Origin: Candidatus Poribacteria bacterium
GTDB taxonomy: Bacteria; Poribacteria; WGA-4E; WGA-3G
Assembly (NCBI GenBank): GCA_022827625.1
Contig: JAJEIE010000009.1
Location: forward strand, 1 to 64,000
Length of the DNA stretch: 64,000 nucleotides
Direction: 5' to 3'
Both the position numbers and the translations under genes were made by a program. This document shows, piece by piece, positions 1 through 64,000 of this stretch (positions within the stretch are counted from its first letter, which is position 1; each line of letters begins with the position of its first letter). The notes below the pieces were generated by a model. That model was given only the letters and a program-made list of their open reading frames with translations. It was not told where the DNA came from and ran no database searches.

Positions 1-1247
1 GATAATTTGCTGGCAGCATTACCAGTGTGCACTTGAATTCGAAATTTCAGGTTATGCTTACCGGACAGGTGCAGTTCTTGATACGGCATAAAAAGGGAAT
101 AATCTTCGTAGAGTGTGTTAACGTACCCGGGTCGGAAACTACCACCAACAGCAACGTTGCCTGATGTCGTGTTGTAAATTTGATTGGTATCCTTCAACGG
201 ATCTCCATTTTTCTGGTAAAAGTATGCGTTAACACTCCACTGGTTTCCCTTGAAGTTGTCTACTTCAAACTTGACATGTATCCGCATGCCTTTGACTGAA
301 TCCTGATACTGATTGTGATCCACCCATACCTTTTGAACACGAGGTTGGGCGGATAATCCATTCGGAGCGTCATTTGGATTCAGGAGGGACAGTATTGTTC
401 GTTGGGGAAATTCGCCGTAGTGCCTTGGATGCTGAATTCTGGTGCCAACTATTCGCCAGTATTGTTCAAGGAATTCCTTTACTTTTTCTTGGGCATCTGC
501 GAAAACTTCATTCCATCCTACAAACCGGCGAGTGCTATCAGGATGTGAGTTAATAGAGCGAACCAAACTGTTTGTAAACCAACCCCCATTCGTCGAATCT
601 CCCCAAGAGTACTCATTCTCAGTTGCGCTAGTCACATGCAGAAAACCGGTGTGCTCAACAAACAGTTGTCTATAGACTTTCCCCGCTTTGTAATCCACAG
701 CAGCACTCGTTCCCAAAAACCCCATTGGAATCTTAATACTACTGTCAACACCACAGGTGTCTGTTATGAGTATTTTTAAACGAGATCCCCAAGCCTCTGA
801 AGTTTTTAGTGTATCAACAAGATCCTTCCGATAGAGTTTCGCCCCCGTGAGGTCGAAATAAGTCCCACCCTCCGGAGCTTGTGGGTTTCTTGCACCATGT
901 CCACAGTAGTAGATAAAGATTACATCATTAGAGGCGGGTGTAAGTTCTCTGACCCACGTGAGAATGCGTTGCGGATTTGGCCACTCCTTGCGATTATTGG
1001 AGTTTGATCGCAAAGTTGTTAGGTTTAATTCACAGACATCTTTATTTTCTACCGCTCGTAGCAGCTGGCGAATCCATCTCGCACTTTGCTGATATTGCTT
1101 AAAGTTTGCGGGGTCGCCATCCATGATTACCAGTAACGCGTGAATCGTCGGTTTGGCAGCTGTGGCTGTCGGTGTAAAGACCACTTCCGAACTCAACAGC
1201 ACTATTATTAGCACTATAAATACAGAGAACCTTTTTATAACTTTCAT
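1..1247 (-). CDS. Exported caspase-like (C14) protease, C-terminus cut by window edge
   Basis: An open frame of about 415 codons starts at 1247 with an AGGAG ribosome site about 10 bases upstream and runs off the left edge without a stop. Residues 1-30 form a signal peptide (Lys/Arg start, hydrophobic core, ATAA exit). The caspase fold follows: strand TIHALLVIMD, then FIYYCGHG with the presumed catalytic His117, then LKILITDTCG with Cys165. The linker HYGEFP matches the YGELP element after the caspase domains of the next genes. After about residue 285 there is a further beta-rich region, missing from the neighbours, whose function I cannot name. Both dyad residues are present, so it is probably an active cysteine protease acting outside the cytoplasm. 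It is the most downstream of four same-strand paralogs (1-4853). Its substrate is unknown. Confidence 0.85.
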   Translation of the reverse strand, partial: MKVIKRFSVFIVLIIVLLSSEVVFTPTATAAKPTIHALLVIMDGDPANFKQYQQSARWIRQLLRAVENKDVCELNLTTLRSNSNNRKEWPNPQRILTWVRELTPASNDVIFIYYCGHGARNPQAPEGGTYFDLTGAKLYRKDLVDTLKTSEAWGSRLKILITDTCGVDSSIKIPMGFLGTSAAVDYKAGKVYRQLFVEHTGFLHVTSATENEYSWGDSTNGGWFTNSLVRSINSHPDSTRRFVGWNEVFADAQEKVKEFLEQYWRIVGTRIQHPRHYGEFPQRTILSLLNPNDAPNGLSAQPRVQKVWVDHNQYQDSVKGMRIHVKFEVDNFKGNQWSVNAYFYQKNGDPLKDTNQIYNTTSGNVAVGGSFRPGYVNTLYEDYSLFMPYQELHLSGKHNLKFRIQVHTGNAASKL

Positions 1248-1359
1248 ACCTCAAGTCTCCTTTTGATATTCTCTTCGATTCTGACTTATAACTTCACAAA
1301 CCGTGTCAAAATACCTTACTATATTCTCTATGTCAACAATGAGATGAGTCTCCGGGATC

Positions 1360-2952
1360 TCATTGAGTTTTCTGGGGAAGTTCGCGAGCCTGAGGTGTCT
1401 GGCTTTTCTGAGCAGTCTCCAGATCTTCAAGGAGCTTTTCTCGCTCCTCGTCAGAGAAGGCCACTGGATAATTCTCTACGTCCTTAAATCCGGCATGCTT
1501 GAATAACTCTTCTTTTAACTTATTGCCGGTTTTCTCCACAAGCTCATCCCATTCTAAGAAGGTCCGGCGTTCACCGTTATCAGGCACCTGCGATGGGAAA
1601 TCCTCGCGCCTACGGATTTCATAAATCGACTCAATCAAAGCACGTGTGAACCATCCACCATCAGAACCATCTCCGAATGACAGTTCATTTTCGGATTTAC
1701 TCACGAGATACAGAAAACCTTCGTGTTCAAGAAAGAGGTTATAGAATGATGTCTGCGGGTAGGGAAGTCCGAACCGTGGAATTTGAACGACTGGGCCAAG
1801 ACGATACGTGTCAATGATAAGCATTCGCAAACGACTTTTCTTCGCATTCTCGCCCTCTATTACCTTTTCAAGTTGCTTGATGAGGTCGCCTTGATCTTCA
1901 GCATTGGGTTCGGTCTCATTTGCACTATAATAGATGCAAATCGTGTCATTATTATCGGGCTGAAGTGCCTCTGCCCACGCTGTAATATTATCCCGCGTGA
2001 GACTGTTTTCGGAGCTGCGCAACGTCTGTATATGGAGGTTGCAGATTCCAAGAGTTTCTGCTTCCCTAAAAAGTCCACGAATCCGGGTGTGATTTATTGT
2101 TGCGATAGATCGATTGCCAGCATCAGCAATATCATTAATCACTAATAGTGCGTGCACTGTCAAAGTGAGCGTTGGGAAGTCGCCGAGGACGGTTGGGGTT
2201 TGACTTTTCTTAATATTGGCAATATTCATAGATGCTCTCAATTCATCAGAAAAGACATCCGAATTTTTACTGTACGACTCTTGGGTGACGGCTTGGGTTG
2301 TTTTCAAAATGTCCTTCCATGTGACAGGATTATCCCCATTGGTAGGTGCCGCGTAGATTGCGTGTATCAACGCTTGTGTAAACCACCCGCCGTTTGCATC
2401 CCCAAAAGCGAATTCAGATTCAGATTTACTGGTAAGATTCAGAAATCCTTTATGTTCAACGAACAAACTTTCAAGGACTGACTCAGACGGATCCGTATTG
2501 ATGAATCCACTTCCGTTCTCAGTTATTTCGATAATATGAAAATCTGTGTCCGTGATGAAGATTTTTAAGCGACCCGTCATTTTATCAAGTTTACTAACAA
2601 CTTCCTCTTGATTGAGAAAGTCGTCAACTGCACTATAATAAACGAAAACGACATCGTTGCCCCCAGGGCGAACGTTCTCCAGCCAGTCTTTTGTCTGTTC
2701 GGAAGCCGGTGTACTATTGTCCATAACAGAGCCAACACGGACCTCCTCAAGGGTGCAGATGTCCTGAGTAGCGACCGTTCGTAATAATTTGACAACCCGA
2801 TCCATATTCTTGGCATACTCTGGAATGTTCGTATCGCTACCTATCAGCAAGGCGTGGATCGTTTGTGCTGCGGTAGGAAGGGTAAACACCATTGTGGAAC
2901 TTAATAGCAACGTTATCAACGGAAAAAGATGGAACTGTCTAAATGCTCTCAT
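1360..2952 (-). CDS. Exported double caspase-fold protein, both catalytic dyads lost
   Basis: 530 residues starting at an ATG with an AAAGGAG site. A signal peptide (1-30, ending TAAQ) is followed by two caspase-like repeats at about 31-260 and 261-500, each opening with a VHALL/IHALL strand and keeping the EHxGFLxLxSKSExE and DGGWFT / NGGWFT blocks of the active neighbours. Where the paralogs have SGHG, repeat 1 has SAVD (His to Val109) and repeat 2 has SANE (His to Asn345). Where they have TDSC/TDTC, repeat 1 has TDTD (Cys to Asp137) and repeat 2 has IDTY (Cys to Tyr383). All four catalytic positions are therefore replaced while the scaffold and reading frame are intact, which suggests a pseudoenzyme (scaffold, inhibitor or binding partner) rather than a decaying gene. 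Repeat 1 ends in KSQTPTVLGDFP, the linker shared by the family. Confidence 0.85.
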   Translation of the reverse strand: MRAFRQFHLFPLITLLLSSTMVFTLPTAAQTIHALLIGSDTNIPEYAKNMDRVVKLLRTVATQDICTLEEVRVGSVMDNSTPASEQTKDWLENVRPGGNDVVFVYYSAVDDFLNQEEVVSKLDKMTGRLKIFITDTDFHIIEITENGSGFINTDPSESVLESLFVEHKGFLNLTSKSESEFAFGDANGGWFTQALIHAIYAAPTNGDNPVTWKDILKTTQAVTQESYSKNSDVFSDELRASMNIANIKKSQTPTVLGDFPTLTLTVHALLVINDIADAGNRSIATINHTRIRGLFREAETLGICNLHIQTLRSSENSLTRDNITAWAEALQPDNNDTICIYYSANETEPNAEDQGDLIKQLEKVIEGENAKKSRLRMLIIDTYRLGPVVQIPRFGLPYPQTSFYNLFLEHEGFLYLVSKSENELSFGDGSDGGWFTRALIESIYEIRRREDFPSQVPDNGERRTFLEWDELVEKTGNKLKEELFKHAGFKDVENYPVAFSDEEREKLLEDLETAQKSQTPQARELPQKTQ

Positions 2953-3047
2953 GAGATGAAATCTCCTTTGTGTGTTTGTATGTACAGCAATTACGCGCTG
3001 CTGTAAAGACGCAATTACTTGGATCCTTGTGTCTCGGCAGAGATATA

Positions 3048-3899
3048 TTACCTAAGTCGCTTTGGGAGTTCACCGTAGTACTTCGGTGTCTGGCTCGTAA
3101 TGCCCCTTTGTCGCAGATCCGCTTTCCTTTCGGGGGAAAGACGTGGATAGAGGGCATCAAATAACCCCATTGTCTTTCTTTGGGTTGCGTGAAAAATTTC
3201 CTGCCAAGACACAAAATTATCGTTATTGTCATCTGGATACGCGTAGATCGTCTGAATCAACGACGTGGTGAAATAGCCTCCACCACCGTAGGTGCGCTGA
3301 GGCCTCGGAACCACTACCCATGCATATTCGCCTTCGGTTGCGGCTGACAGATGCAAGAACCCCTTATGTTCAACAAACAAATTCTTTAATGCCGATTCAA
3401 GTGTTGGACTCAGCGACGGCGGATCTATTTCAACGGTGTTACTACAAGAATCTGTAATAAGAATTTTTAAGCGACAAGCTTGTGCCTCCATCATCCTGAC
3501 TAGTTCATCTCGATAAAGAATACCACCCTGCAGGGCGATGAAAGTTCTGTTATTTCGCATTCCACCGTGCCCCGCAAAATAAACGAAAAACACATCCTTG
3601 CTGCTGTCCAGTCGCACATCCTTTATCCAACGCTCCACCCGGTTCGGAGTCGCCCTATCTTCTGTGCTTTTCAAAACACGTTTCTCAACGCGGCAGACAT
3701 CCCTACGCTCAATATCTCGTAGTAAATTCTCAATCTGTCTCATACTTCCGGCAACACCGGGACCGATACTTGCATCGCTATCCATAATTACCAACAGTGC
3801 ATGAATGGTTTGTGCATCTGCAGCAGGGATTAACGCCAGAGTCAGTATTAACAGAAATATCCATACTTTCAATTCTCGCTGCCATCGAACAACTCTCAT
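3048..3899 (-). CDS. Exported caspase-like (C14) protease
   Basis: 283 residues; ATG start with an AAGGAGA site. Signal peptide 1-30 (WIFLLILTLALIPAADAQ). One caspase domain: TIHALLVIMDSD strand, then VFFVYFAGHGG with His111, then LKILITDSC with Cys152, followed by EHKGFLHLSAATEGEYA and FTTSLIQTIYA, the conserved core after the catalytic Cys. It ends with QTPKYYGELPKRLR, an element shared across the cluster. Compact single-domain architecture with an intact dyad, so probably an active secreted or periplasmic cysteine protease. It lies between the pseudo-caspase and another active paralog, all on one strand with gaps of about 100 bases. Whether it cuts after Arg/Lys (metacaspase-like) or Asp cannot be read from the sequence. 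Confidence 0.85.
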   Translation of the reverse strand: MRVVRWQRELKVWIFLLILTLALIPAADAQTIHALLVIMDSDASIGPGVAGSMRQIENLLRDIERRDVCRVEKRVLKSTEDRATPNRVERWIKDVRLDSSKDVFFVYFAGHGGMRNNRTFIALQGGILYRDELVRMMEAQACRLKILITDSCSNTVEIDPPSLSPTLESALKNLFVEHKGFLHLSAATEGEYAWVVVPRPQRTYGGGGYFTTSLIQTIYAYPDDNNDNFVSWQEIFHATQRKTMGLFDALYPRLSPERKADLRQRGITSQTPKYYGELPKRLR

Positions 3900-4004
3900 G
3901 ATATGACTTCTCCTTTTTGTGCCTGCTACATTAAGGTAGAGGCATTTGAAACTACCTATCTTTTGCCGCCATCTGGGAGGTCTAAAATATCAACCCTCAT
4001 CTGC

Positions 4005-4853
4005 CTATCGGTAGAATCGATCGGGTAATTCACCAAAGTACTTTGGACGCTGGCTTTTTTGCCCCACTTCATCTAACGTTTCTTTGATGCTTTGAGGAAA
4101 TTCAGGCGAGTCTATGAAAGCCTTAAAGTACGCACGTGTTTTCTTCTGTGTGTTCTCAAAGACTTCCTTCCAAGACACGAAACCGTCGTCGTCTAAACCT
4201 TCTATATACAGCATTACATCAACAAACGCGCGTGTGAATATACCACCTTCTGAATTTCCGAGGGCATATTCCCCGTCAACTGCTGCTGTAACATCCAGAA
4301 AACCTTTATGTTCTAAAAATAGATTCACGTATGCCTTTTTCAGTGTATTGATGTAAGGCAGGCGGATTGGAACACCAAAGCTGCACGCATCAGTGGCTAA
4401 AATTTTTAATCGACACGGAACGCGACCTATAGCGTTGGCAAGCTCTTTCCGATTAAATTTTCTAGTAGGCAAACTTAGATAGAATTCTCTTGTACTGCTA
4501 TCTACTCCCCCATGTCCACTGAAGTAAACGAAAATGACATCATCTCTAGCGGCATTAACATTCCGGACCCACTCTAAGATATTATCCCTTGACATGTATT
4601 CAGGACTGTTCTCATTAACATTGCTCTTCAATTCAGATAATTCAACTGGAATTCTGGCTTCTCTCTCAATATCTCTGAACACCCTTTCCATCTTATCTTT
4701 ACTGGCATTATGTTGTGGGGCATTTAAGGGGTTAGCGTCATCAATAATCAACAAGGCATAAATTGTCTGTGCGTCTGCGGTAGACGTGAACACCATCGCA
4801 GTCCCCAGCACCATTAGCACCAAAAATAGGGACAGTTCTCTCATAACTCTCAT
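4005..4853 (-). CDS. Exported caspase-like (C14) protease, first gene of the cluster
   Basis: 282 residues from the ATG at 4853, chosen over an upstream in-frame ATG at 4937 because an AGGAG site sits about 9 bases before it and the protein then begins with a normal signal peptide (MRVMRELSLFLVLMVLG, exit TADAQ). The caspase domain shows TIYALLIIDD, then VIFVYFSGHGG with His114, then LKILATDAC with Cys157, then EHKGFLDVTAAVDGEYA and a final QRPKYFGELPDR. The dyad is intact. It is the first gene transcribed in the minus-strand caspase series, so any shared promoter should lie in 4854-5300. It is closest in layout to the 3048-3899 gene. Confidence 0.85.
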   Translation of the reverse strand: MRVMRELSLFLVLMVLGTAMVFTSTADAQTIYALLIIDDANPLNAPQHNASKDKMERVFRDIEREARIPVELSELKSNVNENSPEYMSRDNILEWVRNVNAARDDVIFVYFSGHGGVDSSTREFYLSLPTRKFNRKELANAIGRVPCRLKILATDACSFGVPIRLPYINTLKKAYVNLFLEHKGFLDVTAAVDGEYALGNSEGGIFTRAFVDVMLYIEGLDDDGFVSWKEVFENTQKKTRAYFKAFIDSPEFPQSIKETLDEVGQKSQRPKYFGELPDRFYR

Positions 4854-5177
4854 AACTAAAATCTCCTGAGGGTGTGAACCAAATAATGATGCAAGAATTA
4901 GCAGGATCCCTCTGAATCTCGCTGCATCATATTTCAACTGTGAGCATGATAACAGTTATGACGAAAATCGCCAATAAAAAATCAGTATGAAGATTAACTA
5001 ATTGAGGGTGTTTCATAAATAACGTGAGTTTGATAATACTTAGGATGGACACATTTTCTCTTAAAGTCCCCTGATAAGGGGAATTTAGGTTTAGGGGGTT
5101 AAGTCACTAAAATTGGCACTTTTTTTGACCGATTTGCCCTATCCTAACTTCTAATACTTTATTTTCAAGTTCACGTT

Positions 5178-5214
5178 TTAAAAAATATATAAGTCTTAAA
5201 AAATATATAAGTCT
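5178..5214. repeat. Two tandem copies of an 18-bp AT-rich unit
   Basis: The unit TTAAAAAATATATAAGTC occurs twice back to back. Two copies are too few and too short for a CRISPR array or clear minisatellite. It sits in the AT-rich region upstream of the caspase genes, so a regulatory role is possible but unproven. Confidence 0.6.
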
Positions 5215-5360
5215 AAGTCAAATTTTTCGCAAAATTTTTGTCCGCGTCATTCATGATTCAGCAAATTAATAAGATAGCAAGAAATAGATGAATAAAAACA
5301 CAATAGTAAAATTAAACTATTGTTTTATCCAGTCCAAATTTATAGTATCCGCTTTGATTT

Positions 5361-5387
5361 GTAGGGACAAGGTTACCTCGCCCCTAC
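5361..5387. repeat. Intergenic hairpin of the GTAGGG/CCCTAC family
   Basis: Imperfect inverted repeat GTAGGGACAAGGTT / ACCTCGCCCCTAC. Comparable GC-rich hairpins with CGAGGT/ACCTCG or CGCGGT/ACCGCG stems occur at 36527-36549, 42371-42390 and 15398-15418. It lies just past the 3' end of the minus-strand PhyH gene, where it could also slow transcription, but no T-run follows. Confidence 0.5.
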
Positions 5388-5448
5388 GACGAATATTATC
5401 ATGTCTATTGTGGAGGAGACGGTTAGGAAATCGTCACTACCGACAGTC

Positions 5449-6276
5449 CTACGTCGTGTTATTCTCCAACGAATACGCACGATTGCCACCCGGACCACCA
5501 CCAATCGCCCATGTGCCACGGAACAACGATTGTCGTTTCGGCGGCATCGTCTCGATGATCTCATGGCTCAGGTTCAACCGATGCCACTGTGCCCAGATGG
5601 AGTTGTAACAATTAAAGACAGCGCATCGTGGGTTCAACGGATTCGTCCAATCGTTCGCCGCATGCACAAGACTTTCAGTGAAGATAACAACGGAACCCGG
5701 CGGGCAGCTATAGTCATCCATCACCTCGCGCATATTCGCCTCCCACGGTGATTCACTGATGTTTGGACGATACTTGTCGGGACCGCCGTAATTGAAATGT
5801 GCCTTATGTGAACCGCTGAGAAAAGAGGTAGCACCTTGACCCGATTTAACCTCTTCAAGTTCCCAGACGACGCGTGTCAACCCCGCAAAAATCTTTTCAC
5901 CGGCGACCTGATACCGCATCGCGTTTGCCTGCTGCGGTGGACGCACAACGTGCGGCAGACCGTTATCGCCACGTTCCGACACACCCCAACCCGGGGGTCT
6001 CACAGTCGTAAAAGACCCTTCACACCGAAATCCATAGCAGTCGTCGTGTACAAACGGATCTTCAGACAAAATCTCGTTCAGGACGCCAACAATCGCCGGA
6101 TGGTCAAGTAAGGTCTGCAAGGCTCCCTGATAACTCTGTCTCGCACCCGCATAAACCTCTGCTTTCATCTCTTCGATCTCTGATTCCGACAATACCGAGG
6201 GGATCAGAATCCAACCCCGCAGATCAAAGAAAAACTTCTGCTCCGGTGTCATCGGGACTACAGTTTGATTTGACAT
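5449..6276 (-). CDS. Phytanoyl-CoA dioxygenase (PhyH) family protein, metal motif unclear
   Basis: 275 residues from the ATG at 6276, which has ACGGAGG about 7 bases upstream; an in-frame start at 6303 lacks such a site. The N-terminus (QKFFFDLRGWILIPSVLSESEIEEMK) is the usual PhyH opening, and GATSFLSGSHKAHF with PPGSVVIFTESLVHAAND matches the core and distal His of this Fe(II)/2-oxoglutarate oxygenase family. The canonical proximal His-x-Asp is not obvious: where it is expected I see GLPHVVRPP, so iron binding may use other residues or be impaired. Two other PhyH proteins in this window (14563-15381, 42486-43340) do have HAD or HQD. The substrate is unknown. It is followed on the same strand by no close partner; the glycosyltransferase at 6324-8072 is transcribed just upstream of it. 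Confidence 0.75.
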   Translation of the reverse strand: MSNQTVVPMTPEQKFFFDLRGWILIPSVLSESEIEEMKAEVYAGARQSYQGALQTLLDHPAIVGVLNEILSEDPFVHDDCYGFRCEGSFTTVRPPGWGVSERGDNGLPHVVRPPQQANAMRYQVAGEKIFAGLTRVVWELEEVKSGQGATSFLSGSHKAHFNYGGPDKYRPNISESPWEANMREVMDDYSCPPGSVVIFTESLVHAANDWTNPLNPRCAVFNCYNSIWAQWHRLNLSHEIIETMPPKRQSLFRGTWAIGGGPGGNRAYSLENNTT

Positions 6277-6323
6277 TTTTTCCTCCGTAAAAGTAGTACG
6301 CACGCTCCGCCATGCCTACTACG

Positions 6324-8072
6324 TTACAGTGCCTGTTTCAATCCAGGCAAGAAATAATTCTCAACGACAACCTCCCAACTCATCCGAGAAGCGATGTCGT
6401 AGCCTTCTCGAAGCATATCCTCCACATCGCGAGGTTTACGGGGCAGGCGTCCGAGGAGTTTCGCAGCAATATCCCGACTATTTTCCAACTCAATCGCATT
6501 CCGCTCCGTCAAACCGATGTGAAGCACATCTTCTAATGATTTCGGTGGTATCCGGAGCTCCGTATAGTCGGCAATAACGACATTCGGTACCTCTTTTCCA
6601 TCAGTCGCGCGGTGAATAAAACCACAGCATCCACAGACGTTACTCACAACACAGATCGCACCGAAACTCAACGGCTCCACCTGTGCGATCCCAAAAGGTT
6701 CATAAATGGATTGTCCAAATTCCGCATCGCTTCCCTTGCGAATGTCCATGAACTCCATCTCTACAGGCATCCGCTTCCCGCAAGCCTCTTGGCTCCATCC
6801 GAACTGATTCACAAAAACCACTTTAATCGCCTTAGACCGCAGATTGAAGGCAGAAACGCCGTTGTTTAACTCCACCTCAGCACCCACGAGATCTGGATAG
6901 CCAATCTTGTGATAGACGGGCCAACCATATTCCTGCTCCATTTCATGAATAGTTTCATACGGACGACCCGTCGCAATTTCTGTAGAAAGAACGAACAACA
7001 CAGCCGTTTTATCGTTGGAAGCGAGAAGAGAATCGAGATGTGTTAAAACCTGTAAATCACGCCATAAGCCTTTACTTTTAACCAAACGCGTTACATGCGT
7101 AAAGACGTAATCCGGACGGTAGTCAAGCAGTGTAGTCGCATACTTTTGAAGGAGTGATTTTGATTTCAACTTCTCCTGCAGGCTCACCTTAAATGCAGGG
7201 ATACCGTTGTAAACGAGGTTAATTGGAAAATTCTCAAACGGCTTTGCCAAAAATCGGAGCTCATCTACAACGAGATCCCCGACCGCAAAGATAGCATCAC
7301 AGAGATGTGCTTTATCAATCAACGCATGCTTGAAATACCAAAACGGATCGTCAAAAACATCACCCACCGACTGCTCCTGTACCTTCGCCTGTTTTAAAAC
7401 GTTGTAGAAACGGACATCGTGCCCGGGGTGTCCCTCAACAATAGGACGGATCGTTGCCACCTCGTGGGCGTAAAAGACGGTACGTACGTTTTGCGCACTT
7501 TCATCGTTCTGCCGCTCAATAAGCGTTTTGAGTGCAAGCGGCATCCCCATAAATTCATGGGAAATCACGAACACCGGTGTCTCTGTCTGTCTGCCGATCA
7601 GCGTCCGTAGCGCATAATACGCCGGTTCAGCAAGTCGGACATACTCCTCGAATTCCCATTCGTTTTCATAACGACTCGATTCAAGGTGAAAATGTTCATA
7701 GAGCTCCCACTTGAATCGACTCGTCAAATCTTCATTGCTGCTTGATACATTCACCAAGATAACGTCTGTGAGGATGGTAACTTTTTTATTTTTATCCTCA
7801 AAACGCCGTTGTCCGTAGACAAGTTCGACGTGATACGTCTGCTCAATCCCACTGAGAGCATCGGCGTGTGGTGTGTCTTTTATCCCATCGCTTGCGCGAT
7901 ACAGTATAGTGTCCAATGCGCCTAAATCCGCGCCTGGAAAGAGCGGACCAACGAGAAACGTACGCTCAACGGCTGCATTGTAACTTTGGGTTGTCAACAA
8001 CCCTTCCAAAACCGCCCCAATGCCTCCCATTTTCTGGATGGCTTCGTGTGTGGCGTGAACAACAATACTCAA
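6324..8072 (-). CDS. Glycogen/starch synthase-like glycosyltransferase
   Basis: 582 residues starting with TTG at 8072; a GTGAGGT site lies about 7 bases upstream and the protein then opens with MSIVVHATHE. KMGGIGAVLEGL near the N-terminus corresponds to the K-x-G-G-L sugar-nucleotide loop of GT5-type synthases. The C-terminal half holds DYVFTHVTRLVKSKGLW and SIYEPFGIAQVEPLSFGAICV, the E-x7-E region of GT-B retaining transferases. It is longer than typical bacterial GlgA (about 480) and its start is atypical, so the donor and acceptor are uncertain. Divergently transcribed from a block with glucan phosphorylase and ADP-glucose pyrophosphorylase, which supports a role in glycogen or other storage glucan synthesis. 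The downstream PhyH gene is 47 bases away. Confidence 0.72.
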   Translation of the reverse strand: MSIVVHATHEAIQKMGGIGAVLEGLLTTQSYNAAVERTFLVGPLFPGADLGALDTILYRASDGIKDTPHADALSGIEQTYHVELVYGQRRFEDKNKKVTILTDVILVNVSSSNEDLTSRFKWELYEHFHLESSRYENEWEFEEYVRLAEPAYYALRTLIGRQTETPVFVISHEFMGMPLALKTLIERQNDESAQNVRTVFYAHEVATIRPIVEGHPGHDVRFYNVLKQAKVQEQSVGDVFDDPFWYFKHALIDKAHLCDAIFAVGDLVVDELRFLAKPFENFPINLVYNGIPAFKVSLQEKLKSKSLLQKYATTLLDYRPDYVFTHVTRLVKSKGLWRDLQVLTHLDSLLASNDKTAVLFVLSTEIATGRPYETIHEMEQEYGWPVYHKIGYPDLVGAEVELNNGVSAFNLRSKAIKVVFVNQFGWSQEACGKRMPVEMEFMDIRKGSDAEFGQSIYEPFGIAQVEPLSFGAICVVSNVCGCCGFIHRATDGKEVPNVVIADYTELRIPPKSLEDVLHIGLTERNAIELENSRDIAAKLLGRLPRKPRDVEDMLREGYDIASRMSWEVVVENYFLPGLKQAL

Positions 8073-8473
8073 ATTTTTACCTCACTTCTTGTCTTTTTTA
8101 TAGGAATTTGCGTTTATTACTTAAGACTCCAATTCAGAAATTATAATAATTTTAAAATTACCATGTGTCGTAATAAGTTGTCAAGATATTTCAATTTGTA
8201 TCAGCACTATCACCAACAATGCGCGCCTCAATGCAATTCGCAATCTTCTTGCTGGTGCGATCTGAGTTTTTTGTCCTTGACAACACCACCAAAAGCAACT
8301 ATAATATAATAGTCGTCGGTTGTCAGTCGTCAGTTATCAGTTAAGAGCTTTAGATGTAACAATTGACCACTTCCTTGCGTCCCTCAAGTTTAGGAAACTT
8401 GTTACAAACCGTTCTTAACCGACAACCGATAACTGATAACCCATAACTATTTAATAACCTTTTGGAGGTAAAA
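8073..8473. other. Divergent intergenic region with an inverted TTATCAGTT-type repeat
   Basis: About 400 AT-rich bases between the divergent glycosyltransferase and winged-helix genes. The left arm at 8314-8343 (GTCGGTTGTCAGTCGTCAGT and onward) and right arm at 8413-8449 (AACCGACAACCGATAACTGA and onward) are imperfect inverted copies of one repeat. Related TTATCGG/TATCAG strings appear at 12054-12080 and 50719-50815. No gene seen; promoters for both flanking genes should lie here. Confidence 0.6.
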
Positions 8474-8698
8474 ATGTTAGATAATATCGGACATATTGCT
8501 GGTGCCATCTGGCACTATCTTGAGGAAAATAACGAAGCCACTGTTACAAAAATAACCCGAGAAATCGGCGAAACCGAACGTTCAGTGCTTATGGGGGTCG
8601 GCTGGCTCGCCCGCGAAGGAAAATTAAATTTCAACCAACGCAAACAAGGCACTTACATCACACTCAAAACACAACAATCAGACGCAGATGTTGGATAG
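8474..8698 (+). CDS. Small winged-helix DNA-binding protein (DUF2582-like)
   Basis: 74 residues from the ATG at 8474, which follows TTTGGAGGT by 5 bases; an in-frame TTG at 8462 lies on the ribosome site itself and is rejected. The sequence fits a single winged helix: HIAGAIWHYLEENNEATVTKITREIG is helix 1-2, ETERSVLMGVGWLAREGKL the recognition helix, and NFNQRKQGTYITL the wing. This matches the small DUF2582-type winged-helix proteins, whose role is undefined. It starts 25 bases upstream of glucan phosphorylase on the same strand and is likely cotranscribed, so it may regulate this glycogen operon. Confidence 0.75.
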   Translation: MLDNIGHIAGAIWHYLEENNEATVTKITREIGETERSVLMGVGWLAREGKLNFNQRKQGTYITLKTQQSDADVG

Positions 8699-8722
8699 AT
8701 TTCGGAAGGAGCACGGAATTAA

Positions 8723-11320
8723 ATGAAACCACTCCGTCAATTAACAGTGGTCCCGACCTTACCGCCGAATCTCGAACCACTGCGTGAGCTCGCTTTAAAT
8801 TTATGGTGGACTTGGGATCGTGAAGCCCTCGATCTCTTCCGCCATCTTGACGCTGAACTGTGGGAAAAAACTTACCACAACCCAGTCGCAATGCTTGGAC
8901 AGATTTCCCAAGAAAAGTTGGATGAGGCATCAAAAAATAGCATGTTTCTTGCCCGCTTTGAGGTCATCCACAGGAAATTCAAAGAATACCACCAAACATC
9001 TTCATGGTTTGAAACAAATTACAACGATGATACGCTCGACACCCTGAAAATTGCCTACTTTTCTATGGAATATGGGTTAACAGAGTGTATGCCGCTCTAT
9101 TCGGGGGGCTTAGGGGTCTTAGCGGGCGACCATCTGAAATCCACAAGTTACCTCGGTCTACCTTTCGTTGCAGTCGGTCTCCTCTATCAACACGGCTACT
9201 TCCGGCAAACGCTAACCGCAGACGGATGGCAGATGGCGGATTACCCAACAAATGACTTCTATAATATGCCGATCCAACCGGAGAAACGCGCTGATGGTAG
9301 CCCGTTATTAATAGAAGTCTCATATCCAGAGGGAACAGGCTTCGCCAAAGTTTGGCGTGCCCAGGTCGGGCGCATCTCTTTATACCTCCTCGATACCAAC
9401 ATCCCAGAAAATCAGAGTGAGGAACTACGGAATGTTACTGACTACCTATATGGCGGGGATGAGCGGCTTCGTATCAAACAGGAAATTCTGCTCGGGATCG
9501 GGGGATACCGTGCTTTAACCGAACTCGGTATCCAACCCACCGTCTGCCACATGAATGAAGGCCACGCAGCGTTTCTCGCAATTGAACGCATCCGCCAACT
9601 GATGCAGAACACCGGCATCCGTTTTGAAGAAGCTTGTGAAGCCACGAAAGCCGGAAATATCTTCACAACACACACCCCTGTCCCTGCTGGCATTGACTGG
9701 TTTCCACCCGATTTGGTGAATTACTATTTCAGCAACTATTACGACGAACTCGGTGTTTCCGCTGAAACCTTTCTCGGTCTCGGTAGAGCCAATCCAACCA
9801 ATACCAACAGCGAATTCAGCCCCGCACTCCTCGCACTCAGGTTGTCAGCAATGCGCAACGGCGTGAGTCAATTACATGGCCACGTCTCCCGTGATATGTG
9901 GAAAAACCTTTGGCAAGGTATCCCTGTTCACGAAATACCGATTAGTGCCATCACTAACGGAATCCACACGCGTTCCTGGGTCTCCAACGATATGCAAGGG
10001 CTCTTCGACAGATATCTCGGCCCCCATTGGATTGTTGAACTGACCAATCAAGCCGTCTGGACGCAGATCTCGCAAATCCCGGATCCCGAATTGTGGCGTA
10101 TACACGAGCGTCGCCGCGAACGCCTTATCACGTTTGCACGCCAACGGCAAGAACAAAAACAGGCACTCGGCGGCACGATTTTTAGTCGAACCCAAGAAAC
10201 TGACAGTACAGCGATTAAAGTTCTCAATTCTGCTGCGTTGACCATCGGATTTGCACGCCGATTTGCAACCTACAAGCGGGCAACGTTACTCTTCCAAGAT
10301 GTCGACCGGCTTGATAAAATTCTCAATCACCCTGAACGTCCTGTACAACTCATCTTCGCGGGGAAGGCACACCCTCACGATTATGAAGGGAAACTGCTCA
10401 TCCAACGCATTGCACGTATCGCAGCAGAACCCCGTTTTTATCACAAAATCGTCTTCATTGAGAACTACGACATCTGTGTCGGACGCTACCTCGTTGAAGG
10501 GGTTGACATCTGGCTAAACAACCCGCTACGTCCCAACGAAGCAAGCGGTACGAGCGGTATGAAAGCCGCAGCAAACGGTGCACTCAACCTGAGTATCGCA
10601 GATGGGTGGTGGGCAGAAGCAAACCACTTAGGCGGTGGATGGACAATCAGTACGGGAACGGCTTCAGACGATGCAAAATCCAGCGACGAGGTGCACGCCA
10701 ACGCTATTTACGAACTCCTTGAGAAAGAGATTGTGCCCCTCTTCTATGAGCGGAGTGTCGTTGATGATGTCCCTTATAAGTGGGTCGCACGCATGAAAAC
10801 CGCAATGCAGAATCTCGCACCCATCTTCAACACCAAACGGATGGTAACCGAGTACGCCGAGCAGCTCTATTTTCCGACACACCAGAGATGGCTAAAACTC
10901 AATGAAAACGAAGCGAAACGTAGTATCGCCTTAGCGCACTGGAAGAGCCATATTCAGGACCATTGGGGGAATCTCTGGATTGAGGAAAAAGCGGCTAATG
11001 GAACATCTGCCACAGTTCAAAATCTTGAATTGGGTGTGGGTGAATCTACAACAGTGCAGGCAGTTGTCCACACTGATGTCCTATTCCCACACGAACTTGC
11101 CGTTCAAATTTATCACGGCGTGTTAGATACCACCGGCGAAATTCACAACGGCAACGCGACACCAATGGAATATAAGGCGGATCTCGGAGGCGGTGCCTAC
11201 CTCTTTGAAGGAACGCTTACCTTAAAGCAGACCGGATTGCATGGTTACACTGTGCGCGTCTTACCTTATCATGAGGATTTGGAATCCCTCTCTGAACTCG
11301 GTCTCATAACATGGGCATAA
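8723..11320 (+). CDS. glgP: Alpha-glucan (glycogen/maltodextrin) phosphorylase
   Basis: 865 residues; ATG preceded by GGAAGGAGC. It releases glucose-1-phosphate from the ends of alpha-1,4-glucans using pyridoxal phosphate. The N-terminal 100 residues (LPPNLEPLRELALNLWWTWD) are the DUF3417-type cap seen in the shorter TIGR02094 branch of GT35. The catalytic region includes YFSMEYGLTECMPLYSGGLGVLAGDHLKS and HMNEGHAAFLAIERIR. The cofactor segment NEASGTSGMKAAANGALN contains the PLP lysine at about residue 614. The final 120 residues form a beta-rich extension typical of this branch. With glgC downstream and a synthase-like glycosyltransferase divergent upstream, it makes up the breakdown half of a storage-glucan cycle. 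Confidence 0.95.
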   Translation: MKPLRQLTVVPTLPPNLEPLRELALNLWWTWDREALDLFRHLDAELWEKTYHNPVAMLGQISQEKLDEASKNSMFLARFEVIHRKFKEYHQTSSWFETNYNDDTLDTLKIAYFSMEYGLTECMPLYSGGLGVLAGDHLKSTSYLGLPFVAVGLLYQHGYFRQTLTADGWQMADYPTNDFYNMPIQPEKRADGSPLLIEVSYPEGTGFAKVWRAQVGRISLYLLDTNIPENQSEELRNVTDYLYGGDERLRIKQEILLGIGGYRALTELGIQPTVCHMNEGHAAFLAIERIRQLMQNTGIRFEEACEATKAGNIFTTHTPVPAGIDWFPPDLVNYYFSNYYDELGVSAETFLGLGRANPTNTNSEFSPALLALRLSAMRNGVSQLHGHVSRDMWKNLWQGIPVHEIPISAITNGIHTRSWVSNDMQGLFDRYLGPHWIVELTNQAVWTQISQIPDPELWRIHERRRERLITFARQRQEQKQALGGTIFSRTQETDSTAIKVLNSAALTIGFARRFATYKRATLLFQDVDRLDKILNHPERPVQLIFAGKAHPHDYEGKLLIQRIARIAAEPRFYHKIVFIENYDICVGRYLVEGVDIWLNNPLRPNEASGTSGMKAAANGALNLSIADGWWAEANHLGGGWTISTGTASDDAKSSDEVHANAIYELLEKEIVPLFYERSVVDDVPYKWVARMKTAMQNLAPIFNTKRMVTEYAEQLYFPTHQRWLKLNENEAKRSIALAHWKSHIQDHWGNLWIEEKAANGTSATVQNLELGVGESTTVQAVVHTDVLFPHELAVQIYHGVLDTTGEIHNGNATPMEYKADLGGGAYLFEGTLTLKQTGLHGYTVRVLPYHEDLESLSELGLITWA

Positions 11321-11443
11321 TTTTTAACTATTGCTTCTGAGCTGCCCTTCCGTTGTCAGGGCAGAGCTCCAATTGTTAAAAAACCTTTCATAACCTAAAG
11401 CAGGTTCTTTAACTATTTTAGATCGCTGCGGACATAGGACGCA

Positions 11444-12055
11444 ATGACCAGACATAATCGTAAAAAAATGGACAGAATAGCAGAAATTGCGCGTGAAACA
11501 GCAGAAACCCAAATCCAACTGCGCCTGAACCTCGACGGAACGGGCATCTCTACTATTAGCACAGGTGTTGGATTCCTCGATCACATGTTGGAACTCTTCG
11601 CCAAGCACGGGTTCTTCGACTTGGAGATCGAAGCGAAGGGAGACCTACACGTGGATGCACACCACACTACCGAAGATGTCGGTATCTGTTTAGGACAAGC
11701 CATCCAAAAAGCCGTCCTCGACAAAGCAGGCATGCGCCGTTTCGGCAGCTTCACCGTTCCAATGTATGAATCCCTCGCCAAAGTAGACCTTGATGTCTGC
11801 GGTCGTCCTTATTTACATTATGAGGCACCGCTTCGGGACGCGAAGGTCGGTGATTTCGATGTTGAACTCACAGAGGAATTTTTTCACGGGTTCGTGAACC
11901 ACAGCGGCACAACGTTACATATCAACGTCCCTTACGGCACAAACCAACACCATATCATTGAAGCCATTTTCAAAGCCGTCGCGAAAGCCTTGCACATCGC
12001 CACACGTCTCGATGCCCACATCACCGGAGTGCTATCTACTAAAGGGAGTTTATAG
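11444..12055 (+). CDS. hisB: Imidazoleglycerol-phosphate dehydratase
   Basis: 203 residues, close to the usual monofunctional length of about 195. It dehydrates imidazole glycerol phosphate to imidazole acetol phosphate in histidine synthesis. Diagnostic blocks: STGVGFLDHMLELFAKHG, DAHHTTEDVGICLG (metal-binding His cluster), and the second-half counterparts HGFVNHSGTTLHI and NQHHIIEAIFKA. The ATG at 11444 is used because the family normally begins a few residues before the AEI/ETAETQI strand; its ribosome site is weak, and ATG 11468 is an alternative. No other his genes are near. It sits between glgP and glgC on the same strand, probably by chance. Confidence 0.95.
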   Translation: MTRHNRKKMDRIAEIARETAETQIQLRLNLDGTGISTISTGVGFLDHMLELFAKHGFFDLEIEAKGDLHVDAHHTTEDVGICLGQAIQKAVLDKAGMRRFGSFTVPMYESLAKVDLDVCGRPYLHYEAPLRDAKVGDFDVELTEEFFHGFVNHSGTTLHINVPYGTNQHHIIEAIFKAVAKALHIATRLDAHITGVLSTKGSL

Positions 12056-12080
12056 TTATCGGTTATCGGCTATCAGTTAA
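12054..12080. repeat. TTATCGG/TATCAG-type intergenic repeat
   Basis: AGTTATCGGTTATCGGCTAT then CAGTTAA, overlapping the hisB stop. It shares the TTATCGG and TATCAGTTA strings with the inverted pair at 8314-8449 and the pair at 50719-50815, so it is one arm of a dispersed repeat. Confidence 0.45.
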
Positions 12081-12118
12081 CTCACCAACAACTAACAACC
12101 AAATTAAGGAGAACGCTT

Positions 12119-13411
12119 ATGAGTAATGGGAACGTTATCTCAGTGATACTCGGTGGCGGTCGTGGCACACGTCTCTTTCCACTCACCCGAGACCGCGCGA
12201 AACCCAGTGTCCCCATCGCAGGCAAATTTCGACTCGTAGATATACCAATCAGCAACTGTCTTCACTCCGGCTTTGACCGCATCTTCGTCCTGACCCAATT
12301 CAACTCCGTCTCACTGAATCGACATATCGCACGCGCTTACAGATTTGATAGCTACCGACGCGGGTTCGTCCAAATCCTTGCAGCACAACAGACCTTGGCA
12401 GGTGAAGAGTGGTACCAAGGAACAGCAGACGCTGTTAAACACAACCAACCCTATATTCTCAACCCACGGTTCGCAGATGATTACGTCCTGATTCTCGCCG
12501 GTGACCATCTCTACCGAATGGACTATCGCAAAATGCTACAAGTCCACACCGAATCCAACGCCGCCATCACCGTCTCTGTTATTCCCGTTAAAAAAGAGGA
12601 GACAAATGGACTCGGTATTCTTCAAGCGGACGCAAATGGACGGATTGTTAATTTCGTCGAGAAACCGCAAACTGAGGAAGAACTGCTGCCCCTACGCGTT
12701 GAACCTGATGTCTTTACGTCGCGAGGTATCAAACCCCACGGTAGGGAATACATCGCCTCAATGGGTATCTACATTTTTAATAGTGAGGTCCTCCAAAACG
12801 CTTTGCAAGATGACACAAATGTCGACTTCGGCAAAGACATTATCCCCAAGAGTATTCAGACACTTCCTGTCTCCGCCTATTTTTTTGATGGCTACTGGGA
12901 GGACATCGGGACGATTCGTTCGTTTTATCACGCGAACATAGCACTTACTGACCCCGCACCCGCTTTCAATTTCTACGATGAGCAAGCCCCTATCTACACC
13001 AACCGCCGCCACTTACCCAGCACAAAAGTCAACAGCAGCAGCGTCCGTTCCTCAATTCTTGCCGAGGGTTCTATCATCGACGATTCTGAACTCGATAGAA
13101 CGATTGTCGGCATCCGAAGTATTATCTCCGGTGGTAGCCGCGTTTACCAATCCGTACTCATGGGCGCCGACTATTACGAATCAGAGAAATTGCGAACGGA
13201 AAACGCGCAGTCAGGCATTCCGTATGTCGGTATTGGACGCAATTGTCTGATTCAAAATGCAATCATTGACAAAAACGCGCGAATCGGTGATAATTCCGTA
13301 CTCGTCAATCGAGATGGACTTGACAACTATGATGGCGAAAACTACTACATCCGAGACGGCATCGTGATTGTGCCAAAGGACGCAACGATACCACCTGAAA
13401 CGGTTGTCTAA
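12119..13411 (+). CDS. glgC: Glucose-1-phosphate adenylyltransferase (ADP-glucose pyrophosphorylase)
   Basis: 430 residues, usual length for the family; ATG with AAGGAGA 8 bases upstream. It makes ADP-glucose, the donor for glycogen synthase. The N-terminus LGGGRGTRLFPLTRDRAKPSVPIAGKFRLVDIPISN is the nucleotidyltransferase signature; LAGDHLYRMDY holds the metal-binding Asp and FVEKP the sugar-phosphate Lys motif. The C-terminal part from about residue 290 has the left-handed beta-helix pattern (SSVRSSILAEGSII, SELDRTIVGIRSII). Upstream of it lie hisB and glgP. A LamG gene with its own ribosome site follows 55 bases downstream. Confidence 0.95.
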   Translation: MSNGNVISVILGGGRGTRLFPLTRDRAKPSVPIAGKFRLVDIPISNCLHSGFDRIFVLTQFNSVSLNRHIARAYRFDSYRRGFVQILAAQQTLAGEEWYQGTADAVKHNQPYILNPRFADDYVLILAGDHLYRMDYRKMLQVHTESNAAITVSVIPVKKEETNGLGILQADANGRIVNFVEKPQTEEELLPLRVEPDVFTSRGIKPHGREYIASMGIYIFNSEVLQNALQDDTNVDFGKDIIPKSIQTLPVSAYFFDGYWEDIGTIRSFYHANIALTDPAPAFNFYDEQAPIYTNRRHLPSTKVNSSSVRSSILAEGSIIDDSELDRTIVGIRSIISGGSRVYQSVLMGADYYESEKLRTENAQSGIPYVGIGRNCLIQNAIIDKNARIGDNSVLVNRDGLDNYDGENYYIRDGIVIVPKDATIPPETVV

Positions 13412-13466
13412 CAGTAGGAGGTATACGTCGCTATGCCGTAACCTAATTTCACAAGGAGAATTTCTG

Positions 13467-14252
13467 ATGCATAGAGTATTAACACTTCTAACCATAAGCC
13501 TCTCTGCTGTGATACTCTTTATCTCACCACACGCCACAGCACTGGATACAGATGGACTCGTTGGTGCCTGGCTGTTCGATGAAGGTAAAGGGGAAGCCGT
13601 TACAGATTCTTCTGATAATGGATTGGATGGCAAAATCGCACAAGGAAAGCCGAAATGGGTCGAAGGAAAATTTGATGGTGCTATGGAGTTTGGGGGCGCG
13701 GACATGGTGACTGTCGATGATGATAACGCACTCGACCTTGAGAACTTTACACTCGCTGCATGGGTGAATATTCCGAAAATATCCGGCGCATGGCAGATCA
13801 TCGCTTCTAAAGAGACCCGAAATCCTACGGGTAGGAATTACGGGCTCTTTGGTAATATTAACACCGGTGTCATTCACTACTCCTTCACAACAAACGCCGG
13901 TTGGAAATCGTTTGACGCGAAAACCGCCGTCACTGACGGTGATTGGCATCACGTCGCAGGCACTTACGACGGTTCTGACTTCAAACTCTACCTTAACGGA
14001 GCGTTGGACGCACAAGTGTCCCCGGGGACGAAACCCGATACCAGTGATAATCTCTTCTTTATCGGCGGCTGCGACATCGGGAACTACTGGATGTCGGGAG
14101 CTATTGACGAAGTCGCTCTCTATGACAGACCCCTGAGTGAAAAAGAAATTAGCGAACTCATGGACGATGGAATGTCGGTAGCGTTAGACGTGCAACCCGG
14201 CGGGAAACTCGTAACCACGTGGAGTCAAATTAAGGCACACGCAACTCGGTAG
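13467..14252 (+). CDS. Exported LamG-domain protein with GKL-TWG tail
   Basis: 261 residues from the ATG at 13467, preceded by ACAAGGAGA; a longer in-frame start overlaps glgC and is rejected. Signal peptide 1-27 (LLTISLSAVILFISPHATA). One concanavalin A-like LamG domain: LVGAWLFDEGKGE...DSSDNGLDG, then FTLAAWVNI, DGDWHHVAGTYDGSDFKLYLNG and GAIDEVALYDRPLS. The C-terminus LDVQPGGKLVTTWSQIK matches the tail shared with six other exported proteins here, with Ser replacing the usual Gly after Trp. Likely a surface or extracellular sugar-binding protein. It is followed by a 91-residue protein and a PhyH oxygenase on the same strand. Confidence 0.85.
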   Translation: MHRVLTLLTISLSAVILFISPHATALDTDGLVGAWLFDEGKGEAVTDSSDNGLDGKIAQGKPKWVEGKFDGAMEFGGADMVTVDDDNALDLENFTLAAWVNIPKISGAWQIIASKETRNPTGRNYGLFGNINTGVIHYSFTTNAGWKSFDAKTAVTDGDWHHVAGTYDGSDFKLYLNGALDAQVSPGTKPDTSDNLFFIGGCDIGNYWMSGAIDEVALYDRPLSEKEISELMDDGMSVALDVQPGGKLVTTWSQIKAHATR

Positions 14253-14287
14253 ATTCCAGGAAGCGTTAAGGAGAATCAACGCATATT

Positions 14288-14563
14288 ATGTCTGAATTAA
14301 GACAACAACTCCTCGTGCTGCATCTACACACGCCTGACCTGAACAGTGGCGTTGTCGCGTGGGCAATGTACGATGGCACAGGTCAAAAACGCCATACCAC
14401 AGGCGACAGCGAGGCACCGCCCTATAACTCGGTTGTCGAAGCCATGCAAGATGGTTGGCGGGTAATTCAGTTTCCACAACAATTTCCTGCCTATCCCGGC
14501 ATGGAATATCACACTTCATATCTCAGGTTTGAATACATTCTTGAGAAACTGGAGAAAATCTAA
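14288..14563 (+). CDS. Small hypothetical protein coupled to PhyH
   Basis: 91 residues, not recognised. The stop codon overlaps the start of the next gene (TAATG), so the two are probably translationally coupled. An AAGGAGA lies about 13 bases before the ATG. Soluble, no signal peptide, no obvious metal motif. The segment EAPPYNSVVEAMQDGWRVIQFPQ followed by a long charged helix at the end (YLRFEYILEKLEKI) looks like a compact alpha/beta fold. The tight link to the oxygenase suggests a partner or accessory subunit; that is inference only. Confidence 0.7.
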   Translation: MSELRQQLLVLHLHTPDLNSGVVAWAMYDGTGQKRHTTGDSEAPPYNSVVEAMQDGWRVIQFPQQFPAYPGMEYHTSYLRFEYILEKLEKI

Positions 14564-15381
14564 TGATTGACAAAAAGCATTTACTCACTACGGAACAGAT
14601 GGCGAACTTCGTCGCAGACGGTTACCTGCGTTTCGACGAATTGATCCCCAAAGAATTGAATAAATCTGCACATGCCGAGATGGAAGAGGGTATTATCGTT
14701 CGTGGACGTGGCGGCACGGTTTTAGACGAAGTTTGGGACGACGATTCAGCCGTCGGCAAAGTCTTTCGGCTGCCGGAAGTGAAAGGTATCATCCACAGTC
14801 TCGTCGGTAAGAATCCACTCTACGACCATCACGCCGTTCATATCGTCCGTCCGCAGAACGAAATCGGGCAAAGTTGGCACGCCGATGCAATCATTGACCT
14901 GCGGATGCATTTTGACATCCAATTCTTCTATTTCTCACACGACACACCGCGCGAAATGGGCGGAACGATGATTTTGCCGGGGAGTCACTATCGCCGCGTC
15001 TGTGAAACGGACATCGCGCGTTATCAAAACTTCCTCGGACAGATGCCTGTCGTCTGTAAGGCTGGCACGCTCCTTGTTGTGCATCATGGAATGTGGCACT
15101 GCGCACAACCGAATCTGACCGACCGAACGCGCTACATGTTCAAACTCCGCCTTAACCCGACGGTCCGTCAGTGTCAACTCTGGAACACAGACGATCTCAA
15201 TACCGCGTCTTTCCACGGGATTTTAGGGAGAAATCACAGATGGTATGGGAACGATGTCAGGCTTGAAATCGTTAACCGTATCAAACAGTGGCGTTTCCTT
15301 ACCGGTGATGATTCATTCGATATTGGCTACTGGCTCTCCCGACTCGAAAACATGCCAGAGAATAGGCAAGCGGCAGCATAG
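14563..15381 (+). CDS. Phytanoyl-CoA dioxygenase (PhyH) family oxygenase
   Basis: 272 residues. Fe(II)/2-oxoglutarate-dependent oxygenase: WHAD supplies the proximal His-x-Asp pair, MWHCAQPN the distal His, and DRTRYMFKLR the Arg that would bind the 2-oxoglutarate carboxylate. MGGTMILPGSHYR is the conserved mid-domain block. All expected metal and cosubstrate residues are therefore visible, in contrast to the PhyH at 5449-6276. Cytoplasmic, substrate unknown. The start overlaps the stop of the preceding 91-residue gene. Confidence 0.9.
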   Translation: MIDKKHLLTTEQMANFVADGYLRFDELIPKELNKSAHAEMEEGIIVRGRGGTVLDEVWDDDSAVGKVFRLPEVKGIIHSLVGKNPLYDHHAVHIVRPQNEIGQSWHADAIIDLRMHFDIQFFYFSHDTPREMGGTMILPGSHYRRVCETDIARYQNFLGQMPVVCKAGTLLVVHHGMWHCAQPNLTDRTRYMFKLRLNPTVRQCQLWNTDDLNTASFHGILGRNHRWYGNDVRLEIVNRIKQWRFLTGDDSFDIGYWLSRLENMPENRQAAA

Positions 15382-15390
15382 GGTTTCAAA

Positions 15391-15420
15391 CAAAAAAGGC
15401 GCGGTCTACAACCGCGCCTA
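15391..15420 (-). terminator. Intrinsic terminator for the GspC-like gene
   Basis: Stem GGCGCGGT (15398-15405), loop of 5, stem ACCGCGCC (15411-15418). Read on the minus strand the stem is followed by TTTTTT (15397-15392), the classic terminator layout, and it lies 25 bases past the stop of the minus-strand gene 15443-16300. The hairpin core also resembles other GC-rich intergenic hairpins in the window, so a repeat may have been recruited as terminator. Confidence 0.75.
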
Positions 15421-15442
15421 CAAAGTCTGCAGAGTCGAAACC

Positions 15443-16300
15443 TTATCTATCCGCCCCTCGTCTGTTCCCGCCTCTATTTCCCGCTCTGTTTGCCGCTCTT
15501 CTCGCGCCAGCACGTCTCCTAACTTCCCGCATGATCTCTTGGCGTTCCGCTGGTGAAGCATTCTTAAGTTTTTCTGCCAACTCCTTCTGGTTTATCCCCA
15601 ATACCTCAATTTGTTCTTTCATCTCTATCTGCCGCTGTCTGGCATTGGCTTGATTCCTCGCAGTATTATCACCATTATCACCGCCCTCTTTTTCAGAGCC
15701 ACCTTCACCAGCTTTGCTGCCACCATCCCGTTTTGTTGTGAGAAACTGGAGTGCCTCCGTTTTCAACGTTATCGGCTCGCCATCTTTTTCCAACACGACC
15801 TGTTTCGCTTGGATGTCCTTTACCGTTATGTCTCCCAGTTTTTCGCCTATGGTAACAAAATGGTAGCGGTTCGACCGTTTCTCCAACAAGGTCGCCTGTG
15901 CGATCATACCGTCCGGGTGCACAGCCGTGCCAACCAGACTATAAGCAGGCTCGTTGTTCGGTGGGGTCCACCCCAGCGGTCGAAAGAGATCGTTATCAAC
16001 AATCATCTTGTAGAACGCTGCATTCTCCCCAAAGTCAACTGTCGCTCGGTTTTGACGTTGTCGAAACCTATTACGTTGCGTCTCAGCCTGTTCCTTTGCT
16101 TTTATCATCTCTTGCATTTTTGCTGAGTCCACCTCTGATTTTTCGACCGAATTCACTTCCGCCTTTGTAGCAATAAACACCGTCTTTGCCTTATCCTGTG
16201 CGTGCAGCAATACCCCAAAACCGAGGAGCAAACACACGATACACCCAAGCCCCAACTTTGCAATGACGCTGCGTTGACTACCAGCAACTCTCAATTTCAT
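15443..16300 (-). CDS. Exported protein with GspC/PilP-like domain and basic tail
   Basis: 285 residues from the ATG at 16300, which follows ATGGAGGAAACCAA; the upstream in-frame ATG at 16420 has no such site. A signal or anchor helix occupies about 12-34 (LGLGCIVCLLLGFGVLLHA). Residues about 100-185 (DNDLFRPLGW, YSLVGTAVHPDG, QATLLEKRSNRYHFVTIGEKLG, VKDIQAKQVVLEKDGE) follow the pattern of the periplasmic homology region of GspC/PilP, which links the inner membrane to the secretin. The C-terminal third is charged and Gly/Arg-rich, with a predicted coiled coil (IEMKEQIEVLGINQKELAEKL). No secretin or other secretion gene is nearby, so the assignment is family resemblance only. Confidence 0.65.
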   Translation of the reverse strand: MKLRVAGSQRSVIAKLGLGCIVCLLLGFGVLLHAQDKAKTVFIATKAEVNSVEKSEVDSAKMQEMIKAKEQAETQRNRFRQRQNRATVDFGENAAFYKMIVDNDLFRPLGWTPPNNEPAYSLVGTAVHPDGMIAQATLLEKRSNRYHFVTIGEKLGDITVKDIQAKQVVLEKDGEPITLKTEALQFLTTKRDGGSKAGEGGSEKEGGDNGDNTARNQANARQRQIEMKEQIEVLGINQKELAEKLKNASPAERQEIMREVRRRAGARRAANRAGNRGGNRRGADR

Positions 16301-16467
16301 TTGGTTTCCTCCATCGCGCCTTCCAAGCGGACTTCCCAAAATACTGTTTCTGATTAAGACAATCTCTATTACAAAAAGTTCTATTTCTTTAATTTTATCA
16401 TATTCTTTGCCGAATGTCAATTATACGCCGCGTTGCCGTCAGCGGCATTCAGCCTCACCAAAAAACA

Positions 16468-16496
16468 TTGACTTTACGGAAAAAATAAGGTAAACT
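16468..16496 (+). promoter_or_regulatory. Sigma-70-type promoter for the 16539 gene
   Basis: TTGACT (16468-16473), 17-base spacer, TAAACT (16491-16496), about 40 bases upstream of the ATG at 16539. Confidence 0.5.
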
Positions 16497-16538
16497 TTAT
16501 AGCAAGAACTCTGTTTAACAACGATAAGGAACAAATCT

Positions 16539-17084
16539 ATGAAACACCACAGCACCGCTCAAAAATATATCGCATTCGCGTGCAGCTGCGCCTTTATTTT
16601 CATTTTAACAAATGGACAGGCAGAGGCAGCCCGGCGTTCCCGTGTCCTCTCAATCGCACTCTTTGCGTCCGGCATGAGTCTCCAATTCGGTAGCAGCATC
16701 CTTAAAGCGTCCGCCCAAGACCAGTACGATACCTATCTCAACGCTGCAATCCAAGCAGATATTCAGACGCATAAAGACGCTTTTCTTATTAGGCGAAACG
16801 CCAGCACTATCATGTCTGGTGTGGGTCTTGGATGTGTGGGTCTTGCCGTACTCTTCTCAATCTATAACCAGATGAATACACCAGAGTCTGTAGACGGTTC
16901 AACCGCCGCAATACAAAACCCGACGAAAACGTACGTTGCAACACCGCGCACAGGTTTAAGCAGCTTTGCAAATCGCTTCTCTCAAAATCCAGGCTTATTA
17001 TTTCCACGTACTTCGTTTCAACTGCAACCACATTATGACTTTCAAATGCATCGCGCGAGTTTACGGCTCTTGCACCATTTTTAG
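16539..17084 (+). CDS. Hypothetical membrane protein
   Basis: 181 residues, not recognised. ATG with AAGGA 8-10 bases upstream. An N-terminal hydrophobic stretch (YIAFACSCAFIFILTNGQAEA) looks like a signal peptide; two further hydrophobic segments follow (VLSIALFASGMSLQFGSSIL and TIMSGVGLGCVGLAVLFSIY) around a short polar loop. The C-terminal 70 residues are polar and end in a run rich in His, Arg and aromatics. It lies 35 bases before an FnIII lipoprotein and close to an outer-membrane barrel gene, so an envelope role is likely. Confidence 0.65.
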   Translation: MKHHSTAQKYIAFACSCAFIFILTNGQAEAARRSRVLSIALFASGMSLQFGSSILKASAQDQYDTYLNAAIQADIQTHKDAFLIRRNASTIMSGVGLGCVGLAVLFSIYNQMNTPESVDGSTAAIQNPTKTYVATPRTGLSSFANRFSQNPGLLFPRTSFQLQPHYDFQMHRASLRLLHHF

Positions 17085-17119
17085 AACTGATTTTTCAGAT
17101 TCACGGTAAGGAAAAAGCA

Positions 17120-18232
17120 ATGTCTCTCATCCAACACTTATTTAGCAGCAACACTTTTCTACGGAGTCTCCTGATAGGCGTCGCCCTTCTTCTGTTAAGT
17201 GCTTGCACAAACACGGAAGATTTCGCGAACCCGCTTGATCCGGAGAATCTACGTACGGCTGGCGCGCCAGATGGTCTCACACTCTTCGCTGGCGATAAAC
17301 AGGTCCGGGTCACGTGGAACGACACAGGTCAGGTAGGCGTTAAAGGCTACCGTATCTACAGACGCTCTACAGGTGGAACGGATACGGAATTCACATTAGT
17401 CGGTTCTGTTGACGCGCCTGCGAACGAATTCATTGACACCCAAAACCTCGAAAACGATCGCATTGACACATCCGGACGACTCCTCGCCTATGAATATCGT
17501 GTCGCGTATGTAGATACCAACGGGGTCGAAACACCAGACCCAACGAACCCACCTACTGAGAACGAAGAACCGCGCCGTATCTGGAAAACAGCACTCGCTA
17601 CACCCAGTGTCCCGCCACCCGCGCCCACTGTAACACTCGGCGACCCAACCGATCTTACGGTTAAGCTCTTTTGGGACGGTTATGAATTCCCACGCGATTT
17701 CTCTATTTTCCGCGTCTACGCTGCACCTGACCCCGGAGATGACAAACCGCTCCGATTCAAACTGATTGCTGAGCCGAAACGCGATAAACTTTACTATTTT
17801 GATCACGACTTTGAAAGTGACGGTATCCGCAAAGTCTATCGCATCGCCGGTGTTGACGAGTTCGGCGCAGAGGCAATCACTATAGTTACCGCAGCCGCCC
17901 CAAATCTGCCACCCGCACCACCGAAAAATGTCAGAGTTCGTTACTTGCCGCGCTCCCTATTCAATACAAAATACGATGCAGCTATCTCATGGACCCCCAA
18001 CACCGAACCGGACCTCGCCGGGTACCAACTCTATACCAGAGATGCAGCAGGAAACCTACTCCCGCGACCCGCAGTCGGACGAAAGGATCGCAACTTCACA
18101 ATCATTGGTGAAGATCCTATCCTCGTCGGTCAGTCACTGGAATTCAAGAAATACTACATCACCGCCTTTGATGATACCCCGGGACCCGATGGACGGCGCG
18201 ACGAAAGCGCATTAGTAGAAGCAAAACCGTAA
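17120..18232 (+). CDS. Fibronectin type III-like lipoprotein
   Basis: 370 residues. The signal peptide ends in a lipobox, LLLLSAC, with the lipidated Cys at about residue 30. After it come fibronectin type III-like beta modules: APDGLTLFAGDKQVRVTWND...VKGYRIYRRS (about 50-150), PTVTLGDPTDLTVKLFWDG (about 170-265) and PAPPKNVRVRYLPRS...AAISWTPNTEPDLAGYQLY (about 265-370). Such modules bind other proteins or sugars or act as spacers. Probably anchored in the outer membrane. Together with the 16539 protein and the barrel at 18359 it may form an envelope unit. Confidence 0.85.
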   Translation: MSLIQHLFSSNTFLRSLLIGVALLLLSACTNTEDFANPLDPENLRTAGAPDGLTLFAGDKQVRVTWNDTGQVGVKGYRIYRRSTGGTDTEFTLVGSVDAPANEFIDTQNLENDRIDTSGRLLAYEYRVAYVDTNGVETPDPTNPPTENEEPRRIWKTALATPSVPPPAPTVTLGDPTDLTVKLFWDGYEFPRDFSIFRVYAAPDPGDDKPLRFKLIAEPKRDKLYYFDHDFESDGIRKVYRIAGVDEFGAEAITIVTAAAPNLPPAPPKNVRVRYLPRSLFNTKYDAAISWTPNTEPDLAGYQLYTRDAAGNLLPRPAVGRKDRNFTIIGEDPILVGQSLEFKKYYITAFDDTPGPDGRRDESALVEAKP

Positions 18233-18358
18233 AATTGGCAGATGGCAGTCAGGGCGTTCCGCTACCGCTCCACTGTTAGCAGTTGGCAAAGAAATCTCTT
18301 TACCAATTGCCAAAAACGCAGTGCCCTAATTGCTAATTACCACTAAAGGATAAACATA
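18233..18358. repeat. Short intergenic repeat with TTGGCAA inverted arms
   Basis: The gap holds GCAGTTGGCAAAG (about 18280) and an inverted counterpart CTTTACCAATTGCCAAA (about 18300-18315), plus GGCAGATGGCAGTCAGGG. It is similar in style to the CAGTCAGC/GCTGACTG repeats at 50719-50815. No gene. Confidence 0.4.
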
Positions 18359-19333
18359 ATGTCGGCTAAAAACAGAATACGCAATACGCAATACTTCATT
18401 TACATGCTCTGTACCCTCTTTCTCATTAGCATCGCACTGCCGGTCTCAGCACAATTACCAACGGTTTCACAGCTGAACACTATCCAGACAGCGGAACCGC
18501 TCGGCAAAGGCGGTTCGAGCACCACATTTGGACTCCTACAATATGCTAAAGTCGATCTGCTACCCGATCTCAGCCAAAGGGTAGACATCGGTGGGTTCGA
18601 GGAATCGCATCGCGTAACATTTGAGATTGAGACCTTTCTCGTGCCAGTCAGATTCGCTTACGGCTTAAACGACGAACTCGACCTCCTGCTCGGTGGTACA
18701 TTTTCGACAGGCGGCGTGCGGAAAATCGTCCACGATTTCTACAATACAGCCGCAGAAAACAACACAGATCCAAATGTTAACCGTCGTGTTTATGAACAAC
18801 CCCTATTTGATGGTATCATTGGACTCAAGTACAATATCAAACCCGATCGGAACGATAACCTTCCAAGTATCTCCGTCGGTGGAGACGTGCAGTTCGGTTT
18901 CACAGCCGATGACCGACTCAACTCGGACAACGAATTCCTCGACCACAGCCCAGCCGACGGTTTTCCATTTATGGGGGTCAATACCTATCTGGTCGGCACG
19001 CAAAGATTTGGGGACCTCTTTAAAGTCCATGCCGGGGTTGGGGTCTTCTTAACATCAAAGGCCCTGAAAACGACAGACTTTTTTACCCTTAATTGGCAGG
19101 TCGGTACTGAAGTTGCTGTTTCAGATAACATGTGGTTCGTAGCCGATTTTTCGCGCGAACTTCCTTATGCAGGCGTGCATGTGACGAACCTCATCGGACT
19201 TACACTCCGCTATGAAATTTCAAATACACTTGCCTTCCAACTCGGATTCAACAGCCGTCCCGGATTCCTGTTTAATCTAACTTTCGGTGGTGAGGAGACG
19301 CAGGCACTCGAAGGCGAGAATTTGCTATTTTAG
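18359..19333 (+). CDS. Predicted outer-membrane beta-barrel protein
   Basis: 324 residues; ATG after AAAGGA. The signal peptide spans about 1-32 (YMLCTLFLISIALPVSAQ). The mature part alternates hydrophobic and polar residues in short strands (VPVRFAYGLNDELDLLLGGTF, LFKVHAGVGVFLTS, WQVGTEVAVSDNMWFVADFSRE, VTNLIGLTLRYEISNTLAFQLGFN) and closes with PGFLFNLTFGG, the style of DUF-type transporter or porin barrels. It ends EGENLLF rather than in the TWG tail, and a terminal aromatic residue fits barrel insertion signals. Function and ligand unknown. The lipoprotein gene upstream and dtd downstream are on the same strand. Confidence 0.75.
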   Translation: MSAKNRIRNTQYFIYMLCTLFLISIALPVSAQLPTVSQLNTIQTAEPLGKGGSSTTFGLLQYAKVDLLPDLSQRVDIGGFEESHRVTFEIETFLVPVRFAYGLNDELDLLLGGTFSTGGVRKIVHDFYNTAAENNTDPNVNRRVYEQPLFDGIIGLKYNIKPDRNDNLPSISVGGDVQFGFTADDRLNSDNEFLDHSPADGFPFMGVNTYLVGTQRFGDLFKVHAGVGVFLTSKALKTTDFFTLNWQVGTEVAVSDNMWFVADFSRELPYAGVHVTNLIGLTLRYEISNTLAFQLGFNSRPGFLFNLTFGGEETQALEGENLLF

Positions 19334-19354
19334 ACCAAAAATTGGGGATCACCG

Positions 19355-19804
19355 ATGAGAGCAGTCATTCAACGCGTCAAATCCGCCAGTGTTAAAGTAG
19401 AAGGCAAACTCGTCTCCGAAATCGGAGCCGGTATCCTTATCTTCCTCGGCGTTGCCCACGAAGATACCGCAACGGAAATAGAATACATCGCCAACAAAGT
19501 CGCTAACCTCCGTATCTTCGAGGACGAAGAGGGCAAAATGAATCGTTCCCTTCTCGACACAGGTGGGGCTGCCCTCGTTGTTTCGCAATTCACGCTCTAC
19601 GGCGATTGTCGCAAAGGACGGAGGCCGAGTTTCATCAAAGCCGCCCGTCCGGAAGTGGCGAACGCACTTTATGAGCAGTTCATTACCGCGCTTGAACAAC
19701 AGAATATACCGACGCAAGGCGGCACCTTTCAGGCGATGATGGACGTGGAACTCATCAATGACGGTCCCGTCACCATTCTATTGGATAGCGAAAAACAGTT
19801 TTGA
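19355..19804 (+). CDS. dtd: D-aminoacyl-tRNA deacylase
   Basis: 149 residues, the normal Dtd length. It hydrolyses D-aminoacyl-tRNA (and Gly-tRNA-Ala) to protect translation. Both signature motifs are present: SQFTLYGD near residue 78 and the cross-subunit [10 protein letters not shown] near residue 137. The N-terminus [15 protein letters not shown] is characteristic. It follows the barrel gene by 21 bases. Confidence 0.97.
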
Positions 19805-19876
19805 ACCTTCATAGTTACCTACCAATTATTTCTTAAAAGCACTTTCTTCGATCTGACATGTCTATAGGAGAAAATC

Positions 19877-20842
19877 ATGGCTCGTAAAATGCGCCTCGGC
19901 TTAGGTCAATTCAACCAACTCAGCGAAGAACGTCTAAAGTTCATCAAACAACTCGGGGTCGAAGATGTACTGCTCAATACGCCACAACTTCCCGGCACAG
20001 AACGCTGGGAATTCATGGACATCCTCCAACTCCGCACAGAGGTAGAAAACGCTGGACTCCGATTGGCAGCCCTTGAGAACGTCCCTGTCTCCTTCTATGA
20101 CGAAGCCATGCTCGGATTGCCGCGCCGCGACGCACAAATTGAGAACATGGCGACAACAATCCGTAACATCGGTAAGGCGGGTGTAGAAATCTTCGGGTAT
20201 CACTGGATGCCCAACGAAGTCTGGCGCACCTCTCGAACCACTCCCGGCAGAGGCGGTGCTGCCGTTACCAGTTTCGATATGGAACAGGTAAAAGACGCGC
20301 CCCTAACGCACGGACGCGTTTTCACTGAAGCGGAAATGTGGGAAAATTACGAGTATTATATGAACGCAATTCTACCGGTTGCGGAGGAGGCAGGCGTCAA
20401 ACTCGCCCTCCATCCAGACGATCCGCCCGTCGAATCCCTTGCGGGTGTCCCGCGTCTCTTCCGCAACTTTGACGGTTTCAAACGTGCGATGGAAACCGCT
20501 GACAGCCCCATACACGGACTCGACTTCTGCGTCGGTTCTTGGTCTGAAATGGGACCGGGTGTCACGGATGCGATCCGTTACTTCGGGGAGCGCGATAAGA
20601 TTTTCTACGTCCATTTCCGAGATGTACAGGGACACGTCCCAAAATTCGCTGAATCCTTTGTAAATGAGGGGAATTGCGATATGTTCGAGGTAATGCGGAC
20701 ACTCAAAGAGGTCGGTTTCACAGGTTTCATGATTACCGACCACGTTCCGCACGTCGTTGATGACACAGGTTGGGGACATCGGGGTCGCGCCTACGCGATC
20801 GGATATATGACAGCGTTTCTTGAAATTTTAATGGCGACATAG
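19877..20842 (+). CDS. uxuA: Mannonate dehydratase (UxuA family)
   Basis: 321 residues; ATG with TAGGAGA upstream. Converts D-mannonate to 2-keto-3-deoxygluconate in uronate breakdown. The TIM-barrel metal and substrate residues appear as LALHPDDPP, LDFCVGSWSEMGPG, VHFRDVQG and ITDHVPHV, in the order expected for UxuA-type mannonate dehydratase. Slightly shorter than E. coli UxuA (about 394), as in the single-barrel bacterial branch. A DNA methyltransferase starts only 5 bases after its stop, apparently inserted behind it. Confidence 0.85.
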   Translation: MARKMRLGLGQFNQLSEERLKFIKQLGVEDVLLNTPQLPGTERWEFMDILQLRTEVENAGLRLAALENVPVSFYDEAMLGLPRRDAQIENMATTIRNIGKAGVEIFGYHWMPNEVWRTSRTTPGRGGAAVTSFDMEQVKDAPLTHGRVFTEAEMWENYEYYMNAILPVAEEAGVKLALHPDDPPVESLAGVPRLFRNFDGFKRAMETADSPIHGLDFCVGSWSEMGPGVTDAIRYFGERDKIFYVHFRDVQGHVPKFAESFVNEGNCDMFEVMRTLKEVGFTGFMITDHVPHVVDDTGWGHRGRAYAIGYMTAFLEILMAT

Positions 20843-20847
20843 CAAAT

Positions 20848-21663
20848 ATGAAACAATCTGAATATATTGATACCATCAAACAAGGCGACTGTATTGAATT
20901 GATGTCTGAAATGCCGGAGGAATGCGTTGATCTTATCATAACAGATCCGCCCTTTGCCATCGACTTTAAAGCGACCCGCCACAACTACAACCGAAAAGGG
21001 AGTCGCGTCCTTGAAGGGTATAACGAAATTGAAGGCAGCGACTATCTTGCTTTTACGCTTAATTGGCTTTCAGCAGCAACGAGAGTCCTCAAAGATTCTG
21101 GTAGTATGTACATCTTTTCGGGTTGGAACTATCTAAAAGACCTTTTGATAGCCATCGACCAATGCCAGCTCACGACAGTCAATCACCTGATTTGGAAATA
21201 TCAGTTTGGGGTTGTCACGAAGCGTAAGTATGTTACCTCTCACTATCACTGTCTTTTTGTGTGTAAAAATGATAAGAAACGAAAGTTCTATCCCTATCGC
21301 CGATTTGATAAGGATGCAAAAACTGAAAATGGCGGGTCTGCACACTACAAAGACAAAGAAGATGTCTGGGAAATCAAGAGAGAATACTGGCAAGGTGCGG
21401 TGAAAACGCCAACGAAGCTACCAGCGGAGCTCATTGAGAAAATTCTTGATTATTCCAGCCAAAAAGGCGATGTCATTTTGGACCCGTTTTTGGGTTCTGG
21501 ACAGGTCGCGGTTGTCAGTAAGATGAAAGAGCGGCATTATATAGGTTTTGAAATTGTACCAGCGTATTATGAGTTTGCCCTTAACCGACTTGAGTCAGGG
21601 AAATACTTAATTCAGAAAACAGAAGAAGAACCCGTATGGGACTTATTCAGTAAGGAAGCTTAA
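20848..21663 (+). CDS. Type II DNA methyltransferase (beta class)
   Basis: 271 residues. The catalytic motif DPPF is at 33-36 and the AdoMet-binding motif DPFLGSG at about 212-218, so motif IV precedes motif I as in beta-class N6-adenine or N4-cytosine methyltransferases. There is no obvious separate target-recognition insert beyond the 100 residues between these motifs. Base composition is visibly more AT-rich than the metabolic genes on either side. It starts 5 bases after the mannonate dehydratase gene and is followed 7 bases later by a candidate nuclease, which together look like a restriction-modification pair acquired by transfer. Confidence 0.88.
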   Translation: MKQSEYIDTIKQGDCIELMSEMPEECVDLIITDPPFAIDFKATRHNYNRKGSRVLEGYNEIEGSDYLAFTLNWLSAATRVLKDSGSMYIFSGWNYLKDLLIAIDQCQLTTVNHLIWKYQFGVVTKRKYVTSHYHCLFVCKNDKKRKFYPYRRFDKDAKTENGGSAHYKDKEDVWEIKREYWQGAVKTPTKLPAELIEKILDYSSQKGDVILDPFLGSGQVAVVSKMKERHYIGFEIVPAYYEFALNRLESGKYLIQKTEEEPVWDLFSKEA

Positions 21664-21670
21664 TTTCATC

Positions 21671-22333
21671 ATGATAAATCAGAAGATAGTTAACACAGTT
21701 GAAAAATTGAAAAATGCCTCTCGAAACATACCCAAAGTTTGGGATGGAAGAAAATCTATCCTTGAAATGAAAGAAGGTGGCTCTCGACAGTGGAAGCAGA
21801 TGGAATGGATGGGTTTCTACTTTGAATTTCTATGTGAAACCCGTTTTGAGGGCATAATTGACATACCCGGTAAGAAATATGGCAATACAACGTTTGACGC
21901 ATTTCGTGAAATTTCGTGGGATTTTAAGGCTCACGCGGCTAATACAACAAGACATGACGTTGTTACAAATGATGTGGAAGCAATAAAAAACACACTGAGC
22001 GATTATGAGTACTACGGAATGATTCTGGCAATCGGTGAAGTAGAGTACAATGACGAAGAAAGAACTTTTAAACAATGGCATGACCAGCTGAAAGAAGGAG
22101 TCAGCAAATATGAAACAAACAGGATTAATAGAGGAGCAATGTCAAGACGACGTAAGACAGAGTTTGTTTTATCGGAAATCCACTTTATCTGTCTGAATAG
22201 CGAAACGCTAAATCAATGTAGTAGTTTATACCACCAAGGTAGAAACTCCAATGGTAAACCAAGACCACCAAAATTCAACGTAAATATCCAGAAAATTCCC
22301 GATTCTGCCCTGGTTACCACTGAAGAGTTCTAA
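21671..22333 (+). CDS. Candidate type II restriction endonuclease
   Basis: 220 residues, not confidently assigned by family. TTFDAFREISWDFKAHA (about residues 75-92) has the spacing of a PD-(D/E)xK active site, with Asp followed some ten residues later by DFK. The position directly after a beta-class methyltransferase on the same strand, and the AT-rich composition it shares with that gene, support a restriction endonuclease role. The rest is charged, with a basic stretch SRRRKTEF that could contact DNA. Recognition site unknown. An alternative is a DNA-binding accessory protein of the methyltransferase. Confidence 0.6.
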   Translation: MINQKIVNTVEKLKNASRNIPKVWDGRKSILEMKEGGSRQWKQMEWMGFYFEFLCETRFEGIIDIPGKKYGNTTFDAFREISWDFKAHAANTTRHDVVTNDVEAIKNTLSDYEYYGMILAIGEVEYNDEERTFKQWHDQLKEGVSKYETNRINRGAMSRRRKTEFVLSEIHFICLNSETLNQCSSLYHQGRNSNGKPRPPKFNVNIQKIPDSALVTTEEF

Positions 22334-22361
22334 AAAAACAAACATACAGTGAGGTGCCCCC

Positions 22362-24002
22362 ATGCAAAACAGACCTCCAACCATCGGCGAATATCTACTC
22401 AGGAAACTGGAAAGCTACGGTATTGAACACATCTTCGGCATCCCCGGCGATTATGTCCTCCGATTCTACAACCTCATCGAGCAGAGTCCAATCCAGCACG
22501 TCGGCATGACCCGTGAGGATGCAGCAGGCTATGCAGCGGATGCATACGCCCGCACAAAAGGGATGGGAGCCGTCTGCGTTACTTACTGCGTCGGTGGGTT
22601 GTCAACGGTGAACGCTGTGGCGGGTGCCTACGCCGAAAAATCACCCGTTGTCGTTATCAGCGGCGCGCCCGGTATCAAAGAGCGTGGAAAAGACGCACTT
22701 CTCCACCATAAAGTCAGGGATTTCCATACACAGCAACGTATCTATGACGAGATAACCGTTGCGACCGCACTCCTCGACGAACCCTTCACCGCTTTCAACG
22801 AAATCGATCGCGTGCTTGATGCCGTCTACCGCTATAAACGTCCGGGATACATTGAAATCCCGCGCGATAGGGTAGATGTCCGCGGCACACTCTATCAAGG
22901 TCTTTCGACTGGCAAACATATTAGCGACCCGGACGTGTTGGACGCTGCCGTTGAAGACGCGTGCAACTTTATCAACAAGAGCAAAAAACCGGTAATCCTG
23001 GCGGGCGTAGAACTCCACAGATTCGGCTATCAAGACAAGTTGATTCAACTGGCGGAAGAGAAACGGATTCCCGTCGTGGCAACGCTCCTCGGGAAATCCG
23101 TGATACCCGAATCGCATCCACTCTACTTAGGGATTTATGAAGGCGCAATGGGCAAAAAGGAAGTTAGAGAATTTGTAGAAGATTCGGATTGCGTGATCAT
23201 CCTCGGTGCCTTCATGACCGACGTGAACCTCGGAATCTACACCGCAAACCTCGACCGCGCCCGTTCCATCTATGCCACTTCTGAGAAAATCACTGTCCGT
23301 TACCACACCTACGAAGATGTAATGTTTGACGATTTCATTGACGGTATCAATTCCGCCAAACTCCGAAAACGCAGGAAACCCAACCTAAACCGGGCATCCC
23401 GAGACGCAGAACCGTTTGCAGTTGAACCCAAAGCACCGCTAACAGTCAGCCGCCTCTTTCAGCACGTCAACGAATTTATCAGCGATGAACTGACAGTGAT
23501 TGCCGATGTCGGAGACAGTCTCTTCGGAGCCGTAGAACTGGAAATACATCAACACACCAACTTTATCAGTCCCGCTTACTACACCTCAATGGGTTTTGCA
23601 GTACCAGCATCCGTTGGTGCACAATTCAGTATGCCAGATACCCGGTGTCTTGTTATCGTCGGAGACGGTGCTTTCCAGATGACAGGGACCGAACTCTCAA
23701 CGGTTGTACGCCACGGATTCAATCCGATTATCCTTGTTTTAAACAACCACGGATACGGCACCGAGCGGCACCTTCTTGAGGGACCCTTTAATGATATAGG
23801 GTGCTGGAACTACAGCGGCATACCAACGCTCTTCGGAACAGGGCGCGGGTTCCACGTCCGAACGGAAGGCGAATTTGACGAAGCCATTAAAGCCGCGCTT
23901 GCCGAAACCCGACACTTTACGCTGATTGAAGCAGAGCTTGAAAAGTTGGACACCTCGCCAGCACTCGCCCGATTAGCAGAACGGATGTCTGACGAAATCT
24001 AA
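22362..24002 (+). CDS. Thiamine diphosphate-dependent 2-oxoacid decarboxylase (IpdC/PDC-like)
   Basis: 546 residues, the usual length. ThDP enzyme with the three standard domains: N-terminal PYR domain (YGIEHIFGIPGDYVLRFYNLIEQSPIQHVGMTREDAAGYAADAYAR, with the activating Glu replaced by context MTRED), a central domain (about 190-330), and the C-terminal PP domain with the cofactor motif GDGAFQMTGTELSTVVRHGFNPIILVLNNHGYG. Closest in pattern to pyruvate, indolepyruvate or phenylpyruvate decarboxylases. The substrate cannot be told from sequence alone. It follows the restriction pair by 28 bases and runs against the minus-strand isomerase at 24013. Confidence 0.85.
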   Translation: MQNRPPTIGEYLLRKLESYGIEHIFGIPGDYVLRFYNLIEQSPIQHVGMTREDAAGYAADAYARTKGMGAVCVTYCVGGLSTVNAVAGAYAEKSPVVVISGAPGIKERGKDALLHHKVRDFHTQQRIYDEITVATALLDEPFTAFNEIDRVLDAVYRYKRPGYIEIPRDRVDVRGTLYQGLSTGKHISDPDVLDAAVEDACNFINKSKKPVILAGVELHRFGYQDKLIQLAEEKRIPVVATLLGKSVIPESHPLYLGIYEGAMGKKEVREFVEDSDCVIILGAFMTDVNLGIYTANLDRARSIYATSEKITVRYHTYEDVMFDDFIDGINSAKLRKRRKPNLNRASRDAEPFAVEPKAPLTVSRLFQHVNEFISDELTVIADVGDSLFGAVELEIHQHTNFISPAYYTSMGFAVPASVGAQFSMPDTRCLVIVGDGAFQMTGTELSTVVRHGFNPIILVLNNHGYGTERHLLEGPFNDIGCWNYSGIPTLFGTGRGFHVRTEGEFDEAIKAALAETRHFTLIEAELEKLDTSPALARLAERMSDEI

Positions 24003-24012
24003 CTGAAAACCC

Positions 24013-24813
24013 TTACAGCGCGGCAATCTTCTCACGCAAGAAACCTGTACAAAAAGGCACTTGCTCCTCCGAGAGTCCGTGCAACACCACAGCACCATCA
24101 TAGCCGCTCTCTTTCAGCAAACCGAGGTATTGTTCGTAGTCCAGCAACCCTGTTCCAGCGGCAAGATGGCCCGCTTGACCGTCGCGATCCAAGTCTTTCG
24201 CGTGCGCAAGCGCGATATCGTTACCAAGCAATTCAAACGCTTCGTCAAGGATCTCGCGCATTTTCGGGAGTTCGCCTTCGTGGAAGATGTTCGCACCGTC
24301 CATACACACTTTCAGATACGGCGATTGCATCTCATCAAGCAGACGACGCGCTTTCTGCGCTGAATCAATCACGTTCGCGACTTCCGGTTCAAACGCGAGT
24401 GTCACGTCGTATGCCTCGGCGATCTCTAACGCCTGCCGCATCGATGTAACCAAATCCCGCCACGCCGATGCCGAATTGTTATCAGGATGTGCGCGCCACA
24501 TACTGTCCGGGTCACGTGAGCCGGTGCAGATCGTGATTACCGATGTCCCCATCGGGGCACACTGCTCAGCGACAGAACGGAGCATCCGCAATCCGGCGTG
24601 ACGTTTCTCAACATCAGGATCAATCATATTATAAGTCCCGCCAAGCGCCGAGATCGTAATCTGTCGGTCATCCAACGCCTTGCGGACTTCCGCAAGCGAC
24701 AGTCCTCCAGGTACATGATATTGTAAATGACGAACATCGTGTGCCACAATAGCATCCAACGTTTCGTCGAGCGTTTCCCGCCGAATCGTCCCTACCATTA
24801 GTCCAACGTGCAT
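24013..24813 (-). CDS. Sugar phosphate isomerase/epimerase-like TIM-barrel protein
   Basis: 266 residues; ATG preceded by AATAGGAGA. Xylose isomerase-like (AP endonuclease 2 superfamily) fold: ITICTGSRDPD, VTLAFEPEVANVIDS with the first metal Glu, LKVCMDGANIFHEGE with Asp, ALAHAKDLDRDG with His, and the closing GYDGAVVLHGL. These enzymes isomerise or epimerise small sugars or inositols. The last metal Glu is not obvious (VVLHGLSEEQ), so the chemistry may vary. It is convergent with the decarboxylase gene. Confidence 0.8.
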   Translation of the reverse strand: MHVGLMVGTIRRETLDETLDAIVAHDVRHLQYHVPGGLSLAEVRKALDDRQITISALGGTYNMIDPDVEKRHAGLRMLRSVAEQCAPMGTSVITICTGSRDPDSMWRAHPDNNSASAWRDLVTSMRQALEIAEAYDVTLAFEPEVANVIDSAQKARRLLDEMQSPYLKVCMDGANIFHEGELPKMREILDEAFELLGNDIALAHAKDLDRDGQAGHLAAGTGLLDYEQYLGLLKESGYDGAVVLHGLSEEQVPFCTGFLREKIAAL

Positions 24814-25176
24814 AAACTTCTCCTATTAAATGATGAATCGTCGTGGGTTCAGTCTGAAGAATAAAAAACACGATGATTATACAACACAAAAGATTGAATG
24901 GCAAGAAAAATGAAGGACAGAGATATTCAATTCTCCGACCATTTCGCGTGTGGACTTGCGGGACAATGTATTACATTCTTATTCGGGATATAGCGCGCCC
25001 CGAACAAGTTCGGGCATCCATCAAGAGGAATCCTTTATAGGTAAACTTATTTCTTAAAACTAAACGATCCTGCCAATTTTGGACGCTATCTTGACAACGT
25101 TAATAGGTTCATGCTACTATACTCCACATTCAACACAAACACCACACCTCCTATAAAAAAGGATGAAAGGAAAATC
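24814..25176. other. Divergent intergenic region with a hairpin and promoter
   Basis: About 360 bases. A perfect inverted repeat CCCGAAC / GTTCGGG with a 2-base centre lies around 25003-25018, inside a GC-rich island in otherwise AT-rich sequence. A good promoter for the plus-strand gene lies at 25091-25120. No gene found. Confidence 0.55.
25091..25120 (+). promoter_or_regulatory. Sigma-70-type promoter for the 25177 isomerase gene
   Basis: TTGACA (25091-25096), 18-base spacer, TACTAT (25115-25120), 56 bases upstream of the start codon. Confidence 0.6.
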
Positions 25177-25953
25177 ATGTCAAGAATACCAATTGGTTTA
25201 GAACTGTTTTCTGTCCGAAATGAGTTGGCTGAAGATGTCCGCGGCACGATAAAAGCCGTCGCTGAAATGGGATACGAAGGCGTTGAATTCGCAGGTCCAC
25301 CGCGACATCCAGCACAAGAGTTAAAAGGCTATCTTGACGAGTTCGGTTTAGTCTGTTGCGGTTGGCACACGCCGTTTAACCTCGTCCAAGAGGACACCCT
25401 CGACGCAACGATTGAATTCAACAAAATCTTGGAAAACCCTTATGTCATCGTCCCAGGTATCCCCGGCGAACTCCGTCAATCGCGCGCTGACTGGCTGAAG
25501 TTAGCAGACATTTTCAACGGCATCGCCGATAAACTCGCCGCACACGACATGGTAACAGGTTATCACAACCACCACGTCGAATTTACACCCCTTGATGGCG
25601 AAATACCGTGGGATACCTTCTTCGGCAACACAAACGAAGGCGTTGTGATGCAGCTGGATATGGGCAACGCCCTATCTGGGGGTGCCGATCTCGTCGGCAT
25701 TCTGGAGAGATACCCAGGCCGCTCCGGCACCGTCCATCTCAAACCCTACAACGAGTCGCTCGGTGAGGCGGATAGGCACGCAGGTTTCCGTCCAATCATT
25801 GGTGAGGATAGCGTGCCGTGGGATGACATCTTCCGGGTCTGTGAAACCACGGGTGGCACAAAATGGTATATCGTTGAATATGAAAGCGATGCCTTCCCAC
25901 CGCTTGAGGCTGTTGAACGCTGCCTGAAGGCACTAAAGGGGATGGGGAAATAG
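25177..25953 (+). CDS. Sugar phosphate isomerase/epimerase-like TIM-barrel protein
   Basis: 258 residues from the ATG at 25177 (AAAGGAAAATC upstream); the longer in-frame start at 25111 lies on the promoter. The N-terminus IPIGLELFSVRNELAEDVRGTIKAVAEMGYEGVEFAG is typical of this family. Metal-ligand segments: GYHNHHVEF (Glu), VVMQLDMGNAL (Asp), TVHLKPYN (His) and WYIVEYES (Glu), so the site looks complete. Likely acts on a sugar or inositol derivative in the cytoplasm. The third such protein follows at 26087. Confidence 0.85.
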   Translation: MSRIPIGLELFSVRNELAEDVRGTIKAVAEMGYEGVEFAGPPRHPAQELKGYLDEFGLVCCGWHTPFNLVQEDTLDATIEFNKILENPYVIVPGIPGELRQSRADWLKLADIFNGIADKLAAHDMVTGYHNHHVEFTPLDGEIPWDTFFGNTNEGVVMQLDMGNALSGGADLVGILERYPGRSGTVHLKPYNESLGEADRHAGFRPIIGEDSVPWDDIFRVCETTGGTKWYIVEYESDAFPPLEAVERCLKALKGMGK

Positions 25954-25991
25954 TTTTCCGAAATTTCAGATTCTCGGTGCCCCGGATCCGC

Positions 25992-26055
25992 TGTAGGAGG
26001 CGGGGAATGCCACACGGCATTCATACCGTTGATTCTTTCCTAATCCCGACGCTTC
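25992..26055. repeat. Composite intergenic repeat (GGAATGCC / GGCATTC type)
   Basis: CTGTAGGAGGCGGGGAATGC begins the element; the GAATGCC...GGCATTC arms form a hairpin, followed by ATACCGTTGATT and a TAATCCCGACGCTTC end. The same strings recur at 56069-56107 (TTGTAGGAGGGATTTCC, AATCCCGACACTTC) and 56184-56229 (GGGGAATGCC, CAGCATTCATACCGTTGATT). It lies between two isomerase genes. Confidence 0.65.
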
Positions 26056-26086
26056 CACCAAAATCGACTATAGCTGGAGTAGACTT

Positions 26087-26845
26087 ATGAAAACTTACCG
26101 CGCAAGCACGCTCCCTTTTTCACAATTCTCTTTGACGGAGTTCGTGGGTGAACTCCGTCAAGCAGGTGTATCTACTGTTGAACTCGCCCAAGTCCATTAT
26201 TCGGACGTGGAAGCCGAAACGATCGCCACACTTCGAGACGAGACTGGACTCCGTTTCACATCTATGCTGAGCACAGTCGGAGTTGACGCGCCAGACGGGC
26301 TTGAAGCACTAATTGAAATTCTCGACACTGCCCAGAGACTTTCGATCTCAACAGTCAGCATCGCGAGTGGTGGCAATGAAACCGCTACCGCTCGCGAGAT
26401 TGAAACAATTGTCGGTCATCTCAAAACAGTCACCGCAGAGGCAGCGGCTCGCAATCTGAGCCTTATCCTCTACGCCCACGAGGGGAGTCTCGCCTACAAC
26501 CTCGAACGCACGCAGCACATTCTCACTGCAATCCCCTCTGAGACTTTAGGCTTTTACTACAGTCCCTACCACTTCCATCGCGCCGGAGACGATCCGGTTG
26601 TCGCCTTACGCACCTTATCAGAGCGGCTCTCCAGTATCTACTTCAACTGTGGTGTCGATGCAAAGACTGGCAGCGAACCCTTCTGGGCACCAGAGATGGA
26701 TTTCCGCGGCATCTGTCAAGAGATAGAACGCATCGGCTACACCGGGGAGATTATGCTCATCTATCTGGGATTGCAAGCGGAGACACCGCAACCGATTATT
26801 GACGGGGTTTCAAAAGCGGGCGCGAAATTAGAAACCTATTTTTAG
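26087..26845 (+). CDS. Sugar phosphate isomerase/epimerase-like TIM-barrel protein
   Basis: 252 residues, same superfamily as the two genes upstream but more divergent. LPFSQFSLTEFVGELRQAGVSTVELAQVHY opens the barrel; ISTVSIASGG, LSLILYAHEGSLAYN (Glu), LGFYYSPYHFHRAGDDP (Asp/His region), SSIYFNCGVDAK and GEIMLIYLGLQ follow. The expected metal Asp and final Glu are not clearly conserved, so activity is less certain than for 25177-25953. Ribosome site is weak (CTGGAGTAG). Confidence 0.7.
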   Translation: MKTYRASTLPFSQFSLTEFVGELRQAGVSTVELAQVHYSDVEAETIATLRDETGLRFTSMLSTVGVDAPDGLEALIEILDTAQRLSISTVSIASGGNETATAREIETIVGHLKTVTAEAAARNLSLILYAHEGSLAYNLERTQHILTAIPSETLGFYYSPYHFHRAGDDPVVALRTLSERLSSIYFNCGVDAKTGSEPFWAPEMDFRGICQEIERIGYTGEIMLIYLGLQAETPQPIIDGVSKAGAKLETYF

Positions 26846-27200
26846 TTTAGGATACCTCGTTGTCCTATTTTGAGTGCCCTTTGTTTCTCTAAATTTTTTC
26901 AGGACATTCCCATAATCACTCTCGTTTCTCGAAAAAATTCTTTCGAGAACGTCCTAAAATGCCGTTCAGAGATCGATCTCTCCTGTATATGCACTTCCAG
27001 ACCACTTAATCGTCGGTTTAGCATACCTTCCAGACATGACCCCCACAGAATAATTTCTAAAAAATTCAGATTTCTTTCATTTTTTTTTAAATTATGCAGT
27101 TTTTTCCCTGCTAAAATTCGTCTTTAATATATAGAAGGGACGAACTATATTATACTGCTTAATTTTACGAGGCTCAGCACTTGGTTCAATCTCTTGGCAA
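26846..27200. other. AT-rich intergenic region, no gene supported
   Basis: About 355 bases, strongly AT-rich, with the pair TTTCTCGAAAAAATTC / TTTCGAGAA forming a small stem at about 26927-26950. An 85-codon frame here has no ribosome site and a low-complexity translation. It should contain the promoter of the sigma-fusion gene, but no convincing -35 was found next to the TATACT at 27151-27156. Confidence 0.5.
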
Positions 27201-29894
27201 ATGCGAACACATCCCAATCTGTTTATGAGGAGAAACCTTTTGGAAAGAGAAGATGACGTTCAACTGATTCATAGGGTTTTATCAGGCGACGACGCGGCGT
27301 TTGATATCTTAGTGGAAAGGTATCAAAAAAGCGTTCACGCCCTTGTGTGGCGGAAGATCGGCGACTTTCACCATGCCGAAGAGATTACGCAAGACGCCTT
27401 CCTCCAAGCATACACAAAACTTTCAACACTCAAAAATCCCCACCAATTTGCGGGATGGTTGTACGTCATTGCAAATCGACGCTGCATTGATTGGATGCGA
27501 AAACAAAAACCTGCAATGCAATCGTTGGAGAACACTCCCATGGAAGAAATTGAGGAACTCTCTTATAGCCATTACGTATCGGAACAACAGCGGATAAGGA
27601 GAACTGAACGCCGCCATGAAATCGTCAAAAAACTTCTTGAAAAACTGCCAGAGAGTGAACGCACAGTTGTAACCCTCTACTACCTCGGCGAAATGACGAC
27701 AAAGGAGATTGGCAAGTTCTTAGGGGTCTCTGCAAAGACGATTGGCAGTCGGCTGACGCGAGCACGAAAGCGTTTAAAGCAGAAAGAAGATCTCTTCGTC
27801 CAAGAGTTTTTTGGCGGGGTACAGTTATCAACGAATTTAAAACAGAACATCATGCGGCAAGTTGCTGACATTAACCCGACCTCAATCCCAGTTGGGAAAC
27901 CCTTGCTGCCATGGATTGCTTTGGGAACTACTGGGCTTTTGGTCATATTGATGCTAAGTGTGAGCAATCAATACCTGGCGCGTTTTCAGAAACCTTATAG
28001 TTTCGAGGCAGTATCGGAACCAACCATCGAAATTATCGAAGCACCGATTGTCCTTGATATCGATGCAAAACCGGCGCTGCGAAATCAAGTTGGACGGACT
28101 GATATTCCTAATAAAAGCAGCAGTGCCAACTTACAAACCTCCGAAAGAGACGCAACCCCGAACACCGCAGCGGATTCACGCAGACTTTCTGGGACACAAT
28201 GGATGCCGGACACCGCGCTCCGACAAGCGATCCGAGAAACACTGAAAATTCCAGCACACCTCCCGATGACACCCGCGGATCTTCAACGCTTAACAGTCCT
28301 TGACGTGCGAGAGAAAGGGATCGTCGATCTTACAGGTTTAGAGCATGCGACTCATTTGCGCACACTTGTTCTGATTGAAAACAAGATTCACGATATATCG
28401 CCTTTGTCCGGTCTGACCCAACTCAGCTTTCTTGATTTGGGAGGCAACGAGATTTCAGACCTACGCCCGCTCGCAGCACTCACCCTTTTAGACGACTTAC
28501 GAATTTGGAGGAACCAAATAGAAGATATTTCACCGCTCGCTGAGTTAGCCAATCTCAAAAGTTTGTTGATAGAGAATAATGACATTAAGGATTTTTCACC
28601 CCTCGATGAACTGACTCAGTTAGAAGTGCTACACAGGCACGGCAATTTCCGGGTCTGTGACGATATATCACGGGTTGCAGTAGCACCTCGTATTAAAGAT
28701 AGAGCGTACCCTTCGATCTTTTCAGCGTGGTATTCCGATATTCCTAACTTACCAAATTTATCTGCCGACGAGACAATCATATATCACGATCTGTCTTGGG
28801 GTGGACTGGGGTTTGAACTGCAGTGGCATCCTACACCTGAAGGACTTCGACTCTTCGGTAGAATAGACGATGCGCACTGGAAAAGACAATATCTGCTTTC
28901 AAAAAATCCTAACTTCCTAAGACTTGTGAGTCTTGGCTATACCGATGCCCATCTTGGGGATTATCCTGAAGATTGGCCGTATTGGATAAGAGATGAAAAC
29001 GGCAATCGAATTCAAGCTTACGCTGGGGCTTCAGCCTTCCTGATAGACTTCACACAGCCAGCCGTACAGGACACCCTCATTCAGAAAGCTATTGCCGTCG
29101 CTAAATGTGGTCTCTACGACGGTATCTTTCTGGATGGGTGGCAGGAAAACACGACTACGCTTGAGAACAATAAAGGGGTCCATTATCGAAGTGTTGAAGC
29201 CGAACGGTCGGCGAGAGTCTCTATGGTGCGTCGTATTCGTGAGGCTGCTGATGACGATTTCCTGATTATTGCCAATACCGGACGGAGTAAAGCTCCACTT
29301 TCTGCCCCCTACGTCAACGGGACATTCATGGAAACTATGCCGGACGAACGCGATACGGGTTACACGCACGATGGACTCCGAGAGATTGAAAGCACCTTGT
29401 TATGGTCAGAGCAGAACTTCCGCGAACCGCAAATAAACGCGCTTGAAGGTACGGGAATACCGATTGAGCCGCCGGATTCCCCGCGTAACCAGCAAATGAT
29501 GCGCGTTATTACGACTTTGAGCCTCACACATTCAGATGGCTACGCCTGCTACGTCATCGGCATACGGGGCATAACGCATGAACATGAATACGAGCTTTTG
29601 CCCGGACATAAGATAGACCACACAGAAAGTAAATCGCACCATCATAACCACGAACACTACTGGTATGACTTCTGGGATGCCGACCTCGGTCAACCTATCG
29701 GCGAGAAATCGCAGTTGTATCAAAACCGAGAAGGCTTATTTATCCGTGCGTTCACCAACGGTTGGGCGGTCTACAATCGTAGTGGAAAGGAACAGAAAAT
29801 TCGTTTACCGGAACAAGCATCCGCAGTTGCAAGCGGAACGACTGGTCTTAATCACACTATCTCTGATTTAGATGGTGAAATTTATCTGAAGTAA
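27201..29894 (+). CDS. ECF sigma factor fused to membrane helix, LRR and GHL15-like glycosidase domain
   Basis: 897 residues. Residues 20-100 are sigma region 2 (DDAAFDILVERYQKSVHALVWRK, EEITQDAFLQAYTKL, FAGWLYVIANRRCIDWMRK). Residues 140-195 are region 4, with a helix-turn-helix (LPESERTVVTLYYLGEMTTKEIGKFLGVSAKTIGSRLTRARKRLK). A single hydrophobic helix follows at 236-254, then a linker, leucine-rich repeats of the DISPL/LxxLxL type at 335-480, and a long domain at 500-830 resembling the putative glycosidase family GHL15 (GLYDGIFLDGWQEN, FLIIANTGRSKAP). The start may instead be TTG at 27240, which has GAGGAGA 6 bases upstream. I infer a membrane-tethered sigma factor whose outer part senses or cuts carbohydrate; release from the membrane would be needed to reach the core polymerase. 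The LRR module resembles that of the next gene, 14 bases downstream. Confidence 0.85.
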   Translation: MRTHPNLFMRRNLLEREDDVQLIHRVLSGDDAAFDILVERYQKSVHALVWRKIGDFHHAEEITQDAFLQAYTKLSTLKNPHQFAGWLYVIANRRCIDWMRKQKPAMQSLENTPMEEIEELSYSHYVSEQQRIRRTERRHEIVKKLLEKLPESERTVVTLYYLGEMTTKEIGKFLGVSAKTIGSRLTRARKRLKQKEDLFVQEFFGGVQLSTNLKQNIMRQVADINPTSIPVGKPLLPWIALGTTGLLVILMLSVSNQYLARFQKPYSFEAVSEPTIEIIEAPIVLDIDAKPALRNQVGRTDIPNKSSSANLQTSERDATPNTAADSRRLSGTQWMPDTALRQAIRETLKIPAHLPMTPADLQRLTVLDVREKGIVDLTGLEHATHLRTLVLIENKIHDISPLSGLTQLSFLDLGGNEISDLRPLAALTLLDDLRIWRNQIEDISPLAELANLKSLLIENNDIKDFSPLDELTQLEVLHRHGNFRVCDDISRVAVAPRIKDRAYPSIFSAWYSDIPNLPNLSADETIIYHDLSWGGLGFELQWHPTPEGLRLFGRIDDAHWKRQYLLSKNPNFLRLVSLGYTDAHLGDYPEDWPYWIRDENGNRIQAYAGASAFLIDFTQPAVQDTLIQKAIAVAKCGLYDGIFLDGWQENTTTLENNKGVHYRSVEAERSARVSMVRRIREAADDDFLIIANTGRSKAPLSAPYVNGTFMETMPDERDTGYTHDGLREIESTLLWSEQNFREPQINALEGTGIPIEPPDSPRNQQMMRVITTLSLTHSDGYACYVIGIRGITHEHEYELLPGHKIDHTESKSHHHNHEHYWYDFWDADLGQPIGEKSQLYQNREGLFIRAFTNGWAVYNRSGKEQKIRLPEQASAVASGTTGLNHTISDLDGEIYLK

Positions 29895-29908
29895 AAGGAG
29901 AAAAACAC

Positions 29909-32404
29909 ATGAAAAACTGGAAAATATTTACGACTTCCATTCTTCTATTGACTATTATTTTTAGCAATTTTCACAGTGCTAATGCGCAAGAGAACCTCGC
30001 ACAGCAGGCTTATGCTATTTTTGAGCAAAGCTGCCTCAACTGCCACGGTGAACACGGCGCATTTACGGAGGAAATCATCATTGAGCACACAGCACTCATA
30101 GAAACCGGTGCCGTTGTTCCGGGAAAACCCATTGAATCCGAACTCTATCGGAGACTCCTTACAAACGATCCTGCGAAACGGATGCCACTGGGGCAACCCC
30201 AACTTCCACCGGATGTAATCCTAACGATTGGTAATTGGATTCAAGCAGACGCGCCGAATTGGGAAGACACCGCCGAGACGGACGGTGCCTTCATTACACC
30301 CACAGAAATGCTTGAGACGATTGAGAACCACATCAACTCGCTCTCGCCGTTTGACCGTGCCTTCGCACGTTATTTTTCACTCACACATCTCTACAACGCT
30401 GGCGAGACGACTGAGGCACTCCACGCTTATCAACGCGCCCTCTCGAAACTCGTCAATAGCCTCTCCTGGGGACGTAATGTTATTCAGCCCCGACCCATTG
30501 ATACAGAAGAAACAATCTTCTATATCGATCTCCGTGACTATGAATGGGAAATCGGAACCAACAGATGGACCCTGATTGAGACAGAATATCCTTATGAGAT
30601 TGCGTTCAACGCCCCAACGCAAACAGCACTCCGTGAAAAACTGACCAACCTGCAGGAAAAAATGAAGTGCGACGTCCCGTTTGTTCACGTCGATTGGTTC
30701 ATCGCAACAGCCGCCTTGCCGCCGCTCTACCACGACATCTTGGACCTGCCAGAAACCGATGCGGCGTTAGAGACACGCCTTGAGGTGAATGTCGTCGAAA
30801 ATATTCGCAACGCAGCGGGGAAGCGCGTCTGGCGTGCGGGTTTCAATGATTCGGGTGTTTCAAATCATAATCGCGTTGTGGAACGTCATGAATCGCGATA
30901 CGGTGCGTATTGGAAAAGCTACGACTTTGCGGGAAGTGTCGGGACACAGAATATCTTTACACACCCCCTCTCTTTCACACCCGATGGCGGTGAGATTATC
31001 TTCAACCTGCCGAACGGTTTGCAGGCATACTACCTCGCAGATGCCGGTGGCAGACGGCTTGATGAAGCCCCAATACAGATCGTTTCCAATCCTGCAGCCA
31101 GTGATCCAACTGTGCGTAATGGACTCTCGTGTATCGGATGTCACACTGAAGGGATGAAAGATTTTCAAGATACGGTTCGTGCTGTTATTCAACGGAACGC
31201 GAATCCGCCTTTTAACAAGGAAAGAGCCTTACAGCTGTATACTGATAAAGCCACAATGGATCGGTTGGTGAGCGAAGATACCGCCCGTTATCGTCAGGCA
31301 CTTGAGGCGACAGGCGGCGTATTCGGCGGCATTGAACCGGTTCAACGGTTCCACGAGGCGTTCCAGAGACCGCTTGATGCGGCGCACGCTGCCGCAGCGG
31401 TCGGTTTGGAAACCGAGACGTTTCTCCAAGAAATCCGTGAGAATGTGGGTTTGCAGAATTTAGGCTTACTGGTGTTAGAGAACGACACGATGAAACGGGA
31501 TACATGGACAAATCAGTTTAGTGAAGTCGTTTTTGCGCTGGATTTCCCACAGAAAAGTGCTGTAACACCAATTGATCCTCAGACGGAACGCATCCCTGGG
31601 GCATCTGTCTACATCCCCGACCCGAATTTGCGTGCGTTCATTGAAGAAAAACTCGGAAAAACACCAAACACCCCAATCACAATGGAAGAGATGACAACGT
31701 TACATCGGATTTCTTCTGAAGACAAAGGCATCCGCGATTTGACGGGACTTGAGTTTGCAACAAATTTGGAATGGTTAAAAATTCAAGGGAACCAAATATC
31801 TGACATAACCCCCCTGAAGGGATTAACAAAACTGGATCTCTTAGATATCAGTGCCAATGAAATAATTGACTTATCCCCACTGGCGGGATTAAAAAATCTT
31901 AGACATGTAAAGGTTAGCCATAACAACATATCAGATCTCTCACCTATGGCAGGTTTATCGAACCTGAGAAGGTTCGATTCTTGGGGGAATCCTTTATCCG
32001 ACTTATCGCCACTCGTAGGAGTCGAGGTCATAGATATTTGTGGTGGGGAGCCAGATATATCCACCCTAAAAGGCGCGAAAAATTTGAAAGAACTGTATCT
32101 TCTTGGGTGCCAGGTGTCGGATGTCTCACCTGTGGCGGAATTTACGGGGTTAACGCGCTTAGGTCTTCCAGGCAACCGCATATCGGATATATCACTCTTA
32201 GCAAAACTAACCAACCTGAAATGGTTAGAACTCACAGACAACAAAATATCCGACGTATCGCCTTTGGCACAGTTGAAAAACTTGACATGGCTGCACGTTG
32301 GCGGAAATCTGATAGCTGACTTTTCGCCTTTAGATGAATTACGTGAGAATATAAAACTCTTCTGGTCCAACAACCCCGCTTTCCCACAGGGGGTCCGAAA
32401 ATAG
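29909..32404 (+). CDS. Exported diheme cytochrome c / LRR protein, 5' part of frameshifted gene
   Basis: 831 residues to a premature stop. Signal peptide 1-26 (ILLLTIIFSNFHSANA). A heme motif C42-LNC-H46 lies in a planctomycete-type cytochrome c domain (GEHGAF, PGKPIESELYRRLL, RMPLG) and a second, C408-IGC-H412, lies in a later domain. From about 570 a cap (PDPNLRAFIEEKLGK) leads into LRRs with the repeated DLSPLAGLxNLxxLxLxxNxISD pattern up to about 825. The frame then ends FPQGVRK-stop; one extra G in the run at 32389-32393 would continue it as FPQGGPKIEGPWLWV into the next frame, so this and 32422-33957 are one gene of about 1,350 codons. ATG has AAAGGAGA upstream. It lies 14 bases after the sigma-fusion gene and is likely its cotranscribed partner. 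Confidence 0.8.
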   Translation: MKNWKIFTTSILLLTIIFSNFHSANAQENLAQQAYAIFEQSCLNCHGEHGAFTEEIIIEHTALIETGAVVPGKPIESELYRRLLTNDPAKRMPLGQPQLPPDVILTIGNWIQADAPNWEDTAETDGAFITPTEMLETIENHINSLSPFDRAFARYFSLTHLYNAGETTEALHAYQRALSKLVNSLSWGRNVIQPRPIDTEETIFYIDLRDYEWEIGTNRWTLIETEYPYEIAFNAPTQTALREKLTNLQEKMKCDVPFVHVDWFIATAALPPLYHDILDLPETDAALETRLEVNVVENIRNAAGKRVWRAGFNDSGVSNHNRVVERHESRYGAYWKSYDFAGSVGTQNIFTHPLSFTPDGGEIIFNLPNGLQAYYLADAGGRRLDEAPIQIVSNPAASDPTVRNGLSCIGCHTEGMKDFQDTVRAVIQRNANPPFNKERALQLYTDKATMDRLVSEDTARYRQALEATGGVFGGIEPVQRFHEAFQRPLDAAHAAAAVGLETETFLQEIRENVGLQNLGLLVLENDTMKRDTWTNQFSEVVFALDFPQKSAVTPIDPQTERIPGASVYIPDPNLRAFIEEKLGKTPNTPITMEEMTTLHRISSEDKGIRDLTGLEFATNLEWLKIQGNQISDITPLKGLTKLDLLDISANEIIDLSPLAGLKNLRHVKVSHNNISDLSPMAGLSNLRRFDSWGNPLSDLSPLVGVEVIDICGGEPDISTLKGAKNLKELYLLGCQVSDVSPVAEFTGLTRLGLPGNRISDISLLAKLTNLKWLELTDNKISDVSPLAQLKNLTWLHVGGNLIADFSPLDELRENIKLFWSNNPAFPQGVRK
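32389..32393 (+). other. Probable one-base deletion in a G run (frameshift site)
   Basis: Five G where six would keep one frame open from 29909 to 33957. Past this point the +1-base frame reads GPKIEGPWLWVFLPE without interruption, directly joined to the PA14-like region. No slippery heptamer fits both decoding sites, so a mutation or sequencing error is more likely than programmed frameshifting. Confidence 0.75.
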
Positions 32405-32421
32405 AAGGTCCCTGGTTATGG

Positions 32422-33957
32422 GTGTTTCTGCCGGAGATGGAGATGGAGGGCCGATTTGAGGACAAGGTAGATCTGCTCGCGGAAGTGAGTGGCGGCGCGG
32501 TGACAGAAGTAAAAGTTTCGACCAACGGCGCAGTCGAAGGCAACCCTGTTGGAGATAACGTCTGGTATGCTGACAAAATACCATCTACGGGGCGGAATAA
32601 CATTGCGGAAGTGCTAACAGAGGAGGTATTAGCTGGTCCCTTTGTGCCCGGCGTTATTTATGGATGTGTTGTTCTGTATGCACCCCGGCAACAAGAGGTA
32701 ACGCTGTTTGCGGGTAGCGACGCTGGCAGTAAAGTGTGGCTCAACGGCACTTTGGTTCATGCGGAAATTCAAGGGACACGCGGTGCGGACTACCAACATT
32801 TTGCTCCTGTTACGCTCAAGGAAGGCGTAAATGTCTTGTTGGTGGCAACAAGAACGGGGGGTAACGGTTTTTGGGGGTTTGACCCTGAGGCGGAGTATAC
32901 GGTGTTAAACCCGCGTGTCGGATACGCTTTTTCCCAACCTATCATTGATGCCGGCGATACGTTTACGCTTGAAATTAGGGCAGAAGATATCTACAATTTA
33001 GCGGGTTGGCAATTTGATACTGCTTTTGATCCGACAGTGCTTGAAGCGGTTGAAGTCAACGAGGGCGATTTCCTGAAAACAGGCGGCGGAACGACCTTCT
33101 TCCAGGAAGGTAGGATTGATAACGCGACCGGCAAAATCACCAAACTCAGTTCAGCAAGACTCAGTGAAGACGGGGTCAGCGGCAGCGGCACCCTGTTGTC
33201 AGTGAGGTTCACAGCAAAAGCAGCTGGACAGACGCAATTGAGACTCGAGAACTTTCAACTCGCTGCTGCCACCGGGACACCCATCACTGCAGGACCGCAT
33301 GAGATCGCCATTACTATAGAGGGAGAACAGGCCACGGGAGACGTGAATCGGGATGGACAGGTGAGTATTCTCGATATGGTGCTTGTTGCCAGAGAAATCG
33401 GAAAAACCGTATCTGCCCACTCGGCAGTTGATGTAAACAGTGATGGTGTTATCAGTATCTTAGATATCATCATTGTCGCATCACATTTAGGCGAGTCGAC
33501 CGACGCAGCTGCACCTTCAGTTTTTGATCTCGACAGTATACACGGATTGGATTCTGCAACGATACAGGCATGGATAGCACAAGCGGAACTCGAAAATGAT
33601 GGCTCTATCACCTTCCAACGCGGCATTGCGAACCTCCAACGCCTCTTAGCCTCGCTCATCCCGAAAAAAACAGTGTTACTTGCCAATTATCCCAACCCGT
33701 TCAACCCAGAGACATGGATTCCCTATCACTTAGCAAATCCGAGTGATGTGCAGATTACCATCTATGACGCACGCGGCAGCATCGTCTGCCAACTGGATCT
33801 CGGTCATCAACGGGAAGGCTACTATACCAGTAGGAGTCGTGCAGTGTACTGGGACGGCAGAAATGAGGTTGGTGAACGCGTCGCAAGCGGTATCTATTTC
33901 TACCAACTCCAAGCGGACAATGTGTCCTTCCTGCGTAAGATGGTAATCCTCAAGTAA
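32422..33957 (+). CDS. PA14-like/cohesin/dockerin/T9SS-sorting part of the frameshifted gene
   Basis: 511 codons with no signal peptide and no ribosome site at its first ATG, as expected for the 3' half of a split gene. Order: a small lectin-like or PA14-like region (VVLYAPRQQEVTLFAGSDAGSKVWLNGTLV, about 80-155); a cohesin-like domain (IIDAGDTFTLEIRAEDIYNLAGWQFDTAFDPTVLEAVEV, about 175-300); a two-repeat type I dockerin with calcium loops GDVNRDGQVSILD and VDVNSDGVISILD (about 303-358); and a C-terminal FlgD-like sorting domain (LLANYPNPFNPETWIPYHL, YWDGRNEVGERVASGIYFYQL, about 418-511) of the type A kind recognised by type IX secretion. The combination points to a surface protein that can join a cohesin-dockerin network. 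Confidence 0.82.
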   Translation: MFLPEMEMEGRFEDKVDLLAEVSGGAVTEVKVSTNGAVEGNPVGDNVWYADKIPSTGRNNIAEVLTEEVLAGPFVPGVIYGCVVLYAPRQQEVTLFAGSDAGSKVWLNGTLVHAEIQGTRGADYQHFAPVTLKEGVNVLLVATRTGGNGFWGFDPEAEYTVLNPRVGYAFSQPIIDAGDTFTLEIRAEDIYNLAGWQFDTAFDPTVLEAVEVNEGDFLKTGGGTTFFQEGRIDNATGKITKLSSARLSEDGVSGSGTLLSVRFTAKAAGQTQLRLENFQLAAATGTPITAGPHEIAITIEGEQATGDVNRDGQVSILDMVLVAREIGKTVSAHSAVDVNSDGVISILDIIIVASHLGESTDAAAPSVFDLDSIHGLDSATIQAWIAQAELENDGSITFQRGIANLQRLLASLIPKKTVLLANYPNPFNPETWIPYHLANPSDVQITIYDARGSIVCQLDLGHQREGYYTSRSRAVYWDGRNEVGERVASGIYFYQLQADNVSFLRKMVILK

Positions 33958-33991
33958 TCAGCAGCTCAACGATGCCCAGCGAGGTTTCGCT

Positions 33992-35233
33992 TTACGAATC
34001 TTTTAAAGTACCCAATAGATCCGTTATCTCCGTGCGAATCTGTTCTTCAACCGATGGCTGCAATGCCAACCGATACGGACCGCTGAGCGCGTGGTTCCGC
34101 GGTCCCGCTTCATAACCTGCTCGCAATCCTAAATCGTAGGCTGCTTTGGTAGCAATATAAACCTCACTGCCGTTCGTATAGCCAAAAACGAACGTGTGCA
34201 AGAACGGCGATGTCTCGTCTACAAAGAGTTGGTACTCTGAGAAAAGTTCATGCGATACAGAGAGGAAGCAGAGTGCATCACCAACAGCAAACGCACTTAT
34301 TGGGAAGGGCAAGGTGCGTTTCTCGTCGCTCTCAGCGACCTCTAACAAGGCAACGTAGCGTTCATCATCAGGGAATTCTTCAATCAATTGCTTACATTCC
34401 GCAACCGATGGGGGATCTCGAAACGGCAAATTGACGAGTTTAGAACACACTTTAAGGGGTGCCGCGGGAATCTCTGTTGCTGTTTTTAACGCCTGATGTG
34501 TCGCAAAGGCGAGCGCGAATCCAGCCACATCGCAGGCACTGAAACCACCACGCAGTGGATACCCGTTGATATCCGCCGCGCACCCCTGCGCGAATAGCAA
34601 AACGCTTTCCGGTTTCAGATCCAAGAAATTGCGCAGATGTTCAACCGCATAACCTGGGAAATCCGCACCCATCTCCTCGCTCGACCAGTGAACAATCACC
34701 GGGTGCGCAGCGTGTGAAAACAACACAGCGATGATCTCGCCATTCGCATCGTAAGCACCTAACACATCAACCCACGGCACAACGGAACCCTCTGGGTTCG
34801 GTGCCATTGTAATATAACCTTCGGCATTCATTATGCGACGGTTGTAGCCAATCTGAACAGGCGCACGCCCCGACCGCAAGGTTGCGGGTTCGAGCGCATC
34901 TACCGCATCTTTCACCAACCCAGCAAGACACGTCGCCAACCACGCCTCGGACGCCTCCGTTATCCACCGTCCATCAACACCCGGAGCGTTATGCGTATGG
35001 CTGCAGTTAATCACGACGTGTGCTGGCGGTATACCGGTAGCATGCTGAATCGCATCAAGCAGCACTCTGTTGTAGTGGAGCGGAAACTGTCCGAAATCTG
35101 CTGTCACGATAGCGAGTTGTTTTTTGCTATCAGCAAGCACCAAGGCCCGGGCATACAACTCAGCATAAACGTCAGGTTTATCTTTTATCGCCGTAATAGG
35201 CGTTTCCGCTGCCCCTGCCATGAGGGTACGCAT
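33992..35233 (-). CDS. Neutral/alkaline ceramidase-like N-terminal domain protein
   Basis: 413 residues; ATG preceded by CAGGAGGCAC. The start MAGAAETPITAIKDKPDVYAELYARALVLADS and INCSHTHNAPG match the zinc-containing N-terminal domain of neutral ceramidases, as do VLFSHAAHPVIVHW and GCAADINGYPLRGGFSACD. No signal peptide, and shorter than full ceramidases (about 650), so it is probably the catalytic domain alone acting on an unknown amide. It follows the luciferase-like gene by 22 bases on the same strand and is likely in an operon with it. Confidence 0.75.
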   Translation of the reverse strand: MRTLMAGAAETPITAIKDKPDVYAELYARALVLADSKKQLAIVTADFGQFPLHYNRVLLDAIQHATGIPPAHVVINCSHTHNAPGVDGRWITEASEAWLATCLAGLVKDAVDALEPATLRSGRAPVQIGYNRRIMNAEGYITMAPNPEGSVVPWVDVLGAYDANGEIIAVLFSHAAHPVIVHWSSEEMGADFPGYAVEHLRNFLDLKPESVLLFAQGCAADINGYPLRGGFSACDVAGFALAFATHQALKTATEIPAAPLKVCSKLVNLPFRDPPSVAECKQLIEEFPDDERYVALLEVAESDEKRTLPFPISAFAVGDALCFLSVSHELFSEYQLFVDETSPFLHTFVFGYTNGSEVYIATKAAYDLGLRAGYEAGPRNHALSGPYRLALQPSVEEQIRTEITDLLGTLKDS

Positions 35234-35255
35234 AAGGTGCCTCCTGAGACTGCCA

Positions 35256-36314
35256 CTATGTCAAATCTGCGAGTTGTGGCATTACCTCATTCTTGAGAAG
35301 CCGCATCGAATTCAACCACTGCTCTTTCGGTTCCCACTCATGCCCCATAGCGAGTAAGACCCCAAAACCACCGACTTCGTCGTAGAGTTCACGCAAGCGA
35401 TTCGCGACGTGATCTGGACTCCCGACAATCCATAAAGTATCTAACAGATGTTCAAGCGTCATATCTGCGTCATCCATATCGGGATCGGGTTTAAAGTTAC
35501 CTGGGCTAAATAAGTTAAACCAATAGTCCCTAAAATCACGTCCAAGCGTGCCTTCGAGTGCCTCTTTACGTGCCTGTTCGGTGGTATCCGCAACGTAGAC
35601 CTCGCGGGCAATACGCCACGTCGAACGCGACGGCGATAAACCTGTCTTTTCTGCGCCCTCTTCGACGGCATCCCAGTGGGTCTTGATAACATGGACATGG
35701 GCAAGATTAATACTCATCGGAATCCAGCCGCGTTCACCCGCAAGAACGAGTGTATCAGATCTCGGCGACGACCCCGCCATCGCAATCGGTGGATGCGGTT
35801 TCTGATACGGCTTCATGTGGACGCTCACAATGTTCGGACGGTCTTCGGGAATCTTAAACTCCCAGAAATCGCTCTTGTAGTGTCCGGGTTCCGGATCGGT
35901 CCAAATCTTGAGTACCGCCTCAATCCCTTCACGGGTTGACTGCCGTCTGTCGCCATCCGCCAGGAACATCTCGGCGTCGCTCGGTGTGGAACTCGAGCCG
36001 ACCCCCCAATGAAAGCGTCCGTGCGTCTGATGATCCAGTTGCGCGATGCGATGCGCCACAACCGCAGGGTTGTGTATCGGCATACACGTAATCCCCGTGC
36101 CGAAGATGATGTTCTCTGTCATTGCCGCTGCTTTCGCAATAAAGAGATCCGGAGACGGAATGTTCTCCCACGTAAACGTAAAATGCTCACCAACATAAGC
36201 CTCTTTATAACCCAACTCGTCCAGGACCACCATCTGCTCAATATCGTGATCGAGCGTTTGGGTGGTGTCGCTACCGGGTGGATGCAAAGGCATTGTAAAA
36301 AAACCGAGTTCCAT
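35256..36314 (-). CDS. LLM-class flavin-dependent oxidoreductase
   Basis: 352 residues; ATG after AAGGAAAAAT. Luciferase-like monooxygenase fold: MELGFFTMPLHPPGSD, YKEAYVGEHFTFTWE, IIFGTGITCMPIHNPAVVAHRIAQLDHQTHGRFHWGVGSSS, HPPIAMAGSSPRSDTLVLAGERGW and the late VGSPDHVANRLRELYDE. It uses reduced FMN or F420 to oxidise an unknown substrate. First gene of a two-gene minus-strand unit with the ceramidase-like gene. Confidence 0.87.
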   Translation of the reverse strand: MELGFFTMPLHPPGSDTTQTLDHDIEQMVVLDELGYKEAYVGEHFTFTWENIPSPDLFIAKAAAMTENIIFGTGITCMPIHNPAVVAHRIAQLDHQTHGRFHWGVGSSSTPSDAEMFLADGDRRQSTREGIEAVLKIWTDPEPGHYKSDFWEFKIPEDRPNIVSVHMKPYQKPHPPIAMAGSSPRSDTLVLAGERGWIPMSINLAHVHVIKTHWDAVEEGAEKTGLSPSRSTWRIAREVYVADTTEQARKEALEGTLGRDFRDYWFNLFSPGNFKPDPDMDDADMTLEHLLDTLWIVGSPDHVANRLRELYDEVGGFGVLLAMGHEWEPKEQWLNSMRLLKNEVMPQLADLT

Positions 36315-36495
36315 TTTTTAATTTTTCCTTGCGGAGCAGTAACGGCAATTTGGACTTTGACGGTTTTCGCGTTAGAGTCGCCTGCGCCGTTGTTGCAGGC
36401 TGCGCGCTTTTGTTTAAGATTTCAAAACGAAATTTTTAATTTTTCCTCAATAGATGGTAACCCTAAAAAATAAACAGACATTCACAAAGATTCTC

Positions 36496-36553
36496 CTTGT
36501 AGCATAAACTGTTAGTTTGTGCATCTGACGAGGTTAGGAAACCTCGCCAGCGA
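36496..36553. repeat. CATAAACTGTTAGTTTGTG hairpin repeat plus CGAGGTT hairpin
   Basis: Core CTTGTAGCATAAACTGTTAG then TTTGTGCAT: stem AAACT / AGTTT around the loop of CTGTTAG. Directly followed by GACGAGGTT...AACCTCGCC, a second hairpin (36527-36549). The first unit recurs at 45161, 48664, 52786 and 60515 with paired changes in the stem. Confidence 0.7.
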
Positions 36554-36607
36554 GAATGTCTAATTCATTCTAAGGACCACCAGATATGTTTCAGTATGTT
36601 TCTAAAC

Positions 36608-36636
36608 TTGACAAAATCGGTCAGGTATGTTATTTT
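36608..36636 (+). promoter_or_regulatory. Sigma-70-type promoter for the 36723 gene
   Basis: TTGACA (36608-36613), 17-base spacer, TATTTT (36631-36636), 87 bases upstream of the start. Confidence 0.5.
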
Positions 36637-36722
36637 CTACGGAGTCTTTAGATATAGGTAAGAAGTTACCAAAAATCCAAATATTTTTCAAGTATTTTCG
36701 CCAAAAGGAGAAACACCACGTT

Positions 36723-37916
36723 ATGAACGTGAGAACTTTTATCGCAACCTCACTGACGCTATTTGCGCTTATCATTGTCTCCGTATCAGGATGTGAACGC
36801 GTCAATCAGGTCGTCCAGCCAGACACCGTCACCACACCAACAGAAACGACATTAAAAATCGGTGTGATTCAGCCCGCCAACACTTTCACAACCTTTAGCC
36901 AAGGGGCTGAAACCGCCCGTACCCAAATTAATAGCAAAGGCGGCGTGCTCGGTATGGAAGTTGTTTTTATCGGTCGAAATAACCAACCCATTGCGAGTGA
37001 ACCACCGACACCGGAAGCGAGCGTCAGTGCTGCACAAGAACTCATTGATATAGAAAACGTTTTCGCATTACTGGGTCCCGTCTATTCCACCAATGCTGTC
37101 GAAGTCGGGCCCATCGCACAACAAACACAGCGGCTCATGCTGCCCGGCTCCAGCGGTGCAAATGTCCCTGAAACCGGAGATCACGTCTTTCTCATTACCG
37201 TCCCAAATCCATTTCAAGGAAAGGTTATGGCGAGTTTCGCGATGAACCCCGATGAACTCGGTGCTAAAACGGCAGCAACGATTATCGAGGAAAGTGATGT
37301 CTATACGACAGATCTTGTAGAGGCGTTTGAAGCAGCTTTTCAGGCAAACGGCGGTGAAATCGTCTATAGCGGTGCCTATACTGTAGGCAATACCACTTTT
37401 ACTGAACTCCTCACAGAAATTCACGAGACAACACCTGATGTTATCTTCTGTCCCGGTTTCCAACCGGAAGTGCCATCGTTGATAAAGGAAGCCCGACAGA
37501 TCGGTATCACAGCAACTTTCCTCGGTGGGAGTGCATGGGACGACAGGGAACGCTTCCTGAGTATCTTAGAGGATAACACTGTATTGGACGGGAGCTACTA
37601 TCCGACGAATTTTTCTGTTGCGACACAAGACGCAGACGTTCAAGAATTCGTAACGGCTTATAACGCGTTATTTGGAAGTCCACCCGACGGTATCGCCGCA
37701 TCGGGCTACGATGCAATGCGGCTCTTAGCACGAGCGATAGAGACAGCCGGTTCGCTTGACCCAATGGCAGTCCGTGATGCGTTTGCAGCAGTTAGTGGCT
37801 ACAAAGGTGCTACAACCATTTCGCACTACGATGAAAATCGGCACCCCGTCAAAAGCCTCGCTATTCAGACGATTCAAAATGGACAGGTTGAACACTACAA
37901 AGTGGTCGAACCGTAA
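36723..37916 (+). CDS. Branched-chain-type substrate-binding lipoprotein
   Basis: 397 residues from the ATG at 36723, preceded by AAAGGAGAAAC; the longer frame from 36627 overlaps the promoter region. The signal peptide ends in the lipobox SVSGC. The mature protein is a type 1 periplasmic binding fold (Peripla_BP_6/LivJ-like): LKIGVIQPANTFTTFSQGAETARTQINSKGGVLG, NVFALLGPVYSTNAVEVGPIAQQ, PDVIFCPGFQPEVPSLIKEARQIGITATFLGGSAW, ASGYDAMRLLARAIETAG. These bind amino acids, amides or small carboxylates for ABC uptake. No permease or ATPase gene is adjacent; the next gene is an oxidoreductase, 36 bases away. Confidence 0.88.
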   Translation: MNVRTFIATSLTLFALIIVSVSGCERVNQVVQPDTVTTPTETTLKIGVIQPANTFTTFSQGAETARTQINSKGGVLGMEVVFIGRNNQPIASEPPTPEASVSAAQELIDIENVFALLGPVYSTNAVEVGPIAQQTQRLMLPGSSGANVPETGDHVFLITVPNPFQGKVMASFAMNPDELGAKTAATIIEESDVYTTDLVEAFEAAFQANGGEIVYSGAYTVGNTTFTELLTEIHETTPDVIFCPGFQPEVPSLIKEARQIGITATFLGGSAWDDRERFLSILEDNTVLDGSYYPTNFSVATQDADVQEFVTAYNALFGSPPDGIAASGYDAMRLLARAIETAGSLDPMAVRDAFAAVSGYKGATTISHYDENRHPVKSLAIQTIQNGQVEHYKVVEP

Positions 37917-37952
37917 CACACGAGAGATACAAGGCAAAAGAGGTGCCTTTTT

Positions 37953-38990
37953 ATGACAAACCAACGCATTCAAGTCGGCGTTGTCGGATGCGGATGGGCA
38001 GGCTGTCGAGCCATCGAAGCCGCGAATGCGACCGCTCGCCTGAACGTTATCGCAATCGCCGAGCGCGACCCAACCCGCCGTGAACAAGCGGGAGATGAGA
38101 ACACAGTCCCACACCGCTATGCCGACTACCGCGAACTCCTTGACGACCCAGCTGTTGAAGCCGTCTATCTCGCTACCAATCCAGATGTGAGAAAGCAGCA
38201 GGTTCTGGATACGCTCAACGCAGGCAAACACGTCTTGGTACAAAAGCCCCATGCAATCCGAGCACCCGAAATTCTGGAGATGGAAGCAGCAGCGCAAAAA
38301 GCCGAAAAAGTGCTTCAATTCTGTTATTTCATGCGCCACTTCCCGAATAATCGGAAGATCCGACGCGCCGTCTTGAACGGTGCAATCGGAGACCTCTATC
38401 ACGCCCGAATCTTCGGAAAATACAACTTTATCCCAGACCTTAACGCCAACAGCCGATGGCTACACGTCTACGGACAGAAAGGCGGTTCGTTAGGACAACA
38501 CTACTCGCACGAACTCAATCTGACGTGGTGGTGGATGGGATGTCCGAAACCGGAGTGGGCGTTCGCAGCGAAGCATGTGCTTTATCCGCAATATGACGGA
38601 CCCGAAGGTCCAGCAGAGGACTATTTCACGGGTATCCTCGGCTGCGAAGGCGGAAAAACCATCCAGATTGATTGCTCTCGGATGAGCCATTCAGACTCGG
38701 TGAGTGTCGTCGAACTCTACGGTACGACCGGCGCGATTACAAACGGCGGCATATCACGCTTCAAAGACGGCGAATTCATCCGAGAAACCGTCGATGAACC
38801 GATCGAAATTGATCACGGTGAACTCCCCGAAGAAGTCCACGTCTTCTACTACGAACTCAATCACTTCGCTATGGCAATCGCAGGCGAGGTCGCACCCGAT
38901 GTCTCCGCCCCAGATGCTTATGTCTTTATGCAAATCTTGGACGCGCTTTACGACAGCGCACAGCATGGCGAAAAAGTTTATATAGGTTAG
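37953..38990 (+). CDS. Gfo/Idh/MocA family oxidoreductase
   Basis: 345 residues; start with AAGAGGTG upstream. NAD(P)-binding Rossmann start GVVGCGWAGCRAIEAANATARLNVIAIAERD, then DPAVEAVYLATNPDVRKQQVLDTLNAGKHVLVQKPHA with the Lys of the EKP/QKP motif, then the C-terminal sugar-binding domain (GGSLGQHYSHELNLTWWWMG). It oxidises or reduces a sugar, inositol or similar cyclic alcohol. Distinct in sequence from the three tandem paralogs that follow. Confidence 0.88.
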   Translation: MTNQRIQVGVVGCGWAGCRAIEAANATARLNVIAIAERDPTRREQAGDENTVPHRYADYRELLDDPAVEAVYLATNPDVRKQQVLDTLNAGKHVLVQKPHAIRAPEILEMEAAAQKAEKVLQFCYFMRHFPNNRKIRRAVLNGAIGDLYHARIFGKYNFIPDLNANSRWLHVYGQKGGSLGQHYSHELNLTWWWMGCPKPEWAFAAKHVLYPQYDGPEGPAEDYFTGILGCEGGKTIQIDCSRMSHSDSVSVVELYGTTGAITNGGISRFKDGEFIRETVDEPIEIDHGELPEEVHVFYYELNHFAMAIAGEVAPDVSAPDAYVFMQILDALYDSAQHGEKVYIG

Positions 38991-38997
38991 GTAACGT

Positions 38998-39026
38998 TTG
39001 ACAAAAATCTTTTCTACTGTTAATCT
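38998..39026 (+). promoter_or_regulatory. Sigma-70-type promoter for the 39100 gene
   Basis: TTGACA (38998-39003), 17-base spacer, TAATCT (39021-39026), 74 bases upstream of the first tandem Gfo/Idh/MocA copy. Confidence 0.5.
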
Positions 39027-39099
39027 ATGCAATCTGTTATCATCTGTCTACAGCCTACGGATTAATCCGATCAAAGAAGAACACTTAGGAGACAATTCC

Positions 39100-40140
39100 A
39101 TGTACAAAACTGCGATGTTAGGGTGTGGCGGTCGCGCCCGTGGACACGCAGATGCCTATCGCTTTATCAAGCGCGGCAAACTCGCTGCTATCTGTGATAT
39201 GGACAAAGAACGACTCAACACATTCGGAGACACCTTCGGTATCGCTTCCCGTTACACCGACCTCGACGAAATGCTCGAAAAGGAGAAACCTGATGTCCTT
39301 CATATCGTTACAAGTCCGGTGGTTCCGAGCAGCAACGCACGGATCCGTTACCCATTGATGAAACAGGCATCCGACCACGGTGTGCCAGCGGCGATTATTG
39401 AGAAACCGGTCGCTGTTGAAGGCGAAGATTGGAAACAGATCGTAAAGTTAGCAGTGGAGACAAAAACAAAATTCGTCGTTAATACGCAGCTCAACTTCCA
39501 CCCGAAAAATCTGGAACTCAAAAACGATGTCGCAGAAGGACGTATCGGCGAGATTAAGTTTATTGATGCCAGTGCGAGGAGCAGAGCCGCCGAACAGGGA
39601 GGACACGTGCTACAGTTGGTGTCCTCCTATATTGACAACGCACGTCCTGTACGAGTGCTTGGACAAATCTCTGGAAGCGAGTATTTAACTGCTGAGACGC
39701 ATCCCTCTCCCACACACGCTGTCGGGCACGTGTTGTATGAAAACAGTCTCCATGTCTCCCTCGCATTTGGAACAGAAATGGCACAAAGAGCATCCGATGA
39801 ACCGGGCATCTACGGTCACAAACGCGTTTTCGTTGTTGGAACGAAGGGTTTCATACATTGGCGGTTCAGCAGTTGGGAACGCACCACCCTGGAAGGTGGC
39901 TATGAGGGCGGTCCACTCAACTATGGCGAGCAAGATGTCATCGCACAGGCGAACTTCACCGAAGCCATTTTTGATTGGTTAGACGACGAAAACAATGTGC
40001 ATCCGACGCATCTCAAGCAGTCGCTCGTGGAATCTAACATCATTTTAGGGATGTACCAGAGCGGACTCACAAACCAGATTATCGAACTTCCTTTTGAACC
40101 GCCCGACGGATTAATGGAGTCTTTCAGGAAAAAATTGTAA
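39100..40140 (+). CDS. Gfo/Idh/MocA oxidoreductase, tandem copy 1
   Basis: 346 residues from the ATG at 39100 (TTAGGAGACAATTCC upstream). Opens MYKTAMLGCGGRARGHADAYRFIKRGKLAAICDMD, with the GCGGRARG dinucleotide loop, then DEMLEKEKPDVLHIVTSPVVPSS and the IIEKPVAVEGEDW catalytic-Lys motif. The C-terminal domain ends with HLKQSLVESNIILGMYQSGLTNQIIELPFEPPDG. It is the most divergent of three adjacent copies, all presumably NAD(P)-dependent sugar oxidoreductases. Confidence 0.9.
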   Translation: MYKTAMLGCGGRARGHADAYRFIKRGKLAAICDMDKERLNTFGDTFGIASRYTDLDEMLEKEKPDVLHIVTSPVVPSSNARIRYPLMKQASDHGVPAAIIEKPVAVEGEDWKQIVKLAVETKTKFVVNTQLNFHPKNLELKNDVAEGRIGEIKFIDASARSRAAEQGGHVLQLVSSYIDNARPVRVLGQISGSEYLTAETHPSPTHAVGHVLYENSLHVSLAFGTEMAQRASDEPGIYGHKRVFVVGTKGFIHWRFSSWERTTLEGGYEGGPLNYGEQDVIAQANFTEAIFDWLDDENNVHPTHLKQSLVESNIILGMYQSGLTNQIIELPFEPPDGLMESFRKKL

Positions 40141-40182
40141 ACTTGAACCGAATTCAAACGAAATATTTATAGGAGAACCTTT

Positions 40183-41226
40183 ATGTATAAAACAGCGATG
40201 TTAGGGTGTGGTGGACGCGCCCGGGCACACGCAGATGCCTACCGCTTCGTCAAAGGCGGAAAACTCGCCGCTATCTGCGATATGAACGAAGAATTGCTCA
40301 CCAGCTTCGGAGACGATTTCGGTATCTCTTCACGTTACACCGACTTAGACGAGATGCTCGAAAAAGAGAAACCCGATGTTCTCCATATCGTTACAGCACC
40401 CGTACTGCGGGGGAGTAACGAACGCATTCGGTACCCGCTCATGAAACAAGCCTCGGATGCCGGAGTACCAGCGGCGATTGTCGAAAAACCCATTGCCGTC
40501 GAAAGCGAGGACTGGAAGCAACTTGCAGGATTAGCGGAAGAAACACAAACGAAGTTTGTTGTTAACACACAGCTCAACTTCCACCCGAAAAACTTAGAAT
40601 TGAAGCGAGATGTCGCAGAAGGACGCATCGGCGACATCAAGTTTATTGATGCCAGTGCACGCAGCACCCCGGTTGACCAAGCACCTCATGTGTTGCAACT
40701 CGTCTCTTCCTATATCGACAACTCGCGGCCAGTGCGAGTGCTCGGACAGGTTTCTGGCGCACAGGATTTGGACTCCGCCCAGCCGTCCCCTATGCATGCT
40801 GCCGCGCAGGCTTTATATGAAAACGGTCTTCATGTGTCTCTCGCCTTCGGAACAGGTGTCGGACAGCGCGTGCCTAAAGAGCCGGATGCGGGTAACCACA
40901 CCCACAAACGCGTCTTTGTCGTCGGGACAAAAGGATTTGTACATTGGCGGTTCAGCAGTTGGGAACGCGCAACACCAGACGGTGGTTATGAGAGCGGTCC
41001 GCTCAATTACGGAGAGCAGGATGTCGTCGCACAAGGCAACCTCACCGAAGCCGTCTTCGATTGGCTCGACGATGAAAACAAGCAGCACCCAACGCACCTC
41101 AAACAATCCCTCGCGGAATTCAACCTACTTTTAGGCATTTACTACAGCGGGGTAACAAACCAGATTATCGACCTCCCGTTTGAACCACCTGACGGGTTGA
41201 TTGATGTCCTTCGAGAAAAACTGTAA
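40183..41226 (+). CDS. Gfo/Idh/MocA oxidoreductase, tandem copy 2
   Basis: 347 residues; TAGGAGAAC precedes the ATG. Same layout as copy 1 (MYKTAMLGCGGRARAHADAYRFVKGGKLAAICDMN, VEKPIAVESEDW). Bases 40351-40490 are identical to 41455-41594 of copy 3, while the sequence on either side differs at many third positions, a sign of recent gene conversion. The differences between copies are concentrated around residues 195-250 (SAQPSPMHAAAQALYENGLH against SAQPSPQYASARVQYENGLH), which may set substrate preference. Confidence 0.9.
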   Translation: MYKTAMLGCGGRARAHADAYRFVKGGKLAAICDMNEELLTSFGDDFGISSRYTDLDEMLEKEKPDVLHIVTAPVLRGSNERIRYPLMKQASDAGVPAAIVEKPIAVESEDWKQLAGLAEETQTKFVVNTQLNFHPKNLELKRDVAEGRIGDIKFIDASARSTPVDQAPHVLQLVSSYIDNSRPVRVLGQVSGAQDLDSAQPSPMHAAAQALYENGLHVSLAFGTGVGQRVPKEPDAGNHTHKRVFVVGTKGFVHWRFSSWERATPDGGYESGPLNYGEQDVVAQGNLTEAVFDWLDDENKQHPTHLKQSLAEFNLLLGIYYSGVTNQIIDLPFEPPDGLIDVLREKL

Positions 41227-41286
41227 TCTTCTAACAACATTCATCTGTTTTGGTCCAAACCAGAATATTAATAAGGAGACCTCTCT

Positions 41287-42324
41287 ATGTATAAAACCGC
41301 GATGTTAGGGTGCGGCGGGCGCGCCCGCGCACACGCAGACGCCTATCGCTTCGTTAAAAATGGCAAACTCGCCGCTATCTGTGATATGAATACCGAACTT
41401 TTGAACAAATTCGGAGACGACTTCGGTATCCCTTCACGCTACACCGACTTGGATGAGATGCTCGAAAAAGAGAAACCCGATGTTCTCCATATCGTTACAG
41501 CACCCGTACTGCGGGGGAGTAACGAACGCATTCGGTACCCGCTCATGAAACAAGCCTCGGATGCCGGAGTACCAGCGGCGATTGTCGAAAAACCGATTGC
41601 CGTCGAAAGCGAAGACTGGAAACAGATCGCAGGATTGGCAGAAGAGACGAACACCAAATTCGTCGTCAACACGCAGCTTAACTTCCACCCGCAAAACTTG
41701 GAACTGAAGCGAGATGTCGCAGAAGGACGTATCGGCGACATCAAGTTCATCGATGCCAGCGCACGCAGCACGCCTGTCGATCAGGGTCCACACGTGTTAC
41801 AACTCGTCTCTTCCTATATCGACAACTCCCGTCCAACGCGAGTCCTTGGGCAAATTTCAGGAAGCGAACAGTTGGATTCGGCACAGCCCTCCCCGCAATA
41901 CGCCAGCGCACGCGTCCAGTATGAGAATGGACTCCACGTTTCCGTTGCATTTGGCACAGCAATTGCCCCAACGGCGTCCGATGATCCGGTTGTCTTTTTC
42001 CACAAACGCGTCTTTGTCGTAGGCACCAAGGGTTTTGTGCATTGGCGATTCAGCAGCTGGGAACGGTCAACACCAGAAGGTGGCTACGAAGGCGGTCCGC
42101 TGAGTTATGGTGAGCAGGATGTCATCGCACAAGGCAACCTCACCGAGGCAGTCTTCGACTGGCTGGACGACGAAAGCAAGGTGCATCCGACACACCTCAA
42201 GCAATCGCTTGCGGAGTTCAACCTCCTTTTGGGAATCTACTATAGCGGTATCACAAACGAGGTCATTGAACTCCCCTTTGATCCACCCGATGGATTGATG
42301 GATTCACTGAGAGCCAAACTATAG
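41287..42324 (+). CDS. Gfo/Idh/MocA oxidoreductase, tandem copy 3
   Basis: 345 residues; AAGGAGACCTC before the ATG. MYKTAMLGCGGRARAHADAYRFVKNGKLAAICDMN at the start and the Lys motif IVEKPIAVESEDW. Shares a 140-base identical stretch with copy 2. The three genes run head to tail with gaps of about 40-60 bases, each with its own ribosome site, so they arose by tandem duplication and appear to be kept functional. An orphan TWG tail and then a PhyH gene follow. Confidence 0.9.
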   Translation: MYKTAMLGCGGRARAHADAYRFVKNGKLAAICDMNTELLNKFGDDFGIPSRYTDLDEMLEKEKPDVLHIVTAPVLRGSNERIRYPLMKQASDAGVPAAIVEKPIAVESEDWKQIAGLAEETNTKFVVNTQLNFHPQNLELKRDVAEGRIGDIKFIDASARSTPVDQGPHVLQLVSSYIDNSRPTRVLGQISGSEQLDSAQPSPQYASARVQYENGLHVSVAFGTAIAPTASDDPVVFFHKRVFVVGTKGFVHWRFSSWERSTPEGGYEGGPLSYGEQDVIAQGNLTEAVFDWLDDESKVHPTHLKQSLAEFNLLLGIYYSGITNEVIELPFDPPDGLMDSLRAKL

Positions 42325-42370
42325 AGGACACTTGCTCTTTTATCGCAACCTGTCTCCTCTTTATCCTGAG

Positions 42371-42390
42371 GCGAGGTCTCTACACCTCGC
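42371..42390. repeat. GCGAGGT/ACCTCGC hairpin
   Basis: Perfect 7-base stem (42371-42377 and 42384-42390) with a 6-base loop, in the gap after the third Gfo/Idh/MocA gene. Same family as 36527-36549 and 5361-5387. No T run on either side. Confidence 0.55.
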
Positions 42391-42408
42391 CATCCACTCA
42401 AGGCATCT

Positions 42409-42480
42409 ATGGACCCACTTCCTGTGCGACCCGGACGAAAACTAACAACTGCTTGGGGAGCGATCAAAGCGCATCGCTAA
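42409..42480 (+). pseudogene. Orphan GKL-TWG tail, remnant of an exported lectin-like gene
   Basis: A 23-codon frame, MDPLPVRPGRKLTTAWGAIK plus AHR and a TAA stop. It reproduces the C-terminal tail found on seven exported proteins in this window (L-V-x-x-x-G-x-K-L-x-x-x-W-G-x-I-K) but no lectin domain precedes it; upstream is a repeat hairpin and the end of the Gfo/Idh/MocA gene. The simplest reading is the 3' scar of a deleted gene. Its stop lies 5 bases before the PhyH start, which may mean that the PhyH gene was once cotranscribed with it. Confidence 0.7.
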
Positions 42481-42485
42481 AAACG

Positions 42486-43340
42486 ATGAAAACAAAGAAT
42501 CTGGAAAAATTTACAGAACAAGGCTACCTTGTCGTAAAATCAGCACTCTCTGAGGCAGACCTGTCCCCGTTAGTCGCTGTCATTTCTGAAGCCGTTGACA
42601 CACGCGCCACTGAGCTCTACAACACAGGGACAATCTCTAACACTTATGAAAACCTGCCTTTTGAACGCCGTTGGTACGCTATTTTAAGGGCATGTGGTAG
42701 AGAGAACGAAGTCTTTGGGTGGCACACACTCGTCTTTAGTGAAGCACTCTTTGATTTGATAACCCATCCAAAAGTGCTGGATGTATTAGAAACGCTTATC
42801 GGAAGTGATATTCAATTCAACGGCGACTTTTGGGTACGTCCGAAACTCCCGAACGAGAAACTCACAACACTCCCGTGGCACCAAGACAGTGCGTATATGC
42901 CAGATACCGAAAACGATACCCACCTCACCGTATGGTTACCGTTAGTCGATGTCAAACCCGAAAACGGTGCGCTACAATTCTTACCCGGAAGCCATAAGTC
43001 CGGTTTACAAACCTATCATCGTGTGCCGGGTGAGACGTTCGCTGTCCCTGTCCTCCCTCCCACTTCTTCCGATTCGGAGATAGATACCTTAGAGATGCAG
43101 AAGGGGGATCTCCTCGTCTTCAACAATCTCGTCTTCCATCGGTCGTTGGTAAACCAGAGCAACATCATCCGCTGGTCTACAGACTTTCGATTCAGCCGTA
43201 CCGGTACCTCACTAAACGGACTCTGGCATGAAGCGATTGCGTGTCCAGCGCGTGTGCGTGAAAGCAGGAAGTGCCCGACATCATGGCAAACATGGCGAAC
43301 TCAATGGGAAGTCAGTGCACATAAAGACAGATTCCTTTAA
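42486..43340 (+). CDS. Phytanoyl-CoA dioxygenase (PhyH) family oxygenase
   Basis: 284 residues from the ATG at 42486; an in-frame TTG at 42453 lies inside the orphan tail and lacks a ribosome site. KFTEQGYLVVKSALSEADL opens the fold; LPWHQDSAYMPDTEND provides the proximal His-x-Asp, GALQFLPGSHKSG the mid block, and FHRSLVNQSN with IIRWSTDFRF the distal His and the 2-oxoglutarate Arg. The iron site therefore looks complete. Substrate unknown; flanked by sugar oxidoreductases and surface lectin genes. Confidence 0.9.
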   Translation: MKTKNLEKFTEQGYLVVKSALSEADLSPLVAVISEAVDTRATELYNTGTISNTYENLPFERRWYAILRACGRENEVFGWHTLVFSEALFDLITHPKVLDVLETLIGSDIQFNGDFWVRPKLPNEKLTTLPWHQDSAYMPDTENDTHLTVWLPLVDVKPENGALQFLPGSHKSGLQTYHRVPGETFAVPVLPPTSSDSEIDTLEMQKGDLLVFNNLVFHRSLVNQSNIIRWSTDFRFSRTGTSLNGLWHEAIACPARVRESRKCPTSWQTWRTQWEVSAHKDRFL

Positions 43341-43494
43341 CTTATATGTATAACGTTTTTGTCTCAAAAAATTTTCGTGTTTCTACACCTTTTCTATAAT
43401 AATTCGTCAAAACATAATAGAAAGCAAAAGGCATCGTCCAAGACTCGTACAATCATAAGCTACCGCCACTTCTGGCAACACATAGGAGGTTCTC

Positions 43495-44253
43495 TTGCTA
43501 AACCTAAGAATTATCATAGTTATCCTCAGCGCGATGCTCATGTTGGGTATCAGCCTAACCAGCTCAGCCGAGATCACCGAAGATATGGTCGCCGCCGCAT
43601 GGCTGTTTGATGGCAACGCCGAAGACTTCTCAGGAAACGGATTTGACGGAGAAGTAGAAGGTGGCACATTCGTTGCTGGCAAAATCGGTGAAGCGATTGA
43701 ATTGAACGGCAAAAACGAGTGGGTCGCGATTCCGAAACGGATCGGCGAATTTGAGGAAATCACCTTCACACATTGGGTCAAATCCACGGGACGCGAAGCA
43801 CAGTGGCGTGTCTTTTTCAACGTCAACGGCTGGAAAGTCGGCGACATCCACTACCAGATGCACCCGAATAATAAAGTAGAATTCTCCATTCACAGCAATC
43901 CGGGCGGAAACGATACCTTCGCGAACTACATGTTAGCAGGCGATCAGATGGATAAGTGGGTCCATATCGCAACCGCCTATAGTGCACCAGAAAAGAAAAT
44001 CCGTTTCTACATTAACGGCGAACTCGACATCGAAAACGATTGGGGCGGAAATCCCGGTGTCCTTGATCCCGCCCAGATTGGGGACTGGGGTCAAAGTAGA
44101 CAGTGGGAAGGATTGATAGACGAGTTCATTATTTTTAATACCGTCCTCAGTGAAGATGACATTCAAGCCGTCATGGACAACGGTTTGGAACCAACGCTCG
44201 CTGTGGATCCGAAACGGAAACTGGCTGTCACATGGGGCAGTCTCAAGAAATAA
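43495..44253 (+). CDS. Exported LamG-domain protein with GKL-TWG tail
   Basis: 252 residues starting with TTG at 43495, 6 bases after TAGGAGG. Signal peptide about 1-24 (IIIVILSAMLMLGISLTSSAE). LamG domain: MVAAAWLFDGNAEDFSGNGFDGEVEGG, EITFTHWVKSTG, DKWVHIATAYSAPEKKIRFYINGEL, WEGLIDEFIIFNTVLSEDDIQAVMDNG. Ends LAVDPKRKLAVTWGSLKK, the shared tail. First of a run of similar genes (43495-48578), each monocistronic-looking with its own ribosome site. Likely surface-exposed carbohydrate binding. Confidence 0.85.
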   Translation: MLNLRIIIVILSAMLMLGISLTSSAEITEDMVAAAWLFDGNAEDFSGNGFDGEVEGGTFVAGKIGEAIELNGKNEWVAIPKRIGEFEEITFTHWVKSTGREAQWRVFFNVNGWKVGDIHYQMHPNNKVEFSIHSNPGGNDTFANYMLAGDQMDKWVHIATAYSAPEKKIRFYINGELDIENDWGGNPGVLDPAQIGDWGQSRQWEGLIDEFIIFNTVLSEDDIQAVMDNGLEPTLAVDPKRKLAVTWGSLKK

Positions 44254-44296
44254 CAGGACGCAATCTCCGAATTGCGACTTGTGAAAGGAAATCAAT

Positions 44297-45139
44297 ATGC
44301 TTTCAGCAAAACGCTATCTGAATTACACACTTACTGCAATCGCCGTTATTGCTATCAGTTTTGCGACGCTAACCGCAAGCGACGCGGCTTTCGACGAAAA
44401 TGACATTGCAGGGATGTGGACCTTTGAAGAAGGTAAAGGTAAAGTTGTAGAAGACCTTTCGGGTAACGGAACCGACGGTGAATTTGTTGGCGACCTGAAG
44501 TGGGTGGAAGGCAAATTCGGCGGCGGATTAGAGTTTAACGGTAACGACACTTGGGTCAAACTCGGCACGAAAGGTGAAGACAAAACATTGGCTGCCTTAG
44601 ATTTCAAGGATTCCACAGGCTTCTCTATCCATTCTTGGGTCTATGCAGCAGAAGACCCGACCGGTAAATGTGTCATCTGGAAAGGGCTTGGCTGCTCAAC
44701 ATGGTCACAGTTTTTGCTCGGAACAGGCGCACACGAAAACGGTGAAAATAGCACGATGGCGGCTTTTCACATCCGTGTTGCTAACGGTGGCGCGAAACTC
44801 GAAGTCCTCGGCGATAAACTTCAAGGTAGAGAGTGGATACACCTTGTCGGGACATGGGATGGCTCTCAACTCCACGTCTACGTTAACGGCAAACTACAGA
44901 ACTCCGAAGACGCAAAGGGACCGCCCTGGGCATCTCCAGAAGAGGTCTACATCGGCGCGGACCCCGGCTGTGGCAAGCGTTGTCAATGGAACGGCATCAT
45001 TGATGAAGTTGTCATCTTCAATACGGTGCTTACCGATGACGACGTAACAAAACTCGGCGAAGGCATTGAAGGCGCGTTAGCCGTTGATGCCGCAGGAAAA
45101 ATAGCGACGACCTGGGGATCACTCAAGGCTGCCCAGTAG
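44297..45139 (+). CDS. Exported LamG-domain protein with GKL-TWG tail
   Basis: 280 residues; GAAAGGAAATC before the ATG. Signal peptide about 1-30 (YTLTAIAVIAISFATLTASDAA). LamG core: IAGMWTFEEGKGKVVEDLSGNGTDGEFVG, GFSIHSWVYAAED, REWIHLVGTWDGSQLHVYVNGKLQ, WNGIIDEVVIFNTVLTDDDV. Several Cys (KCVIWKGLGCSTW, DPGCGKRCQW) may form disulphides after export. Ends LAVDAAGKIATTWGSLKAAQ. Paralog of 43495-44253 and separated from it by 43 bases. Confidence 0.85.
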   Translation: MLSAKRYLNYTLTAIAVIAISFATLTASDAAFDENDIAGMWTFEEGKGKVVEDLSGNGTDGEFVGDLKWVEGKFGGGLEFNGNDTWVKLGTKGEDKTLAALDFKDSTGFSIHSWVYAAEDPTGKCVIWKGLGCSTWSQFLLGTGAHENGENSTMAAFHIRVANGGAKLEVLGDKLQGREWIHLVGTWDGSQLHVYVNGKLQNSEDAKGPPWASPEEVYIGADPGCGKRCQWNGIIDEVVIFNTVLTDDDVTKLGEGIEGALAVDAAGKIATTWGSLKAAQ

Positions 45140-45160
45140 CGTCCAGGCTATGTCTTTGAT

Positions 45161-45223
45161 TTTGTAGCATAGTCTGTTAGACTGTGCCTATTATGGCGCA
45201 GGCTCACAGTCTACGCTACGAAA
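45161..45223. repeat. GTAGCATAGTCTGTTAGACTGTG repeat pair in inverted orientation
   Basis: TTGTAGCATAGTCTGTTAGA followed by CTGTGCC, then after 8 bases an inverted, degraded copy (GCTCACAGTCTACGCTACGA). Stem AGTCT / AGACT replaces the AAACT / AGTTT of other copies, which keeps the pairing. Confidence 0.65.
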
Positions 45224-45275
45224 TTCTTGTGAATCATGAACCACCCTCAACTATATCTCAAAGGAGAATTTCAAG

Positions 45276-45986
45276 ATGAAAACTCTAAAGCTCTGTTTTA
45301 TTGGTGTCTGTGCTATTCTCCTGATGTTTGAAAGCGCAACGGCAGAGACACTCTACTTCGACGATTTTGAGGGAGATTCCGAACTTGAATGGCCCGACGT
45401 GCCAGCGATAACAATTGAGAAAGAACCCGGCAACCCCGATAATACCGTCCTCGTCTTTGACACACGGAACGACCAGACGAACGCCGATGCCCTCTTCCTT
45501 GAAGGGTTCGAGGACTTAACAGATTACACAATGCAAGCAAAATTCAACATCATCGGTGAGACAGCAGAATTTGCTGCAATTGGTCTGATTGTGCGCGCCC
45601 AGTCAGTGACCGAATATATGCTCGTTGAACCGGCGCGGAAACGGCTGTGTTGCGGTGCACCACGAGAAAATGTTCTCAATGTCTTTGAACGCGGTGCTGC
45701 GGGTTGGCCCATTGTCGCTGACCCAGACATTGATATCGAACTTGACAAATGGCACGAACTGTCGGTCACTGTGGAGGATAAAAAACTAACCGTCTCACTC
45801 GATGGTAAGCAGATCGCTGACTACGGTAAGGTCCCCTATCCCAAAGGGGGTTTTGGCATCCGAGAGTGGAGGTCACAAACGCTTATCGACGATGTGGAGA
45901 TATATGACAAAGACGGTTCAAGCCTCGCCGTCGAAGCACAAGATAAACTCGCGGTTAAATGGGGCGCGTTAAAAGCAAGTCAGTAG
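45276..45986 (+). CDS. Exported concanavalin-A-like (DUF1080-type) protein with GKL-TWG tail
   Basis: 236 residues; AAAGGAGAATTTCAAG before the ATG. Signal peptide about 1-23 (LCFIGVCAILLMFESATAE). The mature part resembles the jelly-roll of DUF1080 / 3-keto-disaccharide hydrolase proteins: LYFDDFEGDSELEW, DYTMQAKFNIIGETAEFAAIGLIVRA, DKWHELSVTVEDKKLTVSLDGKQI, GFGIREWRSQTLIDDVEIYD. No clear catalytic residues, so binding may be its only role. Ends LAVEAQDKLAVKWGALKASQ. The fold differs from the LamG genes around it although the tail is the same. Confidence 0.8.
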   Translation: MKTLKLCFIGVCAILLMFESATAETLYFDDFEGDSELEWPDVPAITIEKEPGNPDNTVLVFDTRNDQTNADALFLEGFEDLTDYTMQAKFNIIGETAEFAAIGLIVRAQSVTEYMLVEPARKRLCCGAPRENVLNVFERGAAGWPIVADPDIDIELDKWHELSVTVEDKKLTVSLDGKQIADYGKVPYPKGGFGIREWRSQTLIDDVEIYDKDGSSLAVEAQDKLAVKWGALKASQ

Positions 45987-46031
45987 TTTAAAAGTTTAAA
46001 AACCAAACACGTCGCAAAGGACGCACGATAC

Positions 46032-46820
46032 ATGGACTTAGGACTGCGCGGAAAACGCGCCATTGTTACAGGCGGTAGTCGCGGCATCGGTCGGCAGTGT
46101 GCCCTCGCACTTGCACGAGAGGGTGTTCACGTCTGTATTGCTGCACGGACAAAAGACGTACTCGATCAAGTCCTCGCAGAACTTAACACAACCGGGCATA
46201 AAGGGCACGCCGTCGCCGTCGATCTCACTACACAAGCAAGTTGTGAACAAGTTGTGCAGGAGACGATTAATCGCTTCGGTGGTGTTGATATTCTCGTCAA
46301 CAATGTCGGGGCAGCCCGGAACGCCGATATTTTGGCACTTGTCCCCGAACGCATTGACGAAGCACTCGCACTGAAAACCTATAGCTACCTCCGTATGTCA
46401 CAATTGGTCATTCCGTATATGCGGGAAAAGCGATGGGGACGCATTATCAATATCGCAGGTTCAGCAGGTACAAGTCCGACACGCGGGAACATACCGACAG
46501 GCGCAGCGAATATCACGATTCTGAACATCACACGCGCACTCTCTGATGCCGTCGCGGGCGATGGGATTTTGGTAAACACTGTCTGTCCGGGATTGACAAA
46601 CACCGGTCGCGCCCGGACGCAACAACGCACCAGAGCCGAGCGTGAAGGCCGCGATGTTGAAGAACTGTTGGAGGCACTCGGACAAGAACTCCCCGCCGGT
46701 CGTATCGCAGAGCCTGAAGAGATTGCGAATGTCGTGACATTCTTAGCTTCCGAAGCCTGTTCCTACATGTTTGGGAGCGCGCTCTATATGGATGGGGGCA
46801 AACGCCGCGCAACACCGTAA
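46032..46820 (+). CDS. Short-chain dehydrogenase/reductase with non-canonical active site
   Basis: 262 residues. Rossmann SDR with VTGGSRGIGRQCALAL (cofactor loop), LVNNVGAARNADIL (NNVG) and INIAGSAGTSP (catalytic Ser region). The usual YxxxK is replaced: IPTGAANITILNITRAL aligns Thr with Tyr and Asn with Lys. An SDR subgroup with this kind of GAAN site exists, so the gene need not be dead, but its mechanism must differ from classical SDRs. C-terminus YMFGSALYMDGGKRR is standard. Sits among exported lectin genes on the same strand, with a weak ribosome site. Confidence 0.82.
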   Translation: MDLGLRGKRAIVTGGSRGIGRQCALALAREGVHVCIAARTKDVLDQVLAELNTTGHKGHAVAVDLTTQASCEQVVQETINRFGGVDILVNNVGAARNADILALVPERIDEALALKTYSYLRMSQLVIPYMREKRWGRIINIAGSAGTSPTRGNIPTGAANITILNITRALSDAVAGDGILVNTVCPGLTNTGRARTQQRTRAEREGRDVEELLEALGQELPAGRIAEPEEIANVVTFLASEACSYMFGSALYMDGGKRRATP

Positions 46821-46876
46821 ACGCCGTATCCATACCTAATATCAATCAACAAATTAATTTGGAGGAAACTCTTTAA

Positions 46877-47650
46877 ATGCATATTGCTATCAATCAATAC
46901 CCCCACAAATATTCCGTTCTCATAACGGTTGCTGTCGCTATTCTCATCTGCGGAACCAGCAGCTTCGCTGAGGTTTTGTACCTTGACGACTTTGAAGATG
47001 GAAAAATTGATGGAAAGTACGAATTCAAAAACCATGAAGGCGACTGGGTAGAAAAAGGCGGCGTTATTAGCCAGACCCATGAATCCCCAGGCGATCACAC
47101 CTACCTTGTCTTAGATGGCGGTTTCCCAGAACCGCATACCGGTTTAGTTATGATTCGCGTTGATGACTGGGGAGATGGAGACCTTGCCCGGTGTGGACTC
47201 GGATTCCGCCTCGACCCTGGGGATGCCTCTGGTTATGCGTTTCTGATTCATCACTTCCTCAACAACATGGAATTCCTCAACGACCATCTCGCATGGAAAC
47301 AGAACGATACCGAACCCCCATTTGGTGAGGTAAAACTCGGTAAATGGTATTGGATGAAAGCCGAAATATCCGACAAGGGGTTTACCGGCAAAATCTGGGA
47401 AGATGGCGAAGAAGAACCTAAAGATTGGCTTCTCGAAAGCAAACTCGACTTCGGGAATGTCAGACCAGAGAGCGGTCAAGTCGGACTTAACGGCGGTTCA
47501 AGCAGAGGCGCACCCGCCCTAACCATTGTCTCCTTTGACAATTGGGCAATCTGTGAAACCGCCGACGAGTGCACACCCGATGAGATCCTCGCCGTTCAAG
47601 CAACGGGTAAACTACCAACTGTCTGGGGCGCGATCAAGGCAAACTACTAA
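46877..47650 (+). CDS. Exported beta-sandwich protein with GKL-TWG tail
   Basis: 257 residues; GGAGGAAACTCTTTAA before the ATG. Signal peptide to about residue 32 (YSVLITVAVAILICGTSSFAE). Mature part opens VLYLDDFEDGKIDGKYEFKNHEGDW and continues with RCGLGFRLDPGDASGYAFLIHHF, GKWYWMKAEISDKGFTGKIWEDGEE, APALTIVSFDNWAIC, a concanavalin-A-like pattern close to DUF1080. Ends LAVQATGKLPTVWGAIKANY. Probable extracellular binding protein. Confidence 0.8.
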   Translation: MHIAINQYPHKYSVLITVAVAILICGTSSFAEVLYLDDFEDGKIDGKYEFKNHEGDWVEKGGVISQTHESPGDHTYLVLDGGFPEPHTGLVMIRVDDWGDGDLARCGLGFRLDPGDASGYAFLIHHFLNNMEFLNDHLAWKQNDTEPPFGEVKLGKWYWMKAEISDKGFTGKIWEDGEEEPKDWLLESKLDFGNVRPESGQVGLNGGSSRGAPALTIVSFDNWAICETADECTPDEILAVQATGKLPTVWGAIKANY

Positions 47651-47786
47651 AATCAACCGCCTCACACACCGGATCTGTTTGACATGAACAACAGTGTGGG
47701 TGCGCTGCTTTAGCACACCCACGGTTAAGTTACAACGCACAGACGAACGTCTGCATATTATCTTCACATTTAAAGGAGAAAAGACT

Positions 47787-48578
47787 GTGTTACGAAAGGC
47801 TAATTTGGTGATACTCATTCTTGCTATCACACTAATCGCAACCAACGCTATCGCCCAAATCGTCGAAGATGGGCTGGTCAGCTACTGGAGCTTTGACGCA
47901 AACAACATCGCCGGCAAGACCGTTAAGGACGGCACCGGCAATTACAACGGCACCATCAAGGGTAATCTGAAAAAAGTCGCAGGCAAAATCGGTGATGCCT
48001 TGGAATTCGACGGAATTGAGGACAACTTCGTCGAAATCGATGCCCCAGAAGATTTTGACTTCAATGCCGATTTCACATGGTCGGCATGGATAAAAACCGA
48101 CAGTTCCGGGCCCGGTGTAATCTTCGCCAAAACCGGAGGCCCCGGCACCGACGATAAGGGCCCCAAAACGCTATGGGTACGCAACGGAGTCCTTAACGTT
48201 GACACCGGCTGGGTCGGCAATGTCGAAGACACCGAAAATATTGCCGACAATACATGGCACCATATCGCTGTTGCAGGGACACCAGAGGATAGCAGTGTCC
48301 AATACTTCGTTGACGGCAAAGAGACCTCCAAAGGTGTACTCAACCTCGCCCAATTCCCCGAGGATGACTGGGCAACCCTCTTTTTGTTTATCGGTTTAGA
48401 CGGTAGGGCGGATGGCGAATTCGGAGTCTTCACTGGCATCGTCGACGAATTCAGCGTCTACGACCGAGTGCTTGACGAAGCCGAAGTCAACCAGAACTTC
48501 AAGTCCGATACAGGGCTCGCCGTTGAACCCGACGGAAAGCTCGCCGTGACATGGGGCGACATCAAAGCACGTCGCTAA
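47787..48578 (+). CDS. Exported LamG-domain protein with GKL-TWG tail
   Basis: 263 residues starting with GTG at 47787, preceded by TAAAGGAGA; the longer frame from 47694 lacks a site. Signal peptide about 1-24 (LVILILAITLIATNAIAQ). LamG domain: LVSYWSFDANNIAGKTVKDGTGNYNGTIKG, DFTWSAWIKTDSSG, NTWHHIAVAGTPEDSSVQYFVDGK, GIVDEFSVYDRVLDEAEV. Ends LAVEPDGKLAVTWGDIKARR, the clearest match to the tail consensus. Followed by a GC-rich hairpin and a dispersed repeat. Confidence 0.85.
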   Translation: MLRKANLVILILAITLIATNAIAQIVEDGLVSYWSFDANNIAGKTVKDGTGNYNGTIKGNLKKVAGKIGDALEFDGIEDNFVEIDAPEDFDFNADFTWSAWIKTDSSGPGVIFAKTGGPGTDDKGPKTLWVRNGVLNVDTGWVGNVEDTENIADNTWHHIAVAGTPEDSSVQYFVDGKETSKGVLNLAQFPEDDWATLFLFIGLDGRADGEFGVFTGIVDEFSVYDRVLDEAEVNQNFKSDTGLAVEPDGKLAVTWGDIKARR

Positions 48579-48595
48579 GACGTTACGTATCTTAT

Positions 48596-48619
48596 GGGCG
48601 CGCCCCTTATCGGCGCGCC
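48596..48619. repeat. GGCGCGCC...GGCGCGCC hairpin
   Basis: Two copies of the self-complementary GGCGCGCC (48597-48604 and 48612-48619) with a 7-base centre, 18 bases after the LamG stop. Resembles the stem of the terminator at 15398-15418 but has no T run; it may still act as a 3' stabiliser. Confidence 0.5.
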
Positions 48620-48663
48620 TACACAACACAACTTCAAAATACATCTGACAGAAAAACGAAGTG

Positions 48664-48695
48664 CTTTTGTACCACAAACTGTTAGTTTGTGTCAT
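48664..48695. repeat. CACAAACTGTTAGTTTGTG hairpin repeat
   Basis: CTTTTGTACCACAAACTGTT then AGTTTGTGTCATT: stem CACAAACT / AGTTTGTG. Copy of the family seen at 36496, 45161, 52786 and 60515, lying between a LamG gene and a methyltransferase gene. Confidence 0.65.
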
Positions 48696-48754
48696 TGCGG
48701 GATAACCGGCCAAGAAATTTCTACCGATAAATCGAACTCAGGGTAAATAACAAA

Positions 48755-49921
48755 ATGAACGTCGAGAACCGAACCATCTTTGAAAATGACAATCTGCAGG
48801 TCTTACGCTGTCTTGACACAGACACCATAGACCTCATCTATCTCGACCCGCCTTTCAACTCCAATCGAACCTTTGAGGCACCGGTCAGTAGCGAAGCCGC
48901 AGGTACAGGTTTCAAAGACTCTTGGACACTCGACGATTTAGATAACGCATCCCACGGTGAACTCGCAGAAAAGCAACCCGAACTCTATCACACCATCAGT
49001 GCTGCCGAGTTCAGTCACGGCAAGGCTATGAAAGCCTATCTCATCATGATGAGCATCCGAATGCTTGAGATGCACCGAATCCTGAAACCGACAGGCACGC
49101 TCTATCTCCATTGTGACGATAACGCCAGCCACTATCTCAAAATAGTCATGGATAGTATTTTCGGGAAAGATAACTTTAGAAACGAAATTATCTGGCAACG
49201 GGCAGTCACCAGTAAAGGGAATCTCAAAAAGGGACTCGCACGCGATTCAGACGTGATCTTCCGGTATTCAAAAACCAACACGTTCGTCTGGAACCCCAAG
49301 GCTGTTACGATTCCCTACGACATGGCAAATTTGGACGAAAAAACCAAGAAACAATATGCTTACGTCGAACCCGATACCGGCCGCCTTGTCTCGTATACCT
49401 CCCTAACCGCTCAGACCCAAGATCCCGATTCCCATCTGACTTACGAGATTATGGGAGTCACCAGAACATGGCGATGGGCAGAAGCGCGGATGCGTAAAGA
49501 AATCAAAGCAGGACGCATCGTGCAAATACGTCCGGGAAACGTCCCTCGATATAAGCGGTATCTTGACGAACAGAAAGGTAAAACCCTCAACAATATCTGG
49601 GTAGATATTCCTAATTTGACGGCAAAAAATAAAGAACGGATCGGATATCCAACGCAGAAACCGCTCGCGCTTTTAGAGCGAATTATTCGGGCGAGTAGCA
49701 ATCCGAACGATATGGTACTCGACCCCTTCTGCGGATGCGCTACGACATGTGTCGCCGCCGAACGCCTACAACGTCAATGGATCGGCATAGACTTAAGCCC
49801 GAAATCCTATGAACTCGTCCAAGCGCGTCTTGAACAAGACAGCATTATTAGACAGATTCACCATCAAACCGACATCCCTAACCCAAAACCATTTCCAAAA
49901 TTGAAAACAAAGGAGTACTGA
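48755..49921 (+). CDS. Site-specific DNA methyltransferase (beta class), apparently orphan
   Basis: 388 residues. DPPF at 31-34 (LIYLDPPFNSNRTF) and motif I at about 323-331 (VLDPFCGCATTCVAAERL), order IV then I, as in beta-class adenine or cytosine-N4 methyltransferases of the type III/type II kind. Between them LHCDDNASHYLK and IWQRAVTSKGN fit the same family. No nuclease gene adjoins it. The next gene, an exported CBM9-like protein, starts 1 base after its stop, so the two look cotranscribed, an odd pairing. Function may be regulatory methylation or a remnant of a restriction system. Confidence 0.88.
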   Translation: MNVENRTIFENDNLQVLRCLDTDTIDLIYLDPPFNSNRTFEAPVSSEAAGTGFKDSWTLDDLDNASHGELAEKQPELYHTISAAEFSHGKAMKAYLIMMSIRMLEMHRILKPTGTLYLHCDDNASHYLKIVMDSIFGKDNFRNEIIWQRAVTSKGNLKKGLARDSDVIFRYSKTNTFVWNPKAVTIPYDMANLDEKTKKQYAYVEPDTGRLVSYTSLTAQTQDPDSHLTYEIMGVTRTWRWAEARMRKEIKAGRIVQIRPGNVPRYKRYLDEQKGKTLNNIWVDIPNLTAKNKERIGYPTQKPLALLERIIRASSNPNDMVLDPFCGCATTCVAAERLQRQWIGIDLSPKSYELVQARLEQDSIIRQIHHQTDIPNPKPFPKLKTKEY

Positions 49922-49922
49922 A

Positions 49923-50714
49923 ATGAAAAAGTTTATGATGTTTCTAAAGCCTACTAAAACCGCAGCCACGGCAATAATAGCAGTATTGCTGGTATTCGCT
50001 ATGACGCAGCTCACGGCGGTCGCAAAACGCGATAAACAATACGTCGCCAAACAGATTACGAACCTCAAAATAGACGGCGATCTCAGCGAGTGGAAACGCG
50101 CCGAAATCGTCGCCTTTGATGAACTGAAAGATGTTGGAGACGGGGTCCCAAAAGCCAGCGACTTTACCGGACAAGGCAGGGTGGCATGGACTGCCAAAGA
50201 GCCAACTCGCATCTTTTTCGCTGTTGAAATCACGGACGACGAACTCCAAGACGTGAACCCGCCTGGGGCCAGATGGTGGGAAGATGACAGCGTCGAATTC
50301 ATGTTTGATTTCAAAAACGGTATGGTGCGAGATACTCTCGTTCAGTGGACACTCGGGGCAAACGGCGAAGACCTATCTGCCGCAGCGTCCAAGGAAAACA
50401 CGGAGTGGGTCCTGATTAAAAACGGCAACGACTATATCTACGAAGTCGCTATTGACCCGACGAAGCCACGTGGCAACCCGCAGTTCGCAAATCCTGGGGA
50501 AGGGGACAAGTTCAAAGCAGAAGATGGATTACTGATTGGACTGAGTTTCCACGCCAACGATTGTGAAGGCGGTGGACGCGAGCACCAGATCGGATGGATG
50601 CCCGGCGGCGCATGGGATGGTCTCGCCTACGGCGACCTCATCTTTGACGACGAAATATTAGATGTTGAACCATCAGGCAAACTCGCACTCACGTGGGGTG
50701 CCTTGAAAGAATAG
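49923..50714 (+). CDS. Exported CBM9-like carbohydrate-binding protein with GKL-TWG tail
   Basis: 263 residues; the ribosome site AAAGGAG lies inside the 3' end of the methyltransferase gene. A signal peptide spans about 1-36 (TAATAIIAVLLVFAMTQLTAVA). The mature part is a CBM9/DOMON-like beta sandwich: LKIDGDLSEWKRAEIVAFDE, RVAWTAKEPTRIFFAVEITDDELQD, WWEDDSVEFMFDFKNG, YIYEVAIDPTKPRG, GLLIGLSFHANDCEGGGR. Ends LDVEPSGKLALTWGALKE. The third distinct fold carrying the same tail, which argues that the tail is an independent module. Confidence 0.85.
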   Translation: MKKFMMFLKPTKTAATAIIAVLLVFAMTQLTAVAKRDKQYVAKQITNLKIDGDLSEWKRAEIVAFDELKDVGDGVPKASDFTGQGRVAWTAKEPTRIFFAVEITDDELQDVNPPGARWWEDDSVEFMFDFKNGMVRDTLVQWTLGANGEDLSAAASKENTEWVLIKNGNDYIYEVAIDPTKPRGNPQFANPGEGDKFKAEDGLLIGLSFHANDCEGGGREHQIGWMPGGAWDGLAYGDLIFDDEILDVEPSGKLALTWGALKE

Positions 50715-50718
50715 AAAA

Positions 50719-50815
50719 GTTATCAGCAGTCAGCAATCGGCTATCAGAAACGCAAGAGGTATGGGATTTAACCACATATCTCTTAACCTGACTGCTGACC
50801 GCTGACCGCTACTTA
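50719..50815. repeat. Inverted pair of TTATCAGCAGTCAGC-type repeats
   Basis: GTTATCAGCAGTCAGCAATC followed by GGCTATCAG on the left, and AACCTGACTGCTGACCGCTG followed by ACCGCTA on the right, about 35 bases apart. Fills the whole gap between the CBM9 gene and the membrane protein gene. Confidence 0.55.
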
Positions 50816-50818
50816 AGC

Positions 50819-52747
50819 ATGCCAAACGCTAACGGCTCCTTCACATCTGGAATTACCCTCCGCGCCCTTTTTATCGGGACAGTCCTGATTATTGGGAACG
50901 CCTACTGGCTCGCTTACGCCGCTGAGATGATTCAGCCGCAATTCCTTCTCAACTTCGTCTCACTCTTCTTCAACGCAGTTTTCACCCTTTTTGCCGTCAT
51001 CGGCTTCAACCTCGCTTGGAAAAGACTCTCGCCCCGCACAGCACTGACTACACAGGAACTCCTCGTTATCTACATCATGGTCGTCATGGTCTCCACCATC
51101 GGCGGCCACTCGATGATGACCTTCCTGATTGGCACTCTCGCGCATCCCTTCCGGTTCGCTACGATCGAAAACGAATGGGCGCATCTCTTCTGGCGTTATA
51201 TCCCGACGTGGTTCGTCCCTGAAGACACCGCATTGGATGCCTACTTTAAGGGAGGCTTGAGCTTCTACCTCCCGAAACATCTACGCGGCTGGATGGTGCC
51301 AATTCTGGTCTGGACAGGATTTGTCACCCTGATCTGGTTCACACTGATATGTCTCAATAGCATCATCCGTGTGCAGTGGACGGAACGTGAAAAGTTAGCA
51401 TATCCGATCATCCAATTACCGCTCCAGATGGCACAAGGACGGAAAAGCTTTTTCAGAAACACCACGATGTGGATAGGCTTCTCGGTCGCAGCGGGTATTG
51501 AAACCCTTGCAGGGCTGAGCTACCTATTCCCACAAATCCCCGCCATCCAACTCAGTTCTTACTCTATCCAACACCTATTCACAGACAAACCGTGGAACGC
51601 TGTCGGGTGGCTCCCTCTATCCATCTTCCCCTTTATTATAGGACTCACATTCTTCGTGCCGTTGGACATCTCGATGTCGGCGTGGTTTTTCTATCTGTTT
51701 GGCAAAGCGGAACGAATTGTCCGCACAGGGATGATGGGTGAAGGCGAACTCTATTTTGCAGAACGCGCAGGCGGCGCATGGCTCGCTGTTGGTGCTTTGG
51801 CATTGTGGGGAACTCGGCGACATCTCATTGATGTCATCAAGAATTGTTTTATGAGCCAAAAAGCGTTTGACGATTCAAACGAACCGATGCCCTACCGCGT
51901 CGCTGTCATCGGGTTAATCTTGGGGAGCGTCGGGCTTACGCTCTTCTCGGTGAAGGCAGGCATGTCTTTAGGAGGCGTGTTCGGTTTTATTGTCATTTTC
52001 ACCGTAATGGCAATCGGTGTTACGCGTGTGCGTGCCGAATTCGGGCCACCCTCACATGAAATCCTTGCCCTCGACCCAGCACGACTCATGGTTGTCACCT
52101 TTGGCGCGCGATTCGTCGGGACCAGCAACCTCACGATCATCTCCTTCTATTACTGGCTCAACCGACTCAACGTTTCACATCCGATGCCGAACCAATTAGA
52201 GGGATTCAAACTCGCCGAACGTGCGGGGATAAACAGTCGAAAACTCGTCTGGGTGATGATGTTCTCAATCATTGTCGGTACACTCGCATCGTTTTGGGCG
52301 TTTCTCTATCTCCTTTATGAGACAGGCGCGTTTGCTGTACACGGCTACATCGTCGGTATCGGTGAGGAGGTATTTGGGAGACGCTTAGAACGGTGGCTTA
52401 ACAACCCGACGGGTCCGAATTGGGATGGCTCACAATCCATGGGCATCGGGGCAGGGATGACGTGGCTCCTCTACTTCCTACGCCATAAATTTATGTGGTG
52501 GCCCTTCCATCCGATCGGATATGTGATGACCGCCGCAACGTGGGGTGGACTCGCAGACTTCTGGTTCTCCGTCTATCTCGGTTGGATGATAAAGTTCATC
52601 ATCGTCTCCATCTTCGGCTTACGTGCACACCAACGCGCAATTCCGTTCTTTTTAGGCTTGGTCATGGGGGATTATGTATTCGTAGGCGGTTGGGCACTCA
52701 TCGGCACACTGTTCGATATGCCAACGTACGTCCTCTGGTCGCCTTAG
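50819..52747 (+). CDS. Polytopic membrane protein (DUF6785/DUF6784-like)
   Basis: 642 residues with a dozen or so hydrophobic segments spread over the whole length, for example ALFIGTVLIIGNAYWLAYAA, FAVIGFNLAW, ELLVIYIMVVMVSTIGG, VPILVWTGFVTLIWFTLICL, FPFIIGLTFFVPLDISMSAWFFYLF, VAVIGLILGSVGLTLFSV and VMMFSIIVGTLASFWAFLYLL. The pattern LTTQELLVIYIM...GGHSMMTFLIG and MSAWFFYLFGKAERI match the uncharacterised DUF6785 proteins, which I believe are frequent in Planctomycetes-like and Poribacteria-like genomes. Perhaps a transporter of the OPT-like class; the substrate is unknown. Confidence 0.75.
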   Translation: MPNANGSFTSGITLRALFIGTVLIIGNAYWLAYAAEMIQPQFLLNFVSLFFNAVFTLFAVIGFNLAWKRLSPRTALTTQELLVIYIMVVMVSTIGGHSMMTFLIGTLAHPFRFATIENEWAHLFWRYIPTWFVPEDTALDAYFKGGLSFYLPKHLRGWMVPILVWTGFVTLIWFTLICLNSIIRVQWTEREKLAYPIIQLPLQMAQGRKSFFRNTTMWIGFSVAAGIETLAGLSYLFPQIPAIQLSSYSIQHLFTDKPWNAVGWLPLSIFPFIIGLTFFVPLDISMSAWFFYLFGKAERIVRTGMMGEGELYFAERAGGAWLAVGALALWGTRRHLIDVIKNCFMSQKAFDDSNEPMPYRVAVIGLILGSVGLTLFSVKAGMSLGGVFGFIVIFTVMAIGVTRVRAEFGPPSHEILALDPARLMVVTFGARFVGTSNLTIISFYYWLNRLNVSHPMPNQLEGFKLAERAGINSRKLVWVMMFSIIVGTLASFWAFLYLLYETGAFAVHGYIVGIGEEVFGRRLERWLNNPTGPNWDGSQSMGIGAGMTWLLYFLRHKFMWWPFHPIGYVMTAATWGGLADFWFSVYLGWMIKFIIVSIFGLRAHQRAIPFFLGLVMGDYVFVGGWALIGTLFDMPTYVLWSP

Positions 52748-52785
52748 TATTTATAGTGAATTCCATAATTAATAGGACACTTCCA

Positions 52786-52853
52786 CTGTAGCGCAAACTG
52801 TTAGTTTGCCGGTTCTCCAACTCTATACACAAACTAACAGTTTGTGGTACATA
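52786..52853. repeat. Inverted pair of AAACTGTTAGTTTG hairpin repeats
   Basis: CTGTAGCGCAAACTGTTAGT then TTGCC on the left and ACACAAACTAACAGTTTGTG then GTAC on the right: two copies of the dispersed repeat in opposite orientation 10 bases apart, able to form one long hairpin. Lies between the convergent membrane protein and restriction enzyme genes, so it could act as a bidirectional stop. Confidence 0.65.
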
Positions 52854-52931
52854 AGTTCACAGATTTTCGGGCTTTACTATAATATGCATAGTAGTAGGCA
52901 TACACCATGTGCCCTCACATTGGTCCTACAA

Positions 52932-55900
52932 CTACAAGGCAGGCAATCCCTCAACAATCTCCATCGTTTTCAGACTTACATTGACAACCCGTCCAATCAG
53001 ATCCACAATATACCGCGGCTCACCCGGATGATTCGGATCGTTCACAATCCCACTCCGTTTATCAGTCTTCACGCGATACTGATCCACCACCCACTCCAAC
53101 GCCGACCGGTTGCCCAACCGATAGTCAAACGCTTTCGCAGAGATACCGTCCAGTGTCAGAAAGTCGTTATATTTCAGCTGCGTCTTGTCTTTGGACAATT
53201 TCATCCGTTCAACGCGCCAATCTACCGGCACCCCTTCTGCTTCAATATATTTCAGACCTTCGTATTTCGGACAAGATTCGTAGTTAACATGGAGGTCTGC
53301 TAACTCTGCACCCGCTTTAGCAAATTCCCAGAAATCTTCGGTAAAGGGGATATGCGGCAAATCCCGTTTGAGGTTCATCTCGTATTTCTCACGATAAACG
53401 GGGTGGTGTAAGAGGGCATAGTTATAATGGAAGATGTCCCATTTAGAGATAGTATCATCGCCATAGTGAGTTCGGAATTCTCCCAAAGCCCAATCCGTGA
53501 TGTTCTCCTGCCGGTTCGTCCCATCTTCGTCGTAGGCGTAGAAGGGAAAGCATTGAAAACTATCACTTGACGCGAGTGTGTGAAGGTCAGGAATCAGATT
53601 CGTCATCAAGGCACTGAAACTTGCGCGGAAGCCGTGATCACTGACGATTATCACCCGATTTTCTGTTTCCGTCTCAGCCGTTGGAAAGAAGGATGGAAAC
53701 AGATAGACACAATTGTTCAGAACCCGGTCAAAAAATAGATTTGATTTTGTGAACGGTCGGTAAAGCGAATTTCTCACCTTGTTTTCCGTCCATTCAGCAT
53801 ATCTACCGCGTTGCAAGTGCTGACGTAATTCCCGATCCCATTTGATTTTTTTATTCTCGTAAACCACGAAATCATTAACATTTACTCGCTGATTCTCTCG
53901 CCGCTGCCACCTGTCCACCTCCGCGTTGTAAGTCCGAATCATTCCGCGAATATTCTCGTTAAGCGTATCTCGATTGGAGTTATAAACCCAAGCATCCCGG
54001 TTCGTCACCACACCTCTACAATAAGCCTTAAAAATCACATTCGCCGCAGCACCTTTCTGTGCCTTCGCTTTTTTAGTCCCCATCGGAATAAACGTATCAA
54101 ACTCAGGATGGAGACCTTCGGTTAACCAGATGTGCTGCTTGTTCGGTTGAATTGGGTTCCATTTCATGTTTCCGATGTGCTGATGTTCGTATAGAAAATT
54201 AAACTTCCTTTCTTTGTTCCATAAATCATCGGTGCGATAATAAAAGATGTTGGGTTTTTCTAATGATTTTCCCTTATTTTTCACAAACAAATTGATACTC
54301 ACCCCGACTCGGATGCCGAACACGTTCGCATTGGAGACCTTCAATCCTTTCCGCGCATTCCCACCCAGATCCAAAACGTAAATCGCGTCAAAATCCGCTG
54401 CCAGATGTTTCCGCATCCCATCAAAGGCCAAACCGTCAAGAAACCCATTGTTTGTAATAAAAGCAACAACCCCTTCCTCACCAATTCGATCAGATGCCCA
54501 TCGAATCGCTTTGACATACGGATCGTAGAGCGCATTTTTGAGGGTCGCCTTGGAATCTGCAGCGTATGTGTCCACAATCCGCGCGTCCATTGTCGGATAT
54601 TTTCGATTCCTATTATTGTCGCTATCGTTGACCTGCCACGCGTTGTAAGGCGGATTGCCAATAACAACAAACATATCCGCCGCCTTCTGCTGCTTCACCC
54701 GTTCCGTATTTTCCTGCGTAAAGAGTTCGCCTTGCTGCTGCTCCAGCAGTTCAAACGTATCCGCAAGCGCGATGCCTTCAAACGGTAGATACGTCCCTGT
54801 CCGTTGATAAAATTCTTGTTCTATGTTCAGACTGGCGATGTAGTACGGCAGGAGCATCACTTCATTGCAGTAGAGCTCGTGACGGTATTTCTCTTCCAAA
54901 GCCGTACCTTGGATGTCTTGCATGAGTCGGACGATAAAGTTTCCCGTCCCGACGAATGGATCAATGATATGCACACCGTTGTCAGACAAGGCCCGGTCAA
55001 ACTCAGTTTCAAGGATATGCTCCACACTTTTCACCATGAAATCAACAATCGGTTGTGGTGTGTAGACGATACCGTGCGTGTCTGCCACATCCTCAGAAAA
55101 CCCCTGAAAAAACTTCTCATAAAACGTGTTGAGGAAGTGCTGTTTTTGGGAGAAATCTCGACAGAGGGTCGCTGCCTGTTCAATAGCAACATAGAACCGG
55201 TCCAGCGGCTCAAGAAACACGTCACGACTCATCGCATGACGCATGAGCGCAGCACTGACTTTTTCAATTTCGATAGCGATGATATTCCGACCTGTGAAAT
55301 CTGACCGGTTGAAAACAGTACGGAAGATACGCTCGGTGAGGATATGTTGAATAAGCATCTCCTCAACTGCAGCCTGTGAGAGTTCTGGGTTAATGGATGT
55401 ACGACATGTCTCGTAAAAATTCGCAAACGCCTTTTTGAACGCTGGATCCGTTTCGTGTCGTTGCTCAATAAGTTCTTTCAGTTTGTTTGCGAGATCTGGC
55501 ACATGCTCCCTAAAATCCGAGACAGCCGTCTGCCAATTGTCAAGTGCAGGTGGGACATAAGAGAACAGATATTGGAGGACTGCAATCAGGCACGCCGGTT
55601 CAGTGATGTCCAGATCCAGTGCTATCTGTCCATTCTGATACAGAACAGCGCGCTGCGGGTTTTGGAAGAGGATATTGTCGAGCGGATAGCCTGCCTCGCG
55701 TTTATCTTCAACGGCTTTGAGAAGGTTGTCGTCTGTATCTTTCGCCTCCCAGTAGGCGAAGGGGAGTCCGTATTCGTCGAGTACCACCCCGTCAATGACG
55801 ATCCGATTCCCTATTGGTGAGCGCATCTGATATTGTGGGACGAGCGTGGCGTTGATTTGCTTTGCACAAGCCTGTAGGAGTGTATCAAAGGGTGAACTGA

Positions 55901-56000
55901 CCGCGCCTTCGTGTCTGATGTCGTGGTGTTCGTATTGCTGCAGCGTGGCGTAGTAGTCTCGAATTGGTTTATGACTGGGTTTCAGGTTCAGCTTCGGCAT
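52932..56000 (-). CDS. Single-chain restriction nuclease-methyltransferase (type ISP / IIG-like)
   Basis: 1022 residues. Residues 60-90 hold a PD-(D/E)xK-like site: VIDGVVLDEYGLPFAYWEAKD, with Asp70 and Glu85-x-Lys87. The N6-adenine methyltransferase core follows: a helical part at about 150-300, motif I IIDPFVGTGNFIVRLMQD at about 347, and motif IV GNPPYNAWQV at about 448. The last 400 residues (from about LWNKERKFNFLYEHQHIGN) resemble the type ISP specificity domain, with FYAYDEDGTNRQENITDWALGEFR. No helicase domain, so it is IIG-like rather than full ISP. It should cut and methylate DNA in one polypeptide. The upstream neighbours are an ApeA-like gene and a toxin-antitoxin pair on the same strand. 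Confidence 0.85.
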   Translation of the reverse strand: MPKLNLKPSHKPIRDYYATLQQYEHHDIRHEGAVSSPFDTLLQACAKQINATLVPQYQMRSPIGNRIVIDGVVLDEYGLPFAYWEAKDTDDNLLKAVEDKREAGYPLDNILFQNPQRAVLYQNGQIALDLDITEPACLIAVLQYLFSYVPPALDNWQTAVSDFREHVPDLANKLKELIEQRHETDPAFKKAFANFYETCRTSINPELSQAAVEEMLIQHILTERIFRTVFNRSDFTGRNIIAIEIEKVSAALMRHAMSRDVFLEPLDRFYVAIEQAATLCRDFSQKQHFLNTFYEKFFQGFSEDVADTHGIVYTPQPIVDFMVKSVEHILETEFDRALSDNGVHIIDPFVGTGNFIVRLMQDIQGTALEEKYRHELYCNEVMLLPYYIASLNIEQEFYQRTGTYLPFEGIALADTFELLEQQQGELFTQENTERVKQQKAADMFVVIGNPPYNAWQVNDSDNNRNRKYPTMDARIVDTYAADSKATLKNALYDPYVKAIRWASDRIGEEGVVAFITNNGFLDGLAFDGMRKHLAADFDAIYVLDLGGNARKGLKVSNANVFGIRVGVSINLFVKNKGKSLEKPNIFYYRTDDLWNKERKFNFLYEHQHIGNMKWNPIQPNKQHIWLTEGLHPEFDTFIPMGTKKAKAQKGAAANVIFKAYCRGVVTNRDAWVYNSNRDTLNENIRGMIRTYNAEVDRWQRRENQRVNVNDFVVYENKKIKWDRELRQHLQRGRYAEWTENKVRNSLYRPFTKSNLFFDRVLNNCVYLFPSFFPTAETETENRVIIVSDHGFRASFSALMTNLIPDLHTLASSDSFQCFPFYAYDEDGTNRQENITDWALGEFRTHYGDDTISKWDIFHYNYALLHHPVYREKYEMNLKRDLPHIPFTEDFWEFAKAGAELADLHVNYESCPKYEGLKYIEAEGVPVDWRVERMKLSKDKTQLKYNDFLTLDGISAKAFDYRLGNRSALEWVVDQYRVKTDKRSGIVNDPNHPGEPRYIVDLIGRVVNVSLKTMEIVEGLPAL

Positions 56001-56250
56001 AAGTGCATAATAGCACGTTTGGGGTTAGCAGACAAGGAAAAATTGGATTGCAGATAGGGGCATTCAATCTTCTTGTAGGAGGGATTTCCAAATCCCGACA
56101 CTTCTGTATCAAGTTTGTAGTAGTGCGATTCATCGCACGTCAAGTACGCAATGTGTAGAACAATATGTTTCTTTCACTCTTCAGCCCCCGGGGAATGCCC
56201 TACAGCATTCATACCGTTGATTTCGGGGCAATATGTGGGAATTCTGTTCC
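56001..56250. repeat. Cluster of three intergenic repeat types
   Basis: Between the restriction enzyme and ApeA-like genes: a TTGTAGGAGGGATTTCC / AATCCCGACACTTC element (56069-56107), a TTGTAGTAGTGCGATTCATC hairpin (56115-56138) and a GGGGAATGCC...CAGCATTC hairpin (56184-56229) ending ATACCGTTGATTTCGGGG. All three have relatives elsewhere in the window (25992-26055 and 57676-57699). No gene. Confidence 0.6.
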
Positions 56251-57630
56251 TCAAAATGAGAGTGTTTGTTTGAGTTCATTGCAATTCCACACAATGGAAC
56301 GAATCTCTTCTTGACCAAAGCCTATCATTTGGAGGAAAAGGAGTTGAACAAGTGCTTCCATTTTTTGGGAAAGAACCCATAAATCATCAATATCCTCTCG
56401 CTCTAAATGATGATGGGTCAGATTATTTCGGGTATCTACAATTCTATTTACCAGTTTTTTGCGTTTCCCCTTATTTCCAAAGAGATCCTTAAATGGTTCA
56501 ATAAGCCTCGTGATCCTTTTTCTCAAACTCACCTCATTACCATATCTCAATCTACCTTCCAACCACTTCTCTCTTCCTTGAGGACATTGCTTAATAAGAT
56601 TTTCGACTAATTGTTCAAATTCGGCTTCGTCCATTTCCTTTTCGTTAGATATCCCTCGATGATATATTTCTAAACCTTGTACTAAGGACAAGAATCTCGT
56701 TTCCAAATATGGATATGCGTTCCTTTGTGCCCAAACGTATAAATGGAAAACAGCCCCAGACTGTTCACAACCTTTTATCCAATTGTTAATTATAGTCTCA
56801 GCCCTATCTTGTATCTTTTCAAACTCAAATAACATTTTATGTTCATAAATTTCGGGATCGTTTTTAGAGTGAAGTGAATTCAAAAAATAAATATCTACTG
56901 GAATTTCCGATCTTAGGTTTTCCCGAACATCTTGATGAGGAGTGTCAAAGACTGTTGACACACTGTCGAAATAAACTACTTCGTTTATGGCAAAACACAG
57001 GAAAGTTGTAAGTTTGTTAGCAATAGAGATAAACTCGTCCAGCTCACGGGCATCCTGCGAAACTAAGTGAAAATAGGTCTTTTGGGTTATTCCTATCTCT
57101 TTCCTGTTCAAGGACAAGGGAAGTTGACAATCAAACGCAATCGACAACTCCATACCATTGTCAAGTTTGAGAGGAATATTTGCCGGTAACTTGTACGATA
57201 TGGTTGCAGCGTGATTTTCAAATTGGTAGTCTTCTTCAATGCCGCTTATTCCAACCCATTCGTCAATTCCTGCTATGAAAAAAGTTAATGTATCAAAATG
57301 GGGAATTTCGCTTTCACGGTACGCTACACCTTTAAAAACTCTCATTACATCAATGTATGATCGTGATATGTCATCAAATGTTCTGGATGTGTCAACGCTG
57401 GATGACATTCTCCGGCAATGGCAATCATCAAGCGTAACAAATCCCCCTTTTTCGAGATGACCAACTATTCGCTTTATTGGTTCTGGCTCATCTAATGTCC
57501 CGAATACTCCGAAAAGTTCCAGCTTAATTACTCCTCCGTCTAATATTGAGAGTATTCCAGGTATCCGTTTGTCAGGCACGGATGGGAGCCAAAAATAGCC
57601 CGATTTCTTAAATTCTTCTTTGATTCTCAT
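56251..57630 (-). CDS. ApeA-like HEPN-domain anti-phage protein
   Basis: 459 residues; ATG preceded by TAGGAGAAC. The N-terminal half (SGYFWLPSVPDKRIPGILSILDGGVIKLELFGVFG, then FDTLTFFIAGIDEWVGISGI) is beta-rich and matches the ApeA N-terminal domain type; the C-terminal part is helical and carries the HEPN RNase motif RNNLTH (RNxxxH) at 401-406. ApeA proteins are known anti-phage abortive-infection effectors whose HEPN domain cleaves RNA. The composition is visibly AT-richer than the metabolic genes. Inverted copies of one hairpin repeat bracket the gene at 56115-56138 and 57676-57699. Sits between a restriction enzyme and a toxin-antitoxin pair, which supports a defence role. Confidence 0.8.
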   Translation of the reverse strand: MRIKEEFKKSGYFWLPSVPDKRIPGILSILDGGVIKLELFGVFGTLDEPEPIKRIVGHLEKGGFVTLDDCHCRRMSSSVDTSRTFDDISRSYIDVMRVFKGVAYRESEIPHFDTLTFFIAGIDEWVGISGIEEDYQFENHAATISYKLPANIPLKLDNGMELSIAFDCQLPLSLNRKEIGITQKTYFHLVSQDARELDEFISIANKLTTFLCFAINEVVYFDSVSTVFDTPHQDVRENLRSEIPVDIYFLNSLHSKNDPEIYEHKMLFEFEKIQDRAETIINNWIKGCEQSGAVFHLYVWAQRNAYPYLETRFLSLVQGLEIYHRGISNEKEMDEAEFEQLVENLIKQCPQGREKWLEGRLRYGNEVSLRKRITRLIEPFKDLFGNKGKRKKLVNRIVDTRNNLTHHHLEREDIDDLWVLSQKMEALVQLLFLQMIGFGQEEIRSIVWNCNELKQTLSF

Positions 57631-57859
57631 TCGTATGTTCTCCTAAATTGTATTGAAATTTCAAGGACATTAAACGCGCAATGAATTGCGCTACTACAAA
57701 CAGTAATTAGGAACCACTCTCAATTATCTGAACCAGAACTTTAGGCTGTTCAGGGTTAGAGCACGGACGGATTATTTTTTCGGATATACGTCGGAGGCAG
57801 GTAAACCAACACGTAGGCAGGCATACAATTGGAGGTAAGATGCTGCAAGACAGACTGAT
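57631..57859. other. Short intergenic gap with inverted hairpin repeat
   Basis: Contains GCGCAATGAATTGCGC followed by TACTACAA (57676-57699), the reverse-complement relative of 56115-56138. Otherwise unremarkable; the ApeA promoter should lie here. Confidence 0.5.
57676..57699 (-). repeat. Inverted copy of the TTGTAGTAG hairpin repeat
   Basis: On the minus strand it reads TTGTAGTAGCGCAATTCATT then GCGC. Compared with 56115-56138 there are 4 differences in 24, and these fall in two base pairs of the stem (T-A to C-G, G-C to A-T), so pairing is kept. Confidence 0.65.
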
Positions 57860-58285
57860 TCAGTGAGGTGGAATATAACCACTCAGAAACTCTGCTGCTT
57901 TGACAATCGGAATCCCTTGATATGAACCAAGTGAAAGCAGATGTTGATCACCGCTGATAATCATATCCGCTTCCGACTCTATAGCACAAGCAATAATGAT
58001 GTCATCATCAGGATCGTCAGGGACAGCATTAACGGTAACTGTTCCGCGGACTAAAACTGCAAAGGTCCTGAGGATCTCAAGATATTCAGCAATATCGGCA
58101 TCTGATAGGTTGTGCTTCTGTTGAATACGTGGACGATGTACAACCCTCTCAAACTCTGCCAATATAAAAGGAGATACTGCAAGTTCAATCAGACCGATAC
58201 GCCAGAGTCTTACGATTTGAGCGGGATGCCCGTTAGGTCGGATAATCGCACTAATATGCTGGTTTGTATCCAGGACGACACGCAT
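57860..58285 (-). CDS. PIN-domain toxin of a type II toxin-antitoxin pair
   Basis: 141 residues. RVVLDTNQHISAIIRPNGHPAQIVRLW starts a PIN RNase domain of the TIGR00305 kind; acidic residues Asp6, the Glu of LAEFERVV, and DDDIIIACAIESEADMIISGDQHLLSL form the metal site. It probably cleaves RNA when freed. Its start overlaps the antitoxin stop (TGATG), which indicates coupled translation with the upstream gene. Confidence 0.88.
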   Translation of the reverse strand: MRVVLDTNQHISAIIRPNGHPAQIVRLWRIGLIELAVSPFILAEFERVVHRPRIQQKHNLSDADIAEYLEILRTFAVLVRGTVTVNAVPDDPDDDIIIACAIESEADMIISGDQHLLSLGSYQGIPIVKAAEFLSGYIPPH

Positions 58286-58584
58286 CAGGAAGACAACTTA
58301 CTCTTTTCATGTATTTTCTCGGCACGTGCCTCAGCAATTGCCTGTTCAATATCAGCGTGTGCCTCTTCTTCACTCACTGCTGGCACTTTTTCCCATATTC
58401 TATCCAGGACCGAAAAGGCTTGCTCTCGTTGTTGAAGCATCTCTTCATAAGCCTCAATTGGAACAATCGCGGCGAGTGGTGTGTCGGCACGTTTGACTAT
58501 CAGCCGATCTCCATTGTGGTAGACCCCATCAAGCAATTCACCAAGCCTTTGATGTAATTCTGATGCTGAAATTTCTTTTTTCAT
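58285..58584 (-). CDS. Phd/YefM-type antitoxin
   Basis: 99 residues; ATG after CGGAGAAAAC. ISASELHQRLGELLDGVYHNGDRLIVKRADTPLAAIVPIEAYEEML is the Phd/YefM DNA-binding fold (N-terminal half); the helical C-terminal tail rich in Glu/Ala/Lys would wrap and inhibit the PIN toxin. Expected to repress its own promoter in complex with the toxin. Confidence 0.88.
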   Translation of the reverse strand: MKKEISASELHQRLGELLDGVYHNGDRLIVKRADTPLAAIVPIEAYEEMLQQREQAFSVLDRIWEKVPAVSEEEAHADIEQAIAEARAEKIHEKSKLSS

Positions 58585-58702
58585 TGTTTTCTCCGATTCA
58601 TATTATTACTGTAAAAGGCACGAACTATATTACAAAGTATACCATAGATTCTGGTGAAAAATCAAAAGTTTTCGGTTTGTCGCAGGTTCCTAACTCACCA
58701 AT

Positions 58703-58731
58703 TTGACATCACCGCCAAAATTTGCTATACT
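58703..58731 (+). promoter_or_regulatory. Strong sigma-70 promoter for the 58765 SDR gene
   Basis: TTGACA (58703-58708), 17-base spacer, TATACT (58726-58731), 33 bases upstream of the start codon. Confidence 0.75.
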
Positions 58732-58764
58732 CTACACCATTCAATTCGCAGGAGTTATATTTAA

Positions 58765-59601
58765 ATGTACAACTTAGATGGAAAAGTCGCCTTAGTAACA
58801 GGCGCAGGCGGTAAAAACGGCATCGGACGCGCCATCGCGACGCGCTTGGCAAAAGAAGGTGCCGATGTCGCCGTCAACGACATCGCTGAACATCCCTACG
58901 CTACCGATCAAGGAGACTGGCAAGGACTCCCCGACCTCGTGCGTGAGATTGAAGCAATGGGACGACGCGCCATCAGTGTTGTTGCCGATGTTGGGGATGC
59001 AGAACAGGTGCGTCAGATGGTAGACCAAACCGTCGCACATTTTGGGAAAATTGACATTCTCGTTAACAACGCTGGAACGATTGCCGGCAAGGATCGCCTA
59101 CCTGTCGTCGATCTGGCTGAAGAAGACTGGGACAGAGTGCAGCGGGTCAATGTCAAAGGCGTGTTCCTCTGTTCGCAGGCGGTGGCACGGTATCTCATCG
59201 CACAAGGAACAGGCGGCAAAATTATCAATATGTCTTCTGTGACCGGAAAACGCGGATCGGCGCGCTTCGCCGCATACAGTGCCTCAAAATTCGCCGTCAT
59301 CGGTTTCACGCAGTGCCTCGCACAGGAACTCGCACCTTATCAAGTCAACGTCAATGCGATTTGCCCTGGACTTGTAGATACAGAGCGCATGGGACATCTG
59401 GCATCTGTGCTCATGCCCGATACGCTTTCCGCCGATGAGCAGCTTACGGAATACACTCGCCGTTCCGAGGCAGCCGTACCCCTTGGACGACTCGCTGAGG
59501 GCACAGACGTTGCCAAGATGGCTGCTTTCCTCGCCTCAGACGAAGCCGCCTACCTAACAGGGGTCTCCATTACCGTCTCAGGCGGTACGGTCATGGATTG
59601 A
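58765..59601 (+). CDS. Short-chain dehydrogenase/reductase
   Basis: 278 residues; ATG after GCAGGAGTT. Classical SDR: VTGAGGKNGIGRAIA cofactor loop, ILVNNAGTIAG, INMSSVTGKRGSARFAAYSASK with Ser/Tyr/Lys intact, ICPGLVDTERMG and YLTGVSITVSGG at the end. The GGKNGIG loop suggests a slightly widened dinucleotide site. Substrate unknown. Convergent with the acetoacetate-decarboxylase-like gene 6 bases away. Confidence 0.92.
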   Translation: MYNLDGKVALVTGAGGKNGIGRAIATRLAKEGADVAVNDIAEHPYATDQGDWQGLPDLVREIEAMGRRAISVVADVGDAEQVRQMVDQTVAHFGKIDILVNNAGTIAGKDRLPVVDLAEEDWDRVQRVNVKGVFLCSQAVARYLIAQGTGGKIINMSSVTGKRGSARFAAYSASKFAVIGFTQCLAQELAPYQVNVNAICPGLVDTERMGHLASVLMPDTLSADEQLTEYTRRSEAAVPLGRLAEGTDVAKMAAFLASDEAAYLTGVSITVSGGTVMD

Positions 59602-59607
59602 TATGAA

Positions 59608-60456
59608 TTAACGCAAGATACGTTGATCGCTCAAATCCTTCCCACCGACACTTTTGACGATAGACGCGCCCCGCCACTCCTTGACTTCTAATTCGTGAAA
59701 GGCGTTGACGATGTTATACTGCGTCGGCAAGTCCTCCCAACGGGCTTTATGGAACTGTACCGTCCCTTCACCGCGCCAATGCTCCTGCACGACCCGGTTC
59801 GGCGAGCTCGCAGGCGTTAACACAGCGTAGGCAATATCTGCAGTCCCCCATTCACCCGTCCGCGGCATGTATTTATAGTGGAGTGAACCCGTAAGGGGTT
59901 GTTCGCCACTCGGCTGCTGCGCCGGAGGGGATGCCGGTGGTATCGGCACCTGCTCCGTCGCTCTCACGTGCATATCCATGAACTTGAAACCCATCCAACT
60001 CGCAGTGCAGTGTGTCTCTCCCTCAAAAGTGAGCGGGTCTGGCAGTTCACAATAGATTTTCGAGAAGCCCAATTCCTCACGTCCCGTCAAAATCGGATCT
60101 GTCAAGTTTTCCCACAGCACTGTCAACAGAGAACCGGTTGCCCTATCTACTTCGCCCTCATAAACCGCTGGAAAGCTAACGCCGAGGGTATTGTAGCCGC
60201 GTCCTGCAAGCCACTCAATCTCTTTCATATAGCCCCCCGACACCGACACAACGGGTTCGCCATTCAGCGAGAAACCAGGCGGTAAAAACGCCTCAAGTTG
60301 TTCGCTATTCGTCAGAAAACTGACCGTCACCGATGTCGATTTCGGGTTATCTTTACACGCAAATTTTCTGCCATCCGGTCCGTATCTCGGGCCCGTCCTC
60401 GGTCCAAAATGAGTCGGCATCCGATACATCGCGTTTGGATCTAATTTATATCCCAT
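59608..60456 (-). CDS. Acetoacetate decarboxylase family protein
   Basis: 282 residues; ATG after GGAGGATTGAG. TDPILTGREELGFSKIYCELPDP matches the active-site region of the ADC fold, with the Schiff-base Lys in FSKIY. VSFLTNSEQLEAFLPPGFSLNGEPVVSVSGGYM and GYNTLGVSFPAVYEG are the earlier strands of the family. The family also contains enzymes acting on other 2-oxo or enol substrates, so acetoacetate is not assured. Convergent with an SDR gene. Confidence 0.85.
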   Translation of the reverse strand: MGYKLDPNAMYRMPTHFGPRTGPRYGPDGRKFACKDNPKSTSVTVSFLTNSEQLEAFLPPGFSLNGEPVVSVSGGYMKEIEWLAGRGYNTLGVSFPAVYEGEVDRATGSLLTVLWENLTDPILTGREELGFSKIYCELPDPLTFEGETHCTASWMGFKFMDMHVRATEQVPIPPASPPAQQPSGEQPLTGSLHYKYMPRTGEWGTADIAYAVLTPASSPNRVVQEHWRGEGTVQFHKARWEDLPTQYNIVNAFHELEVKEWRGASIVKSVGGKDLSDQRILR

Positions 60457-60723
60457 CTCAATCCTCCATGCTTTAGATAATACTGTTTCTATCTAATTGA
60501 AAACTTCTCAATAGCCTTGTAGCATAGACTGTTAGTCTGTGCATTGTATCAATACGCGACGAAATGTCAAGTCCTAATCAATAAGTCGATTCAATTGAAA
60601 AAATAAAAAAAGATGAATATAATATTTTAGAGACCGAAAACGATTCCACTAAACATTGCCACAACACCAAAAAGGACGTTCATGAAAATACCAAAATTTG
60701 AAAGGAGGCATCTGTAACACACT
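60457..60723. other. Intergenic gap with a dispersed hairpin repeat
   Basis: Holds the GTAGCATAGACTGTTAGTCT repeat at 60515-60546; the rest is AT-rich, with an A-rich stretch at 60595-60612. No gene. Confidence 0.55.
60515..60546. repeat. CATAGACTGTTAGTCTGTG hairpin repeat
   Basis: CCTTGTAGCATAGACTGTTA then GTCTGTGCATT. Stem AGACT / AGTCT, against AAACT / AGTTT in other copies: both strands of the stem change together. Confidence 0.65.
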
Positions 60724-61452
60724 ATGGATACCAGAAAACCTTACAGCCACATAGCACTAATAACCCTCATTATCACAATATGCCTCACAACGGGTTGTGA
60801 AAAAATCCCCACGGAGATTATCACAACAGAACCGGTTGACCAAGTCGCAGTCGCTACTATCTCCGAAATAAACGGGAGCGGTGTGACCGGCACTGCTATA
60901 TTCACAGAAGTAGACAGCGGTGTCCACGTTCGCATCGAAATCCAGAACGCTATTCCCGGTTTACATGCAATGCATCTCCATACAGGCAGCTGCACCGATA
61001 TTGGACCGCATTGGCATCCGATGGGAATTCCAGCCGGCACACCGGGTATACCCGTCGTTCAAGCAACATTTGATACACCCCCCATCGGTATAGGCGAAAT
61101 CGGAAACATTTTGGTCAACGAAGATGGCACGGGTACGCTCGAATTTACAACACCCTTTTGGTCCCTCGGCGACGATCCGAACACCGACATCCTCGGTAAA
61201 CTGCTTCTGATTCACGAAACAGCCGACACTTTCCTAACCCAGCCGCACGCACATCAGATGCAGATGGATACGAATATGGAAAATATGGAGATGGACATGA
61301 ACATGGAAATGGACACACAGATGGTCCAACCCCACGAACACCCACCAGGGACCCCTCCACATTCCCACGCCAACACATCAGCAACAGTCCCCCCAATTCA
61401 GCCGGGCGGTGGTGCCAAAATCGGTTGTGGTATGATAACGTTGATTAAATAA
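60724..61452 (+). CDS. SodC-like lipoprotein with Met/His-rich insert
   Basis: 242 residues. Signal peptide with lipobox LTTGC. Cu/Zn superoxide dismutase-like fold: VAVATISEINGSGVTGTAIFTE, GLHAMHLHTGSCTDIGPHWHPMG (metal His cluster), GNILVNEDGTGTLEF, LLIHETADTFLTQPHAH, and a final GGGAKIGCGMITLIK. The usual GGARxACG has Lys for the catalytic Arg, which may lower dismutase activity. Between the last His residues and the C-terminus is a Met/Asp-rich run (MQMDTNMENMEMDMNMEMD) and several His-Pro repeats, suggesting copper handling or metal storage rather than pure dismutation. An AGGAGG lies further than usual (about 15 bases) before the ATG. Confidence 0.85.
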   Translation: MDTRKPYSHIALITLIITICLTTGCEKIPTEIITTEPVDQVAVATISEINGSGVTGTAIFTEVDSGVHVRIEIQNAIPGLHAMHLHTGSCTDIGPHWHPMGIPAGTPGIPVVQATFDTPPIGIGEIGNILVNEDGTGTLEFTTPFWSLGDDPNTDILGKLLLIHETADTFLTQPHAHQMQMDTNMENMEMDMNMEMDTQMVQPHEHPPGTPPHSHANTSATVPPIQPGGGAKIGCGMITLIK

Positions 61453-61458
61453 AAATGC

Positions 61459-61487
61459 TTGACATCCTCTCAATTTTCGGCTATAAT
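61459..61487 (+). promoter_or_regulatory. Consensus sigma-70 promoter for the Uma2 gene
   Basis: TTGACA (61459-61464), 17-base spacer, TATAAT (61482-61487): a perfect match to both boxes at ideal spacing, 73 bases upstream of the ATG at 61561. Confidence 0.85.
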
Positions 61488-61560
61488 TAATGCACAATGT
61501 AGACCCAATCAAATACTTAACACCTGTTTTCACGCATCGGACGGAAAAGGAGCAATACCC

Positions 61561-62256
61561 ATGGCAACTGAGATAAAACAGCACCATATCCCTTCTGCCC
61601 CTACAGACGCGTCGATATTTTACCCTGAAGAGGACGGAAAACCCATGGCAGTCAGCGATCTTCACAGATGGATCCTCACGCGGACTTTACAAGTGCTTGA
61701 CGCGTATTTTGAACAACATCCGGAGGTCTATGTCTCTGGCGATATACTCATGTATTATGTAGAGGGAGACCCGCGTAAATCGGTTTCGCCCGATGTCTTG
61801 GTCGCTTTCGGTTTAAGCAAGAAACCCCGTGGAAACTATAAGGTATGGGAGGAAGGCAAAGTCCCCGATTTCGTGATGGAATTCAGCAGCAAAACCACGT
61901 ATCAAAATGATTTAAGGCACAAGAAGGAACTCTACGCCTTACTGGGGATCCAAGACTATCTCCTCTATGATGCGGAGGGTCTGTATCTACCGTCTCCGTT
62001 GATGGGTTTTACCTTAGTAGATGGTGTGTATGTTCCGATTTCAGCCGGTGTGGATGGCGGTCTGCACTCCTCTGCCCTCAGTTTAGATTTTCATGTTTCC
62101 GACGCGGGTGATGTGGGTTTAAGGATCTATGATCCGGTTGCAGGTGCGTGGCTTCAAACGCCGGCGGAGGCAGCAACCACACGCGCAGAAAACGCAGAAG
62201 CCGAAGCTGCACGCCTCCGAGAAGAACTCGCCCGCTTGCAAGCACGCGGCAATTAA
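61561..62256 (+). CDS. Uma2-family protein with coiled-coil tail
   Basis: 231 residues from the ATG at 61561 (AAAAGGAGC upstream); an in-frame ATG at 61459 overlaps the promoter. Uma2/DUF820 fold of the PD-(D/E)xK superfamily: SGDILMYYVEGDPRKSVSPDVLVAFG, VPDFVMEFSSKTTYQNDLRHKKELYALLGIQDYLLYD, with Asp and Glu at the expected places but Ser-Ser-Lys-Thr in place of a plain ExK. The last 30 residues (TRAENAEAEAARLREELARLQA) form a coiled coil. The family is abundant in cyanobacteria and related genomes and its role is unclear. Confidence 0.85.
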   Translation: MATEIKQHHIPSAPTDASIFYPEEDGKPMAVSDLHRWILTRTLQVLDAYFEQHPEVYVSGDILMYYVEGDPRKSVSPDVLVAFGLSKKPRGNYKVWEEGKVPDFVMEFSSKTTYQNDLRHKKELYALLGIQDYLLYDAEGLYLPSPLMGFTLVDGVYVPISAGVDGGLHSSALSLDFHVSDAGDVGLRIYDPVAGAWLQTPAEAATTRAENAEAEAARLREELARLQARGN

Positions 62257-62375
62257 CGCTTAGAAACTGACAAAAATGTCATATTAAATTATTTTTTTCA
62301 CAGCAAAAAAACCCGAAAGAAGGCTCTATAAATCCTTACAGGCACTGGGTTGAATGCAGGTAACCGCTGTACACC

Positions 62376-62401
62376 AAAATGTTACACCAGTGTAACATTT
62401 T
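62376..62401. promoter_or_regulatory. Perfect 12-bp palindrome, likely operator of the hen1-pnkp operon
   Basis: Arms AAAATGTTACAC (62376-62387) and GTGTAACATTTT (62390-62401) around a central CA; perfect 12-base arms. It lies immediately before an AAGGAGA (62403-62409) and 35 bases ahead of the Hen1 ATG. Symmetry and placement suit a dimeric repressor site; as a hairpin it is too AU-rich and its loop too short for a good terminator. No candidate regulator gene is in the visible part. Confidence 0.6.
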
Positions 62402-62435
62402 TAAGGAGAATTCCCATAAAATTTGAAACCCTGTT

Positions 62436-63854
62436 ATGCTTTTGACAATATCAACGACACATTCCCCAGCAACAGACATCGGTTATCTGTTACACAAACA
62501 CCCCGCGCGGATGCAATCCTTTAAGATCGCTTTTGGTCAAGCGCACGTCTTTTACCCAGAAGCCCATGCCGAAAGATGCACAGTAGCACTGCTCCTCGAT
62601 ATAGATACCGTTGGACTGACCCGCCGCCCACATGGACGATTCGGGGAGAATTTCGCACTCGCACCCTACGTCAGTGATCGTCCTTATGTTGCTTCGTCGT
62701 TCCTGAGCGTCGCAATCGCGCAGGTGTTTAGCAGCGCGTTGTCCAGTAGAAGCAAAGAACGTCCAGAACTCGCCGAGACAGCGATTCCTTTAGAGGCAAA
62801 ACTATCCATTCTTCCGTGTCAAGGTGGCGAACAATTGTTGCGGAGACTTTTCGAGCCACTCGGTTATAAGATAACAGTGGAAAGGCACATTTTAGATGCA
62901 CAATTTCCGGCTTGGGGCGAGAGCCGCTACTTCACTGTCACCCTGCAAAACACGTGCCGTTTAAGCGAACTTCTCACGCACCTTTACGTTTTGATTCCGG
63001 TGCTTGACGATGAAAAACACTACTGGGTTGACGAGGCAGAAATTGAGAAACTCTTAAAACACGGTGAAAATTGGCTCGCCGCGCATCCAGAACATGAATC
63101 TATTGTCCGTCGTTACTTGAAACATCTACGTCCGCTTACCAATCAAGCACTCGCCCAATTATGCGATACAGATCCTCAACAAACCGACGAGACCATCCAA
63201 GCAGCAGAAGAAGCACAAGTCGAAGCACCAATCGGTTTGAACGAAGTCCGTTTGCAGAGGGTTACTGAAGCACTCAAACAGTGCGGCGCGAAACGCGTTC
63301 TCGATTTAGGGTGCGGTGAAGGGAAACTTCTTCGTAAGCTCTTGCATGAAAAGCAGTTTGAAGAGATTGTCGGCATGGACGTTTCACACCGTGCCTTGAA
63401 AATCGCGCATGAACGGCTTCATTACGATCGGTTGCCAGAGAACGAAAAAAAACGACTCCGCTTGTTCCAAGGATCGCTCAACTATCGAGATAAACGTCTC
63501 GCTGGATACGACGCAGCTGCGGTTATAGAAGTGATTGAACACTTAGATTTACCACGACTTGCCGCTCTTGAACGAGTCCTTTTTGAATTCGCCCGCCCCT
63601 GGACAGTTGTGCTGACAACACCCAACAGAGAATACAACGTCCAATTTGAGAACCTACAAGCGGGACGCTTCCGACATAAAGACCACCGTTTTGAATGGAC
63701 ACGGGACGAGTTTCAGTCTTGGGCAACCCGTATTTCCGAACGCTTCGGTTATGCCGTTACGTTTCACCCGATCGGACCAACAACTGAAGACGTTGGCGCG
63801 CCAACGCAGATGGCAGTCTTCACCCAAAAAGGTCAGGAAAAACATATAACATGA
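62436..63854 (+). CDS. hen1: 3'-terminal RNA ribose 2'-O-methyltransferase Hen1
   Basis: 472 residues, the usual bacterial length. N-terminal Hen1 domain of unknown fold (MLLTISTTHSPATDIGYLLHKHPARMQSFKIAFGQAHVFYPEA, then LFEPLGYKITVERHILDAQFPAWGESRYFTVTL). C-terminal methyltransferase: motif I VLDLGCGEGKLL at about 289, the metal-binding EVIEH (365-369) and FRHKDHRFEWTRDEF near the end. It adds a 2'-O-methyl group to the repaired RNA 3' end so that ribotoxins cannot cut again. The ATG at 62436 is set by an in-frame stop upstream; its ribosome site is weak. The stop overlaps the pnkp start (ATGATG). Confidence 0.95.
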   Translation: MLLTISTTHSPATDIGYLLHKHPARMQSFKIAFGQAHVFYPEAHAERCTVALLLDIDTVGLTRRPHGRFGENFALAPYVSDRPYVASSFLSVAIAQVFSSALSSRSKERPELAETAIPLEAKLSILPCQGGEQLLRRLFEPLGYKITVERHILDAQFPAWGESRYFTVTLQNTCRLSELLTHLYVLIPVLDDEKHYWVDEAEIEKLLKHGENWLAAHPEHESIVRRYLKHLRPLTNQALAQLCDTDPQQTDETIQAAEEAQVEAPIGLNEVRLQRVTEALKQCGAKRVLDLGCGEGKLLRKLLHEKQFEEIVGMDVSHRALKIAHERLHYDRLPENEKKRLRLFQGSLNYRDKRLAGYDAAAVIEVIEHLDLPRLAALERVLFEFARPWTVVLTTPNREYNVQFENLQAGRFRHKDHRFEWTRDEFQSWATRISERFGYAVTFHPIGPTTEDVGAPTQMAVFTQKGQEKHIT

Positions 63855-64000
63855 TGCTAAGAATCCCTGAACCTTCACTCGTCCTCCTCATCGGACCCTC
63901 AGGTTCAGGCAAGTCCACCTTTGCGAGCAAGCATTTTAAGCCGACCGAAGTCCTCTCATCCGATTTCTGTCGAGGTCTCGTTTCGGACGATGAAACCGAC
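63851..64000 (+). CDS. pnkp: Polynucleotide kinase-phosphatase (Pnkp), N-terminal part only
   Basis: 50 codons, cut by the window edge. MMLRIPEPSLVLLIGPSGSGKSTFASKHF carries the P-loop GPSGSGKST (15-23) of the kinase domain that opens Pnkp; SSDFCRGLVSDDETD continues that family pattern. The full protein normally adds phosphatase and ligase domains and works with Hen1 in RNA repair. The start codon overlaps the hen1 stop. ATG 63854 is an alternative start. Confidence 0.88.
   Translation, partial: MMLRIPEPSLVLLIGPSGSGKSTFASKHFKPTEVLSSDFCRGLVSDDETD

Follow-up and report, generated by a model that had tools for sequence, protein, structure and literature searches.

Caspase-fold proteins that lack the catalytic His-Cys dyad are already known from bacteria as pseudo-orthocaspases. 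In 2019, 862 of them were catalogued, corresponding to 8.6% of the bacterial orthocaspases (PMC6426788). The described members are mostly of the YS, YN, YA, FS, QC, or HA type, contain a single p20 domain, and belong to Cyanobacteria and Alphaproteobacteria; a QC pseudo-clade with DUF4384 was also reported (PMC6426788). Its authors argued that pseudo-orthocaspases found beside true orthocaspases are most likely not their regulators (PMC6426788). Poribacteria, tandem or operon arrangements, and proteins with two p20 domains did not turn up when the main text of the survey was searched for these terms (PMC6426788), and our literature search revealed no paper on Poribacteria caspases of the type described below.

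We analyzed a 64,000-nucleotide stretch of Candidatus Poribacteria DNA (the window), which begins with an array of four caspase-like genes. The features are as follows.

4005..4853, minus strand: exported single-domain caspase homolog, 282 aa, His-Cys dyad present, first gene of the array (open reading frame and PF00656)
3048..3899, minus strand: exported single-domain caspase homolog, 283 aa, His-Cys dyad present (open reading frame and PF00656)
1360..2952, minus strand: exported double pseudo-caspase, 530 aa, in which a single signal peptide precedes two caspase-fold domains in tandem
2161..2868, minus strand: pseudo-caspase domain 1, residues 29 to 264 of the 530-aa protein
1363..2166, minus strand: pseudo-caspase domain 2, residues 263 to 530 of the 530-aa protein
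1..1247, minus strand: exported caspase homolog with the dyad and an extra C-terminal domain, 415 aa visible, gene cut by the contig end

The first-pass annotation had described four same-strand caspase paralogs with signal peptides, three of them retaining His and Cys. Indeed, the four open reading frames lie on the minus strand, and all four proteins exceed the Pfam caspase cutoff (PF00656), start with a Sec-type signal peptide, and continue directly with the first caspase strand T-[IV]-[HY]-A-L-L. Each gene is preceded by an AAGGAG-like ribosome site, and the intergenic gaps are 95 to 112 nt. The kinship within the array is not due to chance, since E values of 1.6e-28, 2.5e-26, and 8.8e-26 were obtained when the 530-aa protein was compared with its three neighbors by BLAST. 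G-H-G and D-x-C are present in the three single-domain proteins, which thus contain the His-Cys dyad of caspase family C14, while it is absent from both domains of the 530-aa protein. For the single-domain proteins, activity as Cys proteases in the periplasm or at the cell surface is predicted. We assign the array proteins to the caspase family (clan CD, orthocaspase type) and regard the locus as accessory and lineage specific in Candidatus Poribacteria. An EACC1 system was rejected for the array (21 to 61 bits with the EACC1-associated caspase model NF047832, for which the curated cutoff is 140), as was an anti-phage defense caspase (best PADLOC match only E 0.0025). The QTPKYxGELP motif, previously described as a linker, is instead the conserved C-terminal domain end, recognizable as Q-x-P in distant bacterial caspases.

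The catalytic places of the 530-aa protein were then compared with those of its kin. The alignment confirmed the replacements Asp137, Asn345, and Tyr383 proposed earlier: in domain 1, D137 (codon 2542-2544) stands in place of Cys, and in domain 2, N345 (codon 1918-1920) and Y383 (codon 1804-1806) replace His and Cys, respectively. A replacement of His by Val109 had also been proposed; His is absent from domain 1, but V109 (codon 2626-2628) is merely the nearest residue, since the His-bearing loop is about 13 residues shorter than that of the neighbor and the alignment gap falls at the His. Near the catalytic places, none of the five conserved columns is retained in either domain (0/5 and 0/5), and neither the GHG nor the C-S flanking motif remains. 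Because all these columns are lost, the substrate cleft of the 530-aa protein is probably not intact. The other core columns are largely kept, 27/35 in domain 1 and 29/35 in domain 2 (77 to 83%), with 30 to 35 in active members. Two residues ahead of the nucleophile place, an Asp is present in 13/13 pseudo domains and in 25/26 active domains, and the residue aligned with Asp95 of TbMCA2, the second acidic pocket residue, is variable, in active members too. A fully retained basic-residue pocket was rejected, since of the two Asp residues of such a pocket just one is conserved. As a bacterial protein with p20 caspase domains in which the dyad is replaced, the 530-aa protein is a pseudo-orthocaspase, belonging to a family that does not have both acidic pocket residues as in the cyanobacterial types.

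For structure prediction, the two halves of the 530-aa protein were modeled separately with AlphaFold, each with an alignment of kin. A caspase fold was predicted for both (pLDDT of 89.0 for domain 1 and 83.6 for domain 2), as the first-pass annotation had anticipated. The best PDB matches of both models were animal caspases, with TM-scores of about 0.4 to 0.6 indicating a distant relation; additional matches were T. brucei metacaspase 2 for domain 1 and MALT1 for domain 2. A p10-like part is probably present, because the family profile weakly matches the caspase-3 p12 subunit. In a Pfam search, the 530-aa protein contained the caspase domain alone, with no death-effector or other adaptor domain.

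Contig C33, which opens with the array, belongs to a 5.0-Mb draft genome, and no other caspase locus was found in this genome. A search with the C-terminal region of the fourth caspase led to contig C2, the first 134 bases of which are identical to the end of the window strand. There, the gene is completed (L159:1-168), giving a full product of 426 aa. Past the join follow a transposase gene (HTH_Tnp_1), unrelated genes including those for a PemK/MazF-type toxin and a TPR protein, and then a glycogen-branching-type gene; no further caspase was detected on C2 between the join and this gene. In all four relatives with long enough contigs (4/4), the branching-type gene homolog adjoins PhyH in the same relative orientation, and this common gene order supports the join of C33 and C2. 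Furthermore, tblastn with the array genes around the GlgA-PhyH genes of six relatives detected no homolog at the site. The array is thus part of an insert of approximately 12.5 kb between the PhyH and branching-enzyme genes, and the four spanning relatives do not have it. Its third-codon GC (0.41 to 0.45) is below that of most other window genes tested (0.46 to 0.63).

Three features of this setting were observed in passing. Between PhyH and the branching-type gene, three relatives (L149, L150, and L153) harbor a gene for a 158-aa protein (MQKRIYIETTIPSSYY...), of which no counterpart was noticed there in the window genome. The fourth caspase has a C-terminal domain (window 3-329, minus strand) to which the Pfam search gave no name; this domain also terminates unrelated, exported-looking proteins of two other Poribacteria (L160 and L161; 66% and 48% identity). 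A gene for a Type ISP restriction-modification enzyme lies beside one for an ApeA-like HEPN protein at 52932-57630 (minus strand), within the part of the window that has the lowest GC, and this region looks like a defense island.

The named relatives in the family are Candidatus Poribacteria genomes. The dyad is absent from 13 of the 39 caspase domains compared (16 genomes), with a different replacement in almost every pseudo domain. The closest double-dead relatives of the 530-aa protein are two adjacent double pseudo-caspases in genome G035 (N/V with D/G and D/F with H/E). When orthology with them was tested, grouping was allowed for domain 1 (P = 0.37) and disfavored for domain 2 (P = 0.025), on long branches. 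Grouping of the two window domains as an internal duplication had a support of 50/88.

The first-pass annotation had interpreted the array as an active enzyme set with an inactive regulator. This active-plus-pseudo pattern recurs in relatives: at four loci of three genomes, G035 (L045), G013 (L046 and L047), and G050 (L050), an active caspase-DUF4384 gene is followed after 71 to 103 nt by a T/C or F/C pseudo-caspase-DUF4384 gene. In the tree, the pseudo members of these pairs group in one clade (100/96) and their active partners in a second one (94/91); the branching of one subtree is mirrored in the other, which is the pattern expected from co-inheritance as a pair. Active/pseudo pairing is cleaner in this conserved unit of an active and a His-lost DUF4384 protein than in the window array. 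The pattern does not hold throughout, since the G035 double-dead proteins are encoded approximately 360 kb away from the active caspases of that genome. A pseudo-caspase is present in 4/4 multi-copy genomes and in 1/14 single-copy genomes (P = 0.0016; drafts can miss copies). This excess fits partnership but also plain redundancy.

Weak matches to M15/VanY-type D-Ala-D-Ala peptidases, below the curated cutoffs, adjoin or are fused with caspases of the array family (L050:627-1805, L047:2361-4589, and, by eye, L045:13387-15381), hinting at a cell wall setting. Single-copy active relatives (L093 to L098, in G058, G049, G052, G025, G011, and G005) end, as judged by eye, in several hydrophobic segments and look membrane anchored.

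We tentatively favor, as possible rather than probable, the explanation that the 530-aa protein of this lineage-specific exported array is a noncatalytic partner that binds the active paralogs or a common ligand or substrate. Its location, the common compartment, the retained fold, the constraint on domain 2 (see below), and the recurring active/pseudo pairs in relatives, in which the pseudo member does not exceed the active one in omega, all argue for it. The array genes would be cotranscribed, and the 530-aa product, which would have lost catalysis and kept the fold in its two caspase domains, would be exported to the same compartment as the three active paralogs. There, its caspase folds may bind these paralogs, or a ligand or substrate common to both, and the binding could tune their activity or placement, by either inhibition or activation. 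This explanation is weakest with regard to domain 1, the erasure of the active-site loops, and the distant double-dead locus of G035.

Alternatively, the 530-aa protein could be a free-standing exported binding or scaffold protein, in which the fold was recruited for ligands and the neighboring proteases are not regulated. We regard this as unlikely, while giving it serious weight. It would account for the position of the two constrained G035 proteins apart from active caspases and for the full remodeling of the active-site loops in the window protein, and it agrees with the argument in the 2019 survey that prokaryotic pseudo-orthocaspases are mostly non-regulators of true ones (PMC6426788). 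However, the window gene lies inside an array of active paralogs destined for the same compartment, and an active/pseudo pair is co-inherited in relatives, both of which speak against it.

The 530-aa gene could also be a fading duplicate that, after the loss of catalysis, is now functionless or useful in one half only. Since pairwise dN/dS of the protein was saturated, selection was analyzed with a branch codon model, which has no rate variation among sites and was applied to long branches with synonymous change near saturation, so that the omega values are rough. For the two window domains jointly, omega was 0.36 versus 0.18 in the background; neutrality was rejected (2dlnL = 14.3), and relaxation relative to the background was supported (P = 0.0096). 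Analyzed alone, domain 2 had an omega of 0.25 with neutrality rejected (P = 1e-4), and domain 1 had an omega of 0.60, indistinguishable from 1 (P = 0.3). The purifying selection that would support function of the pseudo-caspase was thus detected for domain 2 but not for domain 1. In line with a fading duplicate are the values for domain 1 and for both domains jointly, the location in an accessory insert with a transposase gene, and the failure to find a close ortholog in the genome_contigs set or in 85 Poribacteria genomes, where the best relative had 36% identity. However, the frame of 530 codons, the signal peptide, and the ribosome site are all intact, domain 2 is constrained, and most core columns have been retained over very long branches. 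Moreover, related pseudo-caspases are clearly constrained: omega was 0.32 and 0.24 for the domains of the two G035 double pseudo-caspases (P below 1e-10), 0.31 (0.20 to 0.48) for the pseudo member of the G035/G013 pair copies, for which the active member had 0.46 (0.31 to 0.69), and 0.36 for a Cys-lost caspase common to G035 and G012. We regard decay of the gene as rather unlikely, though it is a serious rival.

Poribacteria are known mainly as sponge symbionts. The array could be aimed outward, with exported caspases and an inactive decoy targeting sponge host proteins or those of neighboring microbes, as the export signals on every array member and the Poribacteria affiliation of the relatives would allow. 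We consider this improbable: it would need passage beyond the outer membrane; relatives with hydrophobic C-terminal segments look, by eye, membrane anchored; and no host target is known. It is hardly credible that the 530-aa protein works as an enzyme through an unusual set of catalytic residues, despite its retained fold and the Asp two positions ahead of the nucleophile place, since the residues at its dyad places (Asp, Tyr, Val, and Asn) correspond to no nucleophile/base pair known in clan CD and the variation of the replacements among pseudo domains has the appearance of loss.

Returning to the noncatalytic partner, dead caspases may be working parts of such Poribacteria systems. A broader proposal, which we consider doubtful, is that inactive caspase-fold proteins would be conserved regulators of active ones within an exported caspase network of Poribacteria, and that the two-domain dead form would provide a ready-made pseudo-dimer. 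If true, this would be a bacterial, extracytoplasmic counterpart of the eukaryotic pseudo-caspase/caspase arrangement. In Poribacteria, the question of regulation becomes testable with few proteins, as four conserved active-plus-pseudo pairs are available along with three double-dead proteins, each of them bearing export signals.

In eukaryotes, cFLIP, a cytosolic dimer partner, consists of death-effector domains and one caspase-like domain. The window protein differs from it in having two caspase domains and no adaptor domain and in being exported. Like the array, cFLIP/caspase-8 and MCA4/MCA3 of Trypanosoma brucei combine an inactive caspase homolog with active ones made alongside it, as discussed in the survey (PMC6426788). 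A FLIP-like regulatory role is plausible by analogy and is weakest for the window protein, in which the catalytic motifs are all erased. With caspase-DUF4384 proteins the array is linked through the family members in G035, G013, and G050, which carry DUF4384, unlike the window proteins. Most similar are the pseudo-orthocaspases (PMC6426788), such as SyOC of Synechocystis (PMC7889975), which share with the 530-aa protein a bacterial caspase fold without the His-Cys dyad, often alongside active paralogs. Compared with those described there, the window protein stands apart in that a single exported chain carries two dead domains, with V(gap)/D and N/Y at the dyad places, and in that it is surrounded by an array of active paralogs in a Poribacteria genome. 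The first-pass annotation had considered such a cluster unusual; bacterial pseudo-caspases as such are not unusual, as the 862 catalogued cases attest (PMC6426788), but their exported, double-dead, array-linked form is new.
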